A DNA stretch of 64,000 bases from Methanofollis tationis. GTDB lineage: Archaea > Halobacteriota > Methanomicrobia > Methanomicrobiales > Methanofollaceae. The notes under the pieces are model-generated. The model ran no database searches, was not told the origin of the DNA, and saw only the letters and a list, made by a program, of their open reading frames with translations. Positions 1-64,000 of this stretch are shown piece after piece; the first letter of the stretch is position 1; every line of letters starts with the position of its first letter. A program made the translations under genes and the position numbers. The stretch lies in the NCBI RefSeq assembly GCF_013377755.1, contig NZ_JABXWR010000001.1, positions 507,104-571,103 of the forward strand. Reading direction: 5' to 3'.

Positions 1-2
1 CG

Positions 3-401
3 ATCGTCTTCATCATCTTCATCGGGGCGTTCTTCCCGATCGTGCTCAACACGATCGCCGGGGTCAAGAGCGTGAACCGGACCTGGCTTGAGACGGCGAC
101 GGTCTACGGGGCAAGCGGACGGCAGATCATGACGAAGGTCGTCCTGCCGGCCGCCGCCCCCACGATCTGGACGGGCTTGCGCGTCAGCCTCGGGATCGCA
201 TGGCAGTGCGTGGTGGCGGCCGAGATGCTGCCCGGCACCACTTCGGGCCTCGGCTACATGATCATGGCCGCCTACAACCTCGGCCAGATGCAGGTGATCA
301 TCGCCGGCATGATCGTGATCGGCTTCATCTCCCTCGTCCTCGACGCCCTCTTCAGGGAGGTCGAGGTGCGGATGTTTGCGTGGCAGGGGCGGTACCAGTG
401 A
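3..401 (+). CDS. ABC transporter permease, SsuC/TauC/NrtB type (3' part only)
   Basis: This is the C-terminal part of an inner-membrane permease of the sulfonate/nitrate/taurine ABC family; the 5' end lies outside the window. The frame is open from base 3. The visible 132 residues hold hydrophobic segments (IVFIIFIGAFFPIVLNT; a second near the C-terminus around VIIAGMIVIGFISLVLDAL) separated by the cytoplasmic coupling loop, in which the EAA-type motif YGASGRQIMTKVVLPAAAP is clear. The substrate cannot be told from this part; a small oxyanion or sulfonate is usual for the family. The ATPase gene starts 13 nt downstream, so the two are co-transcribed. A substrate-binding protein gene is probably upstream of the window. 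Confidence 0.9.
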   Translation: MVFIIFIGAFFPIVLNTIAGVKSVNRTWLETATVYGASGRQIMTKVVLPAAAPTIWTGLRVSLGIAWQCVVAAEMLPGTTSGLGYMIMAAYNLGQMQVIIAGMIVIGFISLVLDALFREVEVRMFAWQGRYQ

Positions 402-414
402 GGAGGAAGAGCAG

Positions 415-1176
415 ATGGAACTGAACGTCGAGCACATCAGCAAATCCTTTGTCACGAGCAAAGGCGAGCGGGTCGACGCCCTCGGCGACGTCACCTTCAC
501 CATACGGGATAAGGAGTTCGTCTGCATCGTCGGCCCCTCGGGGTGCGGCAAGACGACGCTTCTCCGGATCATCGCGGGCCTGGACACGCCGACCGGCGGA
601 AAGGCCGAACTCGGTGGGAAAGAGATCGTCGGCCCCTCGCCGAAGATGGCGATGATCTTCCAGGAGTACTCGCTCTATCCCTGGCGGACGGTGCTGGACA
701 ACATCGCCTTCGGCCTTGAGGTCCAGGGGGTGGAGAAAGATGCGCGCTATGCGGCCGCACGGAAATATCTCCACCTCGTCGGCCTCGACGAGTTCGAGAC
801 CTCGTACCCGTACGAGCTCTCCGGCGGGATGCGCCAGCGGGTGGCGGTGGCGCGTGCGCTCGCCGTCGAGCCCGCGGTGCTCCTGATGGACGAGCCCTTC
901 GGGGCGCTGGATGCCCAGACCAGGAACGCGATGCAGACCGAACTCCTCGAGATCTGGGAGAAGACGAAGAAGATCGTGATCTTCGTGACGCATTCGGTGG
1001 ACGAAGCTGTTTTCCTCTCTGACCGCATATTTGTCCTCTCGACCCGTCCGTCGAAGATCAGGGAGATCGTCGACGTCCCCCTCGCGAGGCCGCGAGACCG
1101 GACGAGCGTCGAGTTCGCGCAGGTGAGGAGATATGTCCTCGCTCTGATCCAGAACACGGGAGAATCCTCCCAGTAA
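415..1176 (+). CDS. ABC transporter ATP-binding protein, SsuB/TauB/NrtD type
   Basis: ATPase partner of the preceding permease, 253 residues, the usual length for this family. It has Walker A GPSGCGKTT, Q-loop MIFQEYSLYPW, signature LSGGMRQRVAVARAL, Walker B VLLMDEPFGALD and the switch histidine in FVTHSVDEA, so it should hydrolyse ATP to drive uptake. The C-terminal tail (DRIFVLSTRPSKI) is typical of the sulfonate/nitrate subfamily. I place the start at ATG 415, behind a GAGGAGG-type ribosome binding site near 401-407; a longer reading starting at 376 would overlap the permease and adds a non-conserved stretch. Substrate not determinable. Confidence 0.93.
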   Translation: MELNVEHISKSFVTSKGERVDALGDVTFTIRDKEFVCIVGPSGCGKTTLLRIIAGLDTPTGGKAELGGKEIVGPSPKMAMIFQEYSLYPWRTVLDNIAFGLEVQGVEKDARYAAARKYLHLVGLDEFETSYPYELSGGMRQRVAVARALAVEPAVLLMDEPFGALDAQTRNAMQTELLEIWEKTKKIVIFVTHSVDEAVFLSDRIFVLSTRPSKIREIVDVPLARPRDRTSVEFAQVRRYVLALIQNTGESSQ

Positions 1177-1197
1177 CCTTTATTACGAAAAATCTCC

Positions 1198-1210
1198 ATG
1201 TTATAAAGCA
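1198..1210 (+). promoter_or_regulatory. TATA-box promoter of rpl10e
   Basis: The segment gTTATAAAgc lies about 30-38 nt before the rpl10e start, between a GC-rich ABC gene and a single ribosomal gene. A second AT-rich stretch (cctttattacgaaaaat, 1172-1188) just upstream could be an alternative box. Position and sequence fit an archaeal TATA element; transcription would begin close to 1230 and leave a very short leader carrying gtgagat in front of ATG 1238. Confidence 0.55.
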
Positions 1211-1237
1211 CTAACTTACGGCGAGGCGTTGTGAGAT

Positions 1238-1750
1238 ATGGTACGAAAACCAGGAGTAATGTACAGGAATCTCGCTAAGAAGGCATACACCAGGCGAGAA
1301 TATATGGGCGGTGTGCCCGGCAGCAAGATTGTTCAGTTCGAAATGGGCAACCCCGGGGCGCAGTTCCCGGCCGAAGCGACCCTTCAGGTTGTCGAGGGCT
1401 GTCAGATCCGTCACACCGCTCTCGAAGCGGCGCGTATTAACATCAACAGGCGCCTGATGAAGGATGTGGGGCGTGCGAACTATCACCTCAAGCTCCGCAC
1501 CTACCCTCACCATGTGCTGCGTGAGAACAAACAGGCGACCGGCGCCGGTGCAGACCGTGTCTCAGAAGGGATGCGGCTTGCGTTCGGCAAGGCGGTCGGT
1601 ACGGCCGCCCGGGTGATCCCGGGTCAGAAGGTCTTTACCGTCTACACCAGCCCGCAGTACCTCGAGAAGGCGAAGGACGCCCTCAAGCACGGCGGCTACA
1701 AGCTCCCGACGCCCATCCGCATTGTTATCTCAGAGAAAAATCAGAACTAA
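1238..1750 (+). CDS. rpl10e: Large ribosomal subunit protein L10e (uL16 family)
   Basis: Archaeal/eukaryotic L10e, the counterpart of bacterial L16, which sits near the A-site and the GTPase centre of the 50S subunit. The 170-residue product has the expected length and starts [19 protein letters not shown], typical of the archaeal family; the central [18 protein letters not shown] and the [18 protein letters not shown] segments are also diagnostic. It is a single-gene unit with its own TATA box and a T-rich tract behind it. Start chosen because it matches the conserved N-terminus. Nothing unusual. Confidence 0.97.
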
Positions 1751-1753
1751 ACG

Positions 1754-1785
1754 GTTTTTCTTTCCCTTCTTTTTTCTCTTTTCGG
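1754..1785 (+). terminator. T-rich termination region after rpl10e
   Basis: Immediately after the rpl10e stop codon come several T-runs on the coding strand (ttttt, tttt, tttttt, tttt within 1755-1782). Archaeal RNA polymerase terminates on such oligo-T tracts without needing a hairpin; none is evident here. Confidence 0.6.
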
Positions 1786-1806
1786 AGGGAAAAGGGAGAG
1801 GGACAG

Positions 1807-1816
1807 CATATTTTTT
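1807..1816 (+). promoter_or_regulatory. TATA-like box of the fum-kor-suc operon
   Basis: catatttttt centred about 27 nt before ATG 1840 fits an archaeal TATA element, and would give a transcript starting at or next to the start codon (leaderless). It is the only clear promoter-like site before the run of nine overlapping or closely spaced genes that follows. Confidence 0.45.
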
Positions 1817-1839
1817 AGCCCTGTCATCCATTATAAGCG

Positions 1840-2676
1840 ATGATGGAGAGAGGGGCATCCAGACTTTTAGAAGCGGTGGCTTCTGCGACCGCATCTGCGC
1901 TTGAGGAAGCAGAGACCACGCTTCCGGCCGACGTGCTGGGGGCGATCGAAGGGGCGCTCGAACGGGAGAGAAACCCGATCGCCCGCACTCAGATCGAGAA
2001 CATCCTGGAGAATGTGCGCTATGCCGGCGAGCATGCGCTGCCCATCTGCCAGGACACCGGGGTGCCGGTCGTCTACCTGACCCTGCCGCCGACGGTGCCG
2101 TTCACCCCTGAACTTCGTGAAGCGGTGGCCGAAGGGGTGCGGCGGGCGACGGTGGCGGTCCCCCTCCGCCCGAACGTGGTCGATCCCCTCACCCGGCAGA
2201 ACACCGGGGACAACACCGGCGGCGGGATGCCGGCCGTCCACGTGACGCCGGGCGACGACCTGACGATCACCGTTCTTCCCAAGGGGGCGGGCGCCGAGAA
2301 CTGTTCGCGGATCGCGATGCTCCTCCCCTCGCAGGTCGGGTCTGTCGCACGGTTTGCGACCGAGACCGTCCTGCTCGCGGGCGGAAAACCCTGTCCGCCG
2401 GTGGTGCTCGGGATCGGGATCGGTTCGACCTTCGACGGGGCGGCGGCGCGGGCGAAAGAGGCGCTCCTTCTCTCGATCGATACGATGACGCCGTACGAAC
2501 AGGAGATCTGCGACGCCGTCAACGCTCTCTGCATCGGGCCGATGGGGCTGGGCGGAGACGTGACCGCCCTTGCCGTGAAGGTGCGGCAGGGGCACTGCCA
2601 CACCGCATCCCTGCCGGTGGCGGTGAACGTCCAGTGCTGGGCGCACCGGCGGGCGACCAGGAGGGTGGCAGTATGA
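1840..2676 (+). CDS. fumA: Fumarate hydratase class I, alpha subunit
   Basis: N-terminal half of a two-subunit, [4Fe-4S] class I fumarase (also seen in tartrate dehydratase alpha), interconverting fumarate and malate in the cytoplasm. Of 278 residues, ICQDTGVPVVY near 68-78 carries the first cluster cysteine, and further cysteines lie in AENCSRI and near the C-terminus (IGPMGLGGDVTALAVKV). DNTGGGMPAVHV is a family motif. The start could be 1840 or the adjacent ATG 1843. The stop overlaps the beta subunit start by 4 nt (ATGA), so translation is coupled. First gene of the reductive TCA operon. Confidence 0.93.
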   Translation: MMERGASRLLEAVASATASALEEAETTLPADVLGAIEGALERERNPIARTQIENILENVRYAGEHALPICQDTGVPVVYLTLPPTVPFTPELREAVAEGVRRATVAVPLRPNVVDPLTRQNTGDNTGGGMPAVHVTPGDDLTITVLPKGAGAENCSRIAMLLPSQVGSVARFATETVLLAGGKPCPPVVLGIGIGSTFDGAAARAKEALLLSIDTMTPYEQEICDAVNALCIGPMGLGGDVTALAVKVRQGHCHTASLPVAVNVQCWAHRRATRRVAV

Positions 2677-3215
2677 TCCATCTCACCACGCCCCTCGGCG
2701 ACGAGGTGCTCTCCTTGCGGGCCGGGGATGCGGTCACCCTCTCGGGCACGGTGTACACGGCGCGGGACGAGGCGCACCTGCGCATGATGGAGGATGGCAT
2801 CCCCTTCGATCCGCGGGGGGCTGCTGTCTACCACTGCGGCCCGGTGATCGCCGATGGCCGGGTCGTTGCCGCAGGCCCGACCACCTCGGCGCGCATGAAC
2901 GATCTCTCGGGTTTTCTCCTGGACGCAGGGGTGCGCGCCCTCATCGGGAAGGGCGGCATGGGGCCGGCGGTGCGGGAGGGGCTTTCTGGCCGCGGCGTCT
3001 ATCTTGCCTTCACCGGCGGGTGCGCCGCCCTGGCCGCCGCACGCATGCGTCTTGTGGGCGTCTATTACGAGGATCTCGGCATGGCCGAGGCGGTCTGGCA
3101 GATCGAACTCGACCACCTGCCCCTGATCGTCGGGATCGACGCCTGCGGAGGAGACCTCTTTGCCGACGTGGGACAGGAGGCGAAGATACATTTTGAACAG
3201 CGGTTCAATACATAA
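2673..3215 (+). CDS. fumB: Fumarate hydratase class I, beta subunit
   Basis: C-terminal half of class I fumarase, 180 residues, completing the active enzyme with the alpha subunit encoded just upstream. Typical features are LTLSG-like VTLSGTVYTARDEAHLRM, the GPVI segment, GPTTSARMN and the glycine-rich IGKGGMG, followed by FTGGCAAL. I use ATG 2673, which overlaps the alpha stop codon as ATGA; a longer upstream reading from 2634 would duplicate alpha-coding sequence and is not conserved. Fifteen nucleotides separate it from korD. Confidence 0.93.
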   Translation: MIHLTTPLGDEVLSLRAGDAVTLSGTVYTARDEAHLRMMEDGIPFDPRGAAVYHCGPVIADGRVVAAGPTTSARMNDLSGFLLDAGVRALIGKGGMGPAVREGLSGRGVYLAFTGGCAALAAARMRLVGVYYEDLGMAEAVWQIELDHLPLIVGIDACGGDLFADVGQEAKIHFEQRFNT

Positions 3216-3230
3216 AGAAGGATCCCTGAC

Positions 3231-3503
3231 ATGAAGCTGATGATCGACGAGACCAGGTGCAAAGGCTGCAACCTCTGCACCCTGGTCTGCCCGTATAAAA
3301 TCTTCCAGGAGGGCACGACGCCGAACCGGAGGGGCGTCGTGGTGCCGGTTCTCGACCGGCCCGAACGGTGCACGAACTCCCGCCTGCAGAAACTCTACGG
3401 GCGGGTGCTCTGCGGCGTCTGCCAGATGATCTGCCCGGACCAGGCGATCCGCTGGGTGGAAGAGAAGCCCTACAACCCTGAAAAGGTGGTGATTGAGTAT
3501 TGA
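3231..3503 (+). CDS. korD: 2-oxoglutarate:ferredoxin oxidoreductase, delta (ferredoxin-like) subunit
   Basis: Small iron-sulfur electron-transfer subunit of 90 residues. Two cysteine groups, CKGCNLCTLVCP near the N-terminus and CGVCQMICP further on, are laid out for two [4Fe-4S] clusters. In the Kor complex it passes electrons between the thiamine-diphosphate site and free ferredoxin. The gene order korD-korA-korB-korC, with 4-nt overlaps between the next three, is characteristic of archaeal KGOR operons, which identifies it better than sequence alone. Confidence 0.92.
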   Translation: MKLMIDETRCKGCNLCTLVCPYKIFQEGTTPNRRGVVVPVLDRPERCTNSRLQKLYGRVLCGVCQMICPDQAIRWVEEKPYNPEKVVIEY

Positions 3504-4600
3504 CGCGGCTTGAATTCATGCAGGGGAACACCGCCTGCGCAGAAGGGGCGCTCGCTGCCGGCTGCCGGTTTTTCGGCGGGTATCCGATCACCCCGTCCAC
3601 CGAGATCGCCGAACTGATGGCGCGCAAGATGCCGAAGGTCGGCGGGGCGTTCATCCAGATGGAGGACGAACTCGCCAGCATCGCTTCGGTGATCGGGGCG
3701 TCGTGGACGGGCGCGCGCGCCATGACGGCGACCTCGGGCCCCGGGTTCTCCCTGATGATGGAGAACATCGGGTATGCGATCATGACCGAGACCCCGTGCG
3801 TGGTCGTCGACGTCCAGCGTGGGGGGCCGAGCACCGGCCAGCCGACGCGGGCGGCGCAGGGCGATATGATGCAGTGCCGTTTCGGCTCGCACGGCGACGT
3901 GAGCGTCATCGCCGTCAGCCCGGCCTCGGTGCAGGAGATGTACGAACTGACGGCGAAGGCCTTCAACCTCGCCGACCGTTACCGCGTCCCGACCTTTGTG
4001 ATGACCGACGAGATCATCGGGCACATGCGCGAGCGGATCGAGATCCCGGACGCCGTCGAGATCGTGCCCCGCAGGCCCCTCGAAAAGGGCTCGCTCCCCT
4101 TCGCCGCCGGCGAGGACGGCGTGCCGGGTTTCCCGGCATTCGGCCAGGGTTACGGGGTCCACGTGACCGGCCTCACCCACGACGAGCGCGGCTACCCCTC
4201 GTCGACCGACCCGCACGTCCACGAGCGCCTGGTCTCCCGCCTGGTCAATAAGGTCGAGGGGGCGCGCCAGGAGATGGCCGATTTCGCGGTGACGAACCCG
4301 GACGCCGAGGTCGTGTTCATCTCGTACGGCGCCCCGGTGCGCTCGGTGGCGCAGGCGATCCACGATATGGACGACGAACGCGTCGGCCACCTGCGGCTGC
4401 GGGTCGTCTGGCCCTTCCCTGACTTCGCCCTTGCCGTCTTCAAATCCGCACGGGTCTTCCTGATGCCAGAACTGAACCTCGGGCAGATGGCGCGGGAGGC
4501 GGCCAGGCACACGACTGTCCCGGTCGTTTCGGTCCCGGAGATCGGGGGCGAACTGCATACGCCCGACCGGTTGATCGCCTGTGCGGAGGGATATCTATGA
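3500..4600 (+). CDS. korA: 2-oxoglutarate:ferredoxin oxidoreductase, alpha subunit
   Basis: Pyrimidine-binding subunit of KGOR; in methanogens the complex reductively carboxylates succinyl-CoA to 2-oxoglutarate with reduced ferredoxin. The family hallmark GCRFFGGYPITPSTEIAELM is near residue 30, with GPGFSLMMENIGYA and the RGGPSTGQPT motif following. The gene probably starts at TTG 3500: a strong ribosome binding site, GGTGGTGATT (3486-3495), stands at the right distance, and TTGA overlaps the korD stop. An ATG at 3518 is the alternative. 366 residues is the normal length. Confidence 0.94.
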   Translation: MTRLEFMQGNTACAEGALAAGCRFFGGYPITPSTEIAELMARKMPKVGGAFIQMEDELASIASVIGASWTGARAMTATSGPGFSLMMENIGYAIMTETPCVVVDVQRGGPSTGQPTRAAQGDMMQCRFGSHGDVSVIAVSPASVQEMYELTAKAFNLADRYRVPTFVMTDEIIGHMRERIEIPDAVEIVPRRPLEKGSLPFAAGEDGVPGFPAFGQGYGVHVTGLTHDERGYPSSTDPHVHERLVSRLVNKVEGARQEMADFAVTNPDAEVVFISYGAPVRSVAQAIHDMDDERVGHLRLRVVWPFPDFALAVFKSARVFLMPELNLGQMAREAARHTTVPVVSVPEIGGELHTPDRLIACAEGYL

Positions 4601-5385
4601 ACTACCAGGACTGGTTCCGCCAGGACCGCCTGCCCCATATCTACTGCACGGGCTGCGGGAACGGGACGGTGATCAACTGCACCCTCAATGCCGTGAACGC
4701 CATGGGCTGGACGCCGGAGAACACGGTCTTCGTCTCAGGGATCGGGTGCTCGTCCCGTGCACCCGGGTATATCGTCACCGATTCCCTCCACACCACCCAC
4801 GGGCGGGCGATCCCCTTTGCAACCGGGGTGAAACTCTCCCGCCCAGACCTCCATGTGGTGGTCTTCACCGGAGACGGCGACCTCGCCGCCATCGGAGGCA
4901 ACCACTTCATCCACGCCTGCCGCAGGAATATCGACCTGACGGTGGTCTGCATGAACAACTTCATCTACGGGATGACCGGCGGACAGGGGAGCCCGTGCAC
5001 GCCCCTCGGGGCGGTCTCGACGACGACGCCGTACGGCTGCAACGAGCCCCCGTTCGACCTCGCCGCCCTTGCGGTGGCGGCCGGGGCGAACCATGTCGCC
5101 CGCTGGACCTCGTACCACGTGAAGGAACTGACGAAGGCGATCCATGACGGGCTCGAGACGCCGGGCTTCTCCCTGATCGAGGCGGTCGTCCAGTGCCCGA
5201 CCGGATATGGCCGGAAAAACAAACTGCGCGATGCTGCGGCGATGGTCGGCTGGATGCGCGACCACGCCGTCCTGAGGCAGCGGTGGCAGCGGATGCAGGA
5301 TGAGGGCACGCCCCTTCCGCCGGGAGCGTTCCCGGTTGGCGAGTTCGTGCGGCGGAACAGGCCTGCAATGGGGGTGCCGAAATGA
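4597..5385 (+). CDS. korB: 2-oxoglutarate:ferredoxin oxidoreductase, beta subunit
   Basis: Thiamine-diphosphate-binding subunit, 262 residues. The CTGCGNG segment with conserved cysteines near residue 17, the GIGCSSRAPGYI stretch and the ThDP/Mg motif GDGDLAAIGGNHFIHACRRN are all present, and MTGGQGSPCTP follows as in other KorB proteins. The start overlaps the korA stop (ATGA), with GGAGGG upstream as ribosome binding site. Works with KorA, KorC and KorD as one cytoplasmic complex. Confidence 0.94.
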   Translation: MNYQDWFRQDRLPHIYCTGCGNGTVINCTLNAVNAMGWTPENTVFVSGIGCSSRAPGYIVTDSLHTTHGRAIPFATGVKLSRPDLHVVVFTGDGDLAAIGGNHFIHACRRNIDLTVVCMNNFIYGMTGGQGSPCTPLGAVSTTTPYGCNEPPFDLAALAVAAGANHVARWTSYHVKELTKAIHDGLETPGFSLIEAVVQCPTGYGRKNKLRDAAAMVGWMRDHAVLRQRWQRMQDEGTPLPPGAFPVGEFVRRNRPAMGVPK

Positions 5386-5921
5386 GGCATGAAGTGCGGT
5401 TCTCGGGCTTTGGCGGGCAGGGGATCATCCTCTCGGCGGTGATCCTGGGCCGGGCCGCCGCCATCCACGACGGCAAATACGCCGTGCAGACGCAGGTCTA
5501 CGGCCCTGAGGCCCGCGGCGGGGCCTCGATGAGCGCCGTGATCATCGACGACGACCCGATCCTCTACCCTGAGGTGACGAGCCCTGACATCTACGTGATC
5601 ATGTCACAGGAAGGTTTCCTGAAATACGGCGCCGGCGCCCCGGAGAGCGCTGTGATGCTTCTCGACGCCGAACTGGTGCAGGACCGGCCGAAATGCCAGT
5701 ATTACGCGGTGGCGGCGACCTACGAGGCGAAAAACACCCTTAAAAAGGTGATCGTCGCAAACATCGTGATGCTCGGGGCGCTGGTCGCGGCGACGGGTGT
5801 CGTATCCGAGGCGGCGATCGAGAAGGCCGTTCTCGACTCGGTCCCGAAGGGCACCGAGGACCTCAATATGCGGGCGCTGAGGCTCGGCTTCGACCTCGGC
5901 AGAAAGGAGCGTGAAGGATGA
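5382..5921 (+). CDS. korC: 2-oxoglutarate:ferredoxin oxidoreductase, gamma subunit
   Basis: Gamma subunit, 179 residues. It opens with the glycine-rich FSGFGGQGIILSAVILGRAA, the family signature, followed by QTQVYGPEARGGASMSAVII. It starts by ATGA overlap with korB and ends by ATGA overlap with sucC, so all these genes are translationally coupled. Paralogous to IorB at 42191-42772 but clearly of the Kor type by context. Confidence 0.93.
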   Translation: MRHEVRFSGFGGQGIILSAVILGRAAAIHDGKYAVQTQVYGPEARGGASMSAVIIDDDPILYPEVTSPDIYVIMSQEGFLKYGAGAPESAVMLLDAELVQDRPKCQYYAVAATYEAKNTLKKVIVANIVMLGALVAATGVVSEAAIEKAVLDSVPKGTEDLNMRALRLGFDLGRKEREG

Positions 5922-7003
5922 AACTGCTTGAGTTTGAAGCGAAAGACGTGTTTGCCAGGGAAGGGATCAGGATACCGAAGGGCGTCGTCGTCAGGAAGGG
6001 CGAGGGCCTCCCCCCCCACCTGGAGGAGATCGGGGACCGGGTCGTCGTCAAGGCGCAGGTGGACGTCGGCGGCCGCGGCAAGGCCGGCGGTGTCCTGATG
6101 GCCGACGCCGGGAATGCGGGCGAGGCGGTGCAGCACCTCTTCGGGGCCACGATCAAGGGCGTTCCGGTCAACAGCGTCCTCATCGAGGAGCGCCTCCCGA
6201 TCGAGCACGAGTATTACGTCTCGATCGCCATCGACCGCTCGAAGAAAGAGCCGGTGATCCTCTTCGCCGATACCGGCGGGGTAAACATCGAGGAGACAGC
6301 AAAGACGAACCCGGACGCGATCAGGACGGTTGCGGTCTCCCCCCTGTTTGCTGACGTCCCGGCGTTTCTCCTGCGGGAGCTGACCGGCACCGCCCCGGCA
6401 GGGGTGCGGGACGCCGTGAACCGGCTCTACCGGGTCTTCTGCAAGAACGACGCCCTGCTCGCCGAGATAAACCCCCTGGTCACCACACCGAACGGGATCT
6501 ATGCCGCCGATGCGAAGCTGATCATCGACGACAACAGCCTTGCGCGGCAGGGGATCGCGGTCAACCGCGACCTCACCGAGCGGGAGAAGGAGGCCGAGAA
6601 GCATGGCTTCTCCTACGTGGAACTCGAGGGCGAGATCGGGGTGATCGGCAACGGCGCCGGGCTTACGATGGCGACCCTCGACCTGATCGACCACTTCAGG
6701 GGCCGGGCGGCGAACTTTCTGGACGTCGGCGGCGGTGCCGACCAGGAGCGGGTGAAGCATGCAGTCCGCCTGGTCGCCGGGATGCCCTCGGTGCGGGTGA
6801 TCATCGTCAACCTGCTCGGCGGGATCACGCGCTGCGACGAGGTCGCCCGCGGGATCATCGAGGCCGGGGTCTCGCAGGAGGTGATCGTCCGCCTGGCCGG
6901 GACGAACGAGGAGGAGGGACGACGACTCCTCGCGGAGAAGGGATACCGGATGCTCGGGAGCATGGACGAGACCGTCAGGGCGGCCGTGGAGGCGACAGCA
7001 TGA
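5918..7003 (+). CDS. sucC: Succinyl-CoA synthetase (ADP-forming), beta subunit
   Basis: ATP-grasp subunit that, with SucD, makes succinyl-CoA from succinate, the substrate of Kor in the reductive branch. It begins MKLLEFEAKDVFAREGIRIP, standard for SucC; KAQVDVGGRGKAGGV is the nucleotide-binding loop, EINPLV the Mg-binding part, and GNGAGLTMATLDLI plus FLDVGGGA the CoA-ligase core. 361 residues is slightly short but normal for archaea. Overlaps korC and sucD by 4 nt each. Confidence 0.94.
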   Translation: MKLLEFEAKDVFAREGIRIPKGVVVRKGEGLPPHLEEIGDRVVVKAQVDVGGRGKAGGVLMADAGNAGEAVQHLFGATIKGVPVNSVLIEERLPIEHEYYVSIAIDRSKKEPVILFADTGGVNIEETAKTNPDAIRTVAVSPLFADVPAFLLRELTGTAPAGVRDAVNRLYRVFCKNDALLAEINPLVTTPNGIYAADAKLIIDDNSLARQGIAVNRDLTEREKEAEKHGFSYVELEGEIGVIGNGAGLTMATLDLIDHFRGRAANFLDVGGGADQERVKHAVRLVAGMPSVRVIIVNLLGGITRCDEVARGIIEAGVSQEVIVRLAGTNEEEGRRLLAEKGYRMLGSMDETVRAAVEATA

Positions 7004-7866
7004 TCTACGGGGATAAGAACAGCGGGACGATCGTCTGGGGGGCCACCGGGAGGCAGGGCTCCTTCCACATCAACCTGATGAACGAGTACGCCCGCTCGGT
7101 CGGCGGGCGCGGGGTCGTCGCCGGCGTGACGCCCGGCAAGGGCGGACAGGAGGTCTGCGGCGTGCCGGTCTACACCTCGGCGAAGGAGGCGCTCGCCGAG
7201 CAGGACGCCGAGACGGCCGTGATCTTCGTGCCGGCCGGAGCGGCCGGGGATGCGATCATGGAGGCCGCCCATGCGGGCCTGGACCTTGCCGTGGCGATCA
7301 CCGAGCATATCCCGGTGCACGACGCGATGCGGGCGATCGCCTATGCAGAGATCTGCGGGTGCGCCGTGATCGGCCCCAACTGCCCGGGGCTGCTCTCGCC
7401 TGGCGAGCAGAAACTCGGGATCATGCCGGCCCACCTGGCGACCAGGGGGCATGTCGGGGTGATCTCCCGGAGCGGCACCCTCACCTACGAGGTCGTCGAC
7501 GAACTGACGCGGGCCGGGATCGGGCAGTCGACGATCGTGGGGATCGGCGGCGACCCGGTGATCGGCCAGACCTTCGCCGATGTCCTCGCCCAATTCGAGG
7601 AGGACCCGGAGACCGAGGCGGTCGTCTTGATCGGCGAGGTCGGCGGGAACCTGGAGGAGGAGGGTGTCCGCTCGACCGACCTTCCGATTGTATCCTATAT
7701 CGCGGGCGTCACCGCCCCGCCGAACAAGCGGATGGGGCATGCGGGAGCGATCATCGAGGGTGGCGAGGGCGATGCCCGCTCGAAGATCGAGCGGCTGAAG
7801 ACCCTGGGAGTCCCGGTTGCGTCCAGGCCGTCGGAGATCCCTGGTATGCTGCGTGACCTCCTATGA
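7000..7866 (+). CDS. sucD: Succinyl-CoA synthetase, alpha subunit
   Basis: CoA-binding and phosphohistidine subunit, 288 residues. [14 protein letters not shown] is the N-terminal CoA-binding fold; [13 protein letters not shown] precedes the core, SRSGTLTYE and GIGGDPVIG are family motifs, and the catalytic histidine that is transiently phosphorylated is in [11 protein letters not shown]. Its stop codon overlaps the dacZ start (ATGA), tying the signalling gene to this operon. Confidence 0.95.
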
Positions 7867-8660
7867 ATGATGAACTCCTGATGCATGCCGGGATCCAGAT
7901 CGCCGAGGAGATCGGGGCGCGGGCGATCGTCTCCTTCACCCGCCCGTGCACCTGCCAGTCGAAGGTGCCGTTGATCTGGGTGCAGGACCTCAAACTCGAC
8001 ATCCTGCGGGACCTGACGATGTACGAGATCGTCTCGGTCTGCGAGCACCATATGCTCGACGCCGCCGTCCAGATCTACCTGACGAAGCGGTTTGAGGAGG
8101 GGACCGTGGTCGCCGTCTTCCAGTATGCGGTCCTGATCTTCGACCTGGAGCGGGTGCGGAACTTCGTGGACCTCACGAGTTATGAGGACATCGTCGATAA
8201 GGACGTGATGTACTCCGTCCTCAAGCTGGCGATGGAAATCGCCGTCGAGGGGCGGGAGGGCCGGAAGATCGGGACCGCCTTTATCATCGGCGACGCCGCG
8301 GCGATCGCCTCTCACTCGCACCAGGCGATCCTCAACCCGTACCTGGGGCACCCGGCGGCTCTCCGGGATATCAAGAACCGCGAAAACTGGGAGAGCGTCA
8401 AGGAGTTCGCCCAGCTCGACGGCATCTTCATCGTCGATAAGAGCGGGATGATCGCCACGGCCGGGAGTTACATGGACGTGAACGCAAAGGACGTCCACCT
8501 CCCCGGCGGGCTTGGCGGGCGCCACCGGGCGACGGCGGCGATCACCGCCGTGATGCCGGCCGTCGGGGTGACGGTCTCGGAGAGCGGTGGGCTGGTGCGG
8601 GTGTTCCGGGACGGGGCGTGCACGATCACGATCCGGTCGGATATCAGGATCTCGGGGTGA
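7863..8660 (+). CDS. dacZ: Diadenylate cyclase (DacZ-type, DisA_N/DAC domain)
   Basis: Predicted to make the second messenger c-di-AMP from two ATP. The 265-residue product has an N-terminal pyruvate-kinase-like alpha/beta part (residues about 1-125) and a C-terminal DAC domain: LDGIFIVDKSG near 180-190 and GGRHRATAAITAVMP near 218-232 are the DGA-like and RHR active-site motifs of the family. This two-part layout is the archaeal DacZ form. No membrane segment is seen, so it should be cytoplasmic. The gene overlaps sucD by 4 nt and has no evident ribosome binding site of its own, so it is probably translated by coupling. The gene is the last in the operon and a T-run follows. Confidence 0.9.
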   Translation: MNDELLMHAGIQIAEEIGARAIVSFTRPCTCQSKVPLIWVQDLKLDILRDLTMYEIVSVCEHHMLDAAVQIYLTKRFEEGTVVAVFQYAVLIFDLERVRNFVDLTSYEDIVDKDVMYSVLKLAMEIAVEGREGRKIGTAFIIGDAAAIASHSHQAILNPYLGHPAALRDIKNRENWESVKEFAQLDGIFIVDKSGMIATAGSYMDVNAKDVHLPGGLGGRHRATAAITAVMPAVGVTVSESGGLVRVFRDGACTITIRSDIRISG

Positions 8661-9318
8661 GGGTGCCTTCGCCGGGTGGCGGACTTCCTGAATGAGTTTG
8701 CCCCCTCTTCCTTTTTTATGACGGCGGCGTTCTGCTCGCTGTGAGCTGGGGCATTTCGGCCCTGAGAACCACGAACCACGATTGAAGAGCGCCTGATCGG
8801 TTGCCTCGCCGGAGACAATCGAGATCTGGATGAACGAGGATCATGGATCGCGGGAGACCATGCCCGCCGGCATGCTCCCCACCCCGGTCCCGATGCCGCA
8901 CAATTGAGCACAGATCTGTTGGGAGGCTCGCATACCATCGTTGCCGCTGAAATCATCAGGCCCTCCCTCCCCCACTCACTCTTTAAGCCTCTAAGAGGCA
9001 TCCACTGCTACCGGGACGGGGCGTTCACCGAACCCGGCCTGACAAAAGAGACGGCCATCGAGAAATACGCTCCCGCGGTGGCGGGAATCATCGCGTCCCT
9101 CCCGACGGCCTCCGCCCTCCTCGCACGGGGGAGGGCATCACCCCAGAGAGGCGAAGATGCAGGGAGCGCTCCGGGCGTCGTCTCCCTGCACCCCCCGCCT
9201 GAAGGGGATCCCGCACGCCTTCACGCAGGGGCGGGGGGGGTGCCGGGATATTCCCCCTCCGCCCTGCACGATAAAAACCAGATGATTCATTACCGGCGAA
9301 TCTCATACCGTTCGTCAT
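8661..9318 (+). other. Gene-poor interval, 658 nt
   Basis: No convincing gene. An open frame starting at 8904 reads plausible protein only for a short part (around GIHCYRDGAF, 8997-9026) and then runs through low-complexity GC-rich sequence into the wrong frame of the next gene, so I read it as decayed or non-coding. The segment 9165-9250 is rich in C/G runs with short inverted repeats. cgataaaaacc (9269-9279) is a possible TATA element for the transporter at 9319. Confidence 0.5.
8704..8720 (+). terminator. T-run behind dacZ
   Basis: cctcttccTTTTTTatg, about 50 nt after the dacZ stop, is the first oligo-T tract on the coding strand and the likely end of the fum-kor-suc-dacZ transcript. Confidence 0.45.
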
Positions 9319-10815
9319 ATGGGAAAGACGAACACTACCTCGTCGAAGAGTTACCTTTTATTGATTTTCTCCATCTCCCTTGCGATCTTCATGTCGTCGC
9401 TCGACGGCACGATCGTCAATATCGCCCTCCCGACGATCTCCGAGTCCTTCGGCGTCTCGACGAGCGCCGTCACCTGGGTCGCCACCGCATACCTCCTCGT
9501 CATGGCGGGGTGCGTGCTGATCTTCGGCAAAATTTCTGATTTCATCGGATATAAGAGAATATTTCTCTCCGGTTTTGTCGTCTTCACCCTCGGCTCTTTT
9601 GCCTGTGGCTTCCTCCCCGAACTGCTCGACTCGTTCTACGTCCTCGTGGGGTCGCGGGCGTTCCAGGGCATCGGCGGGGCGATGATCTCGGCGATCGCCC
9701 CCGCGATGGTCACGGCCTTCATCCCGATGGAGCAGAAGGGAAAAGCGATGGGCATTATCATGACCGTCGCAGCGCTCGGCACGGCGATCGGCCCCACGAT
9801 CGGGGGTCTGCTCACCCAGTATATCTCATGGCACTGGATCTTCTTCATCAACGTCCCGATCGGCATCCTCTCCGTGATCGTCGGGATGAAGGCGATCCCG
9901 GGCCAGAGCGACCGGAATGCAACACTTTCAGGCTTCGACCGGTCAGGTGCGGCATTCATCTTCATCGGCCTTGCTGCCCTCCTCTTTGCCGTGTCGGAGG
10001 GCGAGGTGCTGGGATGGACCTCGCCGGCGATCCTGGTCTCGGGTGCGGTGGCGGCGGTCTCGCTCGGCCTCTTCGTCTGGCGCGAACTGCACGCCGCTGA
10101 ACCCCTTCTTGAACTGGGGCTCTTTGGGAAGAGGAACTTCCTCCTCACCAACCTGATCCTGGTGCTGGTCTTCTTCGGCTTCTCCGGCATCAACTACCTG
10201 CTGCCGTTTTACCTCCAGTACGTCCTGGGCTATGAGATCTCCGCGGCCGGGATGGTCCTCACCTCCCTCTCGTTTGCGATGATGGTCTCGGGTCTTGCGG
10301 CCGGGCTCCTGTACAACCGTGTCGGGGGCAGAATACTCGCCATCGCTGCGGCGGCGATCATCGCGGCCGGGTATTCTATGATGACCCATCTCCAGGCGAA
10401 TACCACCATCGCCTATGTCGTGGCCGCCCTGATCGTCATCGGGTTCGGTCTCGGCCTGATGGTCACCCCGGTCTCGAATATGATCATGAACTCGGTCGCG
10501 AAGAGATACCAGGGGATGGTCTCGAGCCTGACGAGCCTGGAGCGGTTCGCCCCGATGACGATCGGGATCGCGATCTTCAACCTGATCTTCGTCCAGGGCG
10601 TGCTGCGGATCGCCGAGAACCGGGATATCACCATGCAGTCTCCCGTAGAGGTGAAGATGCACCTGTTATCTGCAGGTTTTGACATCGCCTTTTTTGGTGC
10701 GTTCATCGTCGCCGTCGTGGTGCTGGTCCTTGCATTCCTTGCACGGCAGGAGGTTCATCCCGATTATCTCGACGCCGGGGATGAGGGGGCACCTGAGATC
10801 GGGATGATGATCTGA
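9319..10815 (+). CDS. MFS drug-efflux-type transporter, DHA2 (EmrB/QacA) family
   Basis: Integral membrane protein of 498 residues with about 14 hydrophobic segments, the DHA2 layout. Motif D-like LDGTIVNIALPTISESF lies in the first helix region, motif A IFGKISDFIGYKRIFL follows the second, and the antiporter motif C ALGTAIGPTIGGLL is near residue 160. It should export a substrate in exchange for protons; the substrate cannot be told. Stands alone between intergenic regions. The first residues (MGKTNTTSSKSY) are hydrophilic and the start at 9319 is the natural one. Confidence 0.9.
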   Translation: MGKTNTTSSKSYLLLIFSISLAIFMSSLDGTIVNIALPTISESFGVSTSAVTWVATAYLLVMAGCVLIFGKISDFIGYKRIFLSGFVVFTLGSFACGFLPELLDSFYVLVGSRAFQGIGGAMISAIAPAMVTAFIPMEQKGKAMGIIMTVAALGTAIGPTIGGLLTQYISWHWIFFINVPIGILSVIVGMKAIPGQSDRNATLSGFDRSGAAFIFIGLAALLFAVSEGEVLGWTSPAILVSGAVAAVSLGLFVWRELHAAEPLLELGLFGKRNFLLTNLILVLVFFGFSGINYLLPFYLQYVLGYEISAAGMVLTSLSFAMMVSGLAAGLLYNRVGGRILAIAAAAIIAAGYSMMTHLQANTTIAYVVAALIVIGFGLGLMVTPVSNMIMNSVAKRYQGMVSSLTSLERFAPMTIGIAIFNLIFVQGVLRIAENRDITMQSPVEVKMHLLSAGFDIAFFGAFIVAVVVLVLAFLARQEVHPDYLDAGDEGAPEIGMMI

Positions 10816-10831
10816 ACGGGCAGAGCCCTTC

Positions 10832-10854
10832 CCGCGGTTATACCGCTACCGCGG
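10832..10854. repeat. Hairpin between transporter and cupin gene
   Basis: CCGCGGT (10832-10838) pairs perfectly with ACCGCGG (10848-10854); an alternative fold pairs GCGGT (10834-10838) with ACCGC (10842-10846). The mutually exclusive hairpins lie just behind the transporter stop and just before the TATA box of the next gene. Confidence 0.5.
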
Positions 10855-10860
10855 ACAACT

Positions 10861-10871
10861 GATTTATTTTT
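10861..10871 (+). promoter_or_regulatory. TATA box of the cupin lipoprotein gene
   Basis: gatttattttt centred about 27 nt before ATG 10893 gives the spacing expected for a leaderless archaeal transcript. Confidence 0.5.
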
Positions 10872-10892
10872 CCCGGTGCAGAGTATCTACCC

Positions 10893-11762
10893 ATGCAGAG
10901 GATTCTCTTTCTCATCTTCGCCTGCGTCCTCCTCTCTGCGGGGTGCCTCACGGCGAGCCCCCCTCAGGCAGAGGAGGGAGAGGGCGTCCGCCTGATCACG
11001 CCGCCGGAAGGCTTTGCCATCTTCGGCGGTCAGGGCACTTACACCGGGATCATCGGCGACGAGACGCCCGATATCCGGACAAACTACAGCATGGGCCTGG
11101 TCGCCATCCCGGCGGGCAATGCAACGTCCCCGCACCGGTTGATCGGGAGCGCGGAGTTTGTCCACGTGATCGCCGGTGCGGCGGAGATCAGGTGCGACAA
11201 CAGCACGGTCGTCGCCCGCGAGGGCGAGACCGTCCTCCTGTCCGAAGGGGTGCTGCAGTCGATCGCCGCCGCCGGCGATCGCGAACTCCGGTATATCGAC
11301 GCCGTCTCTCCGCCCTTTGCGGCGGCGAACGAGGTCTCGGGGGAGGGACTGGCGGCGCTCACCGTCACGACGGCCTGCGTGCCGGTCGTCATCCCTGACC
11401 CGCGGCAGGGGATCGAGTGGGACCTCGGGTCTGAGATGATGATCTACACCCTTGCAAACTCGGTGCTGATGGACGAGATCAGCTTCCCGCTCCCGTACAG
11501 CGTCGCATATGTCGAACTTCTCCCCGGCGGTTCGATCGGGTTCAACCGGCTCAACCGGTCGTCCGAGGTGATCGTCGTGCTCGGCGGCGAGGTCGAGGTC
11601 TTCACCCCTGATGCGGGATCGGTCCGGGTGCCGACCGGGAGCGCCGCCTATGTTCCCCCCGGTCAGGTGAAGGGCTACCGGAACGTTGCAGCGTCGAACG
11701 CGACGCTCCTGAGTTTCGTCGACCCGGCATGGACGCCTGAAGGGACGGCCATGCTGGAGTGA
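10893..11762 (+). CDS. Exported double-cupin lipoprotein
   Basis: 289 residues. A signal peptide with a lipobox, MQRILFLIFACVLLSAGCL, predicts export and lipid anchoring at the cysteine near residue 19. Two cupin-like halves follow: one around 70-125 (FVHVIAGAAEIRC and the following VVAREGETV) and one around 195-275 (VELLPGGSIGFNRL, EVIVVLGGEVEVFTP, GSAAYVPPGQVKGYRNV). The usual metal-binding histidines of cupin motif 1 are replaced (FNRLNRSSE), so metal-dependent catalysis is doubtful; a binding role outside the cell is possible. The fold resembles allantoin-type bicupins, but no function is assigned. A T7 run (11776-11782) ends the unit. Confidence 0.75.
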   Translation: MQRILFLIFACVLLSAGCLTASPPQAEEGEGVRLITPPEGFAIFGGQGTYTGIIGDETPDIRTNYSMGLVAIPAGNATSPHRLIGSAEFVHVIAGAAEIRCDNSTVVAREGETVLLSEGVLQSIAAAGDRELRYIDAVSPPFAAANEVSGEGLAALTVTTACVPVVIPDPRQGIEWDLGSEMMIYTLANSVLMDEISFPLPYSVAYVELLPGGSIGFNRLNRSSEVIVVLGGEVEVFTPDAGSVRVPTGSAAYVPPGQVKGYRNVAASNATLLSFVDPAWTPEGTAMLE

Positions 11763-11775
11763 CGGTCCCCTCTCC

Positions 11776-11782
11776 TTTTTTT
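11776..11782 (+). terminator. T7 run after the cupin gene
   Basis: Seven T residues on the coding strand, 13 nt after the stop codon at 11762; no hairpin needed for archaeal termination. Confidence 0.5.
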
Positions 11783-11851
11783 AGACTATGCAGGCGCCTG
11801 CAGCAGATCTCTTTATCGGACGGCAGATGCCAGATCGATCAGGTGGCTCCC

Positions 11852-12364
11852 ATGCATCGTCCAACCCCCACATCCGTCCTCCGCGACTGGACCCCCGATG
11901 ACGCCGTCTCCCTCTGCCGTCATGCCGACAACCCGCGGATCGCCCGCTGCATGCGGGACGCATTCCCCCACCCCTATACGCCGGGCGATGCTGAACGGTT
12001 CATTGCGATGGCGACGCAGAACTGCTCCGCCCTCCTGCTGGCAATCGAGGTGGACGGCGAGGCGGTGGGGGGCATCGGCGTTCACCCCCTCGCCGACGTC
12101 TACCGCGGGACGGCCGAGATCGGCTACTGGCTCTCAGAGGAGCACTGGGACAGGGGGATCGCCACCGATGCGGTTCGTGCGATGATCCCGCTCGCCTTCG
12201 ACCTATTCCCGATCGTCCGTCTCCAGGCAGGCGTTTTCGAGAGCAAACCGGCGTCGATGCGGGTGCTGGAGAAGTGCGGTTTCTGCCTCGAAGCCGTCCA
12301 CCGTTCGGCGATCACAAAGGACGGCGTGGTCATGGACGAGCATCTCTCCGCCCTGCTGAAATGA
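11852..12364 (+). CDS. GNAT N-acetyltransferase, RimJ/RimL-like
   Basis: 170 residues of the Acetyltransf_3 (RimJ/RimL) type. The acetyl-CoA fold is seen in LLAIEVDGEAVGGIGVHP, AEIGYWLSEEHWDRGIATDAV and the C-terminal NKASMRVLEKCGF-like SKPASMRVLEKCGFCLEAV. Likely acetylates an amine on a small molecule or a protein terminus; substrate unknown. Start set at ATG 11852 with caggtgg upstream; the longer frame from 11759 adds a non-conserved 31-residue extension that overlaps the preceding stop. Confidence 0.85.
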   Translation: MHRPTPTSVLRDWTPDDAVSLCRHADNPRIARCMRDAFPHPYTPGDAERFIAMATQNCSALLLAIEVDGEAVGGIGVHPLADVYRGTAEIGYWLSEEHWDRGIATDAVRAMIPLAFDLFPIVRLQAGVFESKPASMRVLEKCGFCLEAVHRSAITKDGVVMDEHLSALLK

Positions 12365-12427
12365 GAAGGCCGTCGATACCTTTCTCTTCCGGGCCGCCCA
12401 CCCCCTCTCCATGAGAGGTGAATATGC

Positions 12428-13204
12428 ATGACCCACTCAGCCGTTTCTGAGATCGGCGGGCGGCTTGCCGGGGCGTTTCGGCTCTCGGCAGCGCCCCTCG
12501 CCATATGCGGCTCCGAGGAGGCGCCGGCCGACGCCGTCCCCCTCCCGTCGGTCCACCGCTGCATCGCCGTCGCCATGTATCGCATGGCAACGGGCAGGAC
12601 GGACGCCCCTGCATTCTATCTTGGCGAAGAGGCGAATGCGGGGTGCTGCCCTGGCGGCCTCGCCCATATGGGGCTTGCCGGACGTTCAGAAGATATCCGC
12701 TGGTTTGTCTCCACCGGACGGTCTGACGTGCGGGGCGGTGCGGCCGAGTACCTGAAGGCCGACCCCGCACTCGTCGGCGCCTGTTTCGAGCGGGCCGGGC
12801 CGGTCACCCCGCCCGGGCGCTACCTGGTGATCAGGCCCTGCCTGAGCGTTCTGGGGGACACCCCTGTGCGGTCGATCTGCCTCTTCGGCACCGCCGAGGC
12901 GGTCAGGAACATCGCCGCCCTCGTCCACTTCGACCGCCCCGACCCCTTCTCCCCGGTACTCGCCCCCTGGGGGCCGGCATGTGCGACCTTCGTCTCCTAT
13001 CCGGCCGGCATGGCCGCCGGAGCCCCGCGAGACGCTGCTTTCATGGGCCCCACCGACCCGACGGTAAACCATGCCCTGCCGCCCGAGGTCCTGGCCATCG
13101 GCATCCCGGTCACAGTGGCCAGGCGCATGGTCGAGAACCTCGACGCCTCCTTTGTGGTCAGGCGGCCGCGGGTGGCGTTCCCTGAGCGCGGGCGCAACCT
13201 GTAA
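12428..13204 (+). CDS. DUF169 family protein
   Basis: 258 residues matching the DUF169 pattern common in methanogens and anaerobes: a PLAICGSEEAP-like N-terminal part, GEEANAGCCPGGLAHMGL around residues 66-83 with conserved cysteines, and a C-terminal AIGIPVTVARRMVENLD. The function of the family is not established; the cysteine pair suggests metal or cluster binding, which is inference. Cytoplasmic, no signal or membrane segment. Downstream membrane gene begins 26 nt later and may share the transcript. Confidence 0.8.
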   Translation: MTHSAVSEIGGRLAGAFRLSAAPLAICGSEEAPADAVPLPSVHRCIAVAMYRMATGRTDAPAFYLGEEANAGCCPGGLAHMGLAGRSEDIRWFVSTGRSDVRGGAAEYLKADPALVGACFERAGPVTPPGRYLVIRPCLSVLGDTPVRSICLFGTAEAVRNIAALVHFDRPDPFSPVLAPWGPACATFVSYPAGMAAGAPRDAAFMGPTDPTVNHALPPEVLAIGIPVTVARRMVENLDASFVVRRPRVAFPERGRNL

Positions 13205-13230
13205 ATCTCGCCATCGTCAAGAGTTCGTTC

Positions 13231-13749
13231 GTGACGATAGAGCGAACCATCGCCTCGGCCTTCCAGATGGACGAGGAGACCTGGGCCAGGCACGCAAACC
13301 CGTGGAGCGTCTGGACCAGGAACACCGTCCTCCCGCTCCTGATCCTTGCCTTCTGGAGCCGTGTGTGGCTGGGCCTGTGGTCTCTGCTCCCGATCGCCGT
13401 TGCGGGGATCTGGACCTGGATCAACCCCCGGCTCTTTGTCCGCCCCGAATCGACGGAGAACTGGGCATCGAAGGCGGTGCTCGGCGAACGGGTCTGGCTG
13501 AACCGGAAGGCGGTGCCGGTGCCCGGGCGCCACCGCAGGGCGCCGAAGATCCTCTCGGCGTGCTCGGGTATCGGGATGCTCTCTGTGATCTGGGGCGTCT
13601 ACGCCCTCGAAGTCTGGCCCCCCCTCTTCGGCGCTGCGGTCGTCTACCTGAGCAAACTCTGGTTCCTGGACCGGATGGTCTGGCTGTACGAGGACATGAA
13701 GGACATGGCGCCCGAATACCGGAGCTGGCTCTACACGGAGGAGAGTTGA
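13231..13749 (+). CDS. Small membrane protein, DUF6653-like
   Basis: 172 residues. Hydrophobic helices are clear at about 35-65 (VLPLLILAFWSRVWLGLW and LLPIAVAGIWTWI) and 112-140 (GIGMLSVIWGVYALEVW and LFGAAVVYLSKLW). The conserved W-rich pieces WARHANPWSVWTR and MVWLYEDMKDMAPEYRSWLY recall a family of uncharacterised membrane proteins (DUF6653, from memory, not searched). Function unknown. Start GTG at 13231. Confidence 0.65.
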   Translation: MTIERTIASAFQMDEETWARHANPWSVWTRNTVLPLLILAFWSRVWLGLWSLLPIAVAGIWTWINPRLFVRPESTENWASKAVLGERVWLNRKAVPVPGRHRRAPKILSACSGIGMLSVIWGVYALEVWPPLFGAAVVYLSKLWFLDRMVWLYEDMKDMAPEYRSWLYTEES

Positions 13750-13799
13750 GGGGGGCGATCCTTCCTTCCTCTCCAGGCCCAGCCGGTTGCCCTGAACCC

Positions 13800-13955
13800 T
13801 CACTTGTTTCCGCCCAGCACCTCGTCCCAGTAGCGATTGACCGCCGCCCGGCCCCTCACCCCGATCGGGTCGTCTCCAGCGGGATATAGGGTGCGAAGGT
13901 CAGGGGGAACTAACCCCTCGCGCGAGAAATGCCCCGGTCCAGAGGGGCCAAAAAA
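13800..13955 (-). pseudogene. Remnant of the 3' end of a gene (unidentified)
   Basis: On the minus strand an open frame of about 50 codons without a start codon ends in the protein-like tail RAAVNRYWDEVLGGNK and a TGA at 13800-13802, preceded by TLYPAGDDPIGVRG. The +1-shifted frame over 13858-13904 also reads like protein (FAPYIPLETTRSG) and then stops, which suggests a frameshifted, truncated gene tail. The opposite strand carries only a shadow. Parent gene not recognised. Confidence 0.4.
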
Positions 13956-14060
13956 TTACTCCTACGAATATACGGGGCCTCACCCTTTTCACGGGAGAAA
14001 TACGCATTTTCCTTTAACGCCCTGCCCGGGCCGCTTTAGGAGCAGCAACCCCGGGTAGAG

Positions 14061-14083
14061 GTAATTATAGAAACGGTTAAATG
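14061..14083 (+). promoter_or_regulatory. metK promoter region
   Basis: Two AT-rich boxes, gtaattatag and ggttaaatg, with a purine-rich BRE-like gaaac between them, lie in an otherwise GC-rich region. If ggttaaatg is the TATA box the transcript would begin near 14103 and have a short leader carrying GAGGG in front of ATG 14129. Confidence 0.45.
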
Positions 14084-14128
14084 AGACCCGATCGTTGTAA
14101 TTAATTATTCTTTGACATGAGGGATGAG

Positions 14129-15334
14129 ATGATCAGAAACATCAGGGTAGAGCGGATCGCGCAGACACCTATCGAACAGCAGCAGATCGAACTGGTCGAG
14201 CGGAAGTGCATCGGCCACCCGGACAGCATTGCCGACGGCATCGCCGAAGCGATATCCCGTGCGCTCTGCCGGGCCTATATCGAGGAGTGCGGGGTCTACC
14301 TGCACCACAACACCGACCAGGGCGAGATCGTCGCCGGCGAATCCCTTCCCCGTTTCGGCGGCGGCAAGATCGTCCGGCCGATCTACGCCCTCCTCACCGG
14401 CCGCGCCACCAAGACCTTCGACGGCATCAATATCCCGGCAGACTCTATCGCCGTCGAAGCGGCCCGCTCCTATGTCAAGAGCATCATCCCCATCATGAAC
14501 CTTGAGCGCGACATCATCGTCGACTGCCGCATGGGGACCGGCTCGACCGACCTGCGCGACGTCTTCAAGACCTGCGGCGGCTCGGCCATGATGCGGGCGA
14601 ACGACACCTCCTTCGGCGTCGGCCACGCCCCCTTCAGCGAGACCGAGAGCCTGACCAAGGGCGTCTCCGACTATATCGACGAGGTCTACCGCCCCCGGAA
14701 CCCGGCGATCGGCACCGACATCAAGGTCATGGGACTCCGTGACGGCGACGCCATCACCCTCACCCTTGCGGTGGCGATGGTCGACCGCTACCTCGCCGAC
14801 ATCGGCGAGTACGTCGAGACGATTGCCAGGCTCAAGGAGACGATCGAGGGCATCGCCCCGAAGTTCACCGACCGGAAGGTGCACATCGACGTGAACACCG
14901 CCGACGACATCTCGAACGGCGTCGTCTTCCTGACCGTAAACGGCACCTCGGCCGAGATGGGCGACGACGGTTCGGTCGGCCGCGGCAACCGCTGCAACGG
15001 GCTGATCACCCCGTGCAGACCGATGAGCATGGAGGCGACGAGCGGCAAGAACCCGATCAACCATATCGGCAAGATATACAACCTCCTCTCCACCCAGCTC
15101 GCAAACACCTGCGTCGCCGAGATCGACGACATCGATGAGATCTACATCAGGCTCCTCTCCCAGATCGGCCACCCGATCGACCAGCCCCTCGTTGCCGGTG
15201 TCCAGGTGATCCCGAAGGCCGGCGTGGAACTGGCAGCGATCAAGCCTGCCATCGATGCGATCATCGACACCGGGCTCGAAAACATCGGCAGCATCACCGA
15301 GAAGGTCATCAGGGGCGACCTGAAGACCTTCTAA
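14129..15334 (+). CDS. metK: S-adenosylmethionine synthetase, archaeal type
   Basis: Makes S-adenosylmethionine from methionine and ATP. The archaeal-type enzyme, distinct from bacterial MetK, is recognised by IVERKGLGHPDS-like [46 protein letters not shown] and [15 protein letters not shown]; all lie in the expected order and the length (401) is normal. ATG 14129 follows GAGGG at 5 nt and gives the typical MIRNIRVE start; ATG 14117 in the same frame is an alternative adding four residues. 12-33 nt separate it from hisG, so the four genes to hisB likely form one unit. Confidence 0.95.
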
Positions 15335-15367
15335 GATAGTATTTCCATGCCCGCAGGAAGAGAGGAT

Positions 15368-16240
15368 ATGACCGGCACCACTAAAATCCGCCTTGCGATC
15401 CCGAACAAAGGACGGATCGCACAGCCCATCCGCGACCTTGTGGAGAAGAGCGGCATCCACCTCAGGGAGACCGGAGAGCGCAAGCTCGTTGCAAAGACCG
15501 TCGACCCCGATATCGAGGTGCTCTTTGCCCGCCCTATCGACATCCCCGAGTACGTGGCCAACGGCGCCGCCGATATCGGGATCACCGGGCTGGATATGGT
15601 TCACGAGCGCGGCTCGGTCGTCGAGGAGCTCCTCGACCTGAAGATGGGGCGGGCGACCCTGGTGGTGGCCGTGCCCGAGGACGCCTCTGTCGCCGGCGTG
15701 AAAGACCTCGACGGCGCCAGGATCGCCACCGAGTTCCCGAACATCACCCGGGCGTACTTTGAGCGGTTCGGCGTCTCGGTGACGATCGTCCCGGTCGGGG
15801 GGGCCTGCGAGGCGACGCCCTATCTCGGCATCGCCGACGCCATCGTCGACCTGACAAGCACCGGCACCACCCTCCAGACAAACCGGATGCGCATCCTCGG
15901 CGAGGTGCTCAGCACGAACACCGAGGTGATCGCAAACCCGGCCTCGCTTGAGCAGAAGGCGGAGAAGATCCAGGAAGTGGTCCTCGCCCTCGAAAGCGTG
16001 GTCAGGGCGAAGGGCCAGTGCTACATCATGATGAACGTCAACCGGGACGCCCTGCCCGAGGTCGAGCGGATCCTCCCTGGCCTCGGCGGCCCGACGGTGA
16101 TGGACGTCGCCTCCCACGAGGGGCTTGTGGCGGTGCACGCCGTCGTGCGCGAGGAGTGCGTCTACCAGCTGATCACCCAGCTGAAGCGCTCGGGCGCCCG
16201 CGACATTCTGGTGATGTCGATCGAACGGATGATCCCCTGA
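15368..16240 (+). CDS. hisG: ATP phosphoribosyltransferase, long form
   Basis: First step of histidine synthesis: ATP plus PRPP. 290 residues make it the long, HisZ-independent form with a C-terminal regulatory domain (from about 215), expected to be feedback-inhibited by histidine. [14 protein letters not shown] and GLDMVHE are the N-terminal signatures, [16 protein letters not shown] the PRPP-binding loop. ATG 15347 in frame is an alternative start adding seven residues. The stop overlaps the hisA start by one base. Confidence 0.93.
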
Positions 16241-16956
16241 TGCCTATGATGATCTTTCCTGCGGTGGATATCCTCGGCGGCCGGTGCGTCCAGCTCGTGC
16301 AGGGGCGGCGGGAGACGGCGACGTCCTATGGCACTCCCCTGGAAAACGCCCGCAAATGGCTCGATGCCGGCGCCGATGCCCTCCACGTGATCAACCTGGA
16401 CGGGGCGTTCGGCAGCGCCGGGGCGAACGCGGAGATGATCAGGGAGTTGATCAGGGAGACCGGCGTCTTCGTGGAGCTCGGCGGCGGGATCCGGAGTCGG
16501 GAGGACGCCCGCGCCTGGCTGGAGATCGGAGTGGGCCGGGTGATCCTGGGGACGGTCGCCATCCGCGAGCCCGAGGTGGTCCGCGACCTCTCCCTCGAGT
16601 TCGGCCCCGGGCATGTTATGGCCGGCGTGGATGCGAGGGACGGGCGGGTCGTGATCGAGGGCTGGCAGGAGGAGGCGGGCGACTACCTCTCCTGGGCCGA
16701 GCGCTTCGAACTCCTGGGTGCGGGCTCGCTCCTCTTTACCAACGTGACGGTGGAGGGGCTCTGCCGCGGGATCGAGGCCGGGCCGGTGGCGCGGCTCCTC
16801 GAACGGACACGCCTGCCGGTCGTAGTGGCCGGCGGGGTGTCGAGCGCCGCCGACGTCCGGGCCCTGCGGGACCTCGGGGTTTCGGGGGCGGTGCTGGGGT
16901 CGGCGCTGTACAGCGGGAAGATCACGATTGAAGAGGCACTGGAGGCGGCGCGATGA
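16240..16956 (+). CDS. hisA: Phosphoribosylformimino-5-aminoimidazole carboxamide ribotide isomerase
   Basis: TIM-barrel isomerase of the histidine pathway, 238 residues. [17 protein letters not shown] carries the first catalytic aspartate, VNLDGAFGS-like INLDGAFGS and [10 protein letters not shown] the phosphate-binding half-barrel, and [14 protein letters not shown] plus [13 protein letters not shown] the second half with its catalytic aspartate (TNVTVEG region). Start at ATG 16240 overlapping the hisG stop; ends with ATGA overlap into hisB. Confidence 0.94.
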
Positions 16957-17534
16957 GGACGGGAAGCGTGGAGCGTAAGACGAAGGAGACGGCGATCAGT
17001 CTCGTGATCGGGCTGGACGGGGAAGAGGAGATCGCGGTCTCGACCGGGCTTCCCTTCCTGGACCACATGCTCAATGCGTTTGCAAAGCACGGCGGTTTCT
17101 CTCTCAGGGTGGAGGCGGCGGGCGACCTCCAGGTCGACGCCCACCACCTGGTCGAGGACGTCGGGATCGTGCTCGGCACGGCTATCCGCGAGGCGGTCGG
17201 CGAGGGGCGCGGGATCGCCCGGTTCGCGAACGCCGCCATACCGATGGACGAGGCGCTCGCCGAGGTGGCGATCGACGTCGGCGGCCGCGGTTACCTGGTC
17301 TTCTCCGGGTCGTTCAACACTCCCGCAACCGGCGGGATCGACACCAGCCTCTTCGAGCACTTCTTCGGGAGCCTCTGCAGCCGCGCCGGGATCACGGCCC
17401 ACATCCGCTTCTACGGCCGAAACGATCACCACATGGCCGAGGCGGTCTTTAAGGCCTTCGGGGTCGCCCTGGGGCGTGCGGTCGCCGTCGATCCCCGGAA
17501 GACCGGGGTGCCGAGCACGAAAGGAACGCTCTGA
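16953..17534 (+). CDS. hisB: Imidazoleglycerol-phosphate dehydratase
   Basis: 193-residue stand-alone IGP dehydratase (no phosphatase domain), converting imidazole glycerol phosphate to imidazole acetol phosphate. The Mn-binding histidine-rich motifs are [33 protein letters not shown] and [12 protein letters not shown], complete for the metal centre. Last gene of the metK-hisGAB unit; a T-rich tract follows the stop. Confidence 0.96.
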
Positions 17535-17543
17535 ATATAATCC

Positions 17544-17557
17544 CTTTTTTCTTTTCT
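17544..17557 (+). terminator. T-rich terminator after hisB
   Basis: ccctTTTTTcTTTTc-type tract right behind the hisB stop codon on the coding strand, suited to archaeal factor-independent termination. Confidence 0.55.
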
Positions 17558-17644
17558 GATCCTGTTCACCGTGCGTCCCGGTCCTATCGCCCTCCCCGGG
17601 TCGTCGCCGCCGGTCCCCGGGCAGAGGTACACCTGATTTCCCGC

Positions 17645-17693
17645 TCCTCACGCTGCCCGCCGGGGGCAGAGCCCCCGGCGGGCAGCGTGGGGA
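17645..17693. repeat. Perfect long GC hairpin (19 bp arms, 3 nt loop)
   Basis: Bases 17649-17667 are the exact reverse complement of 17671-17689, with only AGA between them; allowing one T-G pair, the stem grows to 23 bp (17645-17667 / 17671-17693). It is about 90 nt downstream of the hisB T-tract, not positioned as a terminator. The right arm and the following ggaaggcgggggac resemble the sequence at 49351-49386 (29 of 36 positions the same), so it belongs to a dispersed element. Confidence 0.85.
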
Positions 17694-17974
17694 AGGCGGG
17701 GGACCGGTACGCCCGGATGGAGAGAGAACCTGAACACGGCATGCCGGGGACTGACTGCAGGGAGGGGATCATGTCGGAATCACCCACATGAAACAGCGAA
17801 GAGCCATAGGGTGAGATTTTCTCCAGATCTCCTGAAGGGGATGCCGTTCCGTAGGGTCCCGTCCTCTCTCCGCTCGCCTGAACAGAGTTCCGTGCGCTCA
17901 GCTCAGGCACAAACACATCAAAACAGAATGATCATCAACGATTGTGAGAATGTCGTCTGAGAAAAGAGGTGAGT

Positions 17975-18181
17975 TCAGGCGGACTTTGCCGCGAGTTCTA
18001 CATCCTCTTCCTTGATCGTCTTGCGGCCAGCGTGCTGGGCGAGGCGGTTTGCTTCCTTGGTCAGGTTGGCAATGTACACTTCGGCCTTTGCGACAAGTGC
18101 CGCTGCTGCATCGCTGCCGACTCTCTCTGCACCGTTCTTCTTGGCGATTCTGACAACCGCTGCAATTGGTAAGTCTGCCAT
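17975..18181 (-). CDS. Archaeal histone
   Basis: 68-residue DNA-wrapping protein of the HMf/HTa-free archaeal histone family: one histone fold of three helices, beginning MADLPIAAVVRIAKKNGAER and ending with the family's RKTIKEEDVELAA. The dimer-forming central helix (DAAAALVAKAEVYIANLTKEA) is intact and there is no tail. Single-gene unit with its own palindromic TATA box and GAGGT ribosome binding site (reading on the minus strand, 18189-18193). Expected to be highly expressed. Confidence 0.97.
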   Translation of the reverse strand: MADLPIAAVVRIAKKNGAERVGSDAAAALVAKAEVYIANLTKEANRLAQHAGRKTIKEEDVELAAKSA

Positions 18182-18216
18182 GTCTAATTACCTCTAAAAT
18201 AACACTTTCTCGAAGA

Positions 18217-18228
18217 CTATTTAAATCT
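18217..18228 (-). promoter_or_regulatory. Histone gene promoter (palindromic TATA)
   Basis: ATTTAAAT at 18219-18226 is its own reverse complement and lies about 40 nt upstream of the histone ATG (18181). With a start some 25 nt downstream, the leader is about 15 nt and includes GAGGT, a good ribosome binding site. A purine-rich BRE-like gagaaag precedes it on the minus strand. Confidence 0.65.
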
Positions 18229-18366
18229 TTCTCATTTGCCTCGTCAGAACGGCTCTGGATGCCATATCCAGAAGGGATGCATCGTGCACATGCTGTTTGC
18301 ACCAAGCATCTTCGATAAAAAATTAGATTAATTTTAAAGGGCCTATTTTAAAAAATAAACAATAAT

Positions 18367-19119
18367 TTAAGGGTTTTTCTTTTTGGCCATCGATGCGGCG
18401 AGGAGAGCGGCACCGGTGTAATCTGGCGAGGCGCGCGACGTATCCACAAAGATCCTGTTGATATTGACCACCGGCGCCCCATGCCCCGCCCCCCGACCCA
18501 GGAACGTCAGCGTCCGAAAGATCAGGTTGCCTGAGATGCCATCCGGGGCGATCACCACGCCGCATTCTTTCACGGCGTCCTCGATGAGGATCTCCCGGTG
18601 CTCGGCGTTTCCGAGGTGGGCGGCGAGTTCGGCGTCGGCCATGGAGCGGTCCACCGCCGGGTGCCGCCCCAGGTCGCCGAACCGCCCGCCCGAGAGCACG
18701 GCCACCCGGTCGGAGAGGCCGAACGAGGTGGCAATCGCCCGCCCTTTTTCGATCAGGGCAAGTTTCTCCTGAACGGTCCACCCCTCGTCGACGCCTACCG
18801 GCGCAAGCAGGAAGCGCACGCCGTCGGCAGTCTCCAGCAGGGCGATCCGCTCAAGATGATCGACGCCACAGGCCCTCTTCAGGCATCTGAGGGTCTCGTT
18901 CGCGGGGAGGGTGCCCCGCACTGCCGCATCGATCCTCCCGGCCATCAGATCGGCAATAAGCGCCTCCCACGGGCATTCGCTCTCGCGCTTCTCGACCAGG
19001 GGGTATGCGTCCATCGCCCCGGGGCGGCAGTAGCAGACGATCCGCACCTGCGACCCCGCCCGCTCCACCGTCCGGGCGACCTTATCTGGTTCGCCCCCGG
19101 CGCCGATCCCGACGATCAT
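18367..19119 (-). CDS. mtxX: Methanogenesis marker protein 4 (MtxX)
   Basis: 250 residues. The MtxX/Mmp4 family is found in methanogens and is related in fold to phosphate acetyl/butyryltransferases; a methyltransferase role has been suggested by name but is not established. Here the N-terminal IVGIGAGGEPDKV, the FLLAPVGVDEGWTVQEKL centre and the ISGNLIFRTLTFLGRGAGHGAP stretch (family C-terminal core) are visible. Its ATG overlaps the mmp2 stop codon (ATGA), so the two markers are made together. Confidence 0.88.
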   Translation of the reverse strand: MIVGIGAGGEPDKVARTVERAGSQVRIVCYCRPGAMDAYPLVEKRESECPWEALIADLMAGRIDAAVRGTLPANETLRCLKRACGVDHLERIALLETADGVRFLLAPVGVDEGWTVQEKLALIEKGRAIATSFGLSDRVAVLSGGRFGDLGRHPAVDRSMADAELAAHLGNAEHREILIEDAVKECGVVIAPDGISGNLIFRTLTFLGRGAGHGAPVVNINRIFVDTSRASPDYTGAALLAASMAKKKNP

Positions 19120-20123
19120 ACGATCTTTGCACCGTCGATGATCCGCATGATCCCTTCCTGCCTGAGGTCGAAGACCGAGGTGGTGACCCCGCGATAGGAG
19201 ACCGAGAGCGAGGAAGAGTCGTTCACCTCGCCGATCGCCCGCGCCGTCATGCCGGCCTCCTCGAAGAGGCGGCAGACCTCGGCGGTGTTCTCGTCGCGGC
19301 AGGTGAGGATGAAGCCCATCCCCGGGTACATCCGCACCCAGTGCTCGAAGGTGATCGAGTGGGCCCCGAGATCGGGCCGCGGGATTTTGTCCAGGTCGAT
19401 CGCGGCCCCCTTCTTCGAGACCTCGAGGAGCATGCCCAGGGTGCCGATCACGCCCGGGTTGGAGATATCCTTGCCCGCCGTGACCAGGTGGCGCCGGGCG
19501 AGTTCCTGCATGACACCGATCTGTTTCCTGACGGTCTCGGCTGATTTCATGGTCACCGAGTCCCAGTTCAAGATGCAGGAGGGGTGGACCCGGCCGTCGA
19601 GGTCGACGGCGGCGACGACACGGTCTCCTGCCTCTGCCGTGCTCGAATAGATCACGTCGTCCATCTTCACCGTCCCCAGGATTGCGACATCGATGACTGA
19701 GTAGGGCGTGTCAGGGTGGAGGTGCCCGCCGACGATCGGCACGCAGAACTGCTTAGACGCTGCCTGCATCCCCCGCGTGACCTCGTTTCTGAGGGTGCTG
19801 CTGGTGAAGGAGAGCACGTCGACCATGGCCAGGGGCGTGCCGCCCATCGCCGCGATGTCGTGGACGTTCACGAGCACGGCGCAGTAGCCGGCCCAGAACG
19901 GATCGGCCTCCATCAGTTTGCTCCAGATGCCATCTGCAGCAAGGAGGAGGGCGTTATCGTCCTGCCGGATCACCGCGGCATCCTCGCCGAAAGAGGCGAC
20001 GACATTGGGCTGGTCGTTGATCCTGAGGCACTCGATCAGTTCGCCGATCCCGCGTTTTCTCGTCACCCCCTCGTACTCCCTGACCGATCGCGCGACCGAG
20101 TCCGGGGAACAGTTGTCTACCAC
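19116..20123 (-). CDS. Methanogenesis marker protein 2 (AIR synthase/selenophosphate synthase-like)
   Basis: 335 residues of the PurM/SelD superfamily: FGEDAAVIRQDDNALLLAADG near 45-65 is the ATP/Mg-binding start, followed by AVLVNVHDIAAMGGTPLAMVD and VGGHLHPDTPYSVIDVA. The family is restricted to methanogens and its substrate is unknown; the fold suggests ATP-dependent activation of a carbonyl or amide. The start is GTG at 20123, with ggtgtt upstream; this matches the usual family N-terminus. Directly upstream of mtxX with a 4-nt overlap. Confidence 0.88.
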   Translation of the reverse strand: MVDNCSPDSVARSVREYEGVTRKRGIGELIECLRINDQPNVVASFGEDAAVIRQDDNALLLAADGIWSKLMEADPFWAGYCAVLVNVHDIAAMGGTPLAMVDVLSFTSSTLRNEVTRGMQAASKQFCVPIVGGHLHPDTPYSVIDVAILGTVKMDDVIYSSTAEAGDRVVAAVDLDGRVHPSCILNWDSVTMKSAETVRKQIGVMQELARRHLVTAGKDISNPGVIGTLGMLLEVSKKGAAIDLDKIPRPDLGAHSITFEHWVRMYPGMGFILTCRDENTAEVCRLFEEAGMTARAIGEVNDSSSLSVSYRGVTTSVFDLRQEGIMRIIDGAKIV

Positions 20124-20430
20124 GGTAACACCAACATTCTATCAGCTTGTATGGTGTTTTTTCTCATAAATGATAAGGTATGTGATTGATTGGTGAAAGA
20201 ATCGGTGATCGGTGGTATGGCACAGGCGCCGTTCAGGCCCGGAAGCAGCTCGTTCTCCCGGGGTCTCTCGGGGTGCGCCCTCCCTCTAAAACCCCGTGCG
20301 TTCAACGCTCTCCCGGGCCTCGAACGCCTCTATTGCCCGGTATGCCGGGCGTTCTGGGTCGGTCCCGGACGCCGTTCCCAACCATCAAATAGCATCCTGT
20401 CCTATTGATCATCAGGAGGGAGAGCGGACC
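20124..20430 (+). other. Divergent intergenic region between mmp2 and rfcL
   Basis: 307 nt. The first part is AT-rich and has promoter-like sites for both directions (cataaatga, 20164-20172, on the plus strand). The second part, from about 20215, is GC-rich and highly self-complementary; see the RNA candidate. The rfcL ribosome binding site AGGAGGGA (20413-20420) closes the region. Confidence 0.6.
20225..20375 (+). ncRNA. Candidate structured RNA upstream of rfcL
   Basis: Nested pairing is evident: CGTTCAGGCCCGG (20230-20242) pairs over 13 bp with the 20313-20326 segment (one bulged C at 20321); within its loop CGGGGT (20269-20274) pairs with ACCCCG (20291-20296). After it GCCCGG (20335-20340) and CCGGGC (20345-20350) form a hairpin, which competes with a longer one between 20348-20358 and 20364-20373. 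A plus-strand TATA-like box (20164-20172) would start a transcript near 20195. It could be a stand-alone RNA or the rfcL leader. I could not match it to a known RNA family. Confidence 0.35.
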
Positions 20431-21816
20431 GTGGCGTCGGAATATTTATCACAAAAGATGCAGGACTGGACCGAGAAGTACCGCCCGCAGAGCCTGCAGG
20501 AGATCGTCGGCAACGGCCCGGCCGTCCGGCAGATCTACGAATGGGCGCGGTCCTGGCGGCGGGGCAGTCCGCCCCTCATCTTCTACGGCAAACCCGGCGT
20601 CGGGAAGACCTCGGCCGCCCACGCCCTTGCCCGCGACATGGCATGGGAGATCGTCGAGCTGAACGCCAGCGACCAGCGCACCAAGGCGATCATCGAACGG
20701 GTCGCCGGCACCTCCAGCACCACCACCAGCCTCAGCGGGGCCGAACGCAAACTGATCATCCTGGACGAGGCCGATAACCTCCACGGCACCGCCGACCGCG
20801 GGGGCGCACGGGCGATCATGGAGATCATCAAAAACGCCCGGCAACCCATCGTGCTCATCGCAAACGACATCTACGGCCTCGCGAAGGAGATCAAGGCCCT
20901 CGGCGAACCGGTGCTCTTCAGGGCGATCCAGGCCCGCTCCATGGTGCCGCGCCTGCGTGAGATCTGCAGGGACGAAGGCCTCGCCTGCAGCCCCGAGGCC
21001 CTCACCTCCATCGCCGAGAGCGCCGGCGGGGACATGCGCTCGGCGGTCAATATGCTTTATGCCGCCGCCATCGGCAGAGAAGACGTTGGGGAGGCGGACG
21101 TTCACACCAATCAGAAAGATCTTCGGGCGACGATCTTCGATCTCATCGCGGCGATCTTCTCGGGAAAACCCGATGCCGACCTCATCCGTCTCTCCAGAGC
21201 GGTGGAGGACACCCCGGACACGATCGTCCAGTGGATCGAGGGGAACCTTCACGTGCTCAGGGATCCTGAACGGACCGCCCGCGCCTACGCCGCCGTATCG
21301 CGGGCCGACGAGTGGGTCGGGCTCACCTACCGGCGGCAGTACTATGCCCTCTGGAAATACGCCGGCGCCATGATGACCATCGGGGTCAAGGAGGCCGCCG
21401 GCGGGTCGGGGATCCATGAGCGGATCATGCCCCCGGCCCGCTGGAAGCGGATGGGCGGCGCCCGCAAACAGAAGGCGGTGCGCACCTCGGTGATGCAGAA
21501 ACTCTCCAGAAAACTGGACCTCCCGCAGCACACGATCAGGGAGGAGTACCTCACCCTCATCACCCTTCTCGTCGAGGAGCGCCCCCTCGAATGCGTCAGG
21601 GAGATCGGGCTCGACGCCGACGAGCTGAACTTTTTCCTCCACGATAAAGAGCGGGTCAAAACTGTGATGAAGGCCTTAAAAGACCTCCAGAAGGCGCCGA
21701 AAAAGAAGGAGGAGAAACCGGTGGAGATCGAGGAAGTCCCTCGTGCAGAGGAACCGCCCGTGCGCGAGGAGCGGCAGACCCCCCGGAGCCAGGCGACCCT
21801 TTTCGACTCGTTCTAG
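20431..21816 (+). CDS. rfcL: Replication factor C large subunit
   Basis: Clamp-loader ATPase that, with RFC small subunits, opens and loads PCNA. 461 residues. [18 protein letters not shown] is the RFC N-terminal box; Walker [13 protein letters not shown], Walker [13 protein letters not shown] and the sensor regions follow. After the collar domain comes a charged lysine/glutamate linker and, at the very end, QATLFDSF, a textbook PCNA-interacting (PIP) box. GTG 20431 is taken as start, 10 nt after AGGAGGGA; ATG 20458 is the alternative. Its stop codon overlaps that of the convergent UPF0146 gene. Confidence 0.95.
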
Positions 21817-22214
21817 GGTCGATAGTAGCGGTGGAGAACCGGTCCGCAGTCGATGATCTCCCCGCCGTGCTCGTAGATCTCGTTGCCGAGATGGTAGACG
21901 ATGAGATCGCAGCCGATCGCACGCGCCAGATCGATCAGCGGCGGCACCATCTCCACCCCCGGCCTCACCGCATAGACGAGATCGGCGCCCGCATACCAGG
22001 GGAGGTCAGGGGCATAGACGTCGTCCACGCGTGACTCGACGCCGGGAACCTCAGGCGGTTCCCGGATATCGGTCGCCCGCACCCGCAGTCCGGCCCGGGC
22101 GCACAGGGCGGCGGCATCGGCGTTCCTGCCGATCCCGACTTCAACGACGTTATGGTAATGTGCAGCGATATATTCGCCGATCCGGGCCTCAATACGTTTA
22201 TACGCGAACACCAC
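21813..22214 (-). CDS. UPF0146 family protein
   Basis: 133 residues of an archaeal family with a Rossmann, methyltransferase-like core: [20 protein letters not shown] is the nucleotide-binding start and VRATDIREP the following acidic strand, with [17 protein letters not shown] typical of the family. It is shorter than real SAM methyltransferases and the activity is unknown. Start GTG 22214. A plausible minus-strand TATA (ccaaataatc, 22241-22250) lies inside the divergent archaemetzincin gene. Convergent with rfcL, both ending on the same CTAG. Confidence 0.85.
22195..22204 (+). promoter_or_regulatory. TATA box of the archaemetzincin gene
   Basis: cgtttatacg centred 30 nt before ATG 22230 predicts a leaderless transcript. 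The box lies inside the first codons of the divergent UPF0146 gene, so the two transcription units overlap head to head. Confidence 0.5.
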
Positions 22215-22229
22215 GAAAATCTAGATACA

Positions 22230-22763
22230 ATGGGCGTTACGATTATTTGGGATCATCAGGTCCCGGCCGGTCTGCGTCTCCCGGTAGGGCGACGGATCGA
22301 GACGGTCCTCCGCCTCCCGGTGACGCTTGTTGATGCCGACGTGCTCATCAATGGCTTTCACCCGGAGCGCAACCAGTACGACGCCGCGGCCATCCTCGAA
22401 CGCGTCCTGTTCATGAAGGGCAGGATGGGATGCCAGGGGCCGGCCCTCCTCGTCGTTACCCACGACCTCTATGCCGGCGGCTGCGACTTTGTCTTCGGCC
22501 TCGCCCGTCCCCAGACCGGCTGCGCGGTCATTTCTATCGCCCGCCTCGACAACGCTTTTTACCGCAGGAAAGACGATTTCGACGACCTTGCCGACCGCGC
22601 CGGAAAAGAGGGGGCCCACGAGATCGGACACCTCCTCGGCCTTGAACACTGCACCAATCCCGAATGCGTCATGTTCAAGCCCGCCACGCTCGCCGAGCTC
22701 GACCGGAAGAAACTGACGCTCTGCCCCTCCTGCAGGGCGGCCCTTGCTGCCGTTTTCAGGTGA
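22230..22763 (+). CDS. amzA: Archaemetzincin (AmzA-type zinc metalloprotease)
   Basis: Zinc peptidase of 177 residues with the complete family signature near the C-terminus: HEIGHLLGLEHC supplies three zinc-binding histidines and the catalytic glutamate, then CVM and CPSC provide the additional cysteines of the second zinc site. No signal peptide, so cytoplasmic. Biological substrate unknown. Start ATG 22230 is preferred over an upstream in-frame start at 22152 because it fits the TATA spacing and does not extend deep into the divergent gene. Confidence 0.93.
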   Translation: MGVTIIWDHQVPAGLRLPVGRRIETVLRLPVTLVDADVLINGFHPERNQYDAAAILERVLFMKGRMGCQGPALLVVTHDLYAGGCDFVFGLARPQTGCAVISIARLDNAFYRRKDDFDDLADRAGKEGAHEIGHLLGLEHCTNPECVMFKPATLAELDRKKLTLCPSCRAALAAVFR

Positions 22764-22816
22764 GCGGTTCCGCGAAAAGAGTTACTAAATTCCGGCCTAT
22801 ACTTCTCTGGATTACG

Positions 22817-23179
22817 ATGGGCTATTTCACTTCATTGATACAGAGAAAGTTCAAGGACGTGGCTGGCACCAGGTACGACACCGTCATGAAGGAGTATCGT
22901 GAGTTCCTTCTCACCGAGGAGGAGCGGAAGGTTCCTGAGGTGCGGTCCATCCTGATGCCGCTGGACTATTTTGTGAAAGAGATCCCGCCCGTGCTGTATG
23001 ATACCCTCTCCAGCTATGAGGGGGCCACGGTCTCGCTCGTCTATATCATCGACCTCGAGGTGATCAGGATCGTCGAGGACAGCCTCAACGCCGACACGGT
23101 GGCCGAGTTCAAACGCAAACGCGAGGCGTATGGCGAGGAGATCCTGCGGAAGACGGACAGTGTAACGAATCTTCTGTAA
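22817..23179 (+). CDS. Conserved hypothetical protein, 120 residues
   Basis: Small, acidic/basic mixed soluble protein with no recognised motif. MGYFTSLIQRKFKDVAGTRYD starts it; the middle (EVRSILMPLDYFVKEIPPVLYD) is hydrophobic in patches but not membrane-spanning, and the end is helical and charged. Start chosen at ATG 22817; the longer frame overlaps the archaemetzincin gene. It is 53 nt behind archaemetzincin and its stop lies only 10 nt from the left end of the IS256 element, so its original downstream neighbour has been replaced. Confidence 0.7.
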   Translation: MGYFTSLIQRKFKDVAGTRYDTVMKEYREFLLTEEERKVPEVRSILMPLDYFVKEIPPVLYDTLSSYEGATVSLVYIIDLEVIRIVEDSLNADTVAEFKRKREAYGEEILRKTDSVTNLL

Positions 23180-23188
23180 AAATAATTT

Positions 23189-24381
23189 GGCCCTGAATCC
23201 AACCTAGATTTGCAGAAAGGAGAAACAGGGCCATGGATCCCTTAGCGTTAATCGAAGATTATCTTTCCGATAATGAGAATGGCATGAAGACCCTCATCAC
23301 CTGGTTCCTCAACCAGGTGATGCTGCTCGAAGCCCTCCACCAGGCGGGAGCCGAGCAGTATGAACGAACCGATGCGCGGAAGGCTCACCGAAACGGCTAC
23401 AAGAAGCGATCTCTGAAAACCCGATATGGAGAAACGATCCTCCAGAAACCGCAGTTCCGAGAATTTCCCTTCGAAACACAGGTATTTGGACGCTATTCCC
23501 GGGTTGAGAAGGCTCTTGAGAATGCTATCTTTGAATCCTACCTTCAGGGAGTCTCAACCCGCCGGATCCAGGAGATTGTTGCTCATTTTGGCATCGAACA
23601 ACTCTCTCCTGCTTCAGTATCCAGGATAGCAAAGGACCTCGATGAACAGGTCCATGCATTCCTTCAGAGGCCTATTGAACAGGAGATTCCCTATCTCTTT
23701 GTGGATGCTTCGTACTACAAAGTCAGAGAGGGACCACGGTACATCACCAAAGCTCTTCTGGTGATCGCCGGTGTTCGAATGGATGGCTACCGCGAAATCC
23801 TGGGAGCCAGAATCACTGATTGCGAGAATGAGATGTTCTGGTCGGGATTGTTCGAAGACCTCAAAGAACGAGGATTGGTGGGTGTCAAGATGGTTGTCTC
23901 AGATGGTCATGCCGGGATCCAGAAGGCGGCGGAAGCCACCTTCCTCGGCGCATCGTGGCAGATGTGCTCGGTCCATTGCACCCGGGCGGTTTTAAAGAAT
24001 ATTCCACGGAAACATCAGAAAGAAGTTGCTGAGTCCTTGAAGGAGGCATATGGGGACGAGGAGAGACTGCAGGAGCTTGCAGACGATCTGAACGAACGAG
24101 GATATCGGAAAGCGGCCAATACGATCGAGAGATTCATCCCGGGACTTATGAGTTACACGGCGTTCCCGAAAGAGCACGCAAAGCGGATCCGAACGACGAA
24201 CATGATGGAAAGAGTCAACAAGGAACTGAAACGGAGAACCAAAGTTGTAGGGGCCTTTCCCAATGAAGAGTCACTCCTCAGGCTGGCAGGATCCATCCTG
24301 ATGGACATCAATGAGGAGTGGGTGACCGGCAGAAGATATTTGACGATGGAGGGGGAATGATCAAACAAGGAGACAGGGCTC
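23189..24381 (+). mobile_element. IS256-family insertion sequence
   Basis: About 1.19 kb with one transposase gene, visibly less GC-rich than the surroundings. Probable ends: ggccctgaaTCC at the left (23189-23200) and an imperfect inverse, ggagacagggctc (24369-24381), at the right. No matching target duplication is seen (aataattt to the left, cagacgaa to the right), and the sequence directly behind the right end enters the middle of a stress-protein gene. This suggests that flanking DNA was deleted during or after insertion. Confidence 0.75.
23233..24360 (+). CDS. IS256-family transposase
   Basis: 375-residue DDE transposase. The N-terminal DNA-binding half includes YERTDARKAHRNGYKKRSLKT; the catalytic domain shows LFVDASYYKVREG (first Asp), VVSDGHAGIQKA (second Asp), the WQMCSVHCTRAVLKNIPR segment and the C-terminal NMMERVNKELKRRTKVVGAFP (Glu). 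The frame is intact, so the element may still be active. It starts at ATG 23233, about 45 nt inside the left end. Confidence 0.96.
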   Translation: MDPLALIEDYLSDNENGMKTLITWFLNQVMLLEALHQAGAEQYERTDARKAHRNGYKKRSLKTRYGETILQKPQFREFPFETQVFGRYSRVEKALENAIFESYLQGVSTRRIQEIVAHFGIEQLSPASVSRIAKDLDEQVHAFLQRPIEQEIPYLFVDASYYKVREGPRYITKALLVIAGVRMDGYREILGARITDCENEMFWSGLFEDLKERGLVGVKMVVSDGHAGIQKAAEATFLGASWQMCSVHCTRAVLKNIPRKHQKEVAESLKEAYGDEERLQELADDLNERGYRKAANTIERFIPGLMSYTAFPKEHAKRIRTTNMMERVNKELKRRTKVVGAFPNEESLLRLAGSILMDINEEWVTGRRYLTMEGE

Positions 24382-24626
24382 AGACGAATTACAGAAGATC
24401 TGAAACACTACCGAAGACGACCGCAGAACTCGAAGCGGTCGGTCTCCCGGTGAAGAGCCGGATGTTTTCCGGCAAGAAGTTAGAGAATATTGTCGAGGTC
24501 GCAGAGAGCTATGACCTGATCGCCGTATCGAAGAAATATGCTGCGTCCCTGACCGAGGTCGCAGCGGTCAGCCCGGTCACCCTGAGGCTGGCGCAGACGG
24601 TGGAAAAACCCATCATCATCTACTGA
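24381..24626 (+). pseudogene. Truncated universal stress protein (C-terminal half only)
   Basis: From the right edge of the IS element an in-frame remnant of about 80 codons runs to TGA 24626. ELEAVGLPVKSRMFSG, ENIVEVAESYDLIAVS and VEKPIIIY correspond to the second half of the Usp fold (compare EEIVAEIRENDYSLVVMG and TTPLFIVR in the intact copy at 27332). The nucleotide-binding N-terminal half is missing and does not appear to the left of the IS element. Only 8 nt separate it from the first NhaD/ArsB-type gene, so the intact gene was once the first member of that operon. Any start codon used now would lie inside the IS element. Confidence 0.75.
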
Positions 24627-24634
24627 GGAAAGCA

Positions 24635-25912
24635 ATGCTCTACACGGAACTCCTGGCAATCGCCGTATTTCTCATCACCTATGCCCTGATCATCGACGAG
24701 AGGATCCACCGTGCCGTTGCGGCGATGGCCGGCGCGGCAGTGATCGTTTTTACCCAGATCGTTCCCTGGGAGAAGATCCCCGAATACCTGGACCTCGGGA
24801 CGATCTTCCTCTTAATGGGGATGATGATCATCGTCAACACGGCGCGCAAGAGCGGGCTGTTCGAGTACATCGCAATCAGGACGGCGAAGTTGGCCAATGG
24901 GAGCCCCATTAAGGTGTTGATCCTCTTCTCGATCGTCACCGCCGTCGTCTCGGCGTTCCTCGACAACGTGACGACCGTCCTCCTCCTCACCCCGATGCTC
25001 CTCTACATCGCGAAGCTGATGAAGCTCAACCCGGTGCCCTTCCTCCTCTCCGAGATCTTCGCCTCGAACGTCGGCGGTGCGGCGACTCTCATCGGCGACC
25101 CGCCCAACATCATGATCGCCTCGGCGTCTGGCCTCACCTTCAACGATTTCCTGATGACCATGGGGCCGATCGTGCTCGTTGACATGGTGATCATGCTCGT
25201 CATGCTCTATCTCATCTACGGGAAAGGGCTGCGCGTGCGCCCTGAGGAGCAGCAGAAGATCGTGCAGACGATCGGCGCCCTTGACGAGCGGGCGGCGATT
25301 CTCGACCGCTCTCTCTTCAACAAGTCCATCGCAACGATCCTGCTCGTGGTATTCCTCTTCTTCATCCACTCGAGTCTCGGCCTTGAACCGGCGATCATCG
25401 CCCTCACCGGTGCGGCGATCATCCTCCTCTGGAGCCGGGTGCAGCCCGACGAGATCCTGGAGAAAATCGAGTGGCCCGCCCTCTTCTTCTTCGGCGGGCT
25501 CTTCATCATCGTCGGCGCCCTGGTCGAGACCGGGCTGATCGCGCAGATCGCCGGGTTCGTGATCAGCTACGTCCACACCACCGGCGAGGCGATGGTCCTG
25601 ATCGCCTGGTTCGCCGCCATCGCCTCGGCGATCGTGGACAACATCCCCCTGACCGCCACCCTCATCCCGCTCATCCAGGATATGGGGATGGCAATGGACA
25701 TCAAGCCGCTCTGGTGGGCGCTCTCCCTGGGTGCATGCCTCGGCGGGAACGGCACCGCCATTGCCGCTTCTGCAAATGTCGTCGTCATCGGGATCGCCGA
25801 GCGCGAGGGCATCTCCATCAGCTTCATGGAGTTCCTGAAGATGGGCATGCTCATCCTCTTCGTGACCGTGGGCGTCGGTGTCGGCATGCTCCTCCTCTTC
25901 TTCGGGTGGTGA
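24635..25912 (+). CDS. ArsB/NhaD-superfamily ion transporter, copy 1
   Basis: 425 residues, about 11-12 membrane helices, no signal peptide. Family landmarks: VPWEKIPEYLDLGTIFLLMGM, AFLDNVTTVLLLTPMLL, ATLIGDPPNIMIAS (conserved re-entrant motif) and SAIVDNIPLTATLIPL in the second half. Most likely a Na+/H+ antiporter or anion transporter of the NhaD/P-protein group; an arsenite role is not supported by any ars gene nearby. It is close to 80 percent identical by eye to the second copy, which follows in the same direction. ATG 24635 fits. Confidence 0.85.
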   Translation: MLYTELLAIAVFLITYALIIDERIHRAVAAMAGAAVIVFTQIVPWEKIPEYLDLGTIFLLMGMMIIVNTARKSGLFEYIAIRTAKLANGSPIKVLILFSIVTAVVSAFLDNVTTVLLLTPMLLYIAKLMKLNPVPFLLSEIFASNVGGAATLIGDPPNIMIASASGLTFNDFLMTMGPIVLVDMVIMLVMLYLIYGKGLRVRPEEQQKIVQTIGALDERAAILDRSLFNKSIATILLVVFLFFIHSSLGLEPAIIALTGAAIILLWSRVQPDEILEKIEWPALFFFGGLFIIVGALVETGLIAQIAGFVISYVHTTGEAMVLIAWFAAIASAIVDNIPLTATLIPLIQDMGMAMDIKPLWWALSLGACLGGNGTAIAASANVVVIGIAEREGISISFMEFLKMGMLILFVTVGVGVGMLLLFFGW

Positions 25913-26051
25913 GGGGGGCCCCGCACCCCTGCCCGGTTGCATAAGCCTGAAATGGGTTGGAAGGCAACACTTCCTCCTGTAATTCTCTTAACAGAAGGCG
26001 TATAGCAGTGGTGCCGCGCATACAGGACAACGATTTTTCAGGGGACGGGAA

Positions 26052-27326
26052 ATGTACGCCGAGGTGATCGCCGTTGCGGTCTTTCTCTTCACCTACGCTC
26101 TGATCATCGACGAGCGTATCCACCGTGCCGTTGCGGCGATGGCCGGTGCGGCGGTGATCGTTTTTGCGCAGATCGTCCCCTGGGAGAAGATCCCCGAATA
26201 CCTGGACCTCGGGACGATCTTCCTCTTAATGGGGATGATGATCATCGTCAACACGGCGCGCACGAGCGGGCTCTTCGAGTATATTGCAATCAGGACGGCG
26301 AAACTGGCCCACGGGAGCCCCATTAAGGTGCTGATCCTCTTCTCGATCGTCACCGCTGCCGTCTCGGCGTTTCTCGACAACGTGACGACTGTCCTCCTCC
26401 TCACCCCGATGCTCCTCTACATTGCACGGGTGATGGAACTCGACCCGGTGCCGTACCTCCTCTCCGAGATCTTCGCCTCGAACATCGGCGGTGTGGCAAC
26501 CCTCATCGGCGACCCCCCCAATATCATGATCGGCTCTGCTGCAAAACTCTCGTTCAACGATTTCATTGTCAATATGGGGCCGGTAGTGCTCGTTGACTTC
26601 GTGGTGGTCCTGCTGGTCCTGGTGATCGTCTTCAGGAAGAAGATGCAGGTCGAAGGCGCTGAACAGGAGCGGATCGTGCGGACGATCGAAGCCCTTGACG
26701 AGCGGGCGGCGATCACGGACAGGTCTCTCTTCATCAAGTCGATCGTCACCATACTCCTGGTCGTCTTCCTCTTCTTCATCCACTCCAGCCTGGGCCTCGA
26801 ACCAGCGGTCGTCGCCCTCACCGGGGCGGCGATCATCCTCTTATGGACCCGTGTGCAGCCTGACGAGATCCTTGAGAAAATCGAGTGGCCCGCCCTCTTC
26901 TTCTTCGGCGGGCTCTTCATCATCGTCGGGGCCCTGGTCGAGACCGGGCTGATCGCCCAGGTCGCCGCCTTCGTCGTCGCCCACGTCCACACCACCGGGG
27001 AGGCGATGATCCTGATCGCCTGGTTCGCCGCCTTCGCCTCGGCGATCGTGGACAACATCCCCCTGACCGCCACCCTCATCCCGCTCATCAACGATATGGG
27101 CGCCTCGATGGATGTCGGGCCGCTCTGGTGGGCGCTCTCCCTGGGTGCGTGCCTCGGCGGGAACGGCACCGCTATCGGGGCGTCGGCGAATGTCGTCGTC
27201 ATCGGGATCGCCGAGCGGGAAGGCATAAATATCAGGTTTGTCGATTTCCTAAAGATGGGAATGGCCGTTCTCGTCATCAGCGTGGCGATCGGCGTTGGCA
27301 TCCTGTGGCTGCGGTATATCTGGTGA
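26052..27326 (+). CDS. ArsB/NhaD-superfamily ion transporter, copy 2
   Basis: 424 residues, tandem paralogue of the gene ending at 25912. The first 180 residues and the segment around IEWPALFFFGGLFIIVGALV are almost the same; differences concentrate in the central cytoplasmic loop (RKKMQVEGAEQERIVRTIEAL against LRVRPEEQQKIVQTIGAL) and the C-terminal tail. The divergence pattern suggests different regulation or ion preference. It has its own upstream spacer of 139 nt and is followed within a few bases by an intact universal stress protein. Confidence 0.85.
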   Translation: MYAEVIAVAVFLFTYALIIDERIHRAVAAMAGAAVIVFAQIVPWEKIPEYLDLGTIFLLMGMMIIVNTARTSGLFEYIAIRTAKLAHGSPIKVLILFSIVTAAVSAFLDNVTTVLLLTPMLLYIARVMELDPVPYLLSEIFASNIGGVATLIGDPPNIMIGSAAKLSFNDFIVNMGPVVLVDFVVVLLVLVIVFRKKMQVEGAEQERIVRTIEALDERAAITDRSLFIKSIVTILLVVFLFFIHSSLGLEPAVVALTGAAIILLWTRVQPDEILEKIEWPALFFFGGLFIIVGALVETGLIAQVAAFVVAHVHTTGEAMILIAWFAAFASAIVDNIPLTATLIPLINDMGASMDVGPLWWALSLGACLGGNGTAIGASANVVVIGIAEREGINIRFVDFLKMGMAVLVISVAIGVGILWLRYIW

Positions 27327-27331
27327 TCACG

Positions 27332-27781
27332 ATGAAGATACTGGTTTTAATCGACGGATCAAAGTGGAGCCATATGGGGGCGTTGCATGCGATCTCCATT
27401 GGAAAGAAGAAAGGTGCGGAGGTCGTGCTCCTCTCCGTCCTCGACAAACGCGAGGCGAGGACGATGGCATTCAACTATTGCACCCAGAGCGATAAGTGCG
27501 AGATCATCGGGACCTACGAGCAGAACATCTGGCAGGACATGCACCGCTCCATCGAGGCCGAACTTGAAAATATCAGGGAGTACTACAGTCAGGAAGGCTG
27601 CGTCTGTACGATAAAGATCCGCGAGGGGGCGAGACGGGAGGAGATTGTGGCCGAGATCAGGGAGAATGACTACTCCCTTGTGGTGATGGGCGCTTTCGGC
27701 CAGAGCGGGACGTCACACCCCGGTAGTTGTCTCGGCGAGATCGCCGGCGAGATCACGACGCCCCTGTTTATTGTCCGCTGA
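27332..27781 (+). CDS. Universal stress protein (UspA family)
   Basis: 149 residues, Rossmann-like Usp fold. MKILVLIDGSKWSHMGALHA is the first strand with the conserved Asp; VVMGAFGQSGTSHPGSCLGE carries the G-x2-G-x9-G-S type loop in altered form, so ATP binding is possible but not certain. It contains an unusual inserted cysteine-bearing segment (NYCTQSDKCEI) in the middle. It starts five bases after the transporter stop, which suggests it regulates or senses for that transporter. Its last 14 nt overlap the convergent HEAT-repeat gene. Confidence 0.85.
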   Translation: MKILVLIDGSKWSHMGALHAISIGKKKGAEVVLLSVLDKREARTMAFNYCTQSDKCEIIGTYEQNIWQDMHRSIEAELENIREYYSQEGCVCTIKIREGARREEIVAEIRENDYSLVVMGAFGQSGTSHPGSCLGEIAGEITTPLFIVR

Positions 27782-28799
27782 TCTGAAAGGATCCCGGCGA
27801 TCCCCTGTTTTTCATCGCGATGGCGGAGAGGGCGTTGAGAATGGCGACCCTGACGCAGGGGTCGCAGAACTCGTAGACCTGCTGCAGAGGGGTAATGGCG
27901 CGGGGGTCTCCTATTCTGCCGAGGGCTTCGGCAGCCTCGTAGCGGCATTCCTCGTCGTGCCGCAGAACGGCGATGAGCGGCTCCACCGCCTGCTGATCGC
28001 CGGTCTCCCCGAGGATCCCGGCGACTGTCCGGCGCACGTCTGAGGAGGTGTCGGTGAGGAGGGCGAAGAGCGAACCGGTCACCCCGCCTTCCTTAAGGTG
28101 GGCGAGCGCTTCTGCCGTCACCAGTCTGACCTCCCAGTTCTCGTCCCTGAGTCGATTCAGGAGCGGGTTCATCGCCGCCGGATCGCCGATCTTTCCGAGG
28201 GCCTTGACCGCTTCGAACCTGATCTCGTAGTTGCGGTCATCGAGGGCGGCGACGAGGGCGTCCACAGCGCGGGAGTCCCCGATCTCACCGAGGGCGATGA
28301 TCACGCCGTCCCGGTTTTCATGGCTCCCCTTCTCGTCCAGGGCTGCAAGGAGGTACTCGACGGCGCGTGGGTCGCCGATCTCCCCGAGGGCCGTCGCCGC
28401 ACCCCAGCGCACATCGGTGTCATCGTCTTTCAACGTCCGGATCAGGGGGCAGACCGCCTCGTTTGCCCGCATCGAACCGAGACTGATCGCCGCTTTCCAG
28501 CGGACATCTTTGTCGTGGTCACGCAGCGCCGCAATCAGGGGCTCGACGGCGCGCGGATCGTCTATTCTGCCGAGGGCCTCTGCGGCGCCCCAGCGCACAT
28601 ATTTGTTTGCGTCCTTCAGTGCGCCGATCAGGCGGGGTACGGCAGGGGCGCCGGCCCGGATCAGGGAAGCGATCGCTTCCCATCGCGCCACAAGGCTGGA
28701 ATCGCCAAGGGACAGCACAAGGTCCGCAAGCTCCCGATCAAGGCCCTCTATTTCCTCTTCCCCGTCGGATATGGGGCACTCCTGAATATCGGCTGGCAT
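27768..28799 (-). CDS. HEAT-repeat (PBS-lyase-like) protein
   Basis: 343 residues built almost entirely of about ten 30-32-residue HEAT-like units, each of the form VRWGAAEALGRIDDPRAVEPLI-like (seen here as KYVRWGAAEALGRID, KDVRWKAAISLGSM, TDVRWGAATALGEIG, YEIRFEAVKALGKIG). Such proteins serve as scaffolds; some assist cofactor attachment, but no partner is apparent here. The N-terminus is acidic (SDGEEEIEGLDREL). No membrane segment. Convergent with, and slightly overlapping, the stress protein gene. Confidence 0.88.
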   Translation of the reverse strand: MPADIQECPISDGEEEIEGLDRELADLVLSLGDSSLVARWEAIASLIRAGAPAVPRLIGALKDANKYVRWGAAEALGRIDDPRAVEPLIAALRDHDKDVRWKAAISLGSMRANEAVCPLIRTLKDDDTDVRWGAATALGEIGDPRAVEYLLAALDEKGSHENRDGVIIALGEIGDSRAVDALVAALDDRNYEIRFEAVKALGKIGDPAAMNPLLNRLRDENWEVRLVTAEALAHLKEGGVTGSLFALLTDTSSDVRRTVAGILGETGDQQAVEPLIAVLRHDEECRYEAAEALGRIGDPRAITPLQQVYEFCDPCVRVAILNALSAIAMKNRGSPGSFQISGQ

Positions 28800-28908
28800 G
28801 ACTACGGTCCTGAGATGACCTAAGAAGTACGGTGTGAGATCATAAGAACCTTCCCGAGGCCCGGGAAATGCGAAAAGGGAGGGCCTGATCAGAATTCAGG
28901 AGCACCGA

Positions 28909-29739
28909 TCAGGTGATGTCCAGACCGATGTCGATGTTTCTGACGGTATGGGTCAGTGCGCCCATGCTGATGATATCGGCGCCGGCCCCTGCATAGGCGG
29001 CGACGGTCTCCGCGGTGACCCGGCCTGAGACCTCGATCATGATCCGGTCCCTCAGCCCGGCGGCCCTGAGGGCGTCTACGGCTCTGGCCACGCCGGCCGG
29101 CGTCATGTTGTCGAGGAGGACGAGATCGGCCCCGGTCCTGGCCGCCAGGACGGCGTCATCGGCGGATTCGGCCTCGACCTCGATTTTGTGGTAGCGGGAA
29201 TATGCCTTTGCCCGCCGCACCGCCTCCTCGATGCCGACGAGGGCGAGGTGGTTGTCCTTGATGAGGAACATGTCGGAGAGGGAGAAGCGGTGGGGTTCGC
29301 CGCCGCCGATCATCGCCGCCTTCTTGTCGAGGGCCCTGAGGCCGGGGGCGGTTTTTCGTGTCGGGGCGACCCGTGCGGCCGGGTTTGCGGCGCGGGCCGA
29401 CTCTGCCGCCGCGCGCGTGGCGGTGGCGATCCCGCTCATCCTGCCGATGAGGTTGAGTGCCGGGCGTTCGGCCCTGAGGACGGCGCGCGCCGGGCCTTCG
29501 ACGGTCATCACGACGGTGCCCGCCGGGATTGCCGCCCCGTCCTCGACGGCGGCGACGGCGGCGACGCCGAGGTGGGTGAACAGGAACGCCGCTTCTTCGA
29601 GCCCGGCGATCACGCAGGGCTCTTTCGCCCGGATCGCCGCCCGCGTCTGGAGGTCTGCGGGGACGAGGGCTTCTGAGGTGATGTCCCCGTATGGAGCGTC
29701 TTCGTGGAGAAACCCGATCAACTGGTCGCGATCGATCAT
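28909..29739 (-). CDS. nadC: Nicotinate-nucleotide pyrophosphorylase (carboxylating)
   Basis: Quinolinate phosphoribosyltransferase, 276 residues: quinolinate plus PRPP to nicotinate mononucleotide, third step of NAD synthesis. EDAPYGDITSEALV at the start, APTRKTAPGLRALDKKAA (PRPP and quinolinate contact), GGGEPHRFSLSDMFLIKDNH and VSGRVTAETVAAYAGAGAD near the end are all family motifs. Last gene of the nadX-nadA-nadC operon on the minus strand; a T5 run follows on that strand around 28875. Confidence 0.95.
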   Translation of the reverse strand: MIDRDQLIGFLHEDAPYGDITSEALVPADLQTRAAIRAKEPCVIAGLEEAAFLFTHLGVAAVAAVEDGAAIPAGTVVMTVEGPARAVLRAERPALNLIGRMSGIATATRAAAESARAANPAARVAPTRKTAPGLRALDKKAAMIGGGEPHRFSLSDMFLIKDNHLALVGIEEAVRRAKAYSRYHKIEVEAESADDAVLAARTGADLVLLDNMTPAGVARAVDALRAAGLRDRIMIEVSGRVTAETVAAYAGAGADIISMGALTHTVRNIDIGLDIT

Positions 29740-29743
29740 GGGA

Positions 29744-30637
29744 TCATCTCGGCAGGGCGATCATCCGCTCGATGGCGTGCCGCGCCCGGGCGGCGATTGC
29801 CGTCTCCACCTGCACCTCGTACTCGCCGGTCCTGAGGGCGTGGAGGACGTCTTCAAGCCGTATCTTCTTCATGTCCTCGCACTCCGCACCCTCGACCGGG
29901 TGGAAGGCCGCCTCAGGGTAGAGGCAACTGAGGCGGTAGGTCATCGCCTCCTCGGTGAGCACGGTCCAGGCGGCGTGGTGCGGGGCCTCCCTGACCATCC
30001 CGCCGGTCGAGGCGACGAGGTCTGAGGCCGCCTGGACGTCAGGGTTGCACTCAGGGTGGCAGACGACGGTGTCGCCCCGGGCGTGTCCTGCCTCGACGTC
30101 AGAGAGGCTGAACCGAACATGGAGCGGGCAGTGCCCTTCAGGGGGAAGGGGGATGATCTGCTTTTCCGGGAGGTGCTGCTGGACGAAATGGGCGAGGTTG
30201 GCGTCGGGCCCGAAGAGGACCACATCCTCGGCGAGGGACCTGACCACCGCTACGGCGTTTGCCGAGGTGCAGGTGATGTCGGCCTCGGCCTTGCACTCCG
30301 CGGTCGAGTTCACGTACAGGACGACCGCCGCCCCGGGGTGGCAGGCCCGCGCCTCCCGCACCATCTCCGGCGTCAGGGCCTCTGCCAGGGGGCAGGTTGC
30401 ATCCTGCACCGGCAGGATCACCTTTCGGCCCGGGTTGAGGATCTTCGCCGTCTCGGCCATGAAGTCCACCCCGCAGAAGATGATCACGTCTGCGGTCGTC
30501 TCCTTCGCCCTGATCGCGAGTTCCAGGCTGTCGCCCAGGAAGTCGGCGACGTCCTGCACCTCCGGCCTCTCGTAGTTGTGGGCGAGGATCACCGCCCCCT
30601 GCTCTGCGGCGAGCCTCCTGATCTCGTCGGCGATCAT
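29744..30637 (-). CDS. nadA: Quinolinate synthase A
   Basis: [4Fe-4S] enzyme condensing iminoaspartate with dihydroxyacetone phosphate to quinolinate, 297 residues. LAHNYERPEVQDVADFLGDSL carries the typical substrate loop; cluster cysteines are in FCGVDFM, TCTSANA and CHPECNP. Stop codon lies four bases before nadC and the start overlaps nadX (ATGA), so the operon is tightly coupled. Confidence 0.95.
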   Translation of the reverse strand: MIADEIRRLAAEQGAVILAHNYERPEVQDVADFLGDSLELAIRAKETTADVIIFCGVDFMAETAKILNPGRKVILPVQDATCPLAEALTPEMVREARACHPGAAVVLYVNSTAECKAEADITCTSANAVAVVRSLAEDVVLFGPDANLAHFVQQHLPEKQIIPLPPEGHCPLHVRFSLSDVEAGHARGDTVVCHPECNPDVQAASDLVASTGGMVREAPHHAAWTVLTEEAMTYRLSCLYPEAAFHPVEGAECEDMKKIRLEDVLHALRTGEYEVQVETAIAARARHAIERMIALPR

Positions 30638-31392
30638 GTCCCGATCCTCATCGGTTCGCTGAGGTTTTTGAGGAGGGTGATGATGGAGAGGGCCGCAAGG
30701 TAACTGGTCGAGGGGTTGTCAGGACTCGGCCGGTTCCGCACGGTGATCGTCGCCTCGCCGAAGTCGCCCTCGATGAAGATCTCGTGGACGTTCCTATCGA
30801 CATCGGGGTCGGCCCAGAGTTCGACCTCGACGGCGCGCCCGGCTGCCAGCTCCAGAGCGACCGAGACATTGGTGTTCTTCGGGTAGTGCTTGATGCACTC
30901 GTTCGCCTGCCCGGAAAAGAGGAGCATGCGCTCGGTGCATTCCATATTGAGGGAACGGGGGTTTTTGGTGGTCCTGAGGAGGAGCTTTGTGATCCCGGAG
31001 ATCTGCCCGATCTTGAGGTTGTCCAGCCCGAAGATCGCGCCGCTCGGGATGTGGATCCTGCGCCCGAGCGCCGCTGCGCGTCTCGTGACCTCTTCTCTGA
31101 AATATTCGTCGGCGAACGCTCCCACGCTCATGACGACGAGATCCTTGCCGTGCTCCAGCACGGAGAGGGCATATTCCTGGGCGGCTGAAACCGATGCCGC
31201 TTCTACAACGAGATCAAAATCCTCGCTGAGAAACTCCTCGATATCGCCGAATGCTTTTGCGTGGCAGAGGCGCCCCATCTCCTCCGCACGCTCGGGCATC
31301 TGGTCGAAAAGGGCGACAATTTCAACGCCGACATGATTTTTGGCGATGATATTCCCGATATTGCCGCACCCCAGCAGACCTATCGTGAGCAT
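30634..31392 (-). CDS. nadX: L-aspartate dehydrogenase
   Basis: 252 residues; oxidises aspartate to iminoaspartate with NAD(P), the archaeal alternative to NadB oxidase. IGLLGCGNIGNIIA is the Rossmann start; HIPSGAIFGLDNLKI, with the substrate-binding loop, and FNPRTNV-like HYPKNTNVSVALELAAG are typical. First gene of the nad operon and the direct source of NadA substrate. Divergent from the methylthiotransferase gene across 130 nt. Confidence 0.93.
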   Translation of the reverse strand: MLTIGLLGCGNIGNIIAKNHVGVEIVALFDQMPERAEEMGRLCHAKAFGDIEEFLSEDFDLVVEAASVSAAQEYALSVLEHGKDLVVMSVGAFADEYFREEVTRRAAALGRRIHIPSGAIFGLDNLKIGQISGITKLLLRTTKNPRSLNMECTERMLLFSGQANECIKHYPKNTNVSVALELAAGRAVEVELWADPDVDRNVHEIFIEGDFGEATITVRNRPSPDNPSTSYLAALSIITLLKNLSEPMRIGT

Positions 31393-31522
31393 TCATATAT
31401 CATATGCGGATTGGGTGTTAAGGGTTTTGCTGAAACATTCTGGAATTCCGATTCGCGCCGGCTCCATCCACGAACCGCACGCTTCCCCCTTCTGCAGACT
31501 GATATGGTGGGACTGACATAGT

Positions 31523-32773
31523 GTGTGGGTAATGGAAGGGCTCAGGGAGAGACGGGTGTACATCGAGACCTACGGCTGCACCTACAACCACGCGGACACG
31601 CGCAAGCTGGCCCTGATCCTGGAGGGGCAGGGGTGCAGGATCGTCGCCGGTCCGGACGAGGCCGATGCGGTGGTGATCAACACCTGCACGGTGATCGGGA
31701 AGACCGAGCGGCATATGCTCAGGCGGATCCGTGCGTTTGCCGACCGCGACCTCTATGTCACCGGGTGCATGCCGGTCGTGCAGGCGGTGGAGATCCTGGC
31801 GGCGGCGCCGTCTGCGCGGCTCCTCCTCCCCGAGGAGATCTCGGAGCGGTTTTGCGGGGCGTGCACCGGGGTGGTCGGGGGCGCGGGGATCGTCCAGGTC
31901 GCCGCCGGGTGCGCCGGACGGTGCGCGTACTGCATTACCCGGGCGGCGCGGGGGCCGTTACGGAGCAGGCCGAAGGAGGAGATCTGCCGCGAGGTGGAGG
32001 CCCTGGTCGGGATGGGAGCCTATGAGGTGCAGGTCACCGGGCAGGACGTGAGCGCCTGGGGGATGGACCTGGGCGAACGGCTGCCTGCCCTGATCGATGC
32101 CGTCTCCGGTCTGCCTGGCGATTTCCTGCTCCGCCTGGGGATGATGAACCCGGCGACGGCGCAGGGAATCGCCGTTCCTCTCGCCCACCTCCTCGGGGAG
32201 GCAAAGGTCTTCTCGTTTCTTCATCTCCCGGTCCAGTCGGGCTCGGAAGCCGTGCTCGCGGAGATGAATCGTGGCTATACGGCCGGGGAGTTCGAGGCGA
32301 TGGTCGCCGCCTTCAGGAAGGCATGCCCTGAGGTGCGGATCTGCACCGATTTTATCGTCGGGTATCCGACCGAGACCGAGGAGGACTTCGCCGAGAGCAT
32401 GGCCCTGCTCAGGGCGATCAGGCCGGAGAAGGTGAACGTCACCAGGTATTCGCCCCGCCCCGGGACGCCGGCCGCCGCCCTGAAGACGATGCCCGAACGG
32501 ATCGCAAAGGACCGGTCCAGGATCCTGGACGCAGCGGCAAAGGAGATCTACCGGGAGCAGAACGCCGCCCTGGTGGGGGAGAGGGTCGAGGCGGTGGTCA
32601 CCGGCAGGAAGAAGGAGGGATCGGTGGTGGCGCGGGACCGGGCGTACCGGGAGATCGTGGTCCCGGGGAATTTTCTGCCGGGCGAGCGGCTGAATGTCAG
32701 GATCACCGGGAACAGGACGGTGTACCTGACCGGCCGGGCTACATCATCAAATACCGGCACGGCCAACCGTTGA
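31523..32773 (+). CDS. tRNA threonylcarbamoyladenosine methylthiotransferase (CDKAL1/e-MtaB type)
   Basis: Radical SAM enzyme of 416 residues that should convert t6A37 to ms2t6A37 in ANN-decoding tRNAs. Three domains: N-terminal UPF0004 with its three cluster cysteines (ETYGCTYN, INTCTV, VTGCMP), the radical SAM core with C-x3-C-x2-C in AAGCAGRCAYCITRAARG, and a C-terminal TRAM domain (EAVVTGRKKEGSVVAR). Start is GTG 31523 or, as likely, ATG 31532. The archaeal CDKAL1-like subgroup is inferred from context and the CIT.RAARG motif. Confidence 0.9.
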   Translation: MWVMEGLRERRVYIETYGCTYNHADTRKLALILEGQGCRIVAGPDEADAVVINTCTVIGKTERHMLRRIRAFADRDLYVTGCMPVVQAVEILAAAPSARLLLPEEISERFCGACTGVVGGAGIVQVAAGCAGRCAYCITRAARGPLRSRPKEEICREVEALVGMGAYEVQVTGQDVSAWGMDLGERLPALIDAVSGLPGDFLLRLGMMNPATAQGIAVPLAHLLGEAKVFSFLHLPVQSGSEAVLAEMNRGYTAGEFEAMVAAFRKACPEVRICTDFIVGYPTETEEDFAESMALLRAIRPEKVNVTRYSPRPGTPAAALKTMPERIAKDRSRILDAAAKEIYREQNAALVGERVEAVVTGRKKEGSVVARDRAYREIVVPGNFLPGERLNVRITGNRTVYLTGRATSSNTGTANR

Positions 32774-32783
32774 AGTACGGAGC

Positions 32784-33323
32784 ATGAATATGGACGAGAT
32801 TGAGACTGGATATGAGGCGCTGGTCAGGCGGATAGGGGAGATGGACGCAGAGAAGAAGCGCCTGACCGACGAGGTCGCCGGAAGGCGGGCCGACCTTCTG
32901 GCGAAGATGGGAGCGATGGCGGCGCCCCTTATCGGGCAGATCGGGATGAACCTGCTCAAAAAGGGGAAGCAGGACACGAAAGGCGAGATTTTCAACGCCG
33001 AATACTACCGCGAAAAAATGATCATCCTGGGCAAGACCGATCCGGTGCCGTACCGCCCGGACGATGCGCAGAAGAAGGTGATCGACCAGTACTGCACCCT
33101 CTCAGAGCGGGGTGAGTTTTTCGAGGTGATGTACTCCTCTGACGGCCAGATTGTCGATTCGTATGCCTGCCCGCTCTCGCCGACCGACGCCGTCGAGATC
33201 TACGGCGACGAGGCGATGCTGATGCTCTACCGGGCGCTGCGGGAGTACCTTGCCGGGGAGGAGGAGACGGTGGCCGCCCTGGGGCGGACGCTTGAGTTGA
33301 TCGGGGAGAAGAACGAGGGCTGA
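32784..33323 (+). CDS. Hypothetical protein, 179 residues
   Basis: No family recognised. The first 40 residues are a predicted coiled coil (ALVRRIGEMDAEKKRLTDEV); a short hydrophobic stretch (MGAMAAPLIGQIGMNLLKKG) follows; the rest is soluble, with NAEYYREKMIILGKTDPVPYRP and a charged helical end. It begins 10 nt after the methylthiotransferase stop, so it is probably co-transcribed; whether it acts with that enzyme is not known. Start ATG 32784. Confidence 0.65.
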   Translation: MNMDEIETGYEALVRRIGEMDAEKKRLTDEVAGRRADLLAKMGAMAAPLIGQIGMNLLKKGKQDTKGEIFNAEYYREKMIILGKTDPVPYRPDDAQKKVIDQYCTLSERGEFFEVMYSSDGQIVDSYACPLSPTDAVEIYGDEAMLMLYRALREYLAGEEETVAALGRTLELIGEKNEG

Positions 33324-33384
33324 GGGGCTGCCTCATCCCCTCCCTGCTGAGGGAGAGGAAGTACTTGGTGGGGGGTGCGCCCTC

Positions 33385-33669
33385 TCACCCGGTCAGGTGC
33401 ATGACGACCAGCCCGATCGCCGCGGCGTGCGCGACCATGAACACCGGCACGAGCCTGAACTTCGATTTTGTAGTCTTGTGCCTGAACCGCTGCATGCCGG
33501 CCCACGCCCCGAACGGGCCGAGGAGGGAGCATAAGAGCAGCGTGCGCTCGGGGGTTCTCCAGGTGTTTTTCTCTGCCTTTCTCTTGTCGAGGCCGTAGAG
33601 AAGAAAGGCGCAGACGTTTAAGAGGGCATATGCGAGCAGGATAACGGCTGTGATATCGATGGTGATCAA
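33385..33669 (-). CDS. DUF1294 small membrane protein
   Basis: 94 residues with two to three membrane helices (VILLAYALLNVCAFLLYG, LLLCSLLGPFGAWAG, VFMVAHAAAIGLVVM) and the DUF1294 fingerprint YGLDKRKAEKNTWRTPE followed by GPFGAWAGMQRFRHKT. Function of the family unknown; in bacteria the domain is often fused to a cold-shock domain, which is absent here. Confidence 0.85.
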   Translation of the reverse strand: MITIDITAVILLAYALLNVCAFLLYGLDKRKAEKNTWRTPERTLLLCSLLGPFGAWAGMQRFRHKTTKSKFRLVPVFMVAHAAAIGLVVMHLTG

Positions 33670-33788
33670 TCCTCTGGGGGGGACTTTTCCTATGTGATTA
33701 TGGGGCCGGCCGTATTTTTAGGTTATTCGTTTTTTCGCGGGCTCTCGCGTGAGGGCCGGTACATCGGATACGTCTGTACCGGGGGGCC

Positions 33789-36224
33789 TCATCCGAAATC
33801 GAAGAGCGTCGTCCTCGACGGGTCCACGTCGGTCCAGGTCCAGCCGAGGGCCTCGATGATCCGCTCGATCGGCTGCTTGATCGTCTTCTCCAGCATCGTC
33901 TCCCAGTCCACCACGAACTCGGGCGGCACCTGGTCGGCGTACTCGAAGGCGAGGACGTCGGTCTGCGGGAACTTCGCCTTCACCGACCTGATATAGATCC
34001 GCTTGGGTTTGCTGCCCCGCTTGAAATCGGTGCCGAGGTTGGCGTTCGAGTAGATCGCCCCCCTGATGTGGGCATCCTGCACCCCGTATTCCTCGAGGGC
34101 CTTGCCGATCCCGCCCGGGATCCCGATCTCGTCTAAGGGGTAGCCGCCCCGCCGGTAGGTCCTGATCACCCCGCCCAGGTAGGCCTTCATCTCGGCCAGG
34201 CCGGCCCCCTTCAGGATCAGCTCGATCACGTGCTCCTGCACCTCGCGGGTGATCTGGGGCGAGTCGCTCCGCTTCATCTCGAAGCCGACGATATCGATCT
34301 TGTCCACGGTGAGCCCTTCCTTCCAGACGAGGTGGCCGGCATAGCGCTTCTTCTTTCCGGCCTGGAAGAAGCGCTCGTAGACCTTCTCGAACTTGATCGA
34401 GAAGAAGTGCCGGTCGGCGTTGAGCGCCGTCCTGGCAAACTCCGCGTAACTCTCGTTCAGCCGCGCTTCGATCTCGCGGGCGATCCTGATCGTCTCCTCG
34501 AGGTCGGCCTTCGGGAGGGCGACCATGCACGAATCGGTGTCGCCGTAGAGCACATGGTAGCCCATCCCGGCGATCACGTCGCGGGTGTGGGTGATGATGG
34601 CGCGGCCGACCGAGGTGACGGCGGCGCCGATCTCCCGGTCGTAGAGCCTGAAGCGGGCGTAGCCCGAGACGCCGTAGTAGGTGTTCATGATCACCTTCAT
34701 TACGCCCTGCTGGAGGTCGAGGAGGGTGTACTCAGGCGAGCCGAAGGCGTATTCGTTGCGCCGTTTCTTGAGGGCGTCGCGCTCCTCCATCAGTTCGGCC
34801 AGGATGCTCCTGGTCAGCCCGTCAGGGCTCTTCCTGAAGCGGATGCCGTTCGGGGCCCGCAGCTCCCCGGCCGGGTCCTTCGTCTCGGGCGATGCGTTGA
34901 GGGTCATCATCGCCATCGGGTACAGGGACTTGAGGTCGAGCACGACGACGTTCTCCCGCACCCCGAGGGAGGGCTCGAAGACCGTCGCCCCCTCGAACTC
35001 GTCGGCGGCTACGTTCCCCTTCGAAGGGAGGACGAAGCGCCCCCGCGCCTTTCTGAGGATGTAGATATCGATCACGTTCGAAGAGTTGAGGGTCCGGTCC
35101 AGGGGGACGCCGACGTAGCGGGAGATCATCCGGTAGAAATCGACGATGCTGTTCTTGGCGTTGATCCGCACGCAGAGTTCGACGTCGGTGGTGTTGTACT
35201 CCACCAGGCGCTCGGGGTCTTCCAGCCAGAGATCGGTGATCGTCCCGGCGTAGCGCACCTTCCGCTCGCCGATCTCGTCCTCGGCGACGGCGTCGAGCCT
35301 GTACGATTCCTTCTGGCTCGGCTGGAGTTTTTTGTAGGCCGTCAAAAGGTCGAAGACCGCCCGACCCCGCACGGGCGTCCGCTCGGTCATGCCGGGCAGG
35401 CGGGAGAGGTCGGACGGGTTGAGCCCGAGCACCTCCATCCGCCGCGTGATGTACGGGAGGTCGAAGTCGGTGAAGTTCCAGCCCGAGAGGATGTCCGGAT
35501 CTTTCTCCCTGATATAGGCCGCAAACGCCCGCATCAGCGCCTCCTCGGTCTCGTAGGTGCAGACCTGATGCCGGCTCTTCCCCTTCCAGAGGCAGCCGTT
35601 CTTCGCCGTCCACTCGTCGGAGAAACCCGGCGAGGTCCCGGCCGATGCGAGGAGTAAGGTGGTGTATTCGTCGTCGAAGGAGTCCCAGCAGGTGATGCAG
35701 ATGATCCGCTCGCGTGCGGGGTCGGGGAAGCCCCGCAGGTCCTCGCACTCGATATCGATGAAGCAGAGGCGGGCCGGGGCGTCGACCTCGGCGGGCAAGA
35801 CCTCGGTGTAGTCCACCGTCTCGGCCGGCACCTCTGCGCCGCCGGTGAGTCCGGCGTCGATCATGTAGCGCGTGGCGAACGGGATGTCGGCCTCGTGGTG
35901 GTGGTAACGGTCGCGGATGTCCCGCACGTCGGTCGGGCGAACGGTGTAGAGGCGGCGGAGGCGCTCGCCCTTGATCGAGGTGAACGCCGCCTCTTCCACG
36001 CCCGTCACCTGCGGCGGAAGGGGGCGGCCGTCCACCTCGTCCGCGGGGGCGTAGAAGTACGGCCTGAACCCGGTCACCTGGAGGTGGACCGCCCGGCCCG
36101 AGGGCTCGCGGCCGAAGATGTGGACCACCGCCCCGGTGCCGGCGACGGTGTACTCCACCTGGTTGATCCCGATCCTCAGGCCCCCTGCCTCGCCGGAGAA
36201 GAGGGTCGCCTGTGCATCAGACAT
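33789..36224 (-). CDS. polB: DNA polymerase family B (PolB)
   Basis: Replicative/repair DNA polymerase, 811 residues. The 3'-5' exonuclease has FIDIECEDL (Exo I), DILSGWNFTDFDLPY (Exo II) and YNTTDVELC (Exo III), and the polymerase has LDLKSLYPMAM (motif A), QQGVMKVIMNTYYGVSGY (motif B) and YGDTDSC (motif C), so both activities should be intact. The very C-terminus, SRTTLFDFG, resembles a PIP box for PCNA binding. Start ATG 36224 follows from the conserved MSDAQATLF beginning; the ORF extends further upstream but into the malate dehydrogenase gene. It overlaps mdh by 8 nt and is probably translated with it. Confidence 0.95.
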   Translation of the reverse strand: MSDAQATLFSGEAGGLRIGINQVEYTVAGTGAVVHIFGREPSGRAVHLQVTGFRPYFYAPADEVDGRPLPPQVTGVEEAAFTSIKGERLRRLYTVRPTDVRDIRDRYHHHEADIPFATRYMIDAGLTGGAEVPAETVDYTEVLPAEVDAPARLCFIDIECEDLRGFPDPARERIICITCWDSFDDEYTTLLLASAGTSPGFSDEWTAKNGCLWKGKSRHQVCTYETEEALMRAFAAYIREKDPDILSGWNFTDFDLPYITRRMEVLGLNPSDLSRLPGMTERTPVRGRAVFDLLTAYKKLQPSQKESYRLDAVAEDEIGERKVRYAGTITDLWLEDPERLVEYNTTDVELCVRINAKNSIVDFYRMISRYVGVPLDRTLNSSNVIDIYILRKARGRFVLPSKGNVAADEFEGATVFEPSLGVRENVVVLDLKSLYPMAMMTLNASPETKDPAGELRAPNGIRFRKSPDGLTRSILAELMEERDALKKRRNEYAFGSPEYTLLDLQQGVMKVIMNTYYGVSGYARFRLYDREIGAAVTSVGRAIITHTRDVIAGMGYHVLYGDTDSCMVALPKADLEETIRIAREIEARLNESYAEFARTALNADRHFFSIKFEKVYERFFQAGKKKRYAGHLVWKEGLTVDKIDIVGFEMKRSDSPQITREVQEHVIELILKGAGLAEMKAYLGGVIRTYRRGGYPLDEIGIPGGIGKALEEYGVQDAHIRGAIYSNANLGTDFKRGSKPKRIYIRSVKAKFPQTDVLAFEYADQVPPEFVVDWETMLEKTIKQPIERIIEALGWTWTDVDPSRTTLFDFG

Positions 36225-37086
36225 CCAGGCCCCTGCAGAGTTCTCCGATGAACGACGCCGCTTCGGTGAGTTTTTCCTGCTCCCAGGCGTCGAGGTCCCA
36301 CTCAACGATCTCCCTGATCCCGTCCCTGCCGATCCGCGCCGGGAGCCCGATGGAGAGGTCGGAGAGGCCGTATTCGCCGTCGACGATGCACGAGCAGGGG
36401 ATGACCTCGTCCTGTCTCTTCCCGAGGGCCGCCTCGATCAGCCTGATGATATGGGCCGCCGGGCCGAAGACCGTGCCGCCTTTGCCCCTGATCACCTCCA
36501 TGCTTGCGCCCCTCAGGTCGGCGAGGATCTCCTCGCGCTTTATGGCCGGGACCGCCGTCTCCAGGCGGGAGAAGACCGGCACCTGGTGCTCGCCGTGCTC
36601 CCCGAGGACGCTCGCCGGCCCGGTGATCCCCTCTTTTCCGAGCCGCAGGGCGAACCGGGCGCTGTCGAGCTGGCCGCCAAAGCCGATGCACCGGGAGGGC
36701 TCGATATCGAGGCACCGGTGGAGATAGTAGTTGTTCACGTCCATCGGGTTGGTGACGGTGATCATGATGCCGCCAAAGGACGGGAGGTGATCGCAGCACT
36801 CGTCCAGGACCGGGAGGTTGGAGTTGAGCAGGTCGGCCCTGGTCTTTGTCTCCGGCGACCTGGGCCGGCCTGCCGCAAAGACGCAGACGTCGGCGTCCCT
36901 CACCAGGAGGGTGTCGGTCTCGATGCCGACGCCGAAGGAGGCATGAGCGAGATCGAGCGCCTGCGCGTGTTCGAGAGACCTGACGGCGTCACAGATGATG
37001 ATATCGTCAATAAGTCCCTTTGCAGCGGCGAGGAAGGCTACTTCGCCGCCAATCCGCCCGGTGCCGATCACAGCGAGGCTCGTCAT
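36217..37086 (-). CDS. mdh: Malate dehydrogenase (LDH/MDH family)
   Basis: 289 residues, NAD(P)-dependent interconversion of malate and oxaloacetate, linking to fumarase in the reductive TCA branch. GTGRIGGEVAFLAAAKGL is the nucleotide-binding start, AGRPRSPETKTRADLL the active-site loop, VTNPMDVNNYYL the conserved NPxD motif and GEHGEHQVPVFS the catalytic histidine. It is slightly shorter than typical MDH and could also be an L-2-hydroxycarboxylate dehydrogenase, but the substrate loop fits malate. Shares its AT-rich promoter with the divergent pyrD and overlaps polB at its end. Confidence 0.85.
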   Translation of the reverse strand: MTSLAVIGTGRIGGEVAFLAAAKGLIDDIIICDAVRSLEHAQALDLAHASFGVGIETDTLLVRDADVCVFAAGRPRSPETKTRADLLNSNLPVLDECCDHLPSFGGIMITVTNPMDVNNYYLHRCLDIEPSRCIGFGGQLDSARFALRLGKEGITGPASVLGEHGEHQVPVFSRLETAVPAIKREEILADLRGASMEVIRGKGGTVFGPAAHIIRLIEAALGKRQDEVIPCSCIVDGEYGLSDLSIGLPARIGRDGIREIVEWDLDAWEQEKLTEAASFIGELCRGLDV

Positions 37087-37107
37087 ATAATCCCATCTAT
37101 GGGTATG

Positions 37108-37121
37108 CTAATAATAAATAA
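37108..37121. promoter_or_regulatory. Shared bidirectional TATA region of mdh and pyrD
   Basis: ctaataataaataac lies 17-30 nt before the pyrD ATG (37138) and 22-35 nt before the mdh ATG (37086) on the other strand. Both would be leaderless or nearly so if this one AT-rich box serves both directions. No other AT-rich stretch of this kind is in the 51 nt between the starts. Confidence 0.5.
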
Positions 37122-37137
37122 CTGCAATCTCTTCTGG

Positions 37138-38025
37138 ATGATAACCCTTCAGCCTGGCGATATCGACGTTGGCGGGGTGACCCTGCGCAACCACCTTCTC
37201 CTTGCGGCCGGGGTGCTCGGGACGACCGGCGCTTCGCTCCAGCGGCTCCTGAAACTCGGGGCCGGCGGCGTGGTCACGAAGTCCATCGGCCCGGAGCCGA
37301 ACGCCGGCCATCACGGCCCCTGCCTGATCAGGACGGAGTGCGGCGTTCTCAATGCGATGGGCCTGCCCAACCCTTCGAAGAACTTTGTCGAGGAGCTCGC
37401 CCCCCTGAAGGGCGAGCCGGTGATCGTGAGCATCTTCGGCAAGGACCCGGAGGAGTTCAAGGAAGTGGCCGGATGGTTTGCAGAGCATGCGAAGGCCTTT
37501 GAACTGAATGTCAGCTGCCCGCACGCCGCAGGATACGGGGCGGCGATCGGCACCGATCCCGAGACCGTGCTCGAGTGCACGCGGGCGGTGGCGTCGTACG
37601 GCGTCCCGGTCTGGGTGAAACTCACGCCGAACGTGACCGACATCACCACCATCGGCCTCGCCGCCGAGAAAGGGGGGGCGAGTGCGATCGTGGCGATCAA
37701 CACCGTGCGGGGCATGCGCATCTCCACCGCCATGCGGCGGCCGGTGCTCGGGAACCGGACCGGCGGGCTCTCGGGAAAGGCGATCTTTCCGGTTGCGGTG
37801 AAATGTGTCTGGGACCTGTATGCGGCGTGCACGATCCCGGTGATCGGGTGCGGCGGCGTCTCGACGGCAGAGGACGTGATCGAGATGATGATGGCCGGTG
37901 CGCAGGCGGTGGAGATCGGGACGGCGGTGATGGACGACGTGCGGGTCTTCGATCGGATCGCACGGATACTCTATGCAAAGGACGGTGCTGATCCGGCCAG
38001 CATTGTGGGGGTGGCCCATGACTGA
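37138..38025 (+). CDS. pyrD: Dihydroorotate dehydrogenase, type 1B (catalytic subunit)
   Basis: 295-residue FMN TIM-barrel, oxidising dihydroorotate to orotate in pyrimidine synthesis. LLAAGVLGTTGASLQRLLKL and GGVVTKSIGPEPNAG form the FMN end, LNAMGLPNPSKNFVEEL carries substrate contacts, FELNVSCPHAAGYG holds the catalytic cysteine and ILIGCGGVSTAEDV-like PVIGCGGVSTAEDVIEMM the phosphate loop. Cysteine as catalytic base and the adjacent pyrK identify type 1B. ATG 37138 gives the right length; an in-frame upstream extension runs back into mdh. Overlaps pyrK by 8 nt. Confidence 0.93.
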   Translation: MITLQPGDIDVGGVTLRNHLLLAAGVLGTTGASLQRLLKLGAGGVVTKSIGPEPNAGHHGPCLIRTECGVLNAMGLPNPSKNFVEELAPLKGEPVIVSIFGKDPEEFKEVAGWFAEHAKAFELNVSCPHAAGYGAAIGTDPETVLECTRAVASYGVPVWVKLTPNVTDITTIGLAAEKGGASAIVAINTVRGMRISTAMRRPVLGNRTGGLSGKAIFPVAVKCVWDLYAACTIPVIGCGGVSTAEDVIEMMMAGAQAVEIGTAVMDDVRVFDRIARILYAKDGADPASIVGVAHD

Positions 38026-38830
38026 CCTGCCCATGATGCCGGTCCCGGTGACGATCAAGGCGATCGTCGAGGAGACGCCGTCCATCAGGACCTTCTACTT
38101 CGACCCCGGCATCCCCTCCTCTCCCGGGCAGTTCGTGATGGTCTGGGTGCCCGGGGTCGACGAGATCCCGATGGCCCTTTCGTCGACCCACTCGATCACC
38201 GTCCAGCGGGTCGGCGACGCCACGACGGCGATGTTCAACCTCGTGGTCGGGGACAAACTCGGGATCAGGGGGCCGCTCGGCAACGGTTTTGCGGTGAGCG
38301 GGCGCACGCTCGCCATCGGCGGCGGGGTCGGGGTCGCCCCCCTCCTCAACCTGGTCACGGCCGGGCAGGTGAGCACCTTCCTTCTCGGCGCCCGCACGAT
38401 AGCCGAACTCCTCTTCGCCCCGGTGATCGTGTCGGCCTGCAGTCTGCGCATCGCCACCGACGACGGCACCGCCGGTCGGCAGGGTTTTGTCACCGACCTG
38501 ATGGACGAGATCGACCTTGCCGACTACGATCACATCTGCGTCTGCGGCCCCGAGATCATGATGGTGAAGGTGCTCGAGCGGTTGAACAAGGCCGGCGTGG
38601 CCGAACGCGGCCAGTTCTCCCTTCACCGCTATATGAAATGCGGGCTTGGGATCTGCGGTTCGTGCTCGATGGACCCGCGGGGGCTGCGGGTCTGCCGGGA
38701 CGGCCCGGTCTTCACGGGCATCGACCTGCTGGAGACCGAGTTCGGGAAATATACCCGCGACGCAACCGGGAGCCGGGTCCATTTCCCGCCGCTTCACCCG
38801 GAGAAGAAGGACGAGAAGAGCGGGGAGTGA
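38018..38830 (+). CDS. pyrK: Dihydroorotate dehydrogenase electron-transfer subunit
   Basis: 270 residues with an FAD-binding ferredoxin-reductase fold and a C-terminal [2Fe-2S] site. SSPGQFVMVWVPGVDEIPMAL binds FAD, IRGPLGNGF and IGGGVGVAPLLNLVTAG bind the nucleotide, and the cluster cysteines lie in KCGLGICGSCSMD and VCRDGPVF. Passes electrons from PyrD to NAD or ferredoxin. Start ATG 38018 overlaps the end of pyrD. Confidence 0.93.
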   Translation: MTDLPMMPVPVTIKAIVEETPSIRTFYFDPGIPSSPGQFVMVWVPGVDEIPMALSSTHSITVQRVGDATTAMFNLVVGDKLGIRGPLGNGFAVSGRTLAIGGGVGVAPLLNLVTAGQVSTFLLGARTIAELLFAPVIVSACSLRIATDDGTAGRQGFVTDLMDEIDLADYDHICVCGPEIMMVKVLERLNKAGVAERGQFSLHRYMKCGLGICGSCSMDPRGLRVCRDGPVFTGIDLLETEFGKYTRDATGSRVHFPPLHPEKKDEKSGE

Positions 38831-38974
38831 GGGGGGGCTCGCACCCTTCCCCGGCCTTTCACCTCTCCGGGTTGCACCTCTCTTTTCCCGTGCTTCATCT
38901 CTTGAATCCGGCAATTTCTTTGCTCATCGGCACAAAACTCCCACGAAAATCCCCTGAAGGGGGGCGGCACTTCC

Positions 38975-40162
38975 ATGGATGCACACCGGCGGCTCTTTAC
39001 GATCCTCTTCGTCTCGGTCTTTGCAGCGATGCTCGGGCTCGGGATCGTCGCCCCCCTCCTCCCGATCTACGCCGAAAACCTGGGGGCGACCGGGATCTGG
39101 ATGGGGGTGATCTTCTCCTCCTTTGCCTTCTCCCGTGCGGTGTTCATGCCGATCGTCGGCAGCCTCTCTGACCGCCACGGCAGAAAACCTTTCATCGCCG
39201 TCGGCCTCCTCGCCTATACCGTGCTCTCCCTCGGCTACATCTGGGCACCGGACATCCTCTCCCTCACGATGGTCCGCTTCCTCCACGGTGCGGCGTCCGC
39301 GATGGTCGTCCCTATCGCCATGGCCTACGTCGGCGATATGGCAAAGAGCGGGCATGAAGGCGGGCTGATGGGCCGGTTCCAGATCTCCCTCTTCCTCGGC
39401 ATGGGGTCAGGCCCCTTCCTCGGCGGCGTTCTCAACGACACCTTCGGCTTCTCTTCGGCCTTCATCACGATGGCCGTGTTCACCGGGATCGCCTTTCTCA
39501 TCATCCTCGTCTTTCTCCCGAAGGGGAGGAACGGCCCTGCGCTGCCGGCTGGAACGAAGAGTGCACCGCTCCGCTCGCTCATCAGAACGCCGGCCGTCGT
39601 CGGTGTCCTCGCCTTCACGCTTTTCAACGCCGCCGGACGGGGAGGGCTGATGGTTTTTCTCCCGCTCTACGCCCCTCATGTCGGCGTCTCCCCCTCGGAG
39701 ACCGGCATCCTTCTCACCGTGAACATCTTTTTAATCGCCCTCCTGCAGGCGCCCTTCGGCGACCTCGCCGACCGGACGAACAAGATACTGCTCGTCCTCC
39801 TGGGCTCGGCGGTCTCGTCGGCCGCTCTGATTGCCCTCCCCCATTCGGGCTCGTTTACGATACTGCTGGCGATCGCCGCCGTCATCGGGATCGGCAGCGC
39901 TATTCAGCAGCCGTCGATCATGGCGATGACCGTGATCGCCGGGAAAGAGCATGGCATGGGGTCGGCGATGGGCATCTACAATATGGCGATGTCGGCAGGG
40001 ATGATCCTCGCCCCCCTCCTCGGCGGCGCGATCATGGACCTCGTCTCCATTGAATGGGTCTTCTACGCCGGCGGCCTCATCGGGATCGCAGGCACCTCTC
40101 TCTTCGCCGCGATCCTGCGGTGCGCCCCGGCTGCAGCCGCCGTGATTGCCGACGACGAGTGA
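38975..40162 (+). CDS. MFS transporter (DHA1-like)
   Basis: 395 residues with 12 predicted membrane helices. Motif A is present as GSLSDRHGRKPFIAVGLL and again, weaker, in the second half as FGDLADRTNKILLVLLG, and the fifth helix carries GMGSGPFLGGVL (antiporter motif C-like). Probable drug/metabolite efflux; substrate unknown. Start ATG 38975. A T-rich tract around 40191-40200 follows on the coding strand. Confidence 0.9.
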   Translation: MDAHRRLFTILFVSVFAAMLGLGIVAPLLPIYAENLGATGIWMGVIFSSFAFSRAVFMPIVGSLSDRHGRKPFIAVGLLAYTVLSLGYIWAPDILSLTMVRFLHGAASAMVVPIAMAYVGDMAKSGHEGGLMGRFQISLFLGMGSGPFLGGVLNDTFGFSSAFITMAVFTGIAFLIILVFLPKGRNGPALPAGTKSAPLRSLIRTPAVVGVLAFTLFNAAGRGGLMVFLPLYAPHVGVSPSETGILLTVNIFLIALLQAPFGDLADRTNKILLVLLGSAVSSAALIALPHSGSFTILLAIAAVIGIGSAIQQPSIMAMTVIAGKEHGMGSAMGIYNMAMSAGMILAPLLGGAIMDLVSIEWVFYAGGLIGIAGTSLFAAILRCAPAAAAVIADDE

Positions 40163-40190
40163 GCCGGGTGGTATCGTCTCCCCTGAAAAA

Positions 40191-40200
40191 CCTTTTTTTC
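40191..40200 (+). terminator. T-rich terminator after MFS gene
   Basis: ccTTTTTTTctcc-type run some 30 nt after the stop codon at 40162, on the coding strand. A matching A-run (40257-40265) just before the end of the convergent flavodoxin gene gives that gene a T-run on its own strand as well. Confidence 0.5.
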
Positions 40201-40293
40201 TCCTGCAAACAGGGGAGTACCGGCCGGAAAATAGCAGGACCCGGGCCGCTCAGGCTTAAAAAAATAGGGTGTTTTTGCCGACACGCAAAACCG

Positions 40294-40818
40294 TCACTCG
40301 GTCACGGTGAAGAGGATCGCGGGGAGCGCTCTTGCCCATCCGTTGATCACGCTCCAGTTCCGGGCGTCGCCGGGAACGGCCCCGGCCATCTTCATCAACT
40401 GAAGATCGGCCTCGCTCATCCCCTCGGTCACGAACTTCCCGGCAAACAGCCCTTCGGCCTGCGGGTTGACGTAGATCAGGACCTCGGCCATCGAGGCGCG
40501 GGCCGACCGTCTGATCATGTCGCTCTCCTCTTTCATCGAGTAGCCGACGGCGAAGATTGCAAGAGGGCGTCTCATAAGGTCTATCCTGAACCGCTTGATG
40601 AAGTCCACCGCCTCGACGAGCCATTTGCCCATATAGATCGGGCTGCCGGCGACGACGGCCGCATAGGGCGAGACCTCAGAGACGTCCATGACATTCATGC
40701 AGTCGACCGCATACCCCTGCTCTTCGAGCGTCCGACCGATCGCCTCAGCGATCTCCTTCGTCGAGCCGTAGCGGCTCGCATAGGCAACAAGAATCCGATT
40801 ATTCACGTTTTCAACCAT
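40294..40818 (-). CDS. Flavodoxin-domain protein
   Basis: 174 residues. RILVAYASRYGSTKEIAEAIG is the FMN phosphate loop of flavodoxins; VVAGSPIYMGKWL and FAVGYSMKEES correspond to the two isoalloxazine loops. The size and the MGKWL motif recall HemG-type flavodoxins, but methanogen examples of this type are probably just electron carriers. The first 51 codons of the longer ORF are not conserved, hence ATG 40818. Last of three overlapping minus-strand genes. Confidence 0.85.
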   Translation of the reverse strand: MVENVNNRILVAYASRYGSTKEIAEAIGRTLEEQGYAVDCMNVMDVSEVSPYAAVVAGSPIYMGKWLVEAVDFIKRFRIDLMRRPLAIFAVGYSMKEESDMIRRSARASMAEVLIYVNPQAEGLFAGKFVTEGMSEADLQLMKMAGAVPGDARNWSVINGWARALPAILFTVTE

Positions 40819-41740
40819 TGATCTGCCCTCCTTCGTTTCTCTTTGCCAGATCCTCTTTTTGCGCAATATATACCTTTGCCATATGGTGGGGATGGTAGCG
40901 GAGCTTCGCCTCCCGCAAGCCGGGCACGCCGACGTCGGACTCGCGGTTGATGTAGATGTAGTCGGCCGCAAGCCGGTGCGCCGCCTCCTGGTTCGCTGCT
41001 CTGTACACCCCGTCGCACTCGGGAAGCCCTTTCTCGAAGTGGATCAGGGCGACATCGTCGTTGAGGGCGTCGTAGATGCTGATACCCCTGATCGTCCCCT
41101 CAGCCCGGATCATCAGCCCGGAGAGCCCGAGGGCGGCGAAGTGCTCCATCGCATAGAGGACGGCCTCCTTCTCGCGGGCAAGCACCGGCGACTCCTCGCA
41201 GTGCCGCCACTCGCACCACTTTGCGAGGAACTCGCTCACCTCCTCCAGGTCTTCAGGGCCGATCTCCTCGACGATCGGGTTGCACTCCCGCCTGAACCGG
41301 TTGAGGTGCCGGCGGATGGTGAGGTAGTGTTTGCCCGGGAGTTCGTCGAGGTCTGAGGAGAGATAGACGTAATCGGCGAAGTCCCGGTCTGACCTGAAGG
41401 GCAGCCCCGGATAGAGGGAGCGCACCCATGCGAGCGTCTCCTCGTCGAAGACATAATAGGGAGAGGGGCACCCTTCCCTGACGGCAAGGTCGAGCGTCTC
41501 TTCGAGGGCGGCGGGATCGCGCGGTCCGATCGGCCCCCTGAAGGTCGGCTCCCCATCGATGACGCTCATGATCACGACGCCCTCGCCGAGGCGGGCCCAG
41601 GCGTAGTTCGCATAATGGTTCCAGCAGGCCATCGTCGTAAAACTCATGTCCGAATGCTGCTGCGGATATCTCCGTAAGAGGTCCAGAAAAAAATCCCGGT
41701 CGTCAAGCGTGACCGGGGAAAAATCATCGATCGTGAGCAT
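40811..41740 (-). CDS. DUF2156 protein (phosphatidylglycerol lysyltransferase-like, GNAT fold)
   Basis: 309 residues, soluble. Typical pieces of the family are MSFTTMACWNHYANYAWARLG near the start and KHYLTIRRHLNRFRRE in the middle, with the tail HHMAKVYIAQKEDL. In bacteria the domain is joined to membrane helices and transfers an aminoacyl group to lipids; the helices are missing here, so the acceptor is unknown. It overlaps the GNAT gene upstream (17 nt) and the flavodoxin gene downstream (8 nt). Confidence 0.8.
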   Translation of the reverse strand: MLTIDDFSPVTLDDRDFFLDLLRRYPQQHSDMSFTTMACWNHYANYAWARLGEGVVIMSVIDGEPTFRGPIGPRDPAALEETLDLAVREGCPSPYYVFDEETLAWVRSLYPGLPFRSDRDFADYVYLSSDLDELPGKHYLTIRRHLNRFRRECNPIVEEIGPEDLEEVSEFLAKWCEWRHCEESPVLAREKEAVLYAMEHFAALGLSGLMIRAEGTIRGISIYDALNDDVALIHFEKGLPECDGVYRAANQEAAHRLAADYIYINRESDVGVPGLREAKLRYHPHHMAKVYIAQKEDLAKRNEGGQING

Positions 41741-42143
41741 GGTATTCCTCTAATAACATCGGGACGTGGCCCTCCATGACGGCAAAACCCTCGCGCTCGT
41801 AGAAGGGGGCGGTGCCGGGCTGTGCAATCAGCCCGATCCAGGTCAGCCCCCGCTTCCTGCAGAAGGCGACGAGCGCCTCTAAGATGGCGGCGCCGATGCC
41901 CCTCCCCCGGCAGGCCGGGAGGACGACGATGTCCTGCAGGTAGGCGTCGGAGCACCCGTCAGAGATTGCACGCCCCATGCCGACCGCCTGTTCGCCCTCG
42001 GTTGCGACGATGAAGCAGAAGCTCCCGGCGATCAGGGGGGCGATCCCCTCTGGCGTCCACGCTTCCTTCCACCACCCGCCGGCCCGGTACAGGGCGACGA
42101 TCTCGTCGGCGTCCCATGCGGAGACGATCTGGAGGGCGGTCAT
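41724..42143 (-). CDS. GNAT N-acetyltransferase
   Basis: 139-residue acetyltransferase: FIVATEGEQAVGMGRAISDG, DAYLQDIVVLPACRGRGIGAAILEALV (acetyl-CoA pyrophosphate loop, RGRGIG) and the C-terminal TAPFYEREGF. Substrate unknown. First of three overlapping minus-strand genes, the other two being DUF2156 and a flavodoxin. Confidence 0.88.
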   Translation of the reverse strand: MTALQIVSAWDADEIVALYRAGGWWKEAWTPEGIAPLIAGSFCFIVATEGEQAVGMGRAISDGCSDAYLQDIVVLPACRGRGIGAAILEALVAFCRKRGLTWIGLIAQPGTAPFYEREGFAVMEGHVPMLLEEYHAHDR

Positions 42144-42190
42144 ACCGATCAGTCGCCCTCCATCCTATAAAGATGCGGCGGAAAATGGGG

Positions 42191-42772
42191 TTATTCAGAC
42201 CGTACGGCGTTTCTGCCGAGGTCGAAGGCCTTCAGATTGAGGTCGAGAGTTTTCGCCGGCACCGAGCGGGCGACCGCCTCGCGCATGGACGATTCTTTCA
42301 GCGGGAGGTACCGGGATGCGGCGCCGAGCATCACCACGTTCTGGACGATCGGGTTGCCGGCCTCCGCGGCGAGGGCGGCGGCGTCGATGAGGAAGAGGTC
42401 TCTCTCCCCGAGGGACCCGAGGAGTTCGTCCCGCGCCGGCATCGGGAGTTTCTGGGTATAGACCGGCGTCGGGACGACGGTCTGGTCGTTTGCGACGATC
42501 GAGCCGCCCGCCTTCAGGTAGTGCAGGTAGCGCACCCCCTCGAGAAGGTCGAGGGCGATCATCAGGTCTGCCCGGCCCGGCGGGATCAGGGGGCCGTGGA
42601 CCCCGCCGATCCGCACATGGCTCTCGACCGATCCGCCGCGCTGGGCCATGCCGTGGGTCTCCACGCCGCGGACCGGTATCCCCTCGACCAGGCACGCCTC
42701 GCCGATGACGTTCGATGCAAGGATTGTCCCCTGTCCGCCGATCCCGACGATCAGCACGTCAAAACTGCTCAT
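42191..42772 (-). CDS. iorB: Indolepyruvate:ferredoxin oxidoreductase, beta subunit
   Basis: 193 residues, gamma-type domain of the 2-oxoacid:ferredoxin oxidoreductases. VLIVGIGGQGTILASNVIG is the signature, ETHGMAQRGGSVESHVRIG follows. With IorA it oxidatively decarboxylates aryl pyruvates (indolepyruvate, phenylpyruvate) or, in methanogens, makes them from aryl acetates, giving aromatic amino acids. Start ATG 42772 overlaps the iorA stop by 4 nt; the longer ORF has a non-conserved front. Confidence 0.93.
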   Translation of the reverse strand: MSSFDVLIVGIGGQGTILASNVIGEACLVEGIPVRGVETHGMAQRGGSVESHVRIGGVHGPLIPPGRADLMIALDLLEGVRYLHYLKAGGSIVANDQTVVPTPVYTQKLPMPARDELLGSLGERDLFLIDAAALAAEAGNPIVQNVVMLGAASRYLPLKESSMREAVARSVPAKTLDLNLKAFDLGRNAVRSE

Positions 42773-44541
42773 TTCCGTCCCTCCTTTACGATTGCACCGG
42801 ACGGGCAGATCTCGGCGCACACCCCGCACCCGCTGCAGAGATCGTTGATCGCCGCTTTATCGTCGGCGTCGCGGCCTATGGCCGGGCACCCGAAGCGCAG
42901 GCAGGCGCCGCAGGCGGTGCAGGCCTCGGGATCGACGGCGTAGCGGCCGCGCCTGACCCCGCTCCTCCGGGCGGTGATGACGCAGGCCTGTTTGGCGATG
43001 ATCACCTTTGTGCCGCTCCTCGCCTTTGCCGCCTTCAGGGTCTGGAGCGTGCCGGTGAGGTCGTAGGGGTCGACGGTCTCGACGAACGATGCCCCGCAGG
43101 CCCGGCAGATCCCCTCAAGGGAGATCGGGACGCTCGGTTCTCCCATGGCGGTCTCGCCGGTGCAGGGGTTGGGCTGGTGACCGGTCATGGCGGTGATCCG
43201 GTTGTCCAGGATGACGAGGGTCATCTCGGCGCCGTTGTAGACGGCGTTGAGCAGCCCCTGTATTCCCGTGTGGAGGAAGGTCGAGTCGCCGATGGTGGCG
43301 ACGACCGGGTGCGTCTCGCCTGAATGGGCGATCCCGCTGCCGACCGTCACCGAGGCGCCCATGCAGATGGTGGTGTCCACCGTGCCGAGCTGGAGGCCCA
43401 GGGTGTAGCACCCGATGTCTGAGGGGAAGATGCCGTCGGGGAAGACCCGCTTTATCGCGTAGAACATGGCGCGGTGGGCGCAGCCTGCGCAGAGGATCGG
43501 CGGGCGCGGCGGGAGGCCGGCGACCGGCGCAGGGCTCTCGAAGGGGGAAGCGGGGAGGATGCCGGCCCGCACCATCGAGGCGGCGACCGTGGCCGGGGAG
43601 AACTCGCCCTCTTTCGGGACGGCGCCGTTCATCTGGCCGAAGACCTCGACGCCGCAGGCGAGCTGCCTGAGCCGCTCCTCGACGATCGGTGCCCCTTCTT
43701 CGACGACGAGGACGACACGGTGCTGCTGCACGAACGCCTGCATCCAGTCGCCGTCGATCGGGAAGCACCCGATCTTCATGAAGGAGACGTTGTCCGGGAT
43801 CACCTCCTGCACATAGGAGGCGGCGATCCCGCTGGCGACGACGGCCATATCGCCGCGCACCTCGGCGGTGTTGTAGCCGAGGTCCATGACGGCCTTCCTG
43901 ACCATCGGCTGCTTTTCGTTCAGGATTTTATGGAGGACGCGGGTATGGGCCGGGATGACGACGTACTGGCGCGGGTCTTTGACGAAGGCGCCGGTGCGGT
44001 GCTCGCTGCTCACCTCGCCGAGGTCGATGTCCCCTTTGGAGTGGCAGATCCTGGTCGTCGGCCTGAAGATCACCGGCAGCCCCACCTCTTCGGAGAGGGC
44101 GAAGGCGTCGCACAGCATGTCGTGGGCCTCCTGCACCGAGGAGGGGTTCATGCAGGGGATCTTCGCGAAGTGGGCGTAGCGGCGGGTGTCCTGCTCGTTC
44201 TGGGAGGAGTGGGCATAGGGGTCGTCGGCCGAGAGGACGACAAAGCCCCCTTCCACGCCCGTATATGCGCTCGTCAGCAGGGGGTCGGCGGCGACGTTGA
44301 GGCCGACGTGTTTCATCGTGACGATCGACCGCAGGCCGCACCATGATGCGGCGAGGGCGTTCTCATACGCCACTTTTTCGTTCACCGACCACTCGATGTA
44401 GAACTCCCGCTCGCGCTGCGCCCTGAGGGTGTCGATCACCTCGGAGGAGGGGGTTCCAGGATAGCCGCTCGCAAAATCGACGCCGGCTTCGATGCAGGCG
44501 TGCGCGATTGCCTCGTTCCCAAGAAGATATCGTTTTGCCAT
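42769..44541 (-). CDS. iorA: Indolepyruvate:ferredoxin oxidoreductase, alpha subunit
   Basis: 590 residues. N-terminal pyruvate-binding part (GVDFASGYPGTPSSEVIDTL), thiamine-diphosphate domain (MGASVTVGSGIAHS and VVATIGDSTFLHTGIQGLL, the GDG-type Mg motif) and a C-terminal ferredoxin domain with two [4Fe-4S] sites (CTACGACLRFGCP and CSGCGVCAEICP). This single-chain alpha with fused ferredoxin is the IorA form. AT-rich cttaaagag upstream (44576-44584, minus strand) may be the promoter. Confidence 0.95.
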   Translation of the reverse strand: MAKRYLLGNEAIAHACIEAGVDFASGYPGTPSSEVIDTLRAQREREFYIEWSVNEKVAYENALAASWCGLRSIVTMKHVGLNVAADPLLTSAYTGVEGGFVVLSADDPYAHSSQNEQDTRRYAHFAKIPCMNPSSVQEAHDMLCDAFALSEEVGLPVIFRPTTRICHSKGDIDLGEVSSEHRTGAFVKDPRQYVVIPAHTRVLHKILNEKQPMVRKAVMDLGYNTAEVRGDMAVVASGIAASYVQEVIPDNVSFMKIGCFPIDGDWMQAFVQQHRVVLVVEEGAPIVEERLRQLACGVEVFGQMNGAVPKEGEFSPATVAASMVRAGILPASPFESPAPVAGLPPRPPILCAGCAHRAMFYAIKRVFPDGIFPSDIGCYTLGLQLGTVDTTICMGASVTVGSGIAHSGETHPVVATIGDSTFLHTGIQGLLNAVYNGAEMTLVILDNRITAMTGHQPNPCTGETAMGEPSVPISLEGICRACGASFVETVDPYDLTGTLQTLKAAKARSGTKVIIAKQACVITARRSGVRRGRYAVDPEACTACGACLRFGCPAIGRDADDKAAINDLCSGCGVCAEICPSGAIVKEGRK

Positions 44542-44626
44542 GGAATGCGTCCCAGTGCTATTTGCTCCTGCGTGCTCTTTAAGGGTGCCGTTCCCGGACG
44601 GCCCCGGAGCGGGGTTTCTGGCGCAA

Positions 44627-44638
44627 CCTTTAAATCAG
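44627..44638 (+). promoter_or_regulatory. Promoter of tRNA-Ile
   Basis: acctttaaatca with the purine/C-rich gcgcaa before it reads as BRE plus TATA; transcription would begin near 44658, 20 nt before the mature tRNA 5' end. Confidence 0.5.
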
Positions 44639-44661
44639 GGACGGTACAACATTTACAGGCA

Positions 44662-44679
44662 CTAATACGAGTGTATTAG
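44662..44679 (+). repeat. Leader hairpin directly before tRNA-Ile
   Basis: CTAATAC (44662-44668) and GTATTAG (44673-44679) are exact inverted repeats around GAGT; the last G is the first base of the tRNA. It would form in the precursor and compete with the first base pair of the acceptor stem. Confidence 0.6.
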
Positions 44680-44751
44680 GGCCCGTAGCATAGTCGGTGG
44701 TGCACCCGGCTGATAACCGGGAGGTCATGAGTTCGAGCCTCATCGGGCCCA
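44679..44751 (+). tRNA. tRNA-Ile (anticodon GAU)
   Basis: All four arms fold: acceptor GGGCCCG with CGGGCCC, D-arm with AGTCGGTGG loop, anticodon stem CCCGG/CCGGG around CTGATAA (anticodon GAT), variable AGGTC, T-arm ATGAG/CTCAT around TTCGAGC, discriminator A at 44751. No intron; the CCA end is not encoded. Flanked upstream by a leader hairpin and downstream by a T5 run. Confidence 0.97.
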
Positions 44752-44907
44752 TTCCTTTTTGAGATTTTGTTTGTGTGGTTCTTTCTTGATCGCTCCTGTT
44801 CATGCAGCGATCTGGCCAGGACGACAATCCTTACATCATCACGGCAGTTTTACCGCGGCTTTTTGAAACCGGATGGAATAGGGGGGTATGTGCTGCAAGG
44901 GTCTCTC

Positions 44908-44937
44908 CCCGGCGTGTCGGACCGCCGGGATTTTTTT
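44908..44937 (+). terminator. Hairpin with T7 tail (intrinsic-terminator-like)
   Basis: CCCGGCG (44908-44914) pairs perfectly with CGCCGGG (44923-44929) across an 8-nt loop and is followed by A and seven T. It looks like a bacterial-style terminator on the plus strand, though the only plus-strand gene upstream is the tRNA, 157 nt earlier. Confidence 0.5.
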
Positions 44938-44982
44938 CGGGTGAGGGATGCCCCTCGATGTCGTCTGCGTTGATGACGAGGA

Positions 44983-45441
44983 TCAACCCCGCGGCGTCCT
45001 CGCCGCCCTCATGATGAATGCATGGTCCTCCTCGTTGATCGCCCGCATCGACTGCCCCCCGATATGCTCTGGCCACCGCGTTTTTTCCGTGATGAACCTC
45101 AGGTCGCGGATGAGGGGCCGAAACTCCACCGGGGGCTCGAAGATCGCGATCGTCTTCAGTCTGAACCGCAGCGGAAAGACCTCGTTTCCAAGTTTTCTGG
45201 GGGCGGTGAAGATCGGTTCCGTGTCCTCGTAGACGCTGGAGACAATCTCGAAGCACCCGAGGATCGCGGGGGGCAGGGTGATGTCCTGATCGATCACCTC
45301 ATGCCCGGCGTAGAGGAGCAGCGTGTCGCCCGGCCTGATCCTGTTGATCTGGTTGAGGTCCTTCTTTGGGACGCCCCAGACTTCCTTTCGCATCACGACG
45401 TCTGCGTTCTCACGGGTGGAAGTGGCGAGCCAGCGTATCAT
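44983..45441 (-). CDS. EVE-domain (UPF0310-like) protein
   Basis: 152 residues with a PUA-like fold of the EVE group: MIRWLATSTRENADVVMRKEVWGVPK, INRIRPGDTLLLYAG and RPLIRDLRFITEKTRWPEHIGG. EVE domains bind modified bases in DNA or RNA. ATG 45441 starts the conserved part; the longer reading adds a poorly conserved 22 residues. Divergent from recQ. Confidence 0.85.
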   Translation of the reverse strand: MIRWLATSTRENADVVMRKEVWGVPKKDLNQINRIRPGDTLLLYAGHEVIDQDITLPPAILGCFEIVSSVYEDTEPIFTAPRKLGNEVFPLRFRLKTIAIFEPPVEFRPLIRDLRFITEKTRWPEHIGGQSMRAINEEDHAFIMRAARTPRG

Positions 45442-45735
45442 GGAATGGCAATCTATTTTGTGTCTGGAAAAATGTATCGAAGGGTTTCTGAAAAGATGGG
45501 AGTTCATCGTTTTAAAAAAGGGTGCGGATCTGTGAGGCTCAGATCAGGGAGGACCGGGAGGCGCCCCGTCCTCTCCTCCTGTAGGCCGAACCGTTCTGCC
45601 TCATCGAGACGGCAGAGGGGCCCGCCAGATTCAGGAGAGCGCCTATCGTGGCCCGGAGCCTCAAGGGATTTAACAACCGTCCCCCACCCGAACCTTCAAC
45701 CCCTCCTCTCCCCCACTCTTGAAGAGAACCTCCTC

Positions 45736-47244
45736 ATGCCCGCCATCGACGACCTCCTGAAAAAATACTGGGGCTACACCTCTTTTCGCCCGCACCAGCG
45801 GGAGATCATCGCATCGGTTCTCGAAGGGCGGGACACGGTGGGGATCCTGGCGACCGGGAGCGGAAAGTCCCTCTGCTACGAGGTGCCGGCCCTCTCCCTC
45901 GGCGGCCTCACCCTGGTCATCTCCCCCCTCCTCTCCCTGATGAAAGACCAGGTCGACGACCTGAACCTGCGGGGGATATCGGCCGCCGCCTGCACCGGCG
46001 CCCTTACGCACCGGCAGAGGGCGGAGATAGAGAGGCAGCTCGAGGACAACACCCTCAGGCTGCTCTTCCTCTCGCCGGAGAAGTGCATGCAGCCCGGCGT
46101 CCTCAAATTCCTCGGTCAGTTCCCGGTCCGCCTCATCGCCATCGACGAGGCGCATTGCATCTCTGCATGGGGCCACACCTTCAGGCCCGAATACCGCCAG
46201 CTCTCCGGCCTGAAAAGGCACTTCCGAAACGTCCCCATCGTGGCCCTGACGGCCACCGCCATCCCCGAGGTCAGGACGGACATCGCCCGGCACCTCGGGC
46301 TCTCCGAGCCCAGGGAGTTCGTCGGCACCTTCAACCGCACAAACCTTCGGTACGCCGTCGTCCCGAAGGAGAAACCGATGGCCCTGCTCCTCGCCTGCAT
46401 CAACCGGCACCGGAAAGCGTCAGGGATCGTCTACTGCTCCAGCAAGAAAAAAACCGAAGACCTCGCCCGAGACCTCCGGAAATACGGCTACAGCGCCGCC
46501 GCCTACCATGCCGGCCTCCCGGCCGCGGTCAGGGAGAAGGTCCAGGACGATTTTCTCTCCGGCCGCGTCCAGGTCGTCTGCGCCACCGTCGCCTTCGGCA
46601 TGGGCATCGACAAACCCGACGTCCGCTATGTCGTCCACTACGACCTCCCCAAGAACCTCGAGTCCTATTACCAGGAGACCGGCCGCGCCGGGCGGGACGG
46701 TCTGGACAGCGAGTGCCTCCTCCTCTACAGCCCGGAAGACTACGGTACGCTCAGGTCCATGCTCGAACACGACGGTTCGGACGGGCGTCAGATCCGCAAG
46801 CTGCAGGAGATGATCGGATACTGCGAGACGACCGAATGCAGGCGGAAGTATCTTCTCAGGTACTTCGGGGAGGCGTATGCCGGGGAGACCTGCGGCATGT
46901 GCGACACCTGCGAACGCCAGGGGGAGACGATCGACGGCACCGCATACGCACGAAGGATCCTCGGGTGCGTGGAGCAGGTGCCGAAGAGCGCCGGGATCGA
47001 CCTCATCGTCGACGTCCTGAGGGGCTCGAAAAATGCACGCGTGAGGGAGAAACGCCTCGACCTCCTTCAGGTCTACGCAACCGGCACGGAGCAGAGCAAA
47101 AAGCAGTACCGGATCTGGATCCTTGATCTGATCGAGCAGGGCTACCTGGAACAGACCGGCGGCAGGATCAGCCTGACAGAGAAGAGCGCCGGGGTGCTGA
47201 AGGGAGAGGTCAGGGTGCTGCTCCCGGCGCCCTCAAAAAAATAA
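45736..47244 (+). CDS. recQ: RecQ-family ATP-dependent DNA helicase
   Basis: 502 residues. YTSFRPHQREIIASVLEGRD (Q/motif 0), ATGSGKSLCYEVPAL (Walker A), ISPLLSLMKDQVDDL (Ia), IDEAHCISAWGHTFRPEYR (DEAH-box II and aromatic loop), ATFAFGMGIDKPDVRYVVH-like VAFGMGIDKPDVRYVVHYD (V) and QETGRAGRDG (VI) are all there. The zinc site (YCETTECRRKYLL ... CGMCDTC) and a winged-helix part follow; an HRDC domain is lacking. Repair helicase at forks. ATG 45736 is used, as the extended ORF runs into the divergent gene. Confidence 0.95.
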   Translation: MPAIDDLLKKYWGYTSFRPHQREIIASVLEGRDTVGILATGSGKSLCYEVPALSLGGLTLVISPLLSLMKDQVDDLNLRGISAAACTGALTHRQRAEIERQLEDNTLRLLFLSPEKCMQPGVLKFLGQFPVRLIAIDEAHCISAWGHTFRPEYRQLSGLKRHFRNVPIVALTATAIPEVRTDIARHLGLSEPREFVGTFNRTNLRYAVVPKEKPMALLLACINRHRKASGIVYCSSKKKTEDLARDLRKYGYSAAAYHAGLPAAVREKVQDDFLSGRVQVVCATVAFGMGIDKPDVRYVVHYDLPKNLESYYQETGRAGRDGLDSECLLLYSPEDYGTLRSMLEHDGSDGRQIRKLQEMIGYCETTECRRKYLLRYFGEAYAGETCGMCDTCERQGETIDGTAYARRILGCVEQVPKSAGIDLIVDVLRGSKNARVREKRLDLLQVYATGTEQSKKQYRIWILDLIEQGYLEQTGGRISLTEKSAGVLKGEVRVLLPAPSKK

Positions 47245-47257
47245 GATCTGTTTCTCC

Positions 47258-48535
47258 TTACAGCGTCTCGGCCCCGTACATATACGGCCTGAGCGCTTCC
47301 GGGATGACGACCGATCCGTCTTCCTGCTGGTTGTTCTCCAGGATCGCCCGGATCGCCCGCGACGTGGCGATGGCGGTGCTGTTGAGGGTGTGCACGTACT
47401 GCTTCTCCTTGAACTCCGCAGGGTCGCGCACCTTGATGTTCAGCCTGACCGCCTGGTACGAGGTGCAGTTCGAGCACGAGACCGCCTCTCGGTACATATT
47501 CTCGCGCGGCATCCAGACCTCGATATCGTACTTCTTCGCCGCCACCGTCCCGATATCGCCGGTGCAGATGTTCACCACATGATAGGGCAGGCCGAGGCCC
47601 TGGAAGATCGCCTCGGCGTTCGCCAGCAGTTCCTCGTGGAAGGCCCAGGACTCCTCGGGCCGGCAGAAGACGAACTGCTCGATCTTGTTGAACTGGTGGA
47701 CGCGGAAGAGTCCCTTCGTGTCGATGCCGTGCGATCCGATCTCCTTCCTGAAGCACGGGCTGATCCCGGCGAACTTCAGCGGCAGGTCCTTCTCCTCGAA
47801 GATCTCGTCCTTGTACATGGCGGCCATCGGGTGCTCGCTCGTGGCGATCAGGTAGGCGTCCTCGCCGTCGATCTTGTACATCACGTCCTCGAAATCGGCG
47901 AGGTCGGTGACGCCCTCGTACGCCGCCCGGTTCATCATGTACGGCGGCGAGAGAGGGACATAGCCGCGCTCGACCAGCAGGTCGAGGGCAAAGCGCTGGA
48001 GCGCCATGTCGAGGAGCACAAGCCTCCCCTTCAGGTAGTAGAACCCCGAGCCCGCGACCTTGGCGGCGCGCTCGAAGTCGGCCCAGCCCTGCTCGGCCGC
48101 GAGTTCGCCGTGGTTCCTGAGTTCGAAGGACGGGACCTTCGGCTCGCCCCACCGCTTCACCTCGACGTTCTCGGTGTCGTCCTTCCCCACCGGCACGCTC
48201 TCGTGGAGGATATTGGGGAGGCGCATCAGGTAGTAGTGCACCCGCTCGGTGATCGCCTGGAGTTCGGCCTCGGCCTCCTTGATCTCGCCCGGAATTGCGG
48301 CGGCCTCCTTCAAAAGCCCGGCGATATCTCCGCCCGCCTTTCTGGTCTCGTTGATCTCGCGGCCGATCACGTTGCGCCGGTTTCTCAGCCGGTCGACCTC
48401 AATCGTGATCTCCCGGCTTTTCTGGTCCTTCTCCAGCAGATCGTCAATCCAGGCGACTTTCTCCGTATATCCCCTCTTGAGAAGGTCTGCCCGGACGATC
48501 TCGGGGTTTGCGCGAATGAACTTCAATTCAAGCAT
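47258..48535 (-). CDS. serS: Seryl-tRNA synthetase (class II, canonical type)
   Basis: 425 residues. An N-terminal coiled-coil tRNA-binding arm (about 25-105, MLELKFIRANPEIVRADL at the start) precedes the catalytic core with TSEHPMAAMYKDE, FRKEIGSHGIDTKGLFRVHQF (motif 2) and HTLNSTAIATSRAIRAILEN (motif 3). It is the common SerRS rather than the rare methanogen-type enzyme. ATG 48535 is preferred, since the preceding 14 codons are not conserved. The gene converges with recQ, and T-rich DNA follows its stop on the minus strand. Confidence 0.95.
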   Translation of the reverse strand: MLELKFIRANPEIVRADLLKRGYTEKVAWIDDLLEKDQKSREITIEVDRLRNRRNVIGREINETRKAGGDIAGLLKEAAAIPGEIKEAEAELQAITERVHYYLMRLPNILHESVPVGKDDTENVEVKRWGEPKVPSFELRNHGELAAEQGWADFERAAKVAGSGFYYLKGRLVLLDMALQRFALDLLVERGYVPLSPPYMMNRAAYEGVTDLADFEDVMYKIDGEDAYLIATSEHPMAAMYKDEIFEEKDLPLKFAGISPCFRKEIGSHGIDTKGLFRVHQFNKIEQFVFCRPEESWAFHEELLANAEAIFQGLGLPYHVVNICTGDIGTVAAKKYDIEVWMPRENMYREAVSCSNCTSYQAVRLNIKVRDPAEFKEKQYVHTLNSTAIATSRAIRAILENNQQEDGSVVIPEALRPYMYGAETL

Positions 48536-48712
48536 GGATGTATCCCTTCTTTCTCGTGGTGCACCGTCACGCCGCATGCACGTCGGCGAGGCGCCGGATC
48601 TCCTCTACTCTATTGATTGGGGGATCCGATTAGTATATTGCATCGCAGGTATTTCTGTTCCGCCGGTCAGAATGGTGCCGGCGCCCCCATCCATCAGAGC
48701 CGTTTCTTATCC

Positions 48713-48720
48713 TATTATAT
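48713..48720 (+). promoter_or_regulatory. TATA box of the membrane-anchored protein gene
   Basis: tattatat centred about 27 nt before ATG 48743, fitting a leaderless transcript. Confidence 0.5.
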
Positions 48721-48742
48721 CGTAGGACGCCAATTCATCAGT

Positions 48743-49195
48743 ATGGAACGGCTCCATATCGCCATTCTTGCGGCCGGCGTCATCATAGGCGGCGGCATCG
48801 CCGTCACCGGCCAGGTATTCATGGGTGTGTCGATCTTCATCGTCCTGGCGACGATCGCCATGTCCCTTCATATCATGAACGACACGAAAAACCTGCCAGA
48901 CCTCGAATGCCGCCTTGCAGAGGACGCCAAGTCCATCGTGATCAAAAATACCGGGACCGGCCTGGCGAATTGGATCCACGTCGCCCTTGTCCCGATGAAC
49001 GTCGAGTTCGATATCCGGACCCTCGGCGTCGACGAAGCGTATGCCTATCAACTCCCTGCCATGATCGAGGAGGTCAAGGTGGTCGTCACCTACAGGGACA
49101 GCGAGGATAAAAAATTCGGCCGCTCATACAAACTCTCGTCGCTCGAAGAGAACGATCCCCTCCAGCCGATGTTTCCGTTGTTCTCCTGGAAATAA
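48743..49195 (+). CDS. Membrane-anchored hypothetical protein, 150 residues
   Basis: Two closely spaced N-terminal hydrophobic helices (LHIAILAAGVIIGGGIAVTG and VFMGVSIFIVLATIAMSLHI), then a soluble beta-rich domain of about 100 residues (LECRLAEDAKSIVIKNTGTG, IHVALVPMNVEFDI, EVKVVVTYRDSEDKKFGRSY). The domain could be outside the cell and recalls small Ig-like or CARDB-like modules, but no family is recognised. Start at ATG 48743 fits the TATA spacing. Confidence 0.7.
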   Translation: MERLHIAILAAGVIIGGGIAVTGQVFMGVSIFIVLATIAMSLHIMNDTKNLPDLECRLAEDAKSIVIKNTGTGLANWIHVALVPMNVEFDIRTLGVDEAYAYQLPAMIEEVKVVVTYRDSEDKKFGRSYKLSSLEENDPLQPMFPLFSWK

Positions 49196-49240
49196 TCTCT
49201 TTTTTGGGCTTCGTTGAAATCCTATTCTGGCATGCTTGAA

Positions 49241-49260
49241 CCGGGGGACTACGCCCCCGG
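49241..49260. repeat. GC hairpin
   Basis: CCGGGGG (49241-49247) and CCCCCGG (49254-49260) are exact inverted repeats around ACTACG, similar in composition to the long palindrome at 17645-17693. Confidence 0.6.
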
Positions 49261-49350
49261 ACCCGCGCGCAGGATAGGTGGGGATACGGCCCGCTCCCCC
49301 CGGACATCCGGTTCGCTCTTCCCGGGGTTCATCCGCTCCAATTGGGTGAA

Positions 49351-49386
49351 ACCCCCGGCAGGCAGTAGGGGGAAGGCGGGGGATCC
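49351..49386. repeat. Second copy of the hairpin-associated repeat
   Basis: acccccggcaggcagt followed by agggggaaggcgggggatcc matches the right arm and downstream flank of the palindrome at 17671-17706 at 29 of 36 positions. The left arm is not preserved here, so the hairpin itself is lost or was never present. Confidence 0.55.
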
Positions 49387-49460
49387 GCACCCCCTCCCTG
49401 CGATTACAGGAGAGACATCAAACCCGGTACAAGGGTTTCAAAAGCGCCAGAATTTCTACA

Positions 49461-49480
49461 AAGCCCTTTTTTGGGCTTTC
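49461..49480. repeat. Hairpin with T6 loop
   Basis: AAAGCCC (49461-49467) and GGGCTTT (49474-49480) pair exactly across six T. Oriented for transcripts from either side it would present oligo-T in the loop or oligo-A on the other strand; possibly a bidirectional terminator between the converging units. Confidence 0.5.
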
Positions 49481-49890
49481 TAGTATCCCTCGCGGAAGAG
49501 CGATCACTTCACGAAGGAAACGCCATAGATATTCTGATCTGGCGTGCCTGTGCCGGAGACGTCGTCCCTCCCCTCACGATTGGGCCGGGAAGGCAGGGTG
49601 AGATCCAGACGGGGTTACGCCCACCTCCATCCAACCACCGTTTGGCGGGGCAACCGGCCCCCCCCGGCACCGGCGTATCAGGTCGATCCAGATTGCCGGG
49701 GGAAGTAAGACGGGGGTGGTGCGGCCACCCACGCACAGGAGCGAAGGGCCATTTTTCCCTCAGCCAGAACCATTCTCGCCGTCATAGATGCGAGAAGCCT
49801 GAAAAGAGCGTGTGTGCCCTCTCATGACCCGTGGCCGTCGGCATGGGAGAGAGGCGATTCCTGGCAGGAGAGGAGGGCGGCAGAACGTAT

Positions 49891-50520
49891 TCAAAGCGAT
49901 TTTTCTTCCTTCTTTCCCCCACAACCCCCTTCCAGTGCCTCCCTGACCCGCTCGAGGTCGCCGACATGGTTGATGTTCGTGAAGGTGAGAAGATCCGGGT
50001 CGAAGGTCCTGAAGGTCTCGACTGAGACAAAGCGGGCATCGAGGTTCCTGATCATCGCCCGCAGGGAGAGGGACTCGTGCTCCTGCAGGTATTCGATCAG
50101 GGCGGCGCGGCGGTAGACGGCGTGGAGGGGCTCGTACATATCACCGTCCCAGCATGGGATGACAGCGTCCCGGTCGTCCAGCCTCTCGAAGAGCGCCTCG
50201 ATCACCTGTCCGTTGATGCAGGGCATATCGCAGGCGACGACGAAGACGGCCTCACCCTGTGCGGCAAGACAACCGGCGTGAAGGCCGCCGATCGGCCCTA
50301 TCCCCCGCCGCATGTCAGGGATGCAGCGGACATACGGGTAGGGGTCGAACCGGCGGCACTGCTCCTCGTCTCTGGCGACGATGATGATCTCGTCGACGGC
50401 ACCGCGCAGCGTCTCGAGGAGGCGGTCGATAAAGGTACGGCCGCAGATCTCGAAGAAATATTTCTCCATTCCGCCTGCACGGCGCGCCTCCCCTCCCACC
50501 AGCACGATACCCGAGCGCAT
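49891..50520 (-). CDS. mobA: Molybdenum cofactor guanylyltransferase-like protein
   Basis: 209 residues of the MobA nucleotidyltransferase fold. VLVGGEARRAGGMEKYFFEICG is a variant of the GTP-binding start (the usual LAGGxSxRMGxDK), and VACDMPCINGQVIEAL is the Mg-binding DMP motif. It should link GMP to molybdopterin (Mo or W), which methanogens need for formylmethanofuran and formate dehydrogenases. Last of the helicase-ogt-panE-mobA set, two bases after panE. Confidence 0.85.
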   Translation of the reverse strand: MRSGIVLVGGEARRAGGMEKYFFEICGRTFIDRLLETLRGAVDEIIIVARDEEQCRRFDPYPYVRCIPDMRRGIGPIGGLHAGCLAAQGEAVFVVACDMPCINGQVIEALFERLDDRDAVIPCWDGDMYEPLHAVYRRAALIEYLQEHESLSLRAMIRNLDARFVSVETFRTFDPDLLTFTNINHVGDLERVREALEGGCGGKKEEKSL

Positions 50521-50522
50521 GC

Positions 50523-51440
50523 CTACGGCTCCCGGAGCGTCTCGCGGAAATGCACCAGGCGGGTGATGCAGTCGTTGTACGGTGCCGATAGGCCGTGTTT
50601 CTCCGCACGGGCGGCGATCGCCCCGTTCATGAAATCGATCTCGGTGGCGTTCCCGTGCAGGATGTCCTGGAGCATGGAGGCGTGGTGCCCGGCCGTGCTC
50701 GGGATCTGGACATCGCGGAGAAAGGCGAGATAGTCATCGGCCGTCGGCCAGGGGACATGCACACCCTCCGCGGCCATCACCGCATACGCCTCGCGGATGA
50801 CGTTCTCGATGACGCCCCAGACCGTCGGGTCGAGGAGTTTGCCGTACGGGACGTTCATCAGGGCCCCGAGAGGGTTTAAGGCCGAGTTGTACAGGGTCTT
50901 CGCCCAGAGATCGCCCCTGATATGGCTGCTCGCCTCCACCGGTATGCCTGCCCGCCCCACGAGGTCGACGAGGGCGTCCACCGCTGGATCGGCGCCGTCC
51001 GGGAACCGGCCGAGTTTCATCGGCCCGCCGACCACCGAGACGTGGACGCCAGCGTCGCCCTTCCACTCAAACCCGGTGATGATCGTGCCCCCGATGACGC
51101 GGTCGGTATATTCGGCGATGATCTCCTCGTTGCCCAGGCCGTTCTGGAGGCTGACCGTATCGGCCCCCTGGATCACCCCGGCGAACTGCTCGCAGATCGA
51201 CCGGGTGGCGAGAGACTTTGCGGTGATGAAGATATAGTCGAAGTGTTCGCCCTCGGGCACCTCTTCGGACGCCGGGAACCGATACGTCCCCTCGCCCCAG
51301 AGCCCGGTCATCACAAAGCCCCGCTGTGCGATCGCATCGGCATGACGCTTTCTGCAGACAGCATGAACCTCGCAATGGGGGGACAGGCGGGCGGCAAGGC
51401 AGAGGCCGACCGCTCCTGCACCGAGTATCAGCACCTTCAT
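50523..51440 (-). CDS. panE: 2-dehydropantoate 2-reductase
   Basis: 305 residues; NADPH-dependent ketopantoate reduction in coenzyme A synthesis. MKVLILGAGAVGLCLAARLS is the Rossmann motif, SLQNGLGNEEIIAEY the first conserved middle part and DLWAKTLYNSALNPLGALMN contains the catalytic lysine; TEIDFMNGAIAARAEKHGL ends the domain. Start ATG 51440, as the ORF upstream is not conserved. Sits between ogt and mobA with short gaps. Confidence 0.9.
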   Translation of the reverse strand: MKVLILGAGAVGLCLAARLSPHCEVHAVCRKRHADAIAQRGFVMTGLWGEGTYRFPASEEVPEGEHFDYIFITAKSLATRSICEQFAGVIQGADTVSLQNGLGNEEIIAEYTDRVIGGTIITGFEWKGDAGVHVSVVGGPMKLGRFPDGADPAVDALVDLVGRAGIPVEASSHIRGDLWAKTLYNSALNPLGALMNVPYGKLLDPTVWGVIENVIREAYAVMAAEGVHVPWPTADDYLAFLRDVQIPSTAGHHASMLQDILHGNATEIDFMNGAIAARAEKHGLSAPYNDCITRLVHFRETLREP

Positions 51441-51472
51441 AGCATACGTATCGCTCCCTGAATCCATAAAGA

Positions 51473-51907
51473 TCATCCCCTTCTGGCCTCCAGAGCGAGC
51501 AGGGCCCGTTTCACCTCAATCGACGGGGTGAACCCGCCGATCCCGCCCTTTGCCACCACCCGGTGGCAGGGGACGACGAGGGGCGTCGGGTTCGCGCGCA
51601 TCGCATTGCCCACGACCCGCGGCACGGTCCCTGCGGCGACGGCGATCTCGCCGTAGGTCGCCGTCCGCCCGTACGGGATAGCCCGGACGGCCCGGTAGAT
51701 GCGTGCATACACAGAATCGCCCTCGGTCGCAACGCTCGAGAGCCCGGCAAGGGCGTCCTGGTCGCCGGCAAGATAGCGCCGGAAGGCGGGGTGGGCCGGC
51801 CCTTCAGCCGGTTCGCGCAGGAAGCGCACCTGCATGACGAGGTCGCCGCTCCAGACCATGTGGACGTGCCAGAGCCCGAACGGGCAACTACCGGTCGCTA
51901 CGCCCAT
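51473..51907 (-). CDS. ogt: Methylated-DNA-[protein]-cysteine S-methyltransferase
   Basis: 144 residues, suicide repair protein for O6-alkylguanine. The DNA-binding helix-turn-helix (GRTATYGEIAVAAG, RVVGNAMRANP) precedes the active cysteine in VVPCHRVVAKGGIGGF. The N-terminal domain is short. ATG 51907 lies inside the last codons of the helicase gene (10-nt overlap), indicating coupled synthesis of two DNA-repair proteins. Confidence 0.93.
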   Translation of the reverse strand: MGVATGSCPFGLWHVHMVWSGDLVMQVRFLREPAEGPAHPAFRRYLAGDQDALAGLSSVATEGDSVYARIYRAVRAIPYGRTATYGEIAVAAGTVPRVVGNAMRANPTPLVVPCHRVVAKGGIGGFTPSIEVKRALLALEARRG

Positions 51908-53907
51908 TTCATCACCAGCCGGGAGAAGCGGTCGAGGTCGCAGATCTCGGCTTCGTCCTGCATCCAGGGCGGCAGGCCGATCCGCACCCCCGGTTCGAGG
52001 AACCGCTCCTCTGCGAGCACGAGCACCCCGGTATCCTCGGGCGTCCGCAGCACCCGTCCGAGGGCCTGGAGGGCGCGGTTGATCGCCGGGAGGGTGTACG
52101 AGATGAACTCGCCGTCGCGCCCGAACTTGTGGACGTAGTACTCGATCGTCATCTTCCTGACCGAGTTGTACGGGGCGAGCGGGAGGCCGACGACCATCGC
52201 CCCCTGCAGCATCTCGCCGCGGTAGTCGAGCCCCTCGCTCCATTTCCCGCCGCAGACCGCAAAGATGATCCCGGCTTTGCCCCGCTCTGGAAGTGAGATG
52301 AACTCCTGCAGGGCAGCGGTCGCCTCGGCTGCCTCTCTGGGCTCGGTGTAGACGGTCTTTCCGTTGATGCGGATCCCGCAGGCCTGTGCGTAGGTGTTGA
52401 GGATCTGGTACGACGGGAAGTAAACAGCCAGATTCCCCCTCACCCGTGCGAAGGTTTTGATATAGCCGACGATCGCGTCGGTGTTCTTCTTATTCTGGCG
52501 CATCCGGTAGGCGGTCGTGACGTCTTTTGCGCAGACGACCAGACGGTTTTCCCGCGGGAAACTGTTCGGGAGGGAGATCGTCCTGACCGGGAGGTCGCCG
52601 AAGTAGTATTTCTGGTAGGCGGAGAGAGGCGAGAGCGTCCCCGAGATCAGAACACAGGCGGCGTGTGCTTTGCCTATCGCCTGCATCTTCTCGCCGGGGT
52701 CGATGTTGCGGACCTCGAGTTCCACATGCCCTTCGGCTGAACGGTACAGGGGCAGGAAGGTCATGTCGCTGCCGGCCCGGTAGACGCGGTACATGAACTC
52801 GGTGAGGCTCTCGACCGCACTCTCCTTGTAGATCCCGGCGCTCTTGTTCTTCTCGGAGACGCGCTCGGCGATCTTAGAGAGGTCGCCCACGATCTCTTCG
52901 AGCCCCTTGTAGAGCGTTCCCCGCACCGCCATCCGGTGGAACTGCTCCGGGTCGAACCAGTCCTCGCCTTTCTGGGAACGCTGCAGGGCCTCCATGAAGG
53001 CGGCCACGTTCGGGAGCACCTGCCGCACGGCGTTCACGTCCTTCATCGACCTGGAGAGATGGGAGAGTTCGGTCATCGCCGCCTCGAGGGTGCGGTCTTC
53101 GAGGACGACGCTCTGGATGCCGGTCACGACGTCGCCGCAGTTGTGCGCCTCGTCGATGAGGAGGAGGACGTCTCTGGGCTCCACGTCGAGGGAGGCATAG
53201 AGCTGGTCGCGGATCTCGTCGTTGAAGAGGTGGTGGAAGTTGCAGACCAGGACGTCGGCCCCCCGCGCCGCCTGCATCATCGTCTCGTACGGGCAGAGCC
53301 CGTTGCAGAACCCGGCGAGATCTTCGGGTGCGATCGCCTCCTTCTTCACCCGGTCGGCCCTGGTGCGGAGGGTCTGCGAGGGTGCCATCCTGAGGCCGCT
53401 CTCCTCCTCGCCCCGGACAAACACCCGGCTCTTAATGAAATAGGGACAGAGCAGGGGGTGCTCCCGGTCCATCTTCCTGATCTGCTCGTTGATCACCCGG
53501 TCCTCGGTCGGGACGAGCGAACCCTTCTGGGCCCGCTCCCGCATCAGCGACGATGAGAAGGCCTTCACGCCCTCGCAGCGCCGGTAGGGATCGCCCTCCC
53601 CGCCGAGCGGGCACATCGAGCCTTTCCCGACGAGGTACGAGAAGGTCAGGGCGGGCTGCACCTTTCTCACGAGCGCCAATTCCCTGATAAAGGTCGAGAG
53701 CTGCGAGATCGTCCGCACGGCGACGATCACCTTTCTGCCGTTGCTCTCCGCCAGCAGCGCCGAGACCACGCTCGACTTCCCGCTGCCGGTCGGGGCGTCG
53801 ATCATGGCGATCCCGCCTTCGCGCGCCGTCTCTGCGGCGAATTCCAGCATCTCCCGCTGGTTCGGGCGGAAGCCCGGGTACGGGAACCACGCTTCAAGAC
53901 GGTCCAT
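51898..53907 (-). CDS. XPD/DinG-like superfamily 2 DNA helicase
   Basis: 669 residues. PGFRPNQREMLEFAAETAREGG (Q-motif), DAPTGSGKSSVVSALL (Walker A), VCNFHHLFND, LLIDEAHNC (DEAH box) and the C-terminal ALGRVLRTPEDTG (motif VI) define an XPD/Rad3/DinG helicase. Four cysteines spaced through GKGSMCPLGG, RRCEGVK, LLCPYFIK and the GFCNGLCPYE stretch fit the iron-sulfur cluster domain. 5'-3' unwinding in repair is expected. First gene of a four-gene minus-strand unit with ogt, panE and mobA. Confidence 0.93.
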   Translation of the reverse strand: MDRLEAWFPYPGFRPNQREMLEFAAETAREGGIAMIDAPTGSGKSSVVSALLAESNGRKVIVAVRTISQLSTFIRELALVRKVQPALTFSYLVGKGSMCPLGGEGDPYRRCEGVKAFSSSLMRERAQKGSLVPTEDRVINEQIRKMDREHPLLCPYFIKSRVFVRGEEESGLRMAPSQTLRTRADRVKKEAIAPEDLAGFCNGLCPYETMMQAARGADVLVCNFHHLFNDEIRDQLYASLDVEPRDVLLLIDEAHNCGDVVTGIQSVVLEDRTLEAAMTELSHLSRSMKDVNAVRQVLPNVAAFMEALQRSQKGEDWFDPEQFHRMAVRGTLYKGLEEIVGDLSKIAERVSEKNKSAGIYKESAVESLTEFMYRVYRAGSDMTFLPLYRSAEGHVELEVRNIDPGEKMQAIGKAHAACVLISGTLSPLSAYQKYYFGDLPVRTISLPNSFPRENRLVVCAKDVTTAYRMRQNKKNTDAIVGYIKTFARVRGNLAVYFPSYQILNTYAQACGIRINGKTVYTEPREAAEATAALQEFISLPERGKAGIIFAVCGGKWSEGLDYRGEMLQGAMVVGLPLAPYNSVRKMTIEYYVHKFGRDGEFISYTLPAINRALQALGRVLRTPEDTGVLVLAEERFLEPGVRIGLPPWMQDEAEICDLDRFSRLVMKWA

Positions 53908-54056
53908 TGCAGTATTCTATGCCCCCGACAAATATGGAATGTTGGGTCGCGGGGCGGACGTGGACATCGTGCCCGACCCTCCCCCTTTCGCGGGGCGGTG
54001 GCGTGCGGCGCCGCTGGAGAGATAGCCTTAAGTACGAGCATATGCGTCTCCCATGC

Positions 54057-55004
54057 ATGGCGGTGGGCGACTTCCTTCAGTTCTTCATCCTCTGTGTGGC
54101 GACCCTTGCGGCGTGGGCGGCTTCCTTCTTCTACCCGGACGTCACCCTCTCGCGCCTCGCCCTCACCCTCCTCGTCGTCACGATCCTCTACGCCGTACTC
54201 AGGATCGTCCTCCAAAAAGGAGTGTCCCGGACGATAAAAGACGCAAAAACGCGGTATTCCTTCAGGAAAGCGGTCTCGGTCCTGTACGTCGTCGCCGTCG
54301 CCGTCGTCGCTGTGCGCATCTGGGTCGATGATCCGCAGAGTCTCCTTGTCGCCTACGGCATCATCGCTGCAGGCGTCGCCATCTCGCTCCAGGATTTTTT
54401 CAAGAACTTTGTCGGGAGCATCCTCCTCTTCCTCAGCGCTGCGTATGTGGTCGGGGACCGGATCGCCATCGACGAGACCACCGGCGACGTGATCGACATC
54501 GGCCTGATGAACACCACCCTGATGGAGATCAGGGGATGGGTCGACGGCGATCAGCCGACCGGACGGATGGCGATCGTCCCGAACGGGCATATCCTCACGA
54601 AAACGGTGATGAACTACACCCGGGACTATAACTTCATCTGGGACGAGATAACCGTCCCGATCACCTATACAAGCGATGTTCCCGCGGCGATCGAACTCTT
54701 CCTCGGCATTGCCCGGGAGGAAACGCGGGAGAGCGCGGTGCAGGCCGAGAAAGAGATCGCGGCTGCCGGCGGGAAATATTATCTGCTCCAGCGGGTATTC
54801 GAGCCCACCGTCTTTACCGCCCTCACCGACAACTGGGTGAGCCTCACCCTCCGCTATGTCACCGCCGTGGGGGAGCGCCGGGCCGTCAGGGACCTGATCA
54901 GCCGCCGGATCCTGGCCGGGATCGCCTCCTCGGAGACGATTGAGGTGGGGTCCTCCACGATGACCCTCTCAGGCAGCCTCTCGGTTGAGAACGACCGGCG
55001 GTGA
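54057..55004 (+). CDS. MscS-family mechanosensitive channel
   Basis: 315 residues. Three to four N-terminal membrane helices (GDFLQFFILCVATLAAWAA; LALTLLVVTILYAVLRIVL; AVSVLYVVAVAVVAVRIWV; LLVAYGIIAAGVAISLQDFF), then the pore-lining helix FFKNFVGSILLFLSAAYVVGD, then the beta domain with DVIDIGLMNTTLMEIRG and the conserved PNGHILTKTVMNYTRD. Releases solutes at osmotic downshift. ccttaagta (54026-54034) sits 27 nt before ATG 54057; ATG 54042 in frame is the alternative. Confidence 0.9.
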   Translation: MAVGDFLQFFILCVATLAAWAASFFYPDVTLSRLALTLLVVTILYAVLRIVLQKGVSRTIKDAKTRYSFRKAVSVLYVVAVAVVAVRIWVDDPQSLLVAYGIIAAGVAISLQDFFKNFVGSILLFLSAAYVVGDRIAIDETTGDVIDIGLMNTTLMEIRGWVDGDQPTGRMAIVPNGHILTKTVMNYTRDYNFIWDEITVPITYTSDVPAAIELFLGIAREETRESAVQAEKEIAAAGGKYYLLQRVFEPTVFTALTDNWVSLTLRYVTAVGERRAVRDLISRRILAGIASSETIEVGSSTMTLSGSLSVENDRR

Positions 55005-55050
55005 TCCCTGCCGCCCCTTTTTTACTGCCAGAAACCCATCATATCCACAT

Positions 55051-56391
55051 ATGGCGATCCACCCGATAGACTACCGGTACGGCACTCCGGAGATGAAGGC
55101 CGTCTGGGGAGAAGAGAACCGGTTCAGGTGCATAGTGGCGGCAGAGGTCGCCCTTGCGCAGGCCGAGGCGGCGTGCGGCGTGATCCCGGCCGATGCCGCC
55201 GAGACGATCGCGCGGTGCGCCGGGATGGCCACCCTTGCGCGGGCGAACGAGATCGAGGCCGAGATCAACCACGATATGATGGCGGTCGTGAAGGCAGTCA
55301 CCGAGGTCTGCGGCGACGCGGGGCGCTGGATCCATTTCGGCGCCACTTCGAACGATATCCTGGACACGGCGACCGGTCTCCAGATGAAGGCGGCGATGGA
55401 CCTGATCGAGGCGAAACTCCGGGCCCTCCTCGCCGTCCTCCTCCGTCGGGCCGGGGAAACAAAACACCTCGTCTGCGTGGGGCGCACCCACGGGCAGCAC
55501 GGCGTGCCCACGACATACGGGCTGCGGTTTGCGATCTGGGCGAGCGAGGTCGGCAGGCATATCGAGCGCCTCGGCCAGATGCGGCCGCGTGTGGCGGTCG
55601 GGCAGCTCACCGGCGCCGTCGGGACGCAGGCCGCCCTGGGGGCGAAGGGGCTTGAGGTCCAGCCTGCGATGATGGCGAATCTCGGCCTCTCTCCGGTCGA
55701 TGTCTCGAACCAGATCATCTCCCGCGACCGCTATGCCGAGTATATCATGTTCCTCGCAAACGTGGCGACGACCCTCGACAAGATCGGGGTCGAGATCCGA
55801 TCGCTCCAGCGGACCGAGATCGCCGAGGTCGAGGAGGCCTTCGGGAAAAAACAGGTCGGGTCGTCGACGATGCCGCACAAGAGGAACCCGATCAAGAGCG
55901 AGCAGGTCTGCGGGCTCGCCCGGATCGTCAGGGCGATGGTCGAGCCGGCGCTGCAGAACAACACCCTCTGGGACGAGCGCGACCTCACCAACTCTTCCTG
56001 CGAACGGGTGGTCTTCCCCGAGGCCTCGGTGCTCGCCGATCATATCCTCGCCCTGATGGTGAAGGTGCTGGAGGGGCTGACGATCCGCGAGGAGAACGTC
56101 AGGAAGAACCTGGACCTCCTCCACGGCGTCAACCTCGCCGAGTCGGTGATGATCGAGCTGACGAAGCGGGGCATGGGAAGGCAGGAGGCCCATGAGGCTG
56201 TCAGGGTCGCCAGCATGACCGCCCTCGCCGAGAAGCGGCCGATCGCCGGCGTGCTCGGGGAGGACCTGACGGTCGCCGCCGTCCTTGACGGTGCAGAGAT
56301 CGCCGCTCTCCTCGACCCGGAGAATTATATCGGGACGGCGGTCGAGCAGGTCGAGCGGGTGATCACAAAACTTGCGCCGCTCGCGGCCTGA
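55051..56391 (+). CDS. purB: Adenylosuccinate lyase
   Basis: 446 residues, fumarase/aspartase superfamily; acts twice in purine synthesis (SAICAR and adenylosuccinate), both releasing fumarate, which enters the TCA operon. MAIHPIDYRYGTPEMKAVW is the archaeal N-terminus, FGATSNDILDTATGLQM, RTHGQHGVPTTYGLRF and the signature VGSSTMPHKRNPIKSE carry the catalytic residues. Start ATG 55051 with a T-rich/TATA-like segment (tttttactg, 55019-55027) upstream. Confidence 0.95.
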   Translation: MAIHPIDYRYGTPEMKAVWGEENRFRCIVAAEVALAQAEAACGVIPADAAETIARCAGMATLARANEIEAEINHDMMAVVKAVTEVCGDAGRWIHFGATSNDILDTATGLQMKAAMDLIEAKLRALLAVLLRRAGETKHLVCVGRTHGQHGVPTTYGLRFAIWASEVGRHIERLGQMRPRVAVGQLTGAVGTQAALGAKGLEVQPAMMANLGLSPVDVSNQIISRDRYAEYIMFLANVATTLDKIGVEIRSLQRTEIAEVEEAFGKKQVGSSTMPHKRNPIKSEQVCGLARIVRAMVEPALQNNTLWDERDLTNSSCERVVFPEASVLADHILALMVKVLEGLTIREENVRKNLDLLHGVNLAESVMIELTKRGMGRQEAHEAVRVASMTALAEKRPIAGVLGEDLTVAAVLDGAEIAALLDPENYIGTAVEQVERVITKLAPLAA

Positions 56392-56401
56392 TCGCCCTCT
56401 T

Positions 56402-56410
56402 TTTTTGGCT
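56402..56410 (+). terminator. T-run after purB
   Basis: ctcTTTTTTTgg, seven T on the coding strand about 10 nt after the purB stop codon. Confidence 0.5.
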
Positions 56411-56632
56411 CTTTAACGTGCGGGGGTAGCAGGCGCTCTCGCCTGGATTTTCCGGGAGAATCTCACGCACATCTCACGCGAAGCCCGCGAAAGAGAGGAT
56501 CAGGGATTTTGTTCTTCGCGAGAACTGGTCAGTGCGCCGGTGCCGGGGCTGTCGAGAAAAAATATGCCCCGGGATGATCTGGATGATGGGGATTACGCAC
56601 CTGAAGGGGTGAATAGCCCCTTTTCCGGATCG

Positions 56633-57064
56633 TCACTCCAGCGCCGGGAACGACCGCCCCTCTTCCTGGTCGGCGGCAGGGAGCGAGAAGTGCATCTGGA
56701 CAAAGCGCCAGCCGTCCCAGGTGTTCATCAGGATAACGGTCATGCGGCCGCGGAGCGCCTGCATCTTCCCGCCGGCGATCGCTGTGATCTCGAAGGGCGC
56801 TGCCACCCAGGCGATGATCCCGTCGGCGGCGATGCGCAGGTCGCCGTACTCGATCGAGAGGGTGTCGCACTGGGCGAAGTCCCGCTCCATACTGGCCCGC
56901 ATCTGCTCCTGCCCTTCGGCCCACTCGTCCTGCTCTGTCCCGATCGCAATGATCTCGGGCGCCATCAGTTCCATGACGCCGTCGGCGTCCTTCCTGTTGT
57001 ATGCGGCGGCGTAGGCGTACATCGTCCTGACGACGGCCTCCCGCGTCTTGTCGCTGAGAAACAT
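56633..57064 (-). CDS. SnoaL-like (DUF4440-type) protein
   Basis: 143 residues, NTF2/SnoaL-like cone fold: REAVVRTMYAYAAAYNRKDADG, VMELMAPEIIAIGTEQDEWAEG and GWRFVQMHFSLP at the end. Such small proteins act as ketosteroid-isomerase-like enzymes or binding modules; the role here is unknown. Start ATG 57064; the longer ORF upstream is not conserved. The interval before it, 56392-56632, has no gene. Confidence 0.8.
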   Translation of the reverse strand: MFLSDKTREAVVRTMYAYAAAYNRKDADGVMELMAPEIIAIGTEQDEWAEGQEQMRASMERDFAQCDTLSIEYGDLRIAADGIIAWVAAPFEITAIAGGKMQALRGRMTVILMNTWDGWRFVQMHFSLPAADQEEGRSFPALE

Positions 57065-57165
57065 CGGTACTGAATGGCACAGGAAAGGGTTAGCCTTTTG
57101 CGGTGCAGCAGGGTGTCCGGGATCGAGCCTATCATTAGCGTTCAGCCCCAAACCCTCTTCTGGAT

Positions 57166-58206
57166 ATGACGGAGATGCAGCAGCCGCACGGGAAAGGCAC
57201 GCCCGACCTCGCCCTGAGCGGGTGGGTCGAATACGGTGGGCGGCGCCTCTCAGGCGACGAGATTTTGTCCCTTCTCCGGGAGGATCCCTGCGCCGCCCTG
57301 CACTTCGGCGGCGAGTTCTCATTCACCTGCGGCGAGTGGCAGGGGCGCGACCACTTCGGGATCGCCCCTGGCGACGGACCGGCCGGGACGCTCACCCGCA
57401 ACGGTGCGTTCATCGGGCGCATCGACCCCGGCTACCCGGCCGGCGACCTGGAGGCGGCGATCATCGAGGCGGTGGCGCTCAGGGCGGTGGACGGCGCCGC
57501 CGTCGCCCTCTCCGGTGGGGTGGACTCGGCCCTTGTCGCCGCCGTCGCCCGCCTCCCCTGTGTCGTCGTCGGCCTGGAGGGATCGCACGATCTGGTGCGC
57601 GCCCTCGCCCTCGCCGAAGCGCTGGGCCTTTCCTGCGAGGCGGTGACCGTCACCGAACGGGAGGTTGAGGCGGCGCTGCGGGAGGTGGTCGGCGTCCTGG
57701 GAGACCCGAACCCGGTCGACGCCTCCATCGCAACGACCGAATCATTTGTCGCCCGCTGGGCCGGGGAGCGCGGCTACCGCCGGATCCTGGCCGGACAGGG
57801 GGCGGACGAACTCTTCGGCGGCTACGCGCGCTACCTGGAGAGCCCTGACCTTGCGGCCTCGCTTGCGGCGGGCGTCGACGATATCCCGCGGCAGGTCGCC
57901 CGCGACAGCGCCGTTGCCTCTCTCTATGGTACCGCGTTCTCCCTCCCGTACCTGGATCTGCGCGTCGTGGCGGCGGCCCGCGCCATCCCTCCTGCTGAGA
58001 AGGTGTGCGGCGGGGTCAGGAAATTGCCCCTCAGAAAGGTCGCAGAACGGCATCTGCCCCTCGAATTCGCCCGCGGAGAGAAGAAGGCGATGCAGTACGG
58101 CAGCGGGATCTGGAAGGCGATCGGGCACCTGTCTCGTGCGAATGGTTATAAAAAGTCGGTACAAGGGTACTTAACTGACATGGGTAGGGACATGCATGGT
58201 CACTGA
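57166..58206 (+). CDS. Asparagine-synthetase-like protein with shortened glutaminase domain
   Basis: 346 residues. The C-terminal synthetase domain is complete in its visible motifs: PP-loop ALSGGVDSALVAAV near 113-126, GQGADELFGGYARY and SLPYLDLRVVAAARAIP, KLPLRKVAERHLP. The N-terminal part retains only the latter half of an AsnB glutaminase domain (GGEFSFTCGEWQGRDHFGIAPG, residues about 48-69) and lacks the N-terminal catalytic Cys, so glutamine hydrolysis is not possible by the usual route. It may use free ammonia or have another amide-forming role. Overlaps gatC by 11 nt, so it is co-translated with the amidotransferase. Confidence 0.8.
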   Translation: MTEMQQPHGKGTPDLALSGWVEYGGRRLSGDEILSLLREDPCAALHFGGEFSFTCGEWQGRDHFGIAPGDGPAGTLTRNGAFIGRIDPGYPAGDLEAAIIEAVALRAVDGAAVALSGGVDSALVAAVARLPCVVVGLEGSHDLVRALALAEALGLSCEAVTVTEREVEAALREVVGVLGDPNPVDASIATTESFVARWAGERGYRRILAGQGADELFGGYARYLESPDLAASLAAGVDDIPRQVARDSAVASLYGTAFSLPYLDLRVVAAARAIPPAEKVCGGVRKLPLRKVAERHLPLEFARGEKKAMQYGSGIWKAIGHLSRANGYKKSVQGYLTDMGRDMHGH

Positions 58207-58465
58207 ATCAGACGTAGCACATATCGCAATACTTGCCGATATCGGGATCGGCAGCGACGAACTCGCCGAGTTTACCGGGCAGTTCAACGCCATCCTCGAA
58301 TATTTCGATCTCCTTGATCAGGTCGAGGAGAGCGGGCGGCCCGCGGCGGTAACGACAAACATCTTCAGGGACGACGCCGTCGTCCCGTCCCTCTCTCTGG
58401 ATGCCGTCCTCGAAAACGCCGGAGAGTCTGAGGCCGGTTATATCCGCGCCCCGAAGGTGATGTGA
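58196..58465 (+). CDS. gatC: Aspartyl/glutamyl-tRNA amidotransferase subunit C
   Basis: 89-residue GatC linker that stabilises the GatA-GatB dimer. VTESDVAHIAILADIGIGSDEL is the family start (a helix-rich N-terminus), FNAILEYFDLLDQVEE the central helix and RDDAVVPSLSLDAVLENA the C-terminal part wrapping GatA. Start ATG 58196 overlaps the preceding gene by 11 nt; the stop overlaps gatA. Confidence 0.9.
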   Translation: MVTESDVAHIAILADIGIGSDELAEFTGQFNAILEYFDLLDQVEESGRPAAVTTNIFRDDAVVPSLSLDAVLENAGESEAGYIRAPKVM

Positions 58466-59766
58466 TGGGTTTGATCACCTTTGATGCGGAAGACCGCTGG
58501 AACGCCTTCATCACCCTCTGCCGCGAGGCCGATCACGGCGACGGCCCTCTGGCCGGCGTCCCGGTGGCGGTCAAGGACAATATCTCGACGGCCGGCGTCC
58601 AGACCACCTGCGGGTCGCGGATCCTGCAGGGCTATATCCCTCCGTATGACGCCCACGTCGTCGAACTGCTCAGGGCCGCCGGCGCCGCCGTCGTCGGCAA
58701 GACGAACATGGACGAGTTCGGCATGGGCACCACCACCGAATCAAGCGCATTCGGGCCGACCACCAACCCGGTCGACCCATCGCGCGTCCCCGGCGGCTCT
58801 TCGGGCGGGAGCGCCGCAGCCGTCGCTGCCGGCATGGTGCCTATGGCCCTCGGCACCGACACCGGCGGCTCGATCCGCTGCCCGGCGGCGTTCTGCGGGA
58901 TCGTCGGGCTCAAGCCCACCTACGGGCGGGTCTCCCGGTACGGTCTCATCGCCTATGCGAACTCCCTGGAGGGCATCGGCCCGATGGCCCGGAACGTGAC
59001 TGACGTCTCCAGCCTCTTCTCGGCGATCGCCGGCCCGGACGCCCGCGACGCCACCTCCATCGACCGCCCGTACGCCCACACGCCCTCGTCCGATGGAATC
59101 GCGGGGCTCCGTATCGGCGTCCCGGCCGAGTTCTTCGGCGCCGGCGTCGACCCGGCCGTCGCAGAGAAGGTCAGGTCGGCGATCGACTCTCTCGCCGACC
59201 TCGGCGCCGAGATCGTGGAGTGCTCGATGCCGAGCATGGCCTTCGCTCTTGCCGCCTACTATGTCACCTGCACCTCAGAGGCCTCCTCGAACCTCGCCCG
59301 GTTCGACGGCATCCGCTACGGCCCCGACATCGAGTCGAAGCGCTCGTGGCACGATGCCTACCAGGAGCACCGTCGGGAGCACTTCGGCAAAGAGGTGCGG
59401 CGCAGGATCATGCTCGGCACCTTCGCTCTCTCGGCCGGCTACTACGGGAAGTACTATGCAAAGGCGCAGGCGGCCCGCAAGAATGTCGGTGAGGACTTCG
59501 CCCGCCTGTTTGCGGACGTCGACGTCGTCGCCGGCCCGACCATGCCCACAACGGCCTTCGCCCTCGGCGAGAAGACCGCCGACCCGCTCTCGATGTACCT
59601 CGCCGACATCCTCACCGTTCCGGCCAACCTCGCCGGCGTCCCGGCGATCTCGGTGCCCTGCGGCAGCGTGGACGGTCTGCCCGTCGGGCTGCAGCTCATC
59701 GGCAGGCACTGCGAGGAGGAGCGGATCATCGATACCGCCTATGCCTACGAGGAGGTGCGGCGATGA
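58465..59766 (+). CDS. gatA: Aspartyl/glutamyl-tRNA amidotransferase subunit A
   Basis: 433 residues, amidase-signature enzyme that frees ammonia from glutamine. The Ser-cisSer-Lys triad is in [12 protein letters not shown] (Lys), [14 protein letters not shown] (cis-Ser) and [16 protein letters not shown] (nucleophilic Ser). It is somewhat shorter than bacterial GatA at the N-terminus. The start is ATG 58465 (TGATG overlap) or GTG 58462; its end overlaps gatB by ATGA. Confidence 0.95.
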
Positions 59767-61199
59767 GCGAACACACCGACGTAATCATCGGGCTCGAGAT
59801 CCACTGCCAGCTGAACACAGAGACAAAACTCTTCTGCGGCTGCTCGACCGACTACAAGACCGACGGCCCGAACACCCATGTCTGCCCGGTCTGCCTGGGC
59901 CTGCCCGGCGCCCTCCCCATGATCAACCGGAAGGCCGTCGAGTACGGTCTCTGCGTCGCAAAGGCCCTCAACCTTGAGGTGCCCGAAGAGTCCGAATTCG
60001 CACGGAAGAACTACTTCTATCCCGACCTCCCGAAGGGCTACCAGATCACGATGTACGACCGCCCCCTCGCCGTCTGGGGCTACCTGGAGATCGAGGGCGA
60101 CGAGGGCGAGAAGAAGATCCGGATCACCCGCATCCACCTCGAAGAAGACCCGGGGAGGCTGGTGCACAAGGCCGGCGCCGGCCATGTCGCCTATACCCTG
60201 GTCGACTACAACCGCTCTGGCATCCCCCTCATCGAGATCGTCACCGAGCCCGACCTCAGGTCGCCGAAGGAGGCCCGGCGGTTCCTCAACAAACTCCGCG
60301 CCACCCTCGAGTACCTCGGCGTCTATGACGGCGAGCGCGAGGGCGGTCTGCGTGTGGACGCCAACATCTCGATCCGCGGCTCAGAGCGGGTAGAGGTGAA
60401 GAACATCTCCTCGTACAAGGGGGTGGAAAAGGCGCTCACCTTCGAGATCACCCGCCAGAAAAACCTGATCAGGCGCGGCCTTCGGGTCGAGCGCGAGACC
60501 CGCCACTTCCAGGAGGGCCGCGGCATCACCACCTCGGCCAGGTCCAAGGAGACGGAGAACGACTACCGCTACTTCCCCGAACCCGATCTCCGGCCCCTCA
60601 GGGTAAAGGACTGGGTCGAGGCGATCGCCCTCCCCGAACTCCCTGACGCCCGGCGCGACCGGTTCATGGCGACCTACGGGATCTCCCTCAACCACGCCCG
60701 CACCCTCACCGGCGACCTCAGGCTCGCCGAGTTCTACGAGGCGCTCGCTGCAAAGGCCGATCCGGCGCTTGCCGCCACCTGGACGGCCGACACCCTGCTC
60801 GGCGAACTCAACTACCGGGACATGCCGGTGACGACGGTGCCCCTCGACCACTTCGCCGATCTCGTCGGCCTGGTCGGCCGCGGCGAGGTCACCGACCGGG
60901 TCGCCGTCGATGTCCTGCGGGCGCTGCTCGACGCCGTCATCGCCGGCGAGACGCCGGTAACACCCTCGGCGTACGTGAAGCAGCACAACCTCGGCAAGGG
61001 CGCCGCCGACGCCTTTGCCGCCGTCATCGACGAGGTGATCGCCGAGAACCCGCAGGCGGTCGCCGATTACCGCGAAGGGAAGGGCGCGGCGCTCAACTTC
61101 CTGGTCGGCCAGGTGATGAAGAAGACGCGGGGCAAGGCCGATCCAAAAGAGATCACTCCTCTGATCGCCGCCCGTATCACCCCGGAGGAGGGAGCCTGA
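59763..61199 (+). CDS. gatB: Aspartyl/glutamyl-tRNA amidotransferase subunit B
   Basis: 478 residues; binds the misacylated tRNA and phosphorylates Asp/Glu before transamidation. VIIGLEIHCQLNTETKLFCGCS, CPVCLGLPGALPMINRKAVE, KNYFYPDLPKGYQIT and RIHLEEDPGRLVH are the GatB signatures; the C-terminal YqeY-like tail domain (ALLDAVIAGETPVTPSAYVKQ onward) is complete. Provides Asn-tRNA and possibly Gln-tRNA. Followed by topA after 3 nt. Confidence 0.95.
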   Translation: MSEHTDVIIGLEIHCQLNTETKLFCGCSTDYKTDGPNTHVCPVCLGLPGALPMINRKAVEYGLCVAKALNLEVPEESEFARKNYFYPDLPKGYQITMYDRPLAVWGYLEIEGDEGEKKIRITRIHLEEDPGRLVHKAGAGHVAYTLVDYNRSGIPLIEIVTEPDLRSPKEARRFLNKLRATLEYLGVYDGEREGGLRVDANISIRGSERVEVKNISSYKGVEKALTFEITRQKNLIRRGLRVERETRHFQEGRGITTSARSKETENDYRYFPEPDLRPLRVKDWVEAIALPELPDARRDRFMATYGISLNHARTLTGDLRLAEFYEALAAKADPALAATWTADTLLGELNYRDMPVTTVPLDHFADLVGLVGRGEVTDRVAVDVLRALLDAVIAGETPVTPSAYVKQHNLGKGAADAFAAVIDEVIAENPQAVADYREGKGAALNFLVGQVMKKTRGKADPKEITPLIAARITPEEGA

Positions 61200-61202
61200 G
61201 CC

Positions 61203-64000
61203 GTGCACCTGATCGTCGCAGAGAAGAATATCTCGGCCCGGCGGATCGCCGCCATGCTTGCGGGAAACAACCACGTCACGAATAAAAAAGAGGGCGGGGT
61301 CGACACCTACGCCTTCGACGACACCGTCCTCGTCGGCCTGAAGGGGCACGTCGTCGAGGTCGATTTCGTAGAGGGCTACACGAACTGGCGGAGCGAGGAG
61401 CGCCCTCCCCGCTCCCTCATCGACGCCGGGATCGTCAAGCGCCCGACCGAAAAGCGCATCGTCTCTCTTCTTCAGAAACTCGCGAAAAAGGCCGACCTCG
61501 TTACCATCGCCACCGATTTCGATACCGAGGGGGAACTGATCGGCAAGGAGGCATACGAACTCGTCAGGGCGGTGAACAAGGATGTGCGGATCCTGCGGGC
61601 CAGGTTCTCGGCGATCACCCCGCAGGAGATCAAACGGGCCTTCTCCGAACTGACCGAACTCGACTTCGCCCTCGCCGCCGCCGGGGAGTCGCGCCAGATC
61701 ATCGATCTGATGTGGGGGGCGTCGCTGACCCGCTTCATCTCGATTGCGGCACGGCGCGGGGGCGCGAACATCCTCTCGGTGGGCCGGGTGCAGAGCCCGA
61801 CCCTTGCGATGATCGCCGACCGGGAAAAGGAGATCGAGTCCTTCGTCCCGCAGAAATACTGGATGCTCACCCTCGACACGAAAAAAGACGGCACGCCTCT
61901 TGAACTCCGCCATACCCACGGCCGGTTCGTCGATCATGACGACGCCCTCGCCGCCAGGAAACGGACGACAGAGCCGCTCACCGTCACCGAGGTGAAGGAG
62001 GGCGTCAAGAACGACCGCGCCCCCACACCTTTCGATACCACCTCCCTCCTCGTCGCCGCAGGACGGCTCGGCTTTTCCGCGGCAAATGCGATGCGGGTCG
62101 CAGAAGACCTCTACATGAACGGTTTCATCTCGTACCCGAGGACCGACAACACCGTCTACCCGGCAAGCCTCAACCTCGACGAGGTGCTCGGCGTGCTGAA
62201 GACCACCGCCTTCTCGGGAGATGTCGCATGGGTGGAGCGGCACAGGCGTCCAGAACCCACCCGCGGCAAGAAATCGAGCACCGATCACCCGCCCATCCAC
62301 CCGACCGGGGCGGCGACGCCTGCACAGCTCGGCGAAGAGCGCTGGAAACTCTATGAACTCGTGGTGCGGCGTTTCCTTGCCACCCTCTCACCGGACGCGA
62401 GATGGCTCACCATGAAGGTGAACTTCGACGCCGGGGGCGAGCCCTATACGGTCACCGGCGGGCAGCTCAAAGAGGAGGGGTGGCGGCGCGTCTACCCGTA
62501 CAGCGAGGCGGCCGAACGGCTGATCCCGGCCTGCACCGTCGGCGAACGTCTCCCGATCCTTGGTGTGAACCTCGAGGAGAAAGAGACCCAGCCTCCACCC
62601 CGCTACACCCAGAGCCGGTTGATCCAGACGATGGAAGAACTGGGCCTGGGCACAAAGAGCACCCGCCACGAGGTGATTGGAAAACTCGTCTCCCGGCGCT
62701 ACGTGCAGGGCAACCCCCTTCGGCCGACGCTCGTGGGGCGGGCGGTCGTTGAGTCCCTTGAAAAACACGCCGACACGATCACCAGGCCGGACATGACTCG
62801 CACCCTTGAGGCGTCCATGCAGCAGATCAAGGAGAGCACCCGGACGCGCGACGATGTCGTTGGCGAGTCGCGCGCCATGCTCCACTCGGTCTTCGACGAT
62901 CTCGAAGCGCATGAAGAGCAGATCGGTGCGGAGATCATGGACCGGACCGTCGAGGAGCGGACGGTCGGCCCCTGCCCGGTCTGCGGGAAAGACCTCCAGA
63001 TCAGGCAGGTCCACGGCGCCTCCCAGTTCATCGGCTGTTCCGGGTATCCTGAGTGCACCTTCAATATCAGCCTTCCCGGCGTGCAGTGGGGCAAGGCGAT
63101 CCGCCTGGATCAGGTCTGCGAGCAGCACCGCCTCAACCATATCAGGCTGATCAGGAAGGGTGCGCGGCCATGGGACATCGGCTGCCCCCTCTGCTCGCAT
63201 ATCGAATCAAATGCCGCGACCCTTCGGCTGATCCCCCATATGACCGATGCCCTCCTCCAACGCCTGCATGCAAGCCACATGTACACGGTCCCCGACATCG
63301 TCCATTCGTCGGCGGCAGACCTTGCCGCCCGCCTCTCGATCGGGTCAGAAGAGGCGGAGAGACTCGTTCAGGAGGCGAACGACGTCCTCGATCTCCTGAG
63401 GCGCCGGTCTGAACTGAAGAAGTTCATCCGCGCCGAAGTCCCGCCGCGCCGCGGCCGGAGCCATGCGAAGATCGCACAGAAAATGGCCGCAGCGGGGATC
63501 GACGACATAGCGGCGCTCGGATCTGCCCGTGTGGACGTCCTGAAGGAGGTCGGTCTCTCGGATGAGGAGACACAGGGCCTCAGGGCAAAGGCGCAGGCGA
63601 TCCGGAGCGAACGGCGGCTGCGCGAGGCCGGTCTTCCGGCGGTGAGCGTCAAGAAATACCTCGAGGCCGGGATCGCCGGTCCCGAAGACTTCGCCGCACT
63701 TCACCCGGCCTATATCAGCGCGAAGAGCGGGGTGCGGGTGGAGACCGTCTGCAAACATGCAGAGGCCGCCTGCAGCAGCGCCGGCCTCGACACCCCGCCG
63801 AAGATCACCCAGAAGCGCCTTGAAAAGGGGCGGGAAGAACTCCTCGCCTTGCCGGGCATCGGAGAACCGACGCTTGAGAAACTCTACCGGGCCGGCATCG
63901 TCGACGCCGCAAGTCTTGCCGCCGCCGACCCTGAACGGGCTTCGGCGGCATCGGGCATCCCGGCGGCAAAGATCCGCTCCTGCATTGCATCTATATCGGC
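61203..64000 (+). CDS. topA: DNA topoisomerase I, type IA (3' end outside the window)
   Basis: Open for about 932 codons from GTG 61203 to the window end. LIVAEKNISARRIAAMLAGN opens the TOPRIM domain (acidic triad in ATDFDTEGELIG), SVGRVQSPTLAMIADRE and FISYPRTDNTVYP (catalytic Tyr) form the core, and NLIDPPTRYTQSRLIQTM-like PPPRYTQSRLIQTMEELG follows. A zinc finger (CPVCGKDL ... IGCSGYPEC) and a long C-terminal region with several helix-hairpin-helix repeats (LLALPGIGEPTLEKLY; GLSDEETQGL) extend it. Relaxes negative supercoils. Start GTG is set three bases after gatB. Confidence 0.95.
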   Translation, partial: MHLIVAEKNISARRIAAMLAGNNHVTNKKEGGVDTYAFDDTVLVGLKGHVVEVDFVEGYTNWRSEERPPRSLIDAGIVKRPTEKRIVSLLQKLAKKADLVTIATDFDTEGELIGKEAYELVRAVNKDVRILRARFSAITPQEIKRAFSELTELDFALAAAGESRQIIDLMWGASLTRFISIAARRGGANILSVGRVQSPTLAMIADREKEIESFVPQKYWMLTLDTKKDGTPLELRHTHGRFVDHDDALAARKRTTEPLTVTEVKEGVKNDRAPTPFDTTSLLVAAGRLGFSAANAMRVAEDLYMNGFISYPRTDNTVYPASLNLDEVLGVLKTTAFSGDVAWVERHRRPEPTRGKKSSTDHPPIHPTGAATPAQLGEERWKLYELVVRRFLATLSPDARWLTMKVNFDAGGEPYTVTGGQLKEEGWRRVYPYSEAAERLIPACTVGERLPILGVNLEEKETQPPPRYTQSRLIQTMEELGLGTKSTRHEVIGKLVSRRYVQGNPLRPTLVGRAVVESLEKHADTITRPDMTRTLEASMQQIKESTRTRDDVVGESRAMLHSVFDDLEAHEEQIGAEIMDRTVEERTVGPCPVCGKDLQIRQVHGASQFIGCSGYPECTFNISLPGVQWGKAIRLDQVCEQHRLNHIRLIRKGARPWDIGCPLCSHIESNAATLRLIPHMTDALLQRLHASHMYTVPDIVHSSAADLAARLSIGSEEAERLVQEANDVLDLLRRRSELKKFIRAEVPPRRGRSHAKIAQKMAAAGIDDIAALGSARVDVLKEVGLSDEETQGLRAKAQAIRSERRLREAGLPAVSVKKYLEAGIAGPEDFAALHPAYISAKSGVRVETVCKHAEAACSSAGLDTPPKITQKRLEKGREELLALPGIGEPTLEKLYRAGIVDAASLAAADPERASAASGIPAAKIRSCIASIS

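Follow-up and report, generated by a model that had tools for sequence, protein, structure and literature searches.

Several repeats described in other prokaryotes come close to the DNA discussed here. The ISMac21 MITE of Methanosarcina acetivorans, assigned to the ISL3 family, is described as 179 bp long and present in six copies, with an inverted repeat of 22 and a direct repeat of 7 (PMC3852290). REP, BIME and REPIN elements have been described together with RAYT transposases (PMC2817692; PMC3116915), and REPs have been treated in archaea as well (PMC12306157). Finally, the rPQS repeats of Methanomicrobiaceae are presented as recurrent, GC-rich spacer repeats of G-quadruplex/hairpin type, about half of which lie tail-to-tail (PMC8044849).

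The Methanofollis element described below is a new member of this known kind of MITE/REP-like mosaic repeats, and the palindrome by which it came to attention, between hisB and an archaeal histone gene, is most likely a neat example of familiar repeat biology and not an element of a novel type. We consider it highly probable that this palindrome is a fusion scar, left where two copies of a mobile intergenic repeat, partly carried by MITEs, were joined in opposite orientation. No report of a high-copy MITE/hairpin family in Methanofollis was found in the limited set of open-access articles searched.

The window, i.e. the whole 64-kb stretch of DNA analysed (G000:C1:507104-571103), holds the palindrome at 17645-17693. 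Its arms of 23 nt (17645-17667 and 17671-17693) are 96% complementary and lie 3 nt apart; the inner 19 bp of the stem are perfect and the single wobble is a G-T pair between T17648 and G17690. The inverted-repeat listing, in which the palindrome is the strongest of 19 entries (arm distances up to 60), bears out the coordinates and the pairing around AGA given by the first-pass annotation. The palindrome is far above chance expectation. RNA folding of 17630-17710 gives -72.4 kcal/mol vs -39.0 (SD 3.5) in 200 shuffles (z -9.6), DNA folding of the palindromic 49-mer gives -33.6 (z -9.95), and only ~9e-7 perfect 19-bp stems with a 3-nt loop are expected per random window of the same composition. 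The first-pass annotation was also right to place the palindrome well behind the hisB T-tract, which lies at 17545-17555, ~90 nt upstream, and to see no terminator in it: an intrinsic-terminator scan of 17400-18300 on both strands, scored by a bacterial-type consensus only, gave no site (shuffle mean 1.2) and no T-run after the hairpin. An Rfam search of 17000-18800 at E<=1 returned five matches, all far under gathering scores, and microRNA, snoRNA and PrrB/RsmZ families, represented by sub-threshold matches only, were rejected as the identity of the palindrome.

Thirty-nine aligned copies, hand-chosen from eight genomes, have one common anatomy, in which two unlike arms surround a core and the outer ends read GCCTTCCC ... 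GGGAAGGC. The core, CCGGGGG-loop-CCCCCGG, is self-complementary and is bordered on one side by the A-arm (CCAATCG or CTATCG ... GGGGGT) and on the opposite side by the C-arm (CGGGCAGCGTG or similar). In a normal copy, the core and the outer ends pair and the intervening arms pair poorly. The palindrome and its surroundings break down as follows.

16953-17534, plus strand: hisB (imidazoleglycerol-phosphate dehydratase), the left neighbour, reading towards the palindrome; Pfam PF00475 (IGPD), E 1.1e-61
17535-17666, minus strand: left half; spacer orthologous to that of G005, running into the C-arm of a repeat copy that is older and on the minus strand
17645-17693, no strand: the palindrome, with its 23-bp stem and AGA loop, built as C-arm/core/C-arm (inverted-repeat listing, RNA and DNA folds)
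17660-17666, no strand: junction tract CCGGGGG, common to both parents and holding the fusion point
17660-17805, plus strand: right half; a plus-strand MITE without its 5' half, extending from the hairpin core to the 3' end
17783-17805, plus strand: 3' terminal inverted repeat of the MITE, CCCACATGAAACAGCGAAGAGCC, from pattern matches; the matching 5' end is absent here
17806-17813, no strand: ATAGGGTG, adjoining the 3' end and presumed, from 12 two-ended copies, to be the right copy of an 8-bp target duplication
17975-18181, minus strand: archaeal histone gene, the convergent right neighbour; Pfam PF00808 (CBFD_NFYB_HMF), E 2.1e-15

The two halves have different parents. The right half belongs to a young MITE copy, identical to the one at locus L017 at 144 of 146 aligned bases, besides a one-base difference in loop length, and to the copy at L022 at 141 of 145; both of these copies have normal A-arms on their left. 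The left flank is 86% identical by BLAST (spacer query 1-267, up to 17666) to G005, the closest relative of this genome, whose hisB-histone spacer carries a complete minus-strand A/C copy consisting of a C-arm, the core GGGGGTTGCACCCC and then the A-arm ATTGGAGCGGATTGGACCGGGAAGGC. According to the alignments with G005, the C-arm of the older copy is the reverse complement of 17645-17666. Homology between G005 and the right flank of the window restarts at 17811. Since left-parent homology ends at 17666 and right-parent homology begins at 17660, the parents meet within 7 bases of the core and the fusion point lies within this tract. The left flank beyond the palindrome is not significantly like the MITE 3' module (39 of 500 shuffles reach its score), and the old copy is therefore recognised by its hairpin only. 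The window copy itself is a truncated MITE derivative with a 3' end only, the left copy of the target duplication having presumably been lost together with the 5' half.

Elsewhere in the window, far from the palindrome, the end-pattern search found a sole 5'-end-like match, a lone ISL3-type end (GGCCCTTCGCTCCTGTGCGTGGGTGG) at 49723-49750 on the minus strand. It lies near a second, degenerate relative of the family, an A/C-type hairpin at 49316-49377 on the plus strand.

With both parents in hand, we infer the order and mechanism of their joining as follows. An old minus-strand copy was present behind hisB in the common ancestor with G005, as the locus in that genome shows, and a plus-strand MITE with ISL3-type ends would have inserted just downstream of it, as suggested by its intact 3' end at 17805. 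The core is almost identical to its own reverse complement, so that inverted copies have a short direct repeat in common at this point. A deletion between both cores, via slippage or short-homology recombination, may then have taken out both A-arms and the intervening DNA, leaving a C-arm/core/C-arm product with its pairing lengthened from 8 to 23 bp. The same product would result from gene conversion or ectopic recombination. The arrangement needed for a C/C fusion, i.e. a minus copy with a plus copy after it, is found in the hisB spacer of G002 (~313 and ~916 bases behind hisB, respectively). Counting against fusion, however, the eight site bases in G005 agree with ATAGGGTG at only five of eight positions, and simple recombination predicts equal numbers of A/A and C/C cores, whereas 7 and 18 were found.

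The MITE from which the right half derives was defined from two-ended copies, sought within the loci already examined, where 12 were found in this genome. Allowing a few mismatches, their left end reads GGCTCTTCGCT then ACTGTGTG or CCTTTGTG then TGGGTAGCC, and their right end is the 3' repeat listed above. The 8-bp target duplications agree at 8/8 positions in seven copies, 7/8 in four and 6/8 in one. Nine copies measure 342-391 bp, the others being 312, 585 (with two hairpins) and 1485 bp long (with a nested IS), and ten of the 12 (312-391 bp) are too short to have a transposase of their own. The 1485-bp copy (L040/L254, G000:C1:263977-265461), which encodes a 316-aa transposase with DUF772 and DDE_Tnp_1 domains, was rejected as an autonomous partner in favour of a MITE holding a nested IS. 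IS1595 (PF12762) was rejected as the partner family as well, with none in this genome (0/1). At up to three mismatches, the end pattern occurs 34 times in G000 and at most three times in any other genome, and it is present in 6 of the 12.

One insertion can be compared with uninterrupted relatives. At L039 (G000:C1:152510-152821), a MITE with an exact 8-bp duplication lies inside a frame that is ‘permease-like’ by a reading of the peptide, not by a database match, and that is open again across the joined flanks. Alignments cross the joint in 4 of 11 relatives (G001, G003, G005 and G008), with only ~20 bases left of it, and G005 and G008 have a further ~400 bases of the host gene more to the left; five other relatives align on the right only, G007 on the left only and G010 not at all. 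To judge from these alignments, this appears to be an empty site, within a gene that has undergone other changes as well.

The ends are shared with ISL3-family insertion sequences. In public genomes the end pattern marks at least 118 stretches, and among those listed 17 have an ISL3 transposase relative within 400 bases of the end, 42 extend for fewer than 300 bases inside the end and 59, with 300 or more, show no transposase match within 400. Two ends 1.2-1.4 kb apart occur in nine listed stretches, eight of which (all but L145) contain an ISL3 transposase; in L136 the ends are 1384 bp apart and flank a transposase matching Pfam DDE_Tnp_ISL3 (PF01610, E 1.4e-61). Shorter two-ended elements lacking a transposase are listed too, including 177-179-bp elements in five Methanosarcina stretches (L152, L171, L205, L206 and L214). 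The ISL3 transposase PF01610 was found in none of the 12 genus genomes (the control was positive in 4 of 14) and the MITE therefore looks like an orphan in Methanofollis.

How does this element compare with the systems introduced above? With the ISMac21 MITE, as far as its description goes (PMC3852290), it has in common that it is non-coding and multicopy, with ISL3-type ends and target duplications of about the same length, and the end pattern used here bounds the 177-179-bp Methanosarcina elements just mentioned. In contrast to what is described for that MITE, the Methanofollis elements are mostly 342-391 bp long, carry an A/core/C hairpin module and occur in genomes none of which retains an ISL3 transposase. 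The likeness to REP, BIME and REPIN elements, in the features reported for them, lies in short extragenic palindromes that can number 100 or more per genome and form mosaics of inverted units (PMC2817692; PMC3116915). Unlike these, as described, the Methanofollis family has MITE ends with 8-bp duplications (12 copies) and, by eye, lacks a GTAG at the foot of the stem in the copies aligned. A RAYT as its driver is unsupported, in that Y1_Tnp occurs in 6 of 12 genomes with a distribution that does not follow hairpin number, being absent from G004 and G007 (>100 exact cores each); the single Y1_Tnp match in G000 has a TAG inside. The rPQS repeats, as presented, resemble the family in being GC-rich, hairpin-capable spacer repeats of the same archaeal family with a similar tail-to-tail bias, but their motif is different, consisting of four G-runs (1 / 3-5 / A spacing) plus C3TC3 (PMC8044849). 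This motif was found nowhere in the window and once in the scanned G000 and genus loci, where it is not the core of the Methanofollis family.

The first-pass annotation had suggested counting copies across the genome, a solitary copy being taken as a sign of chance or of an assembly artefact. The count is positive for the family, which is dispersed and high-copy, with seven places in the genome at one mismatch; the exact palindrome core occurs in a single copy in G000, at this site. At up to three mismatches the 21-mer core gives 14 matches at 13 places, the window core matching on both strands (a reversed control pattern gives 1). BLAST with a 181-base unit taken around another copy yields 64 pieces in G000 (52 at E<=0.001), among which are the query's self-match and some that cover flank alone, without the hairpin. 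Across 12 Methanofollis genomes (a family-level search gave the same 12) there are 446 exact-core A/C copies, ranging between 0 and 119 per genome (none in the control), with over 100 exact cores in three relatives.

The locus L007 (G000:C1:643260-643756) contains a tandem series of hairpin units, of which the leading two are 99% alike and repeat at 196 bp and a third comes after them; this hints that longer modules have been amplified locally. At other genus loci (L269-L271, L281 and L282) the C-arm is followed by outer modules of several kinds. One of these, seen in G001 and G004, terminates in about GTGAGGNTTTCTACANGGCC and may mark the terminus of a second MITE family.

Long and perfect stems of this sort had been taken to argue for active maintenance or recent spread. 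Spread is borne out for the family, by the near-identity of the right half to another MITE and by the exact duplications flanking seven of the 12 copies with two ends. Maintenance of the palindrome finds no support, since each arm derives from a different copy, one of them old and on the opposite strand; the perfect stem is therefore best taken for a fusion scar and not for something that selection has kept.

Fused cores recur. Exact C/C cores total 18 and are spread over 6 of the 12 genomes (none in the control). Twelve of the cores have, by eye, two recognisable C-arms with different sequences and outer modules; the palindrome in the window, with its degenerate left arm, is a thirteenth case, and in the remaining five one arm is, by eye, not a C-arm. 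A/A cores number seven, by difference of two counts, so that C/C and A/A together account for 25 of 471 exact cores. It is conceivable, though we think it unlikely, that the self-complementary core is a recurrent point of arm exchange, at which opposite copies trade or fuse arms, possibly with the help of an unrecognised recombinase or of hairpin cutting and not through slippage alone. If this were true, a single 20-bp palindrome would be the place where the mosaic family breaks and is rejoined as it evolves. At least one A/C core, at G004:C1:526259-526279, has the loop TCT, not AGA, relative to its arms, as if it had been flipped.

Could the hairpin instead be functional, i.e. a transcript 3'-end, mRNA-stability or protein- or histone-binding element under selection between hisB and the histone gene? 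This is quite unlikely in our estimation, although several observations speak for it. Of 39 loci chosen in G000 (30 from BLAST and 9 hand-picked), 35 could be placed, the other four being unclassified (three) or ‘inside?’ (one), and 23 of the 35 lie between convergent genes. Expressed per spacer, with 29 spacers merged by eye, this is 18 of 29 against 27% of intergenic bases in the window (binomial ~8e-5), figures that depend on crude gene calling, which misses HisA and the histone in the window, and on a background of one window. However, selection against insertions into promoters would give the same bias, which fits tolerance away from promoters as well as a gene-end role; we favour tolerance. 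Pairing is also well kept in the 39-copy alignment, with 93.8% of cells paired over core and ends and 97.1% over the core alone, and the percentage paired, the double-change cells and the covariation score exceed those of all 500 shuffles, although the shuffles ignore relatedness. Yet double changes occur in only 1 of 16 pairs, below the shuffle mean of 1.7, namely in the loop-closing pair, which alternates between C-G and T-A (15 cells), and no pair of the outer stem has any. A hairpin also recurs in this spacer: hisB and the histone gene lie next to each other in the nine relatives whose contig carries both, and minus-strand A/C copies, from one insertion or several, sit between them in G002, G005, G006 and G009. 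Nevertheless, a pattern search detected no family hairpin in the spacers of G001, G003, G010 and G011, which is weak evidence of absence because the pattern misses degenerate copies, among them those of G005 and G009 known from alignments. Finally, no T-run follows the hairpin and the exact C/C core is unique to this site in the genome, and for the 23-bp stem itself we see no sign of a job or of selection.

A technical origin is very unlikely too. A polymerase or an assembler might have skipped the stretch between two cores, in which case the chromosome would hold two complete copies. GC hairpins are a known obstacle to sequencing, and in a Methanofollis liminatans assembly three of the six gaps reported are associated with secondary structure (PMC3409199). 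Against this, the window contains no N, and C/C cores recur in six genomes, with 11 of the 18 in the single-contig assemblies G001 and G004. Moreover, a fold-back would give mirror-image flanks, whereas the flanks differ.

Quasi-palindrome correction, in which an imperfect hairpin is made perfect by a replication fork copying one arm from the other, turns imperfect palindromes into exactly such perfect ones and would account for the identity of both arms over the inner 19 bp, but it is highly improbable here: the left arm corresponds to the minus-strand C-arm of G005, running on into the orthologous hisB flank, and must therefore have been a C-arm beforehand, the right half is near-identical to a MITE down to its 3' end, and the arms differ beyond the inner 19 bp.

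We thus return to fusion of two copies as the origin of the palindrome. The repeat family to which both belonged is probably selfish DNA, tolerated in spacers and especially between convergent genes. What the hisB-histone spacer illustrates is that a long perfect palindrome can arise by the joining of two imperfect mobile hairpins, with an orthologous locus as a witness to the event, and that the perfection of a palindrome is no proof of selection.
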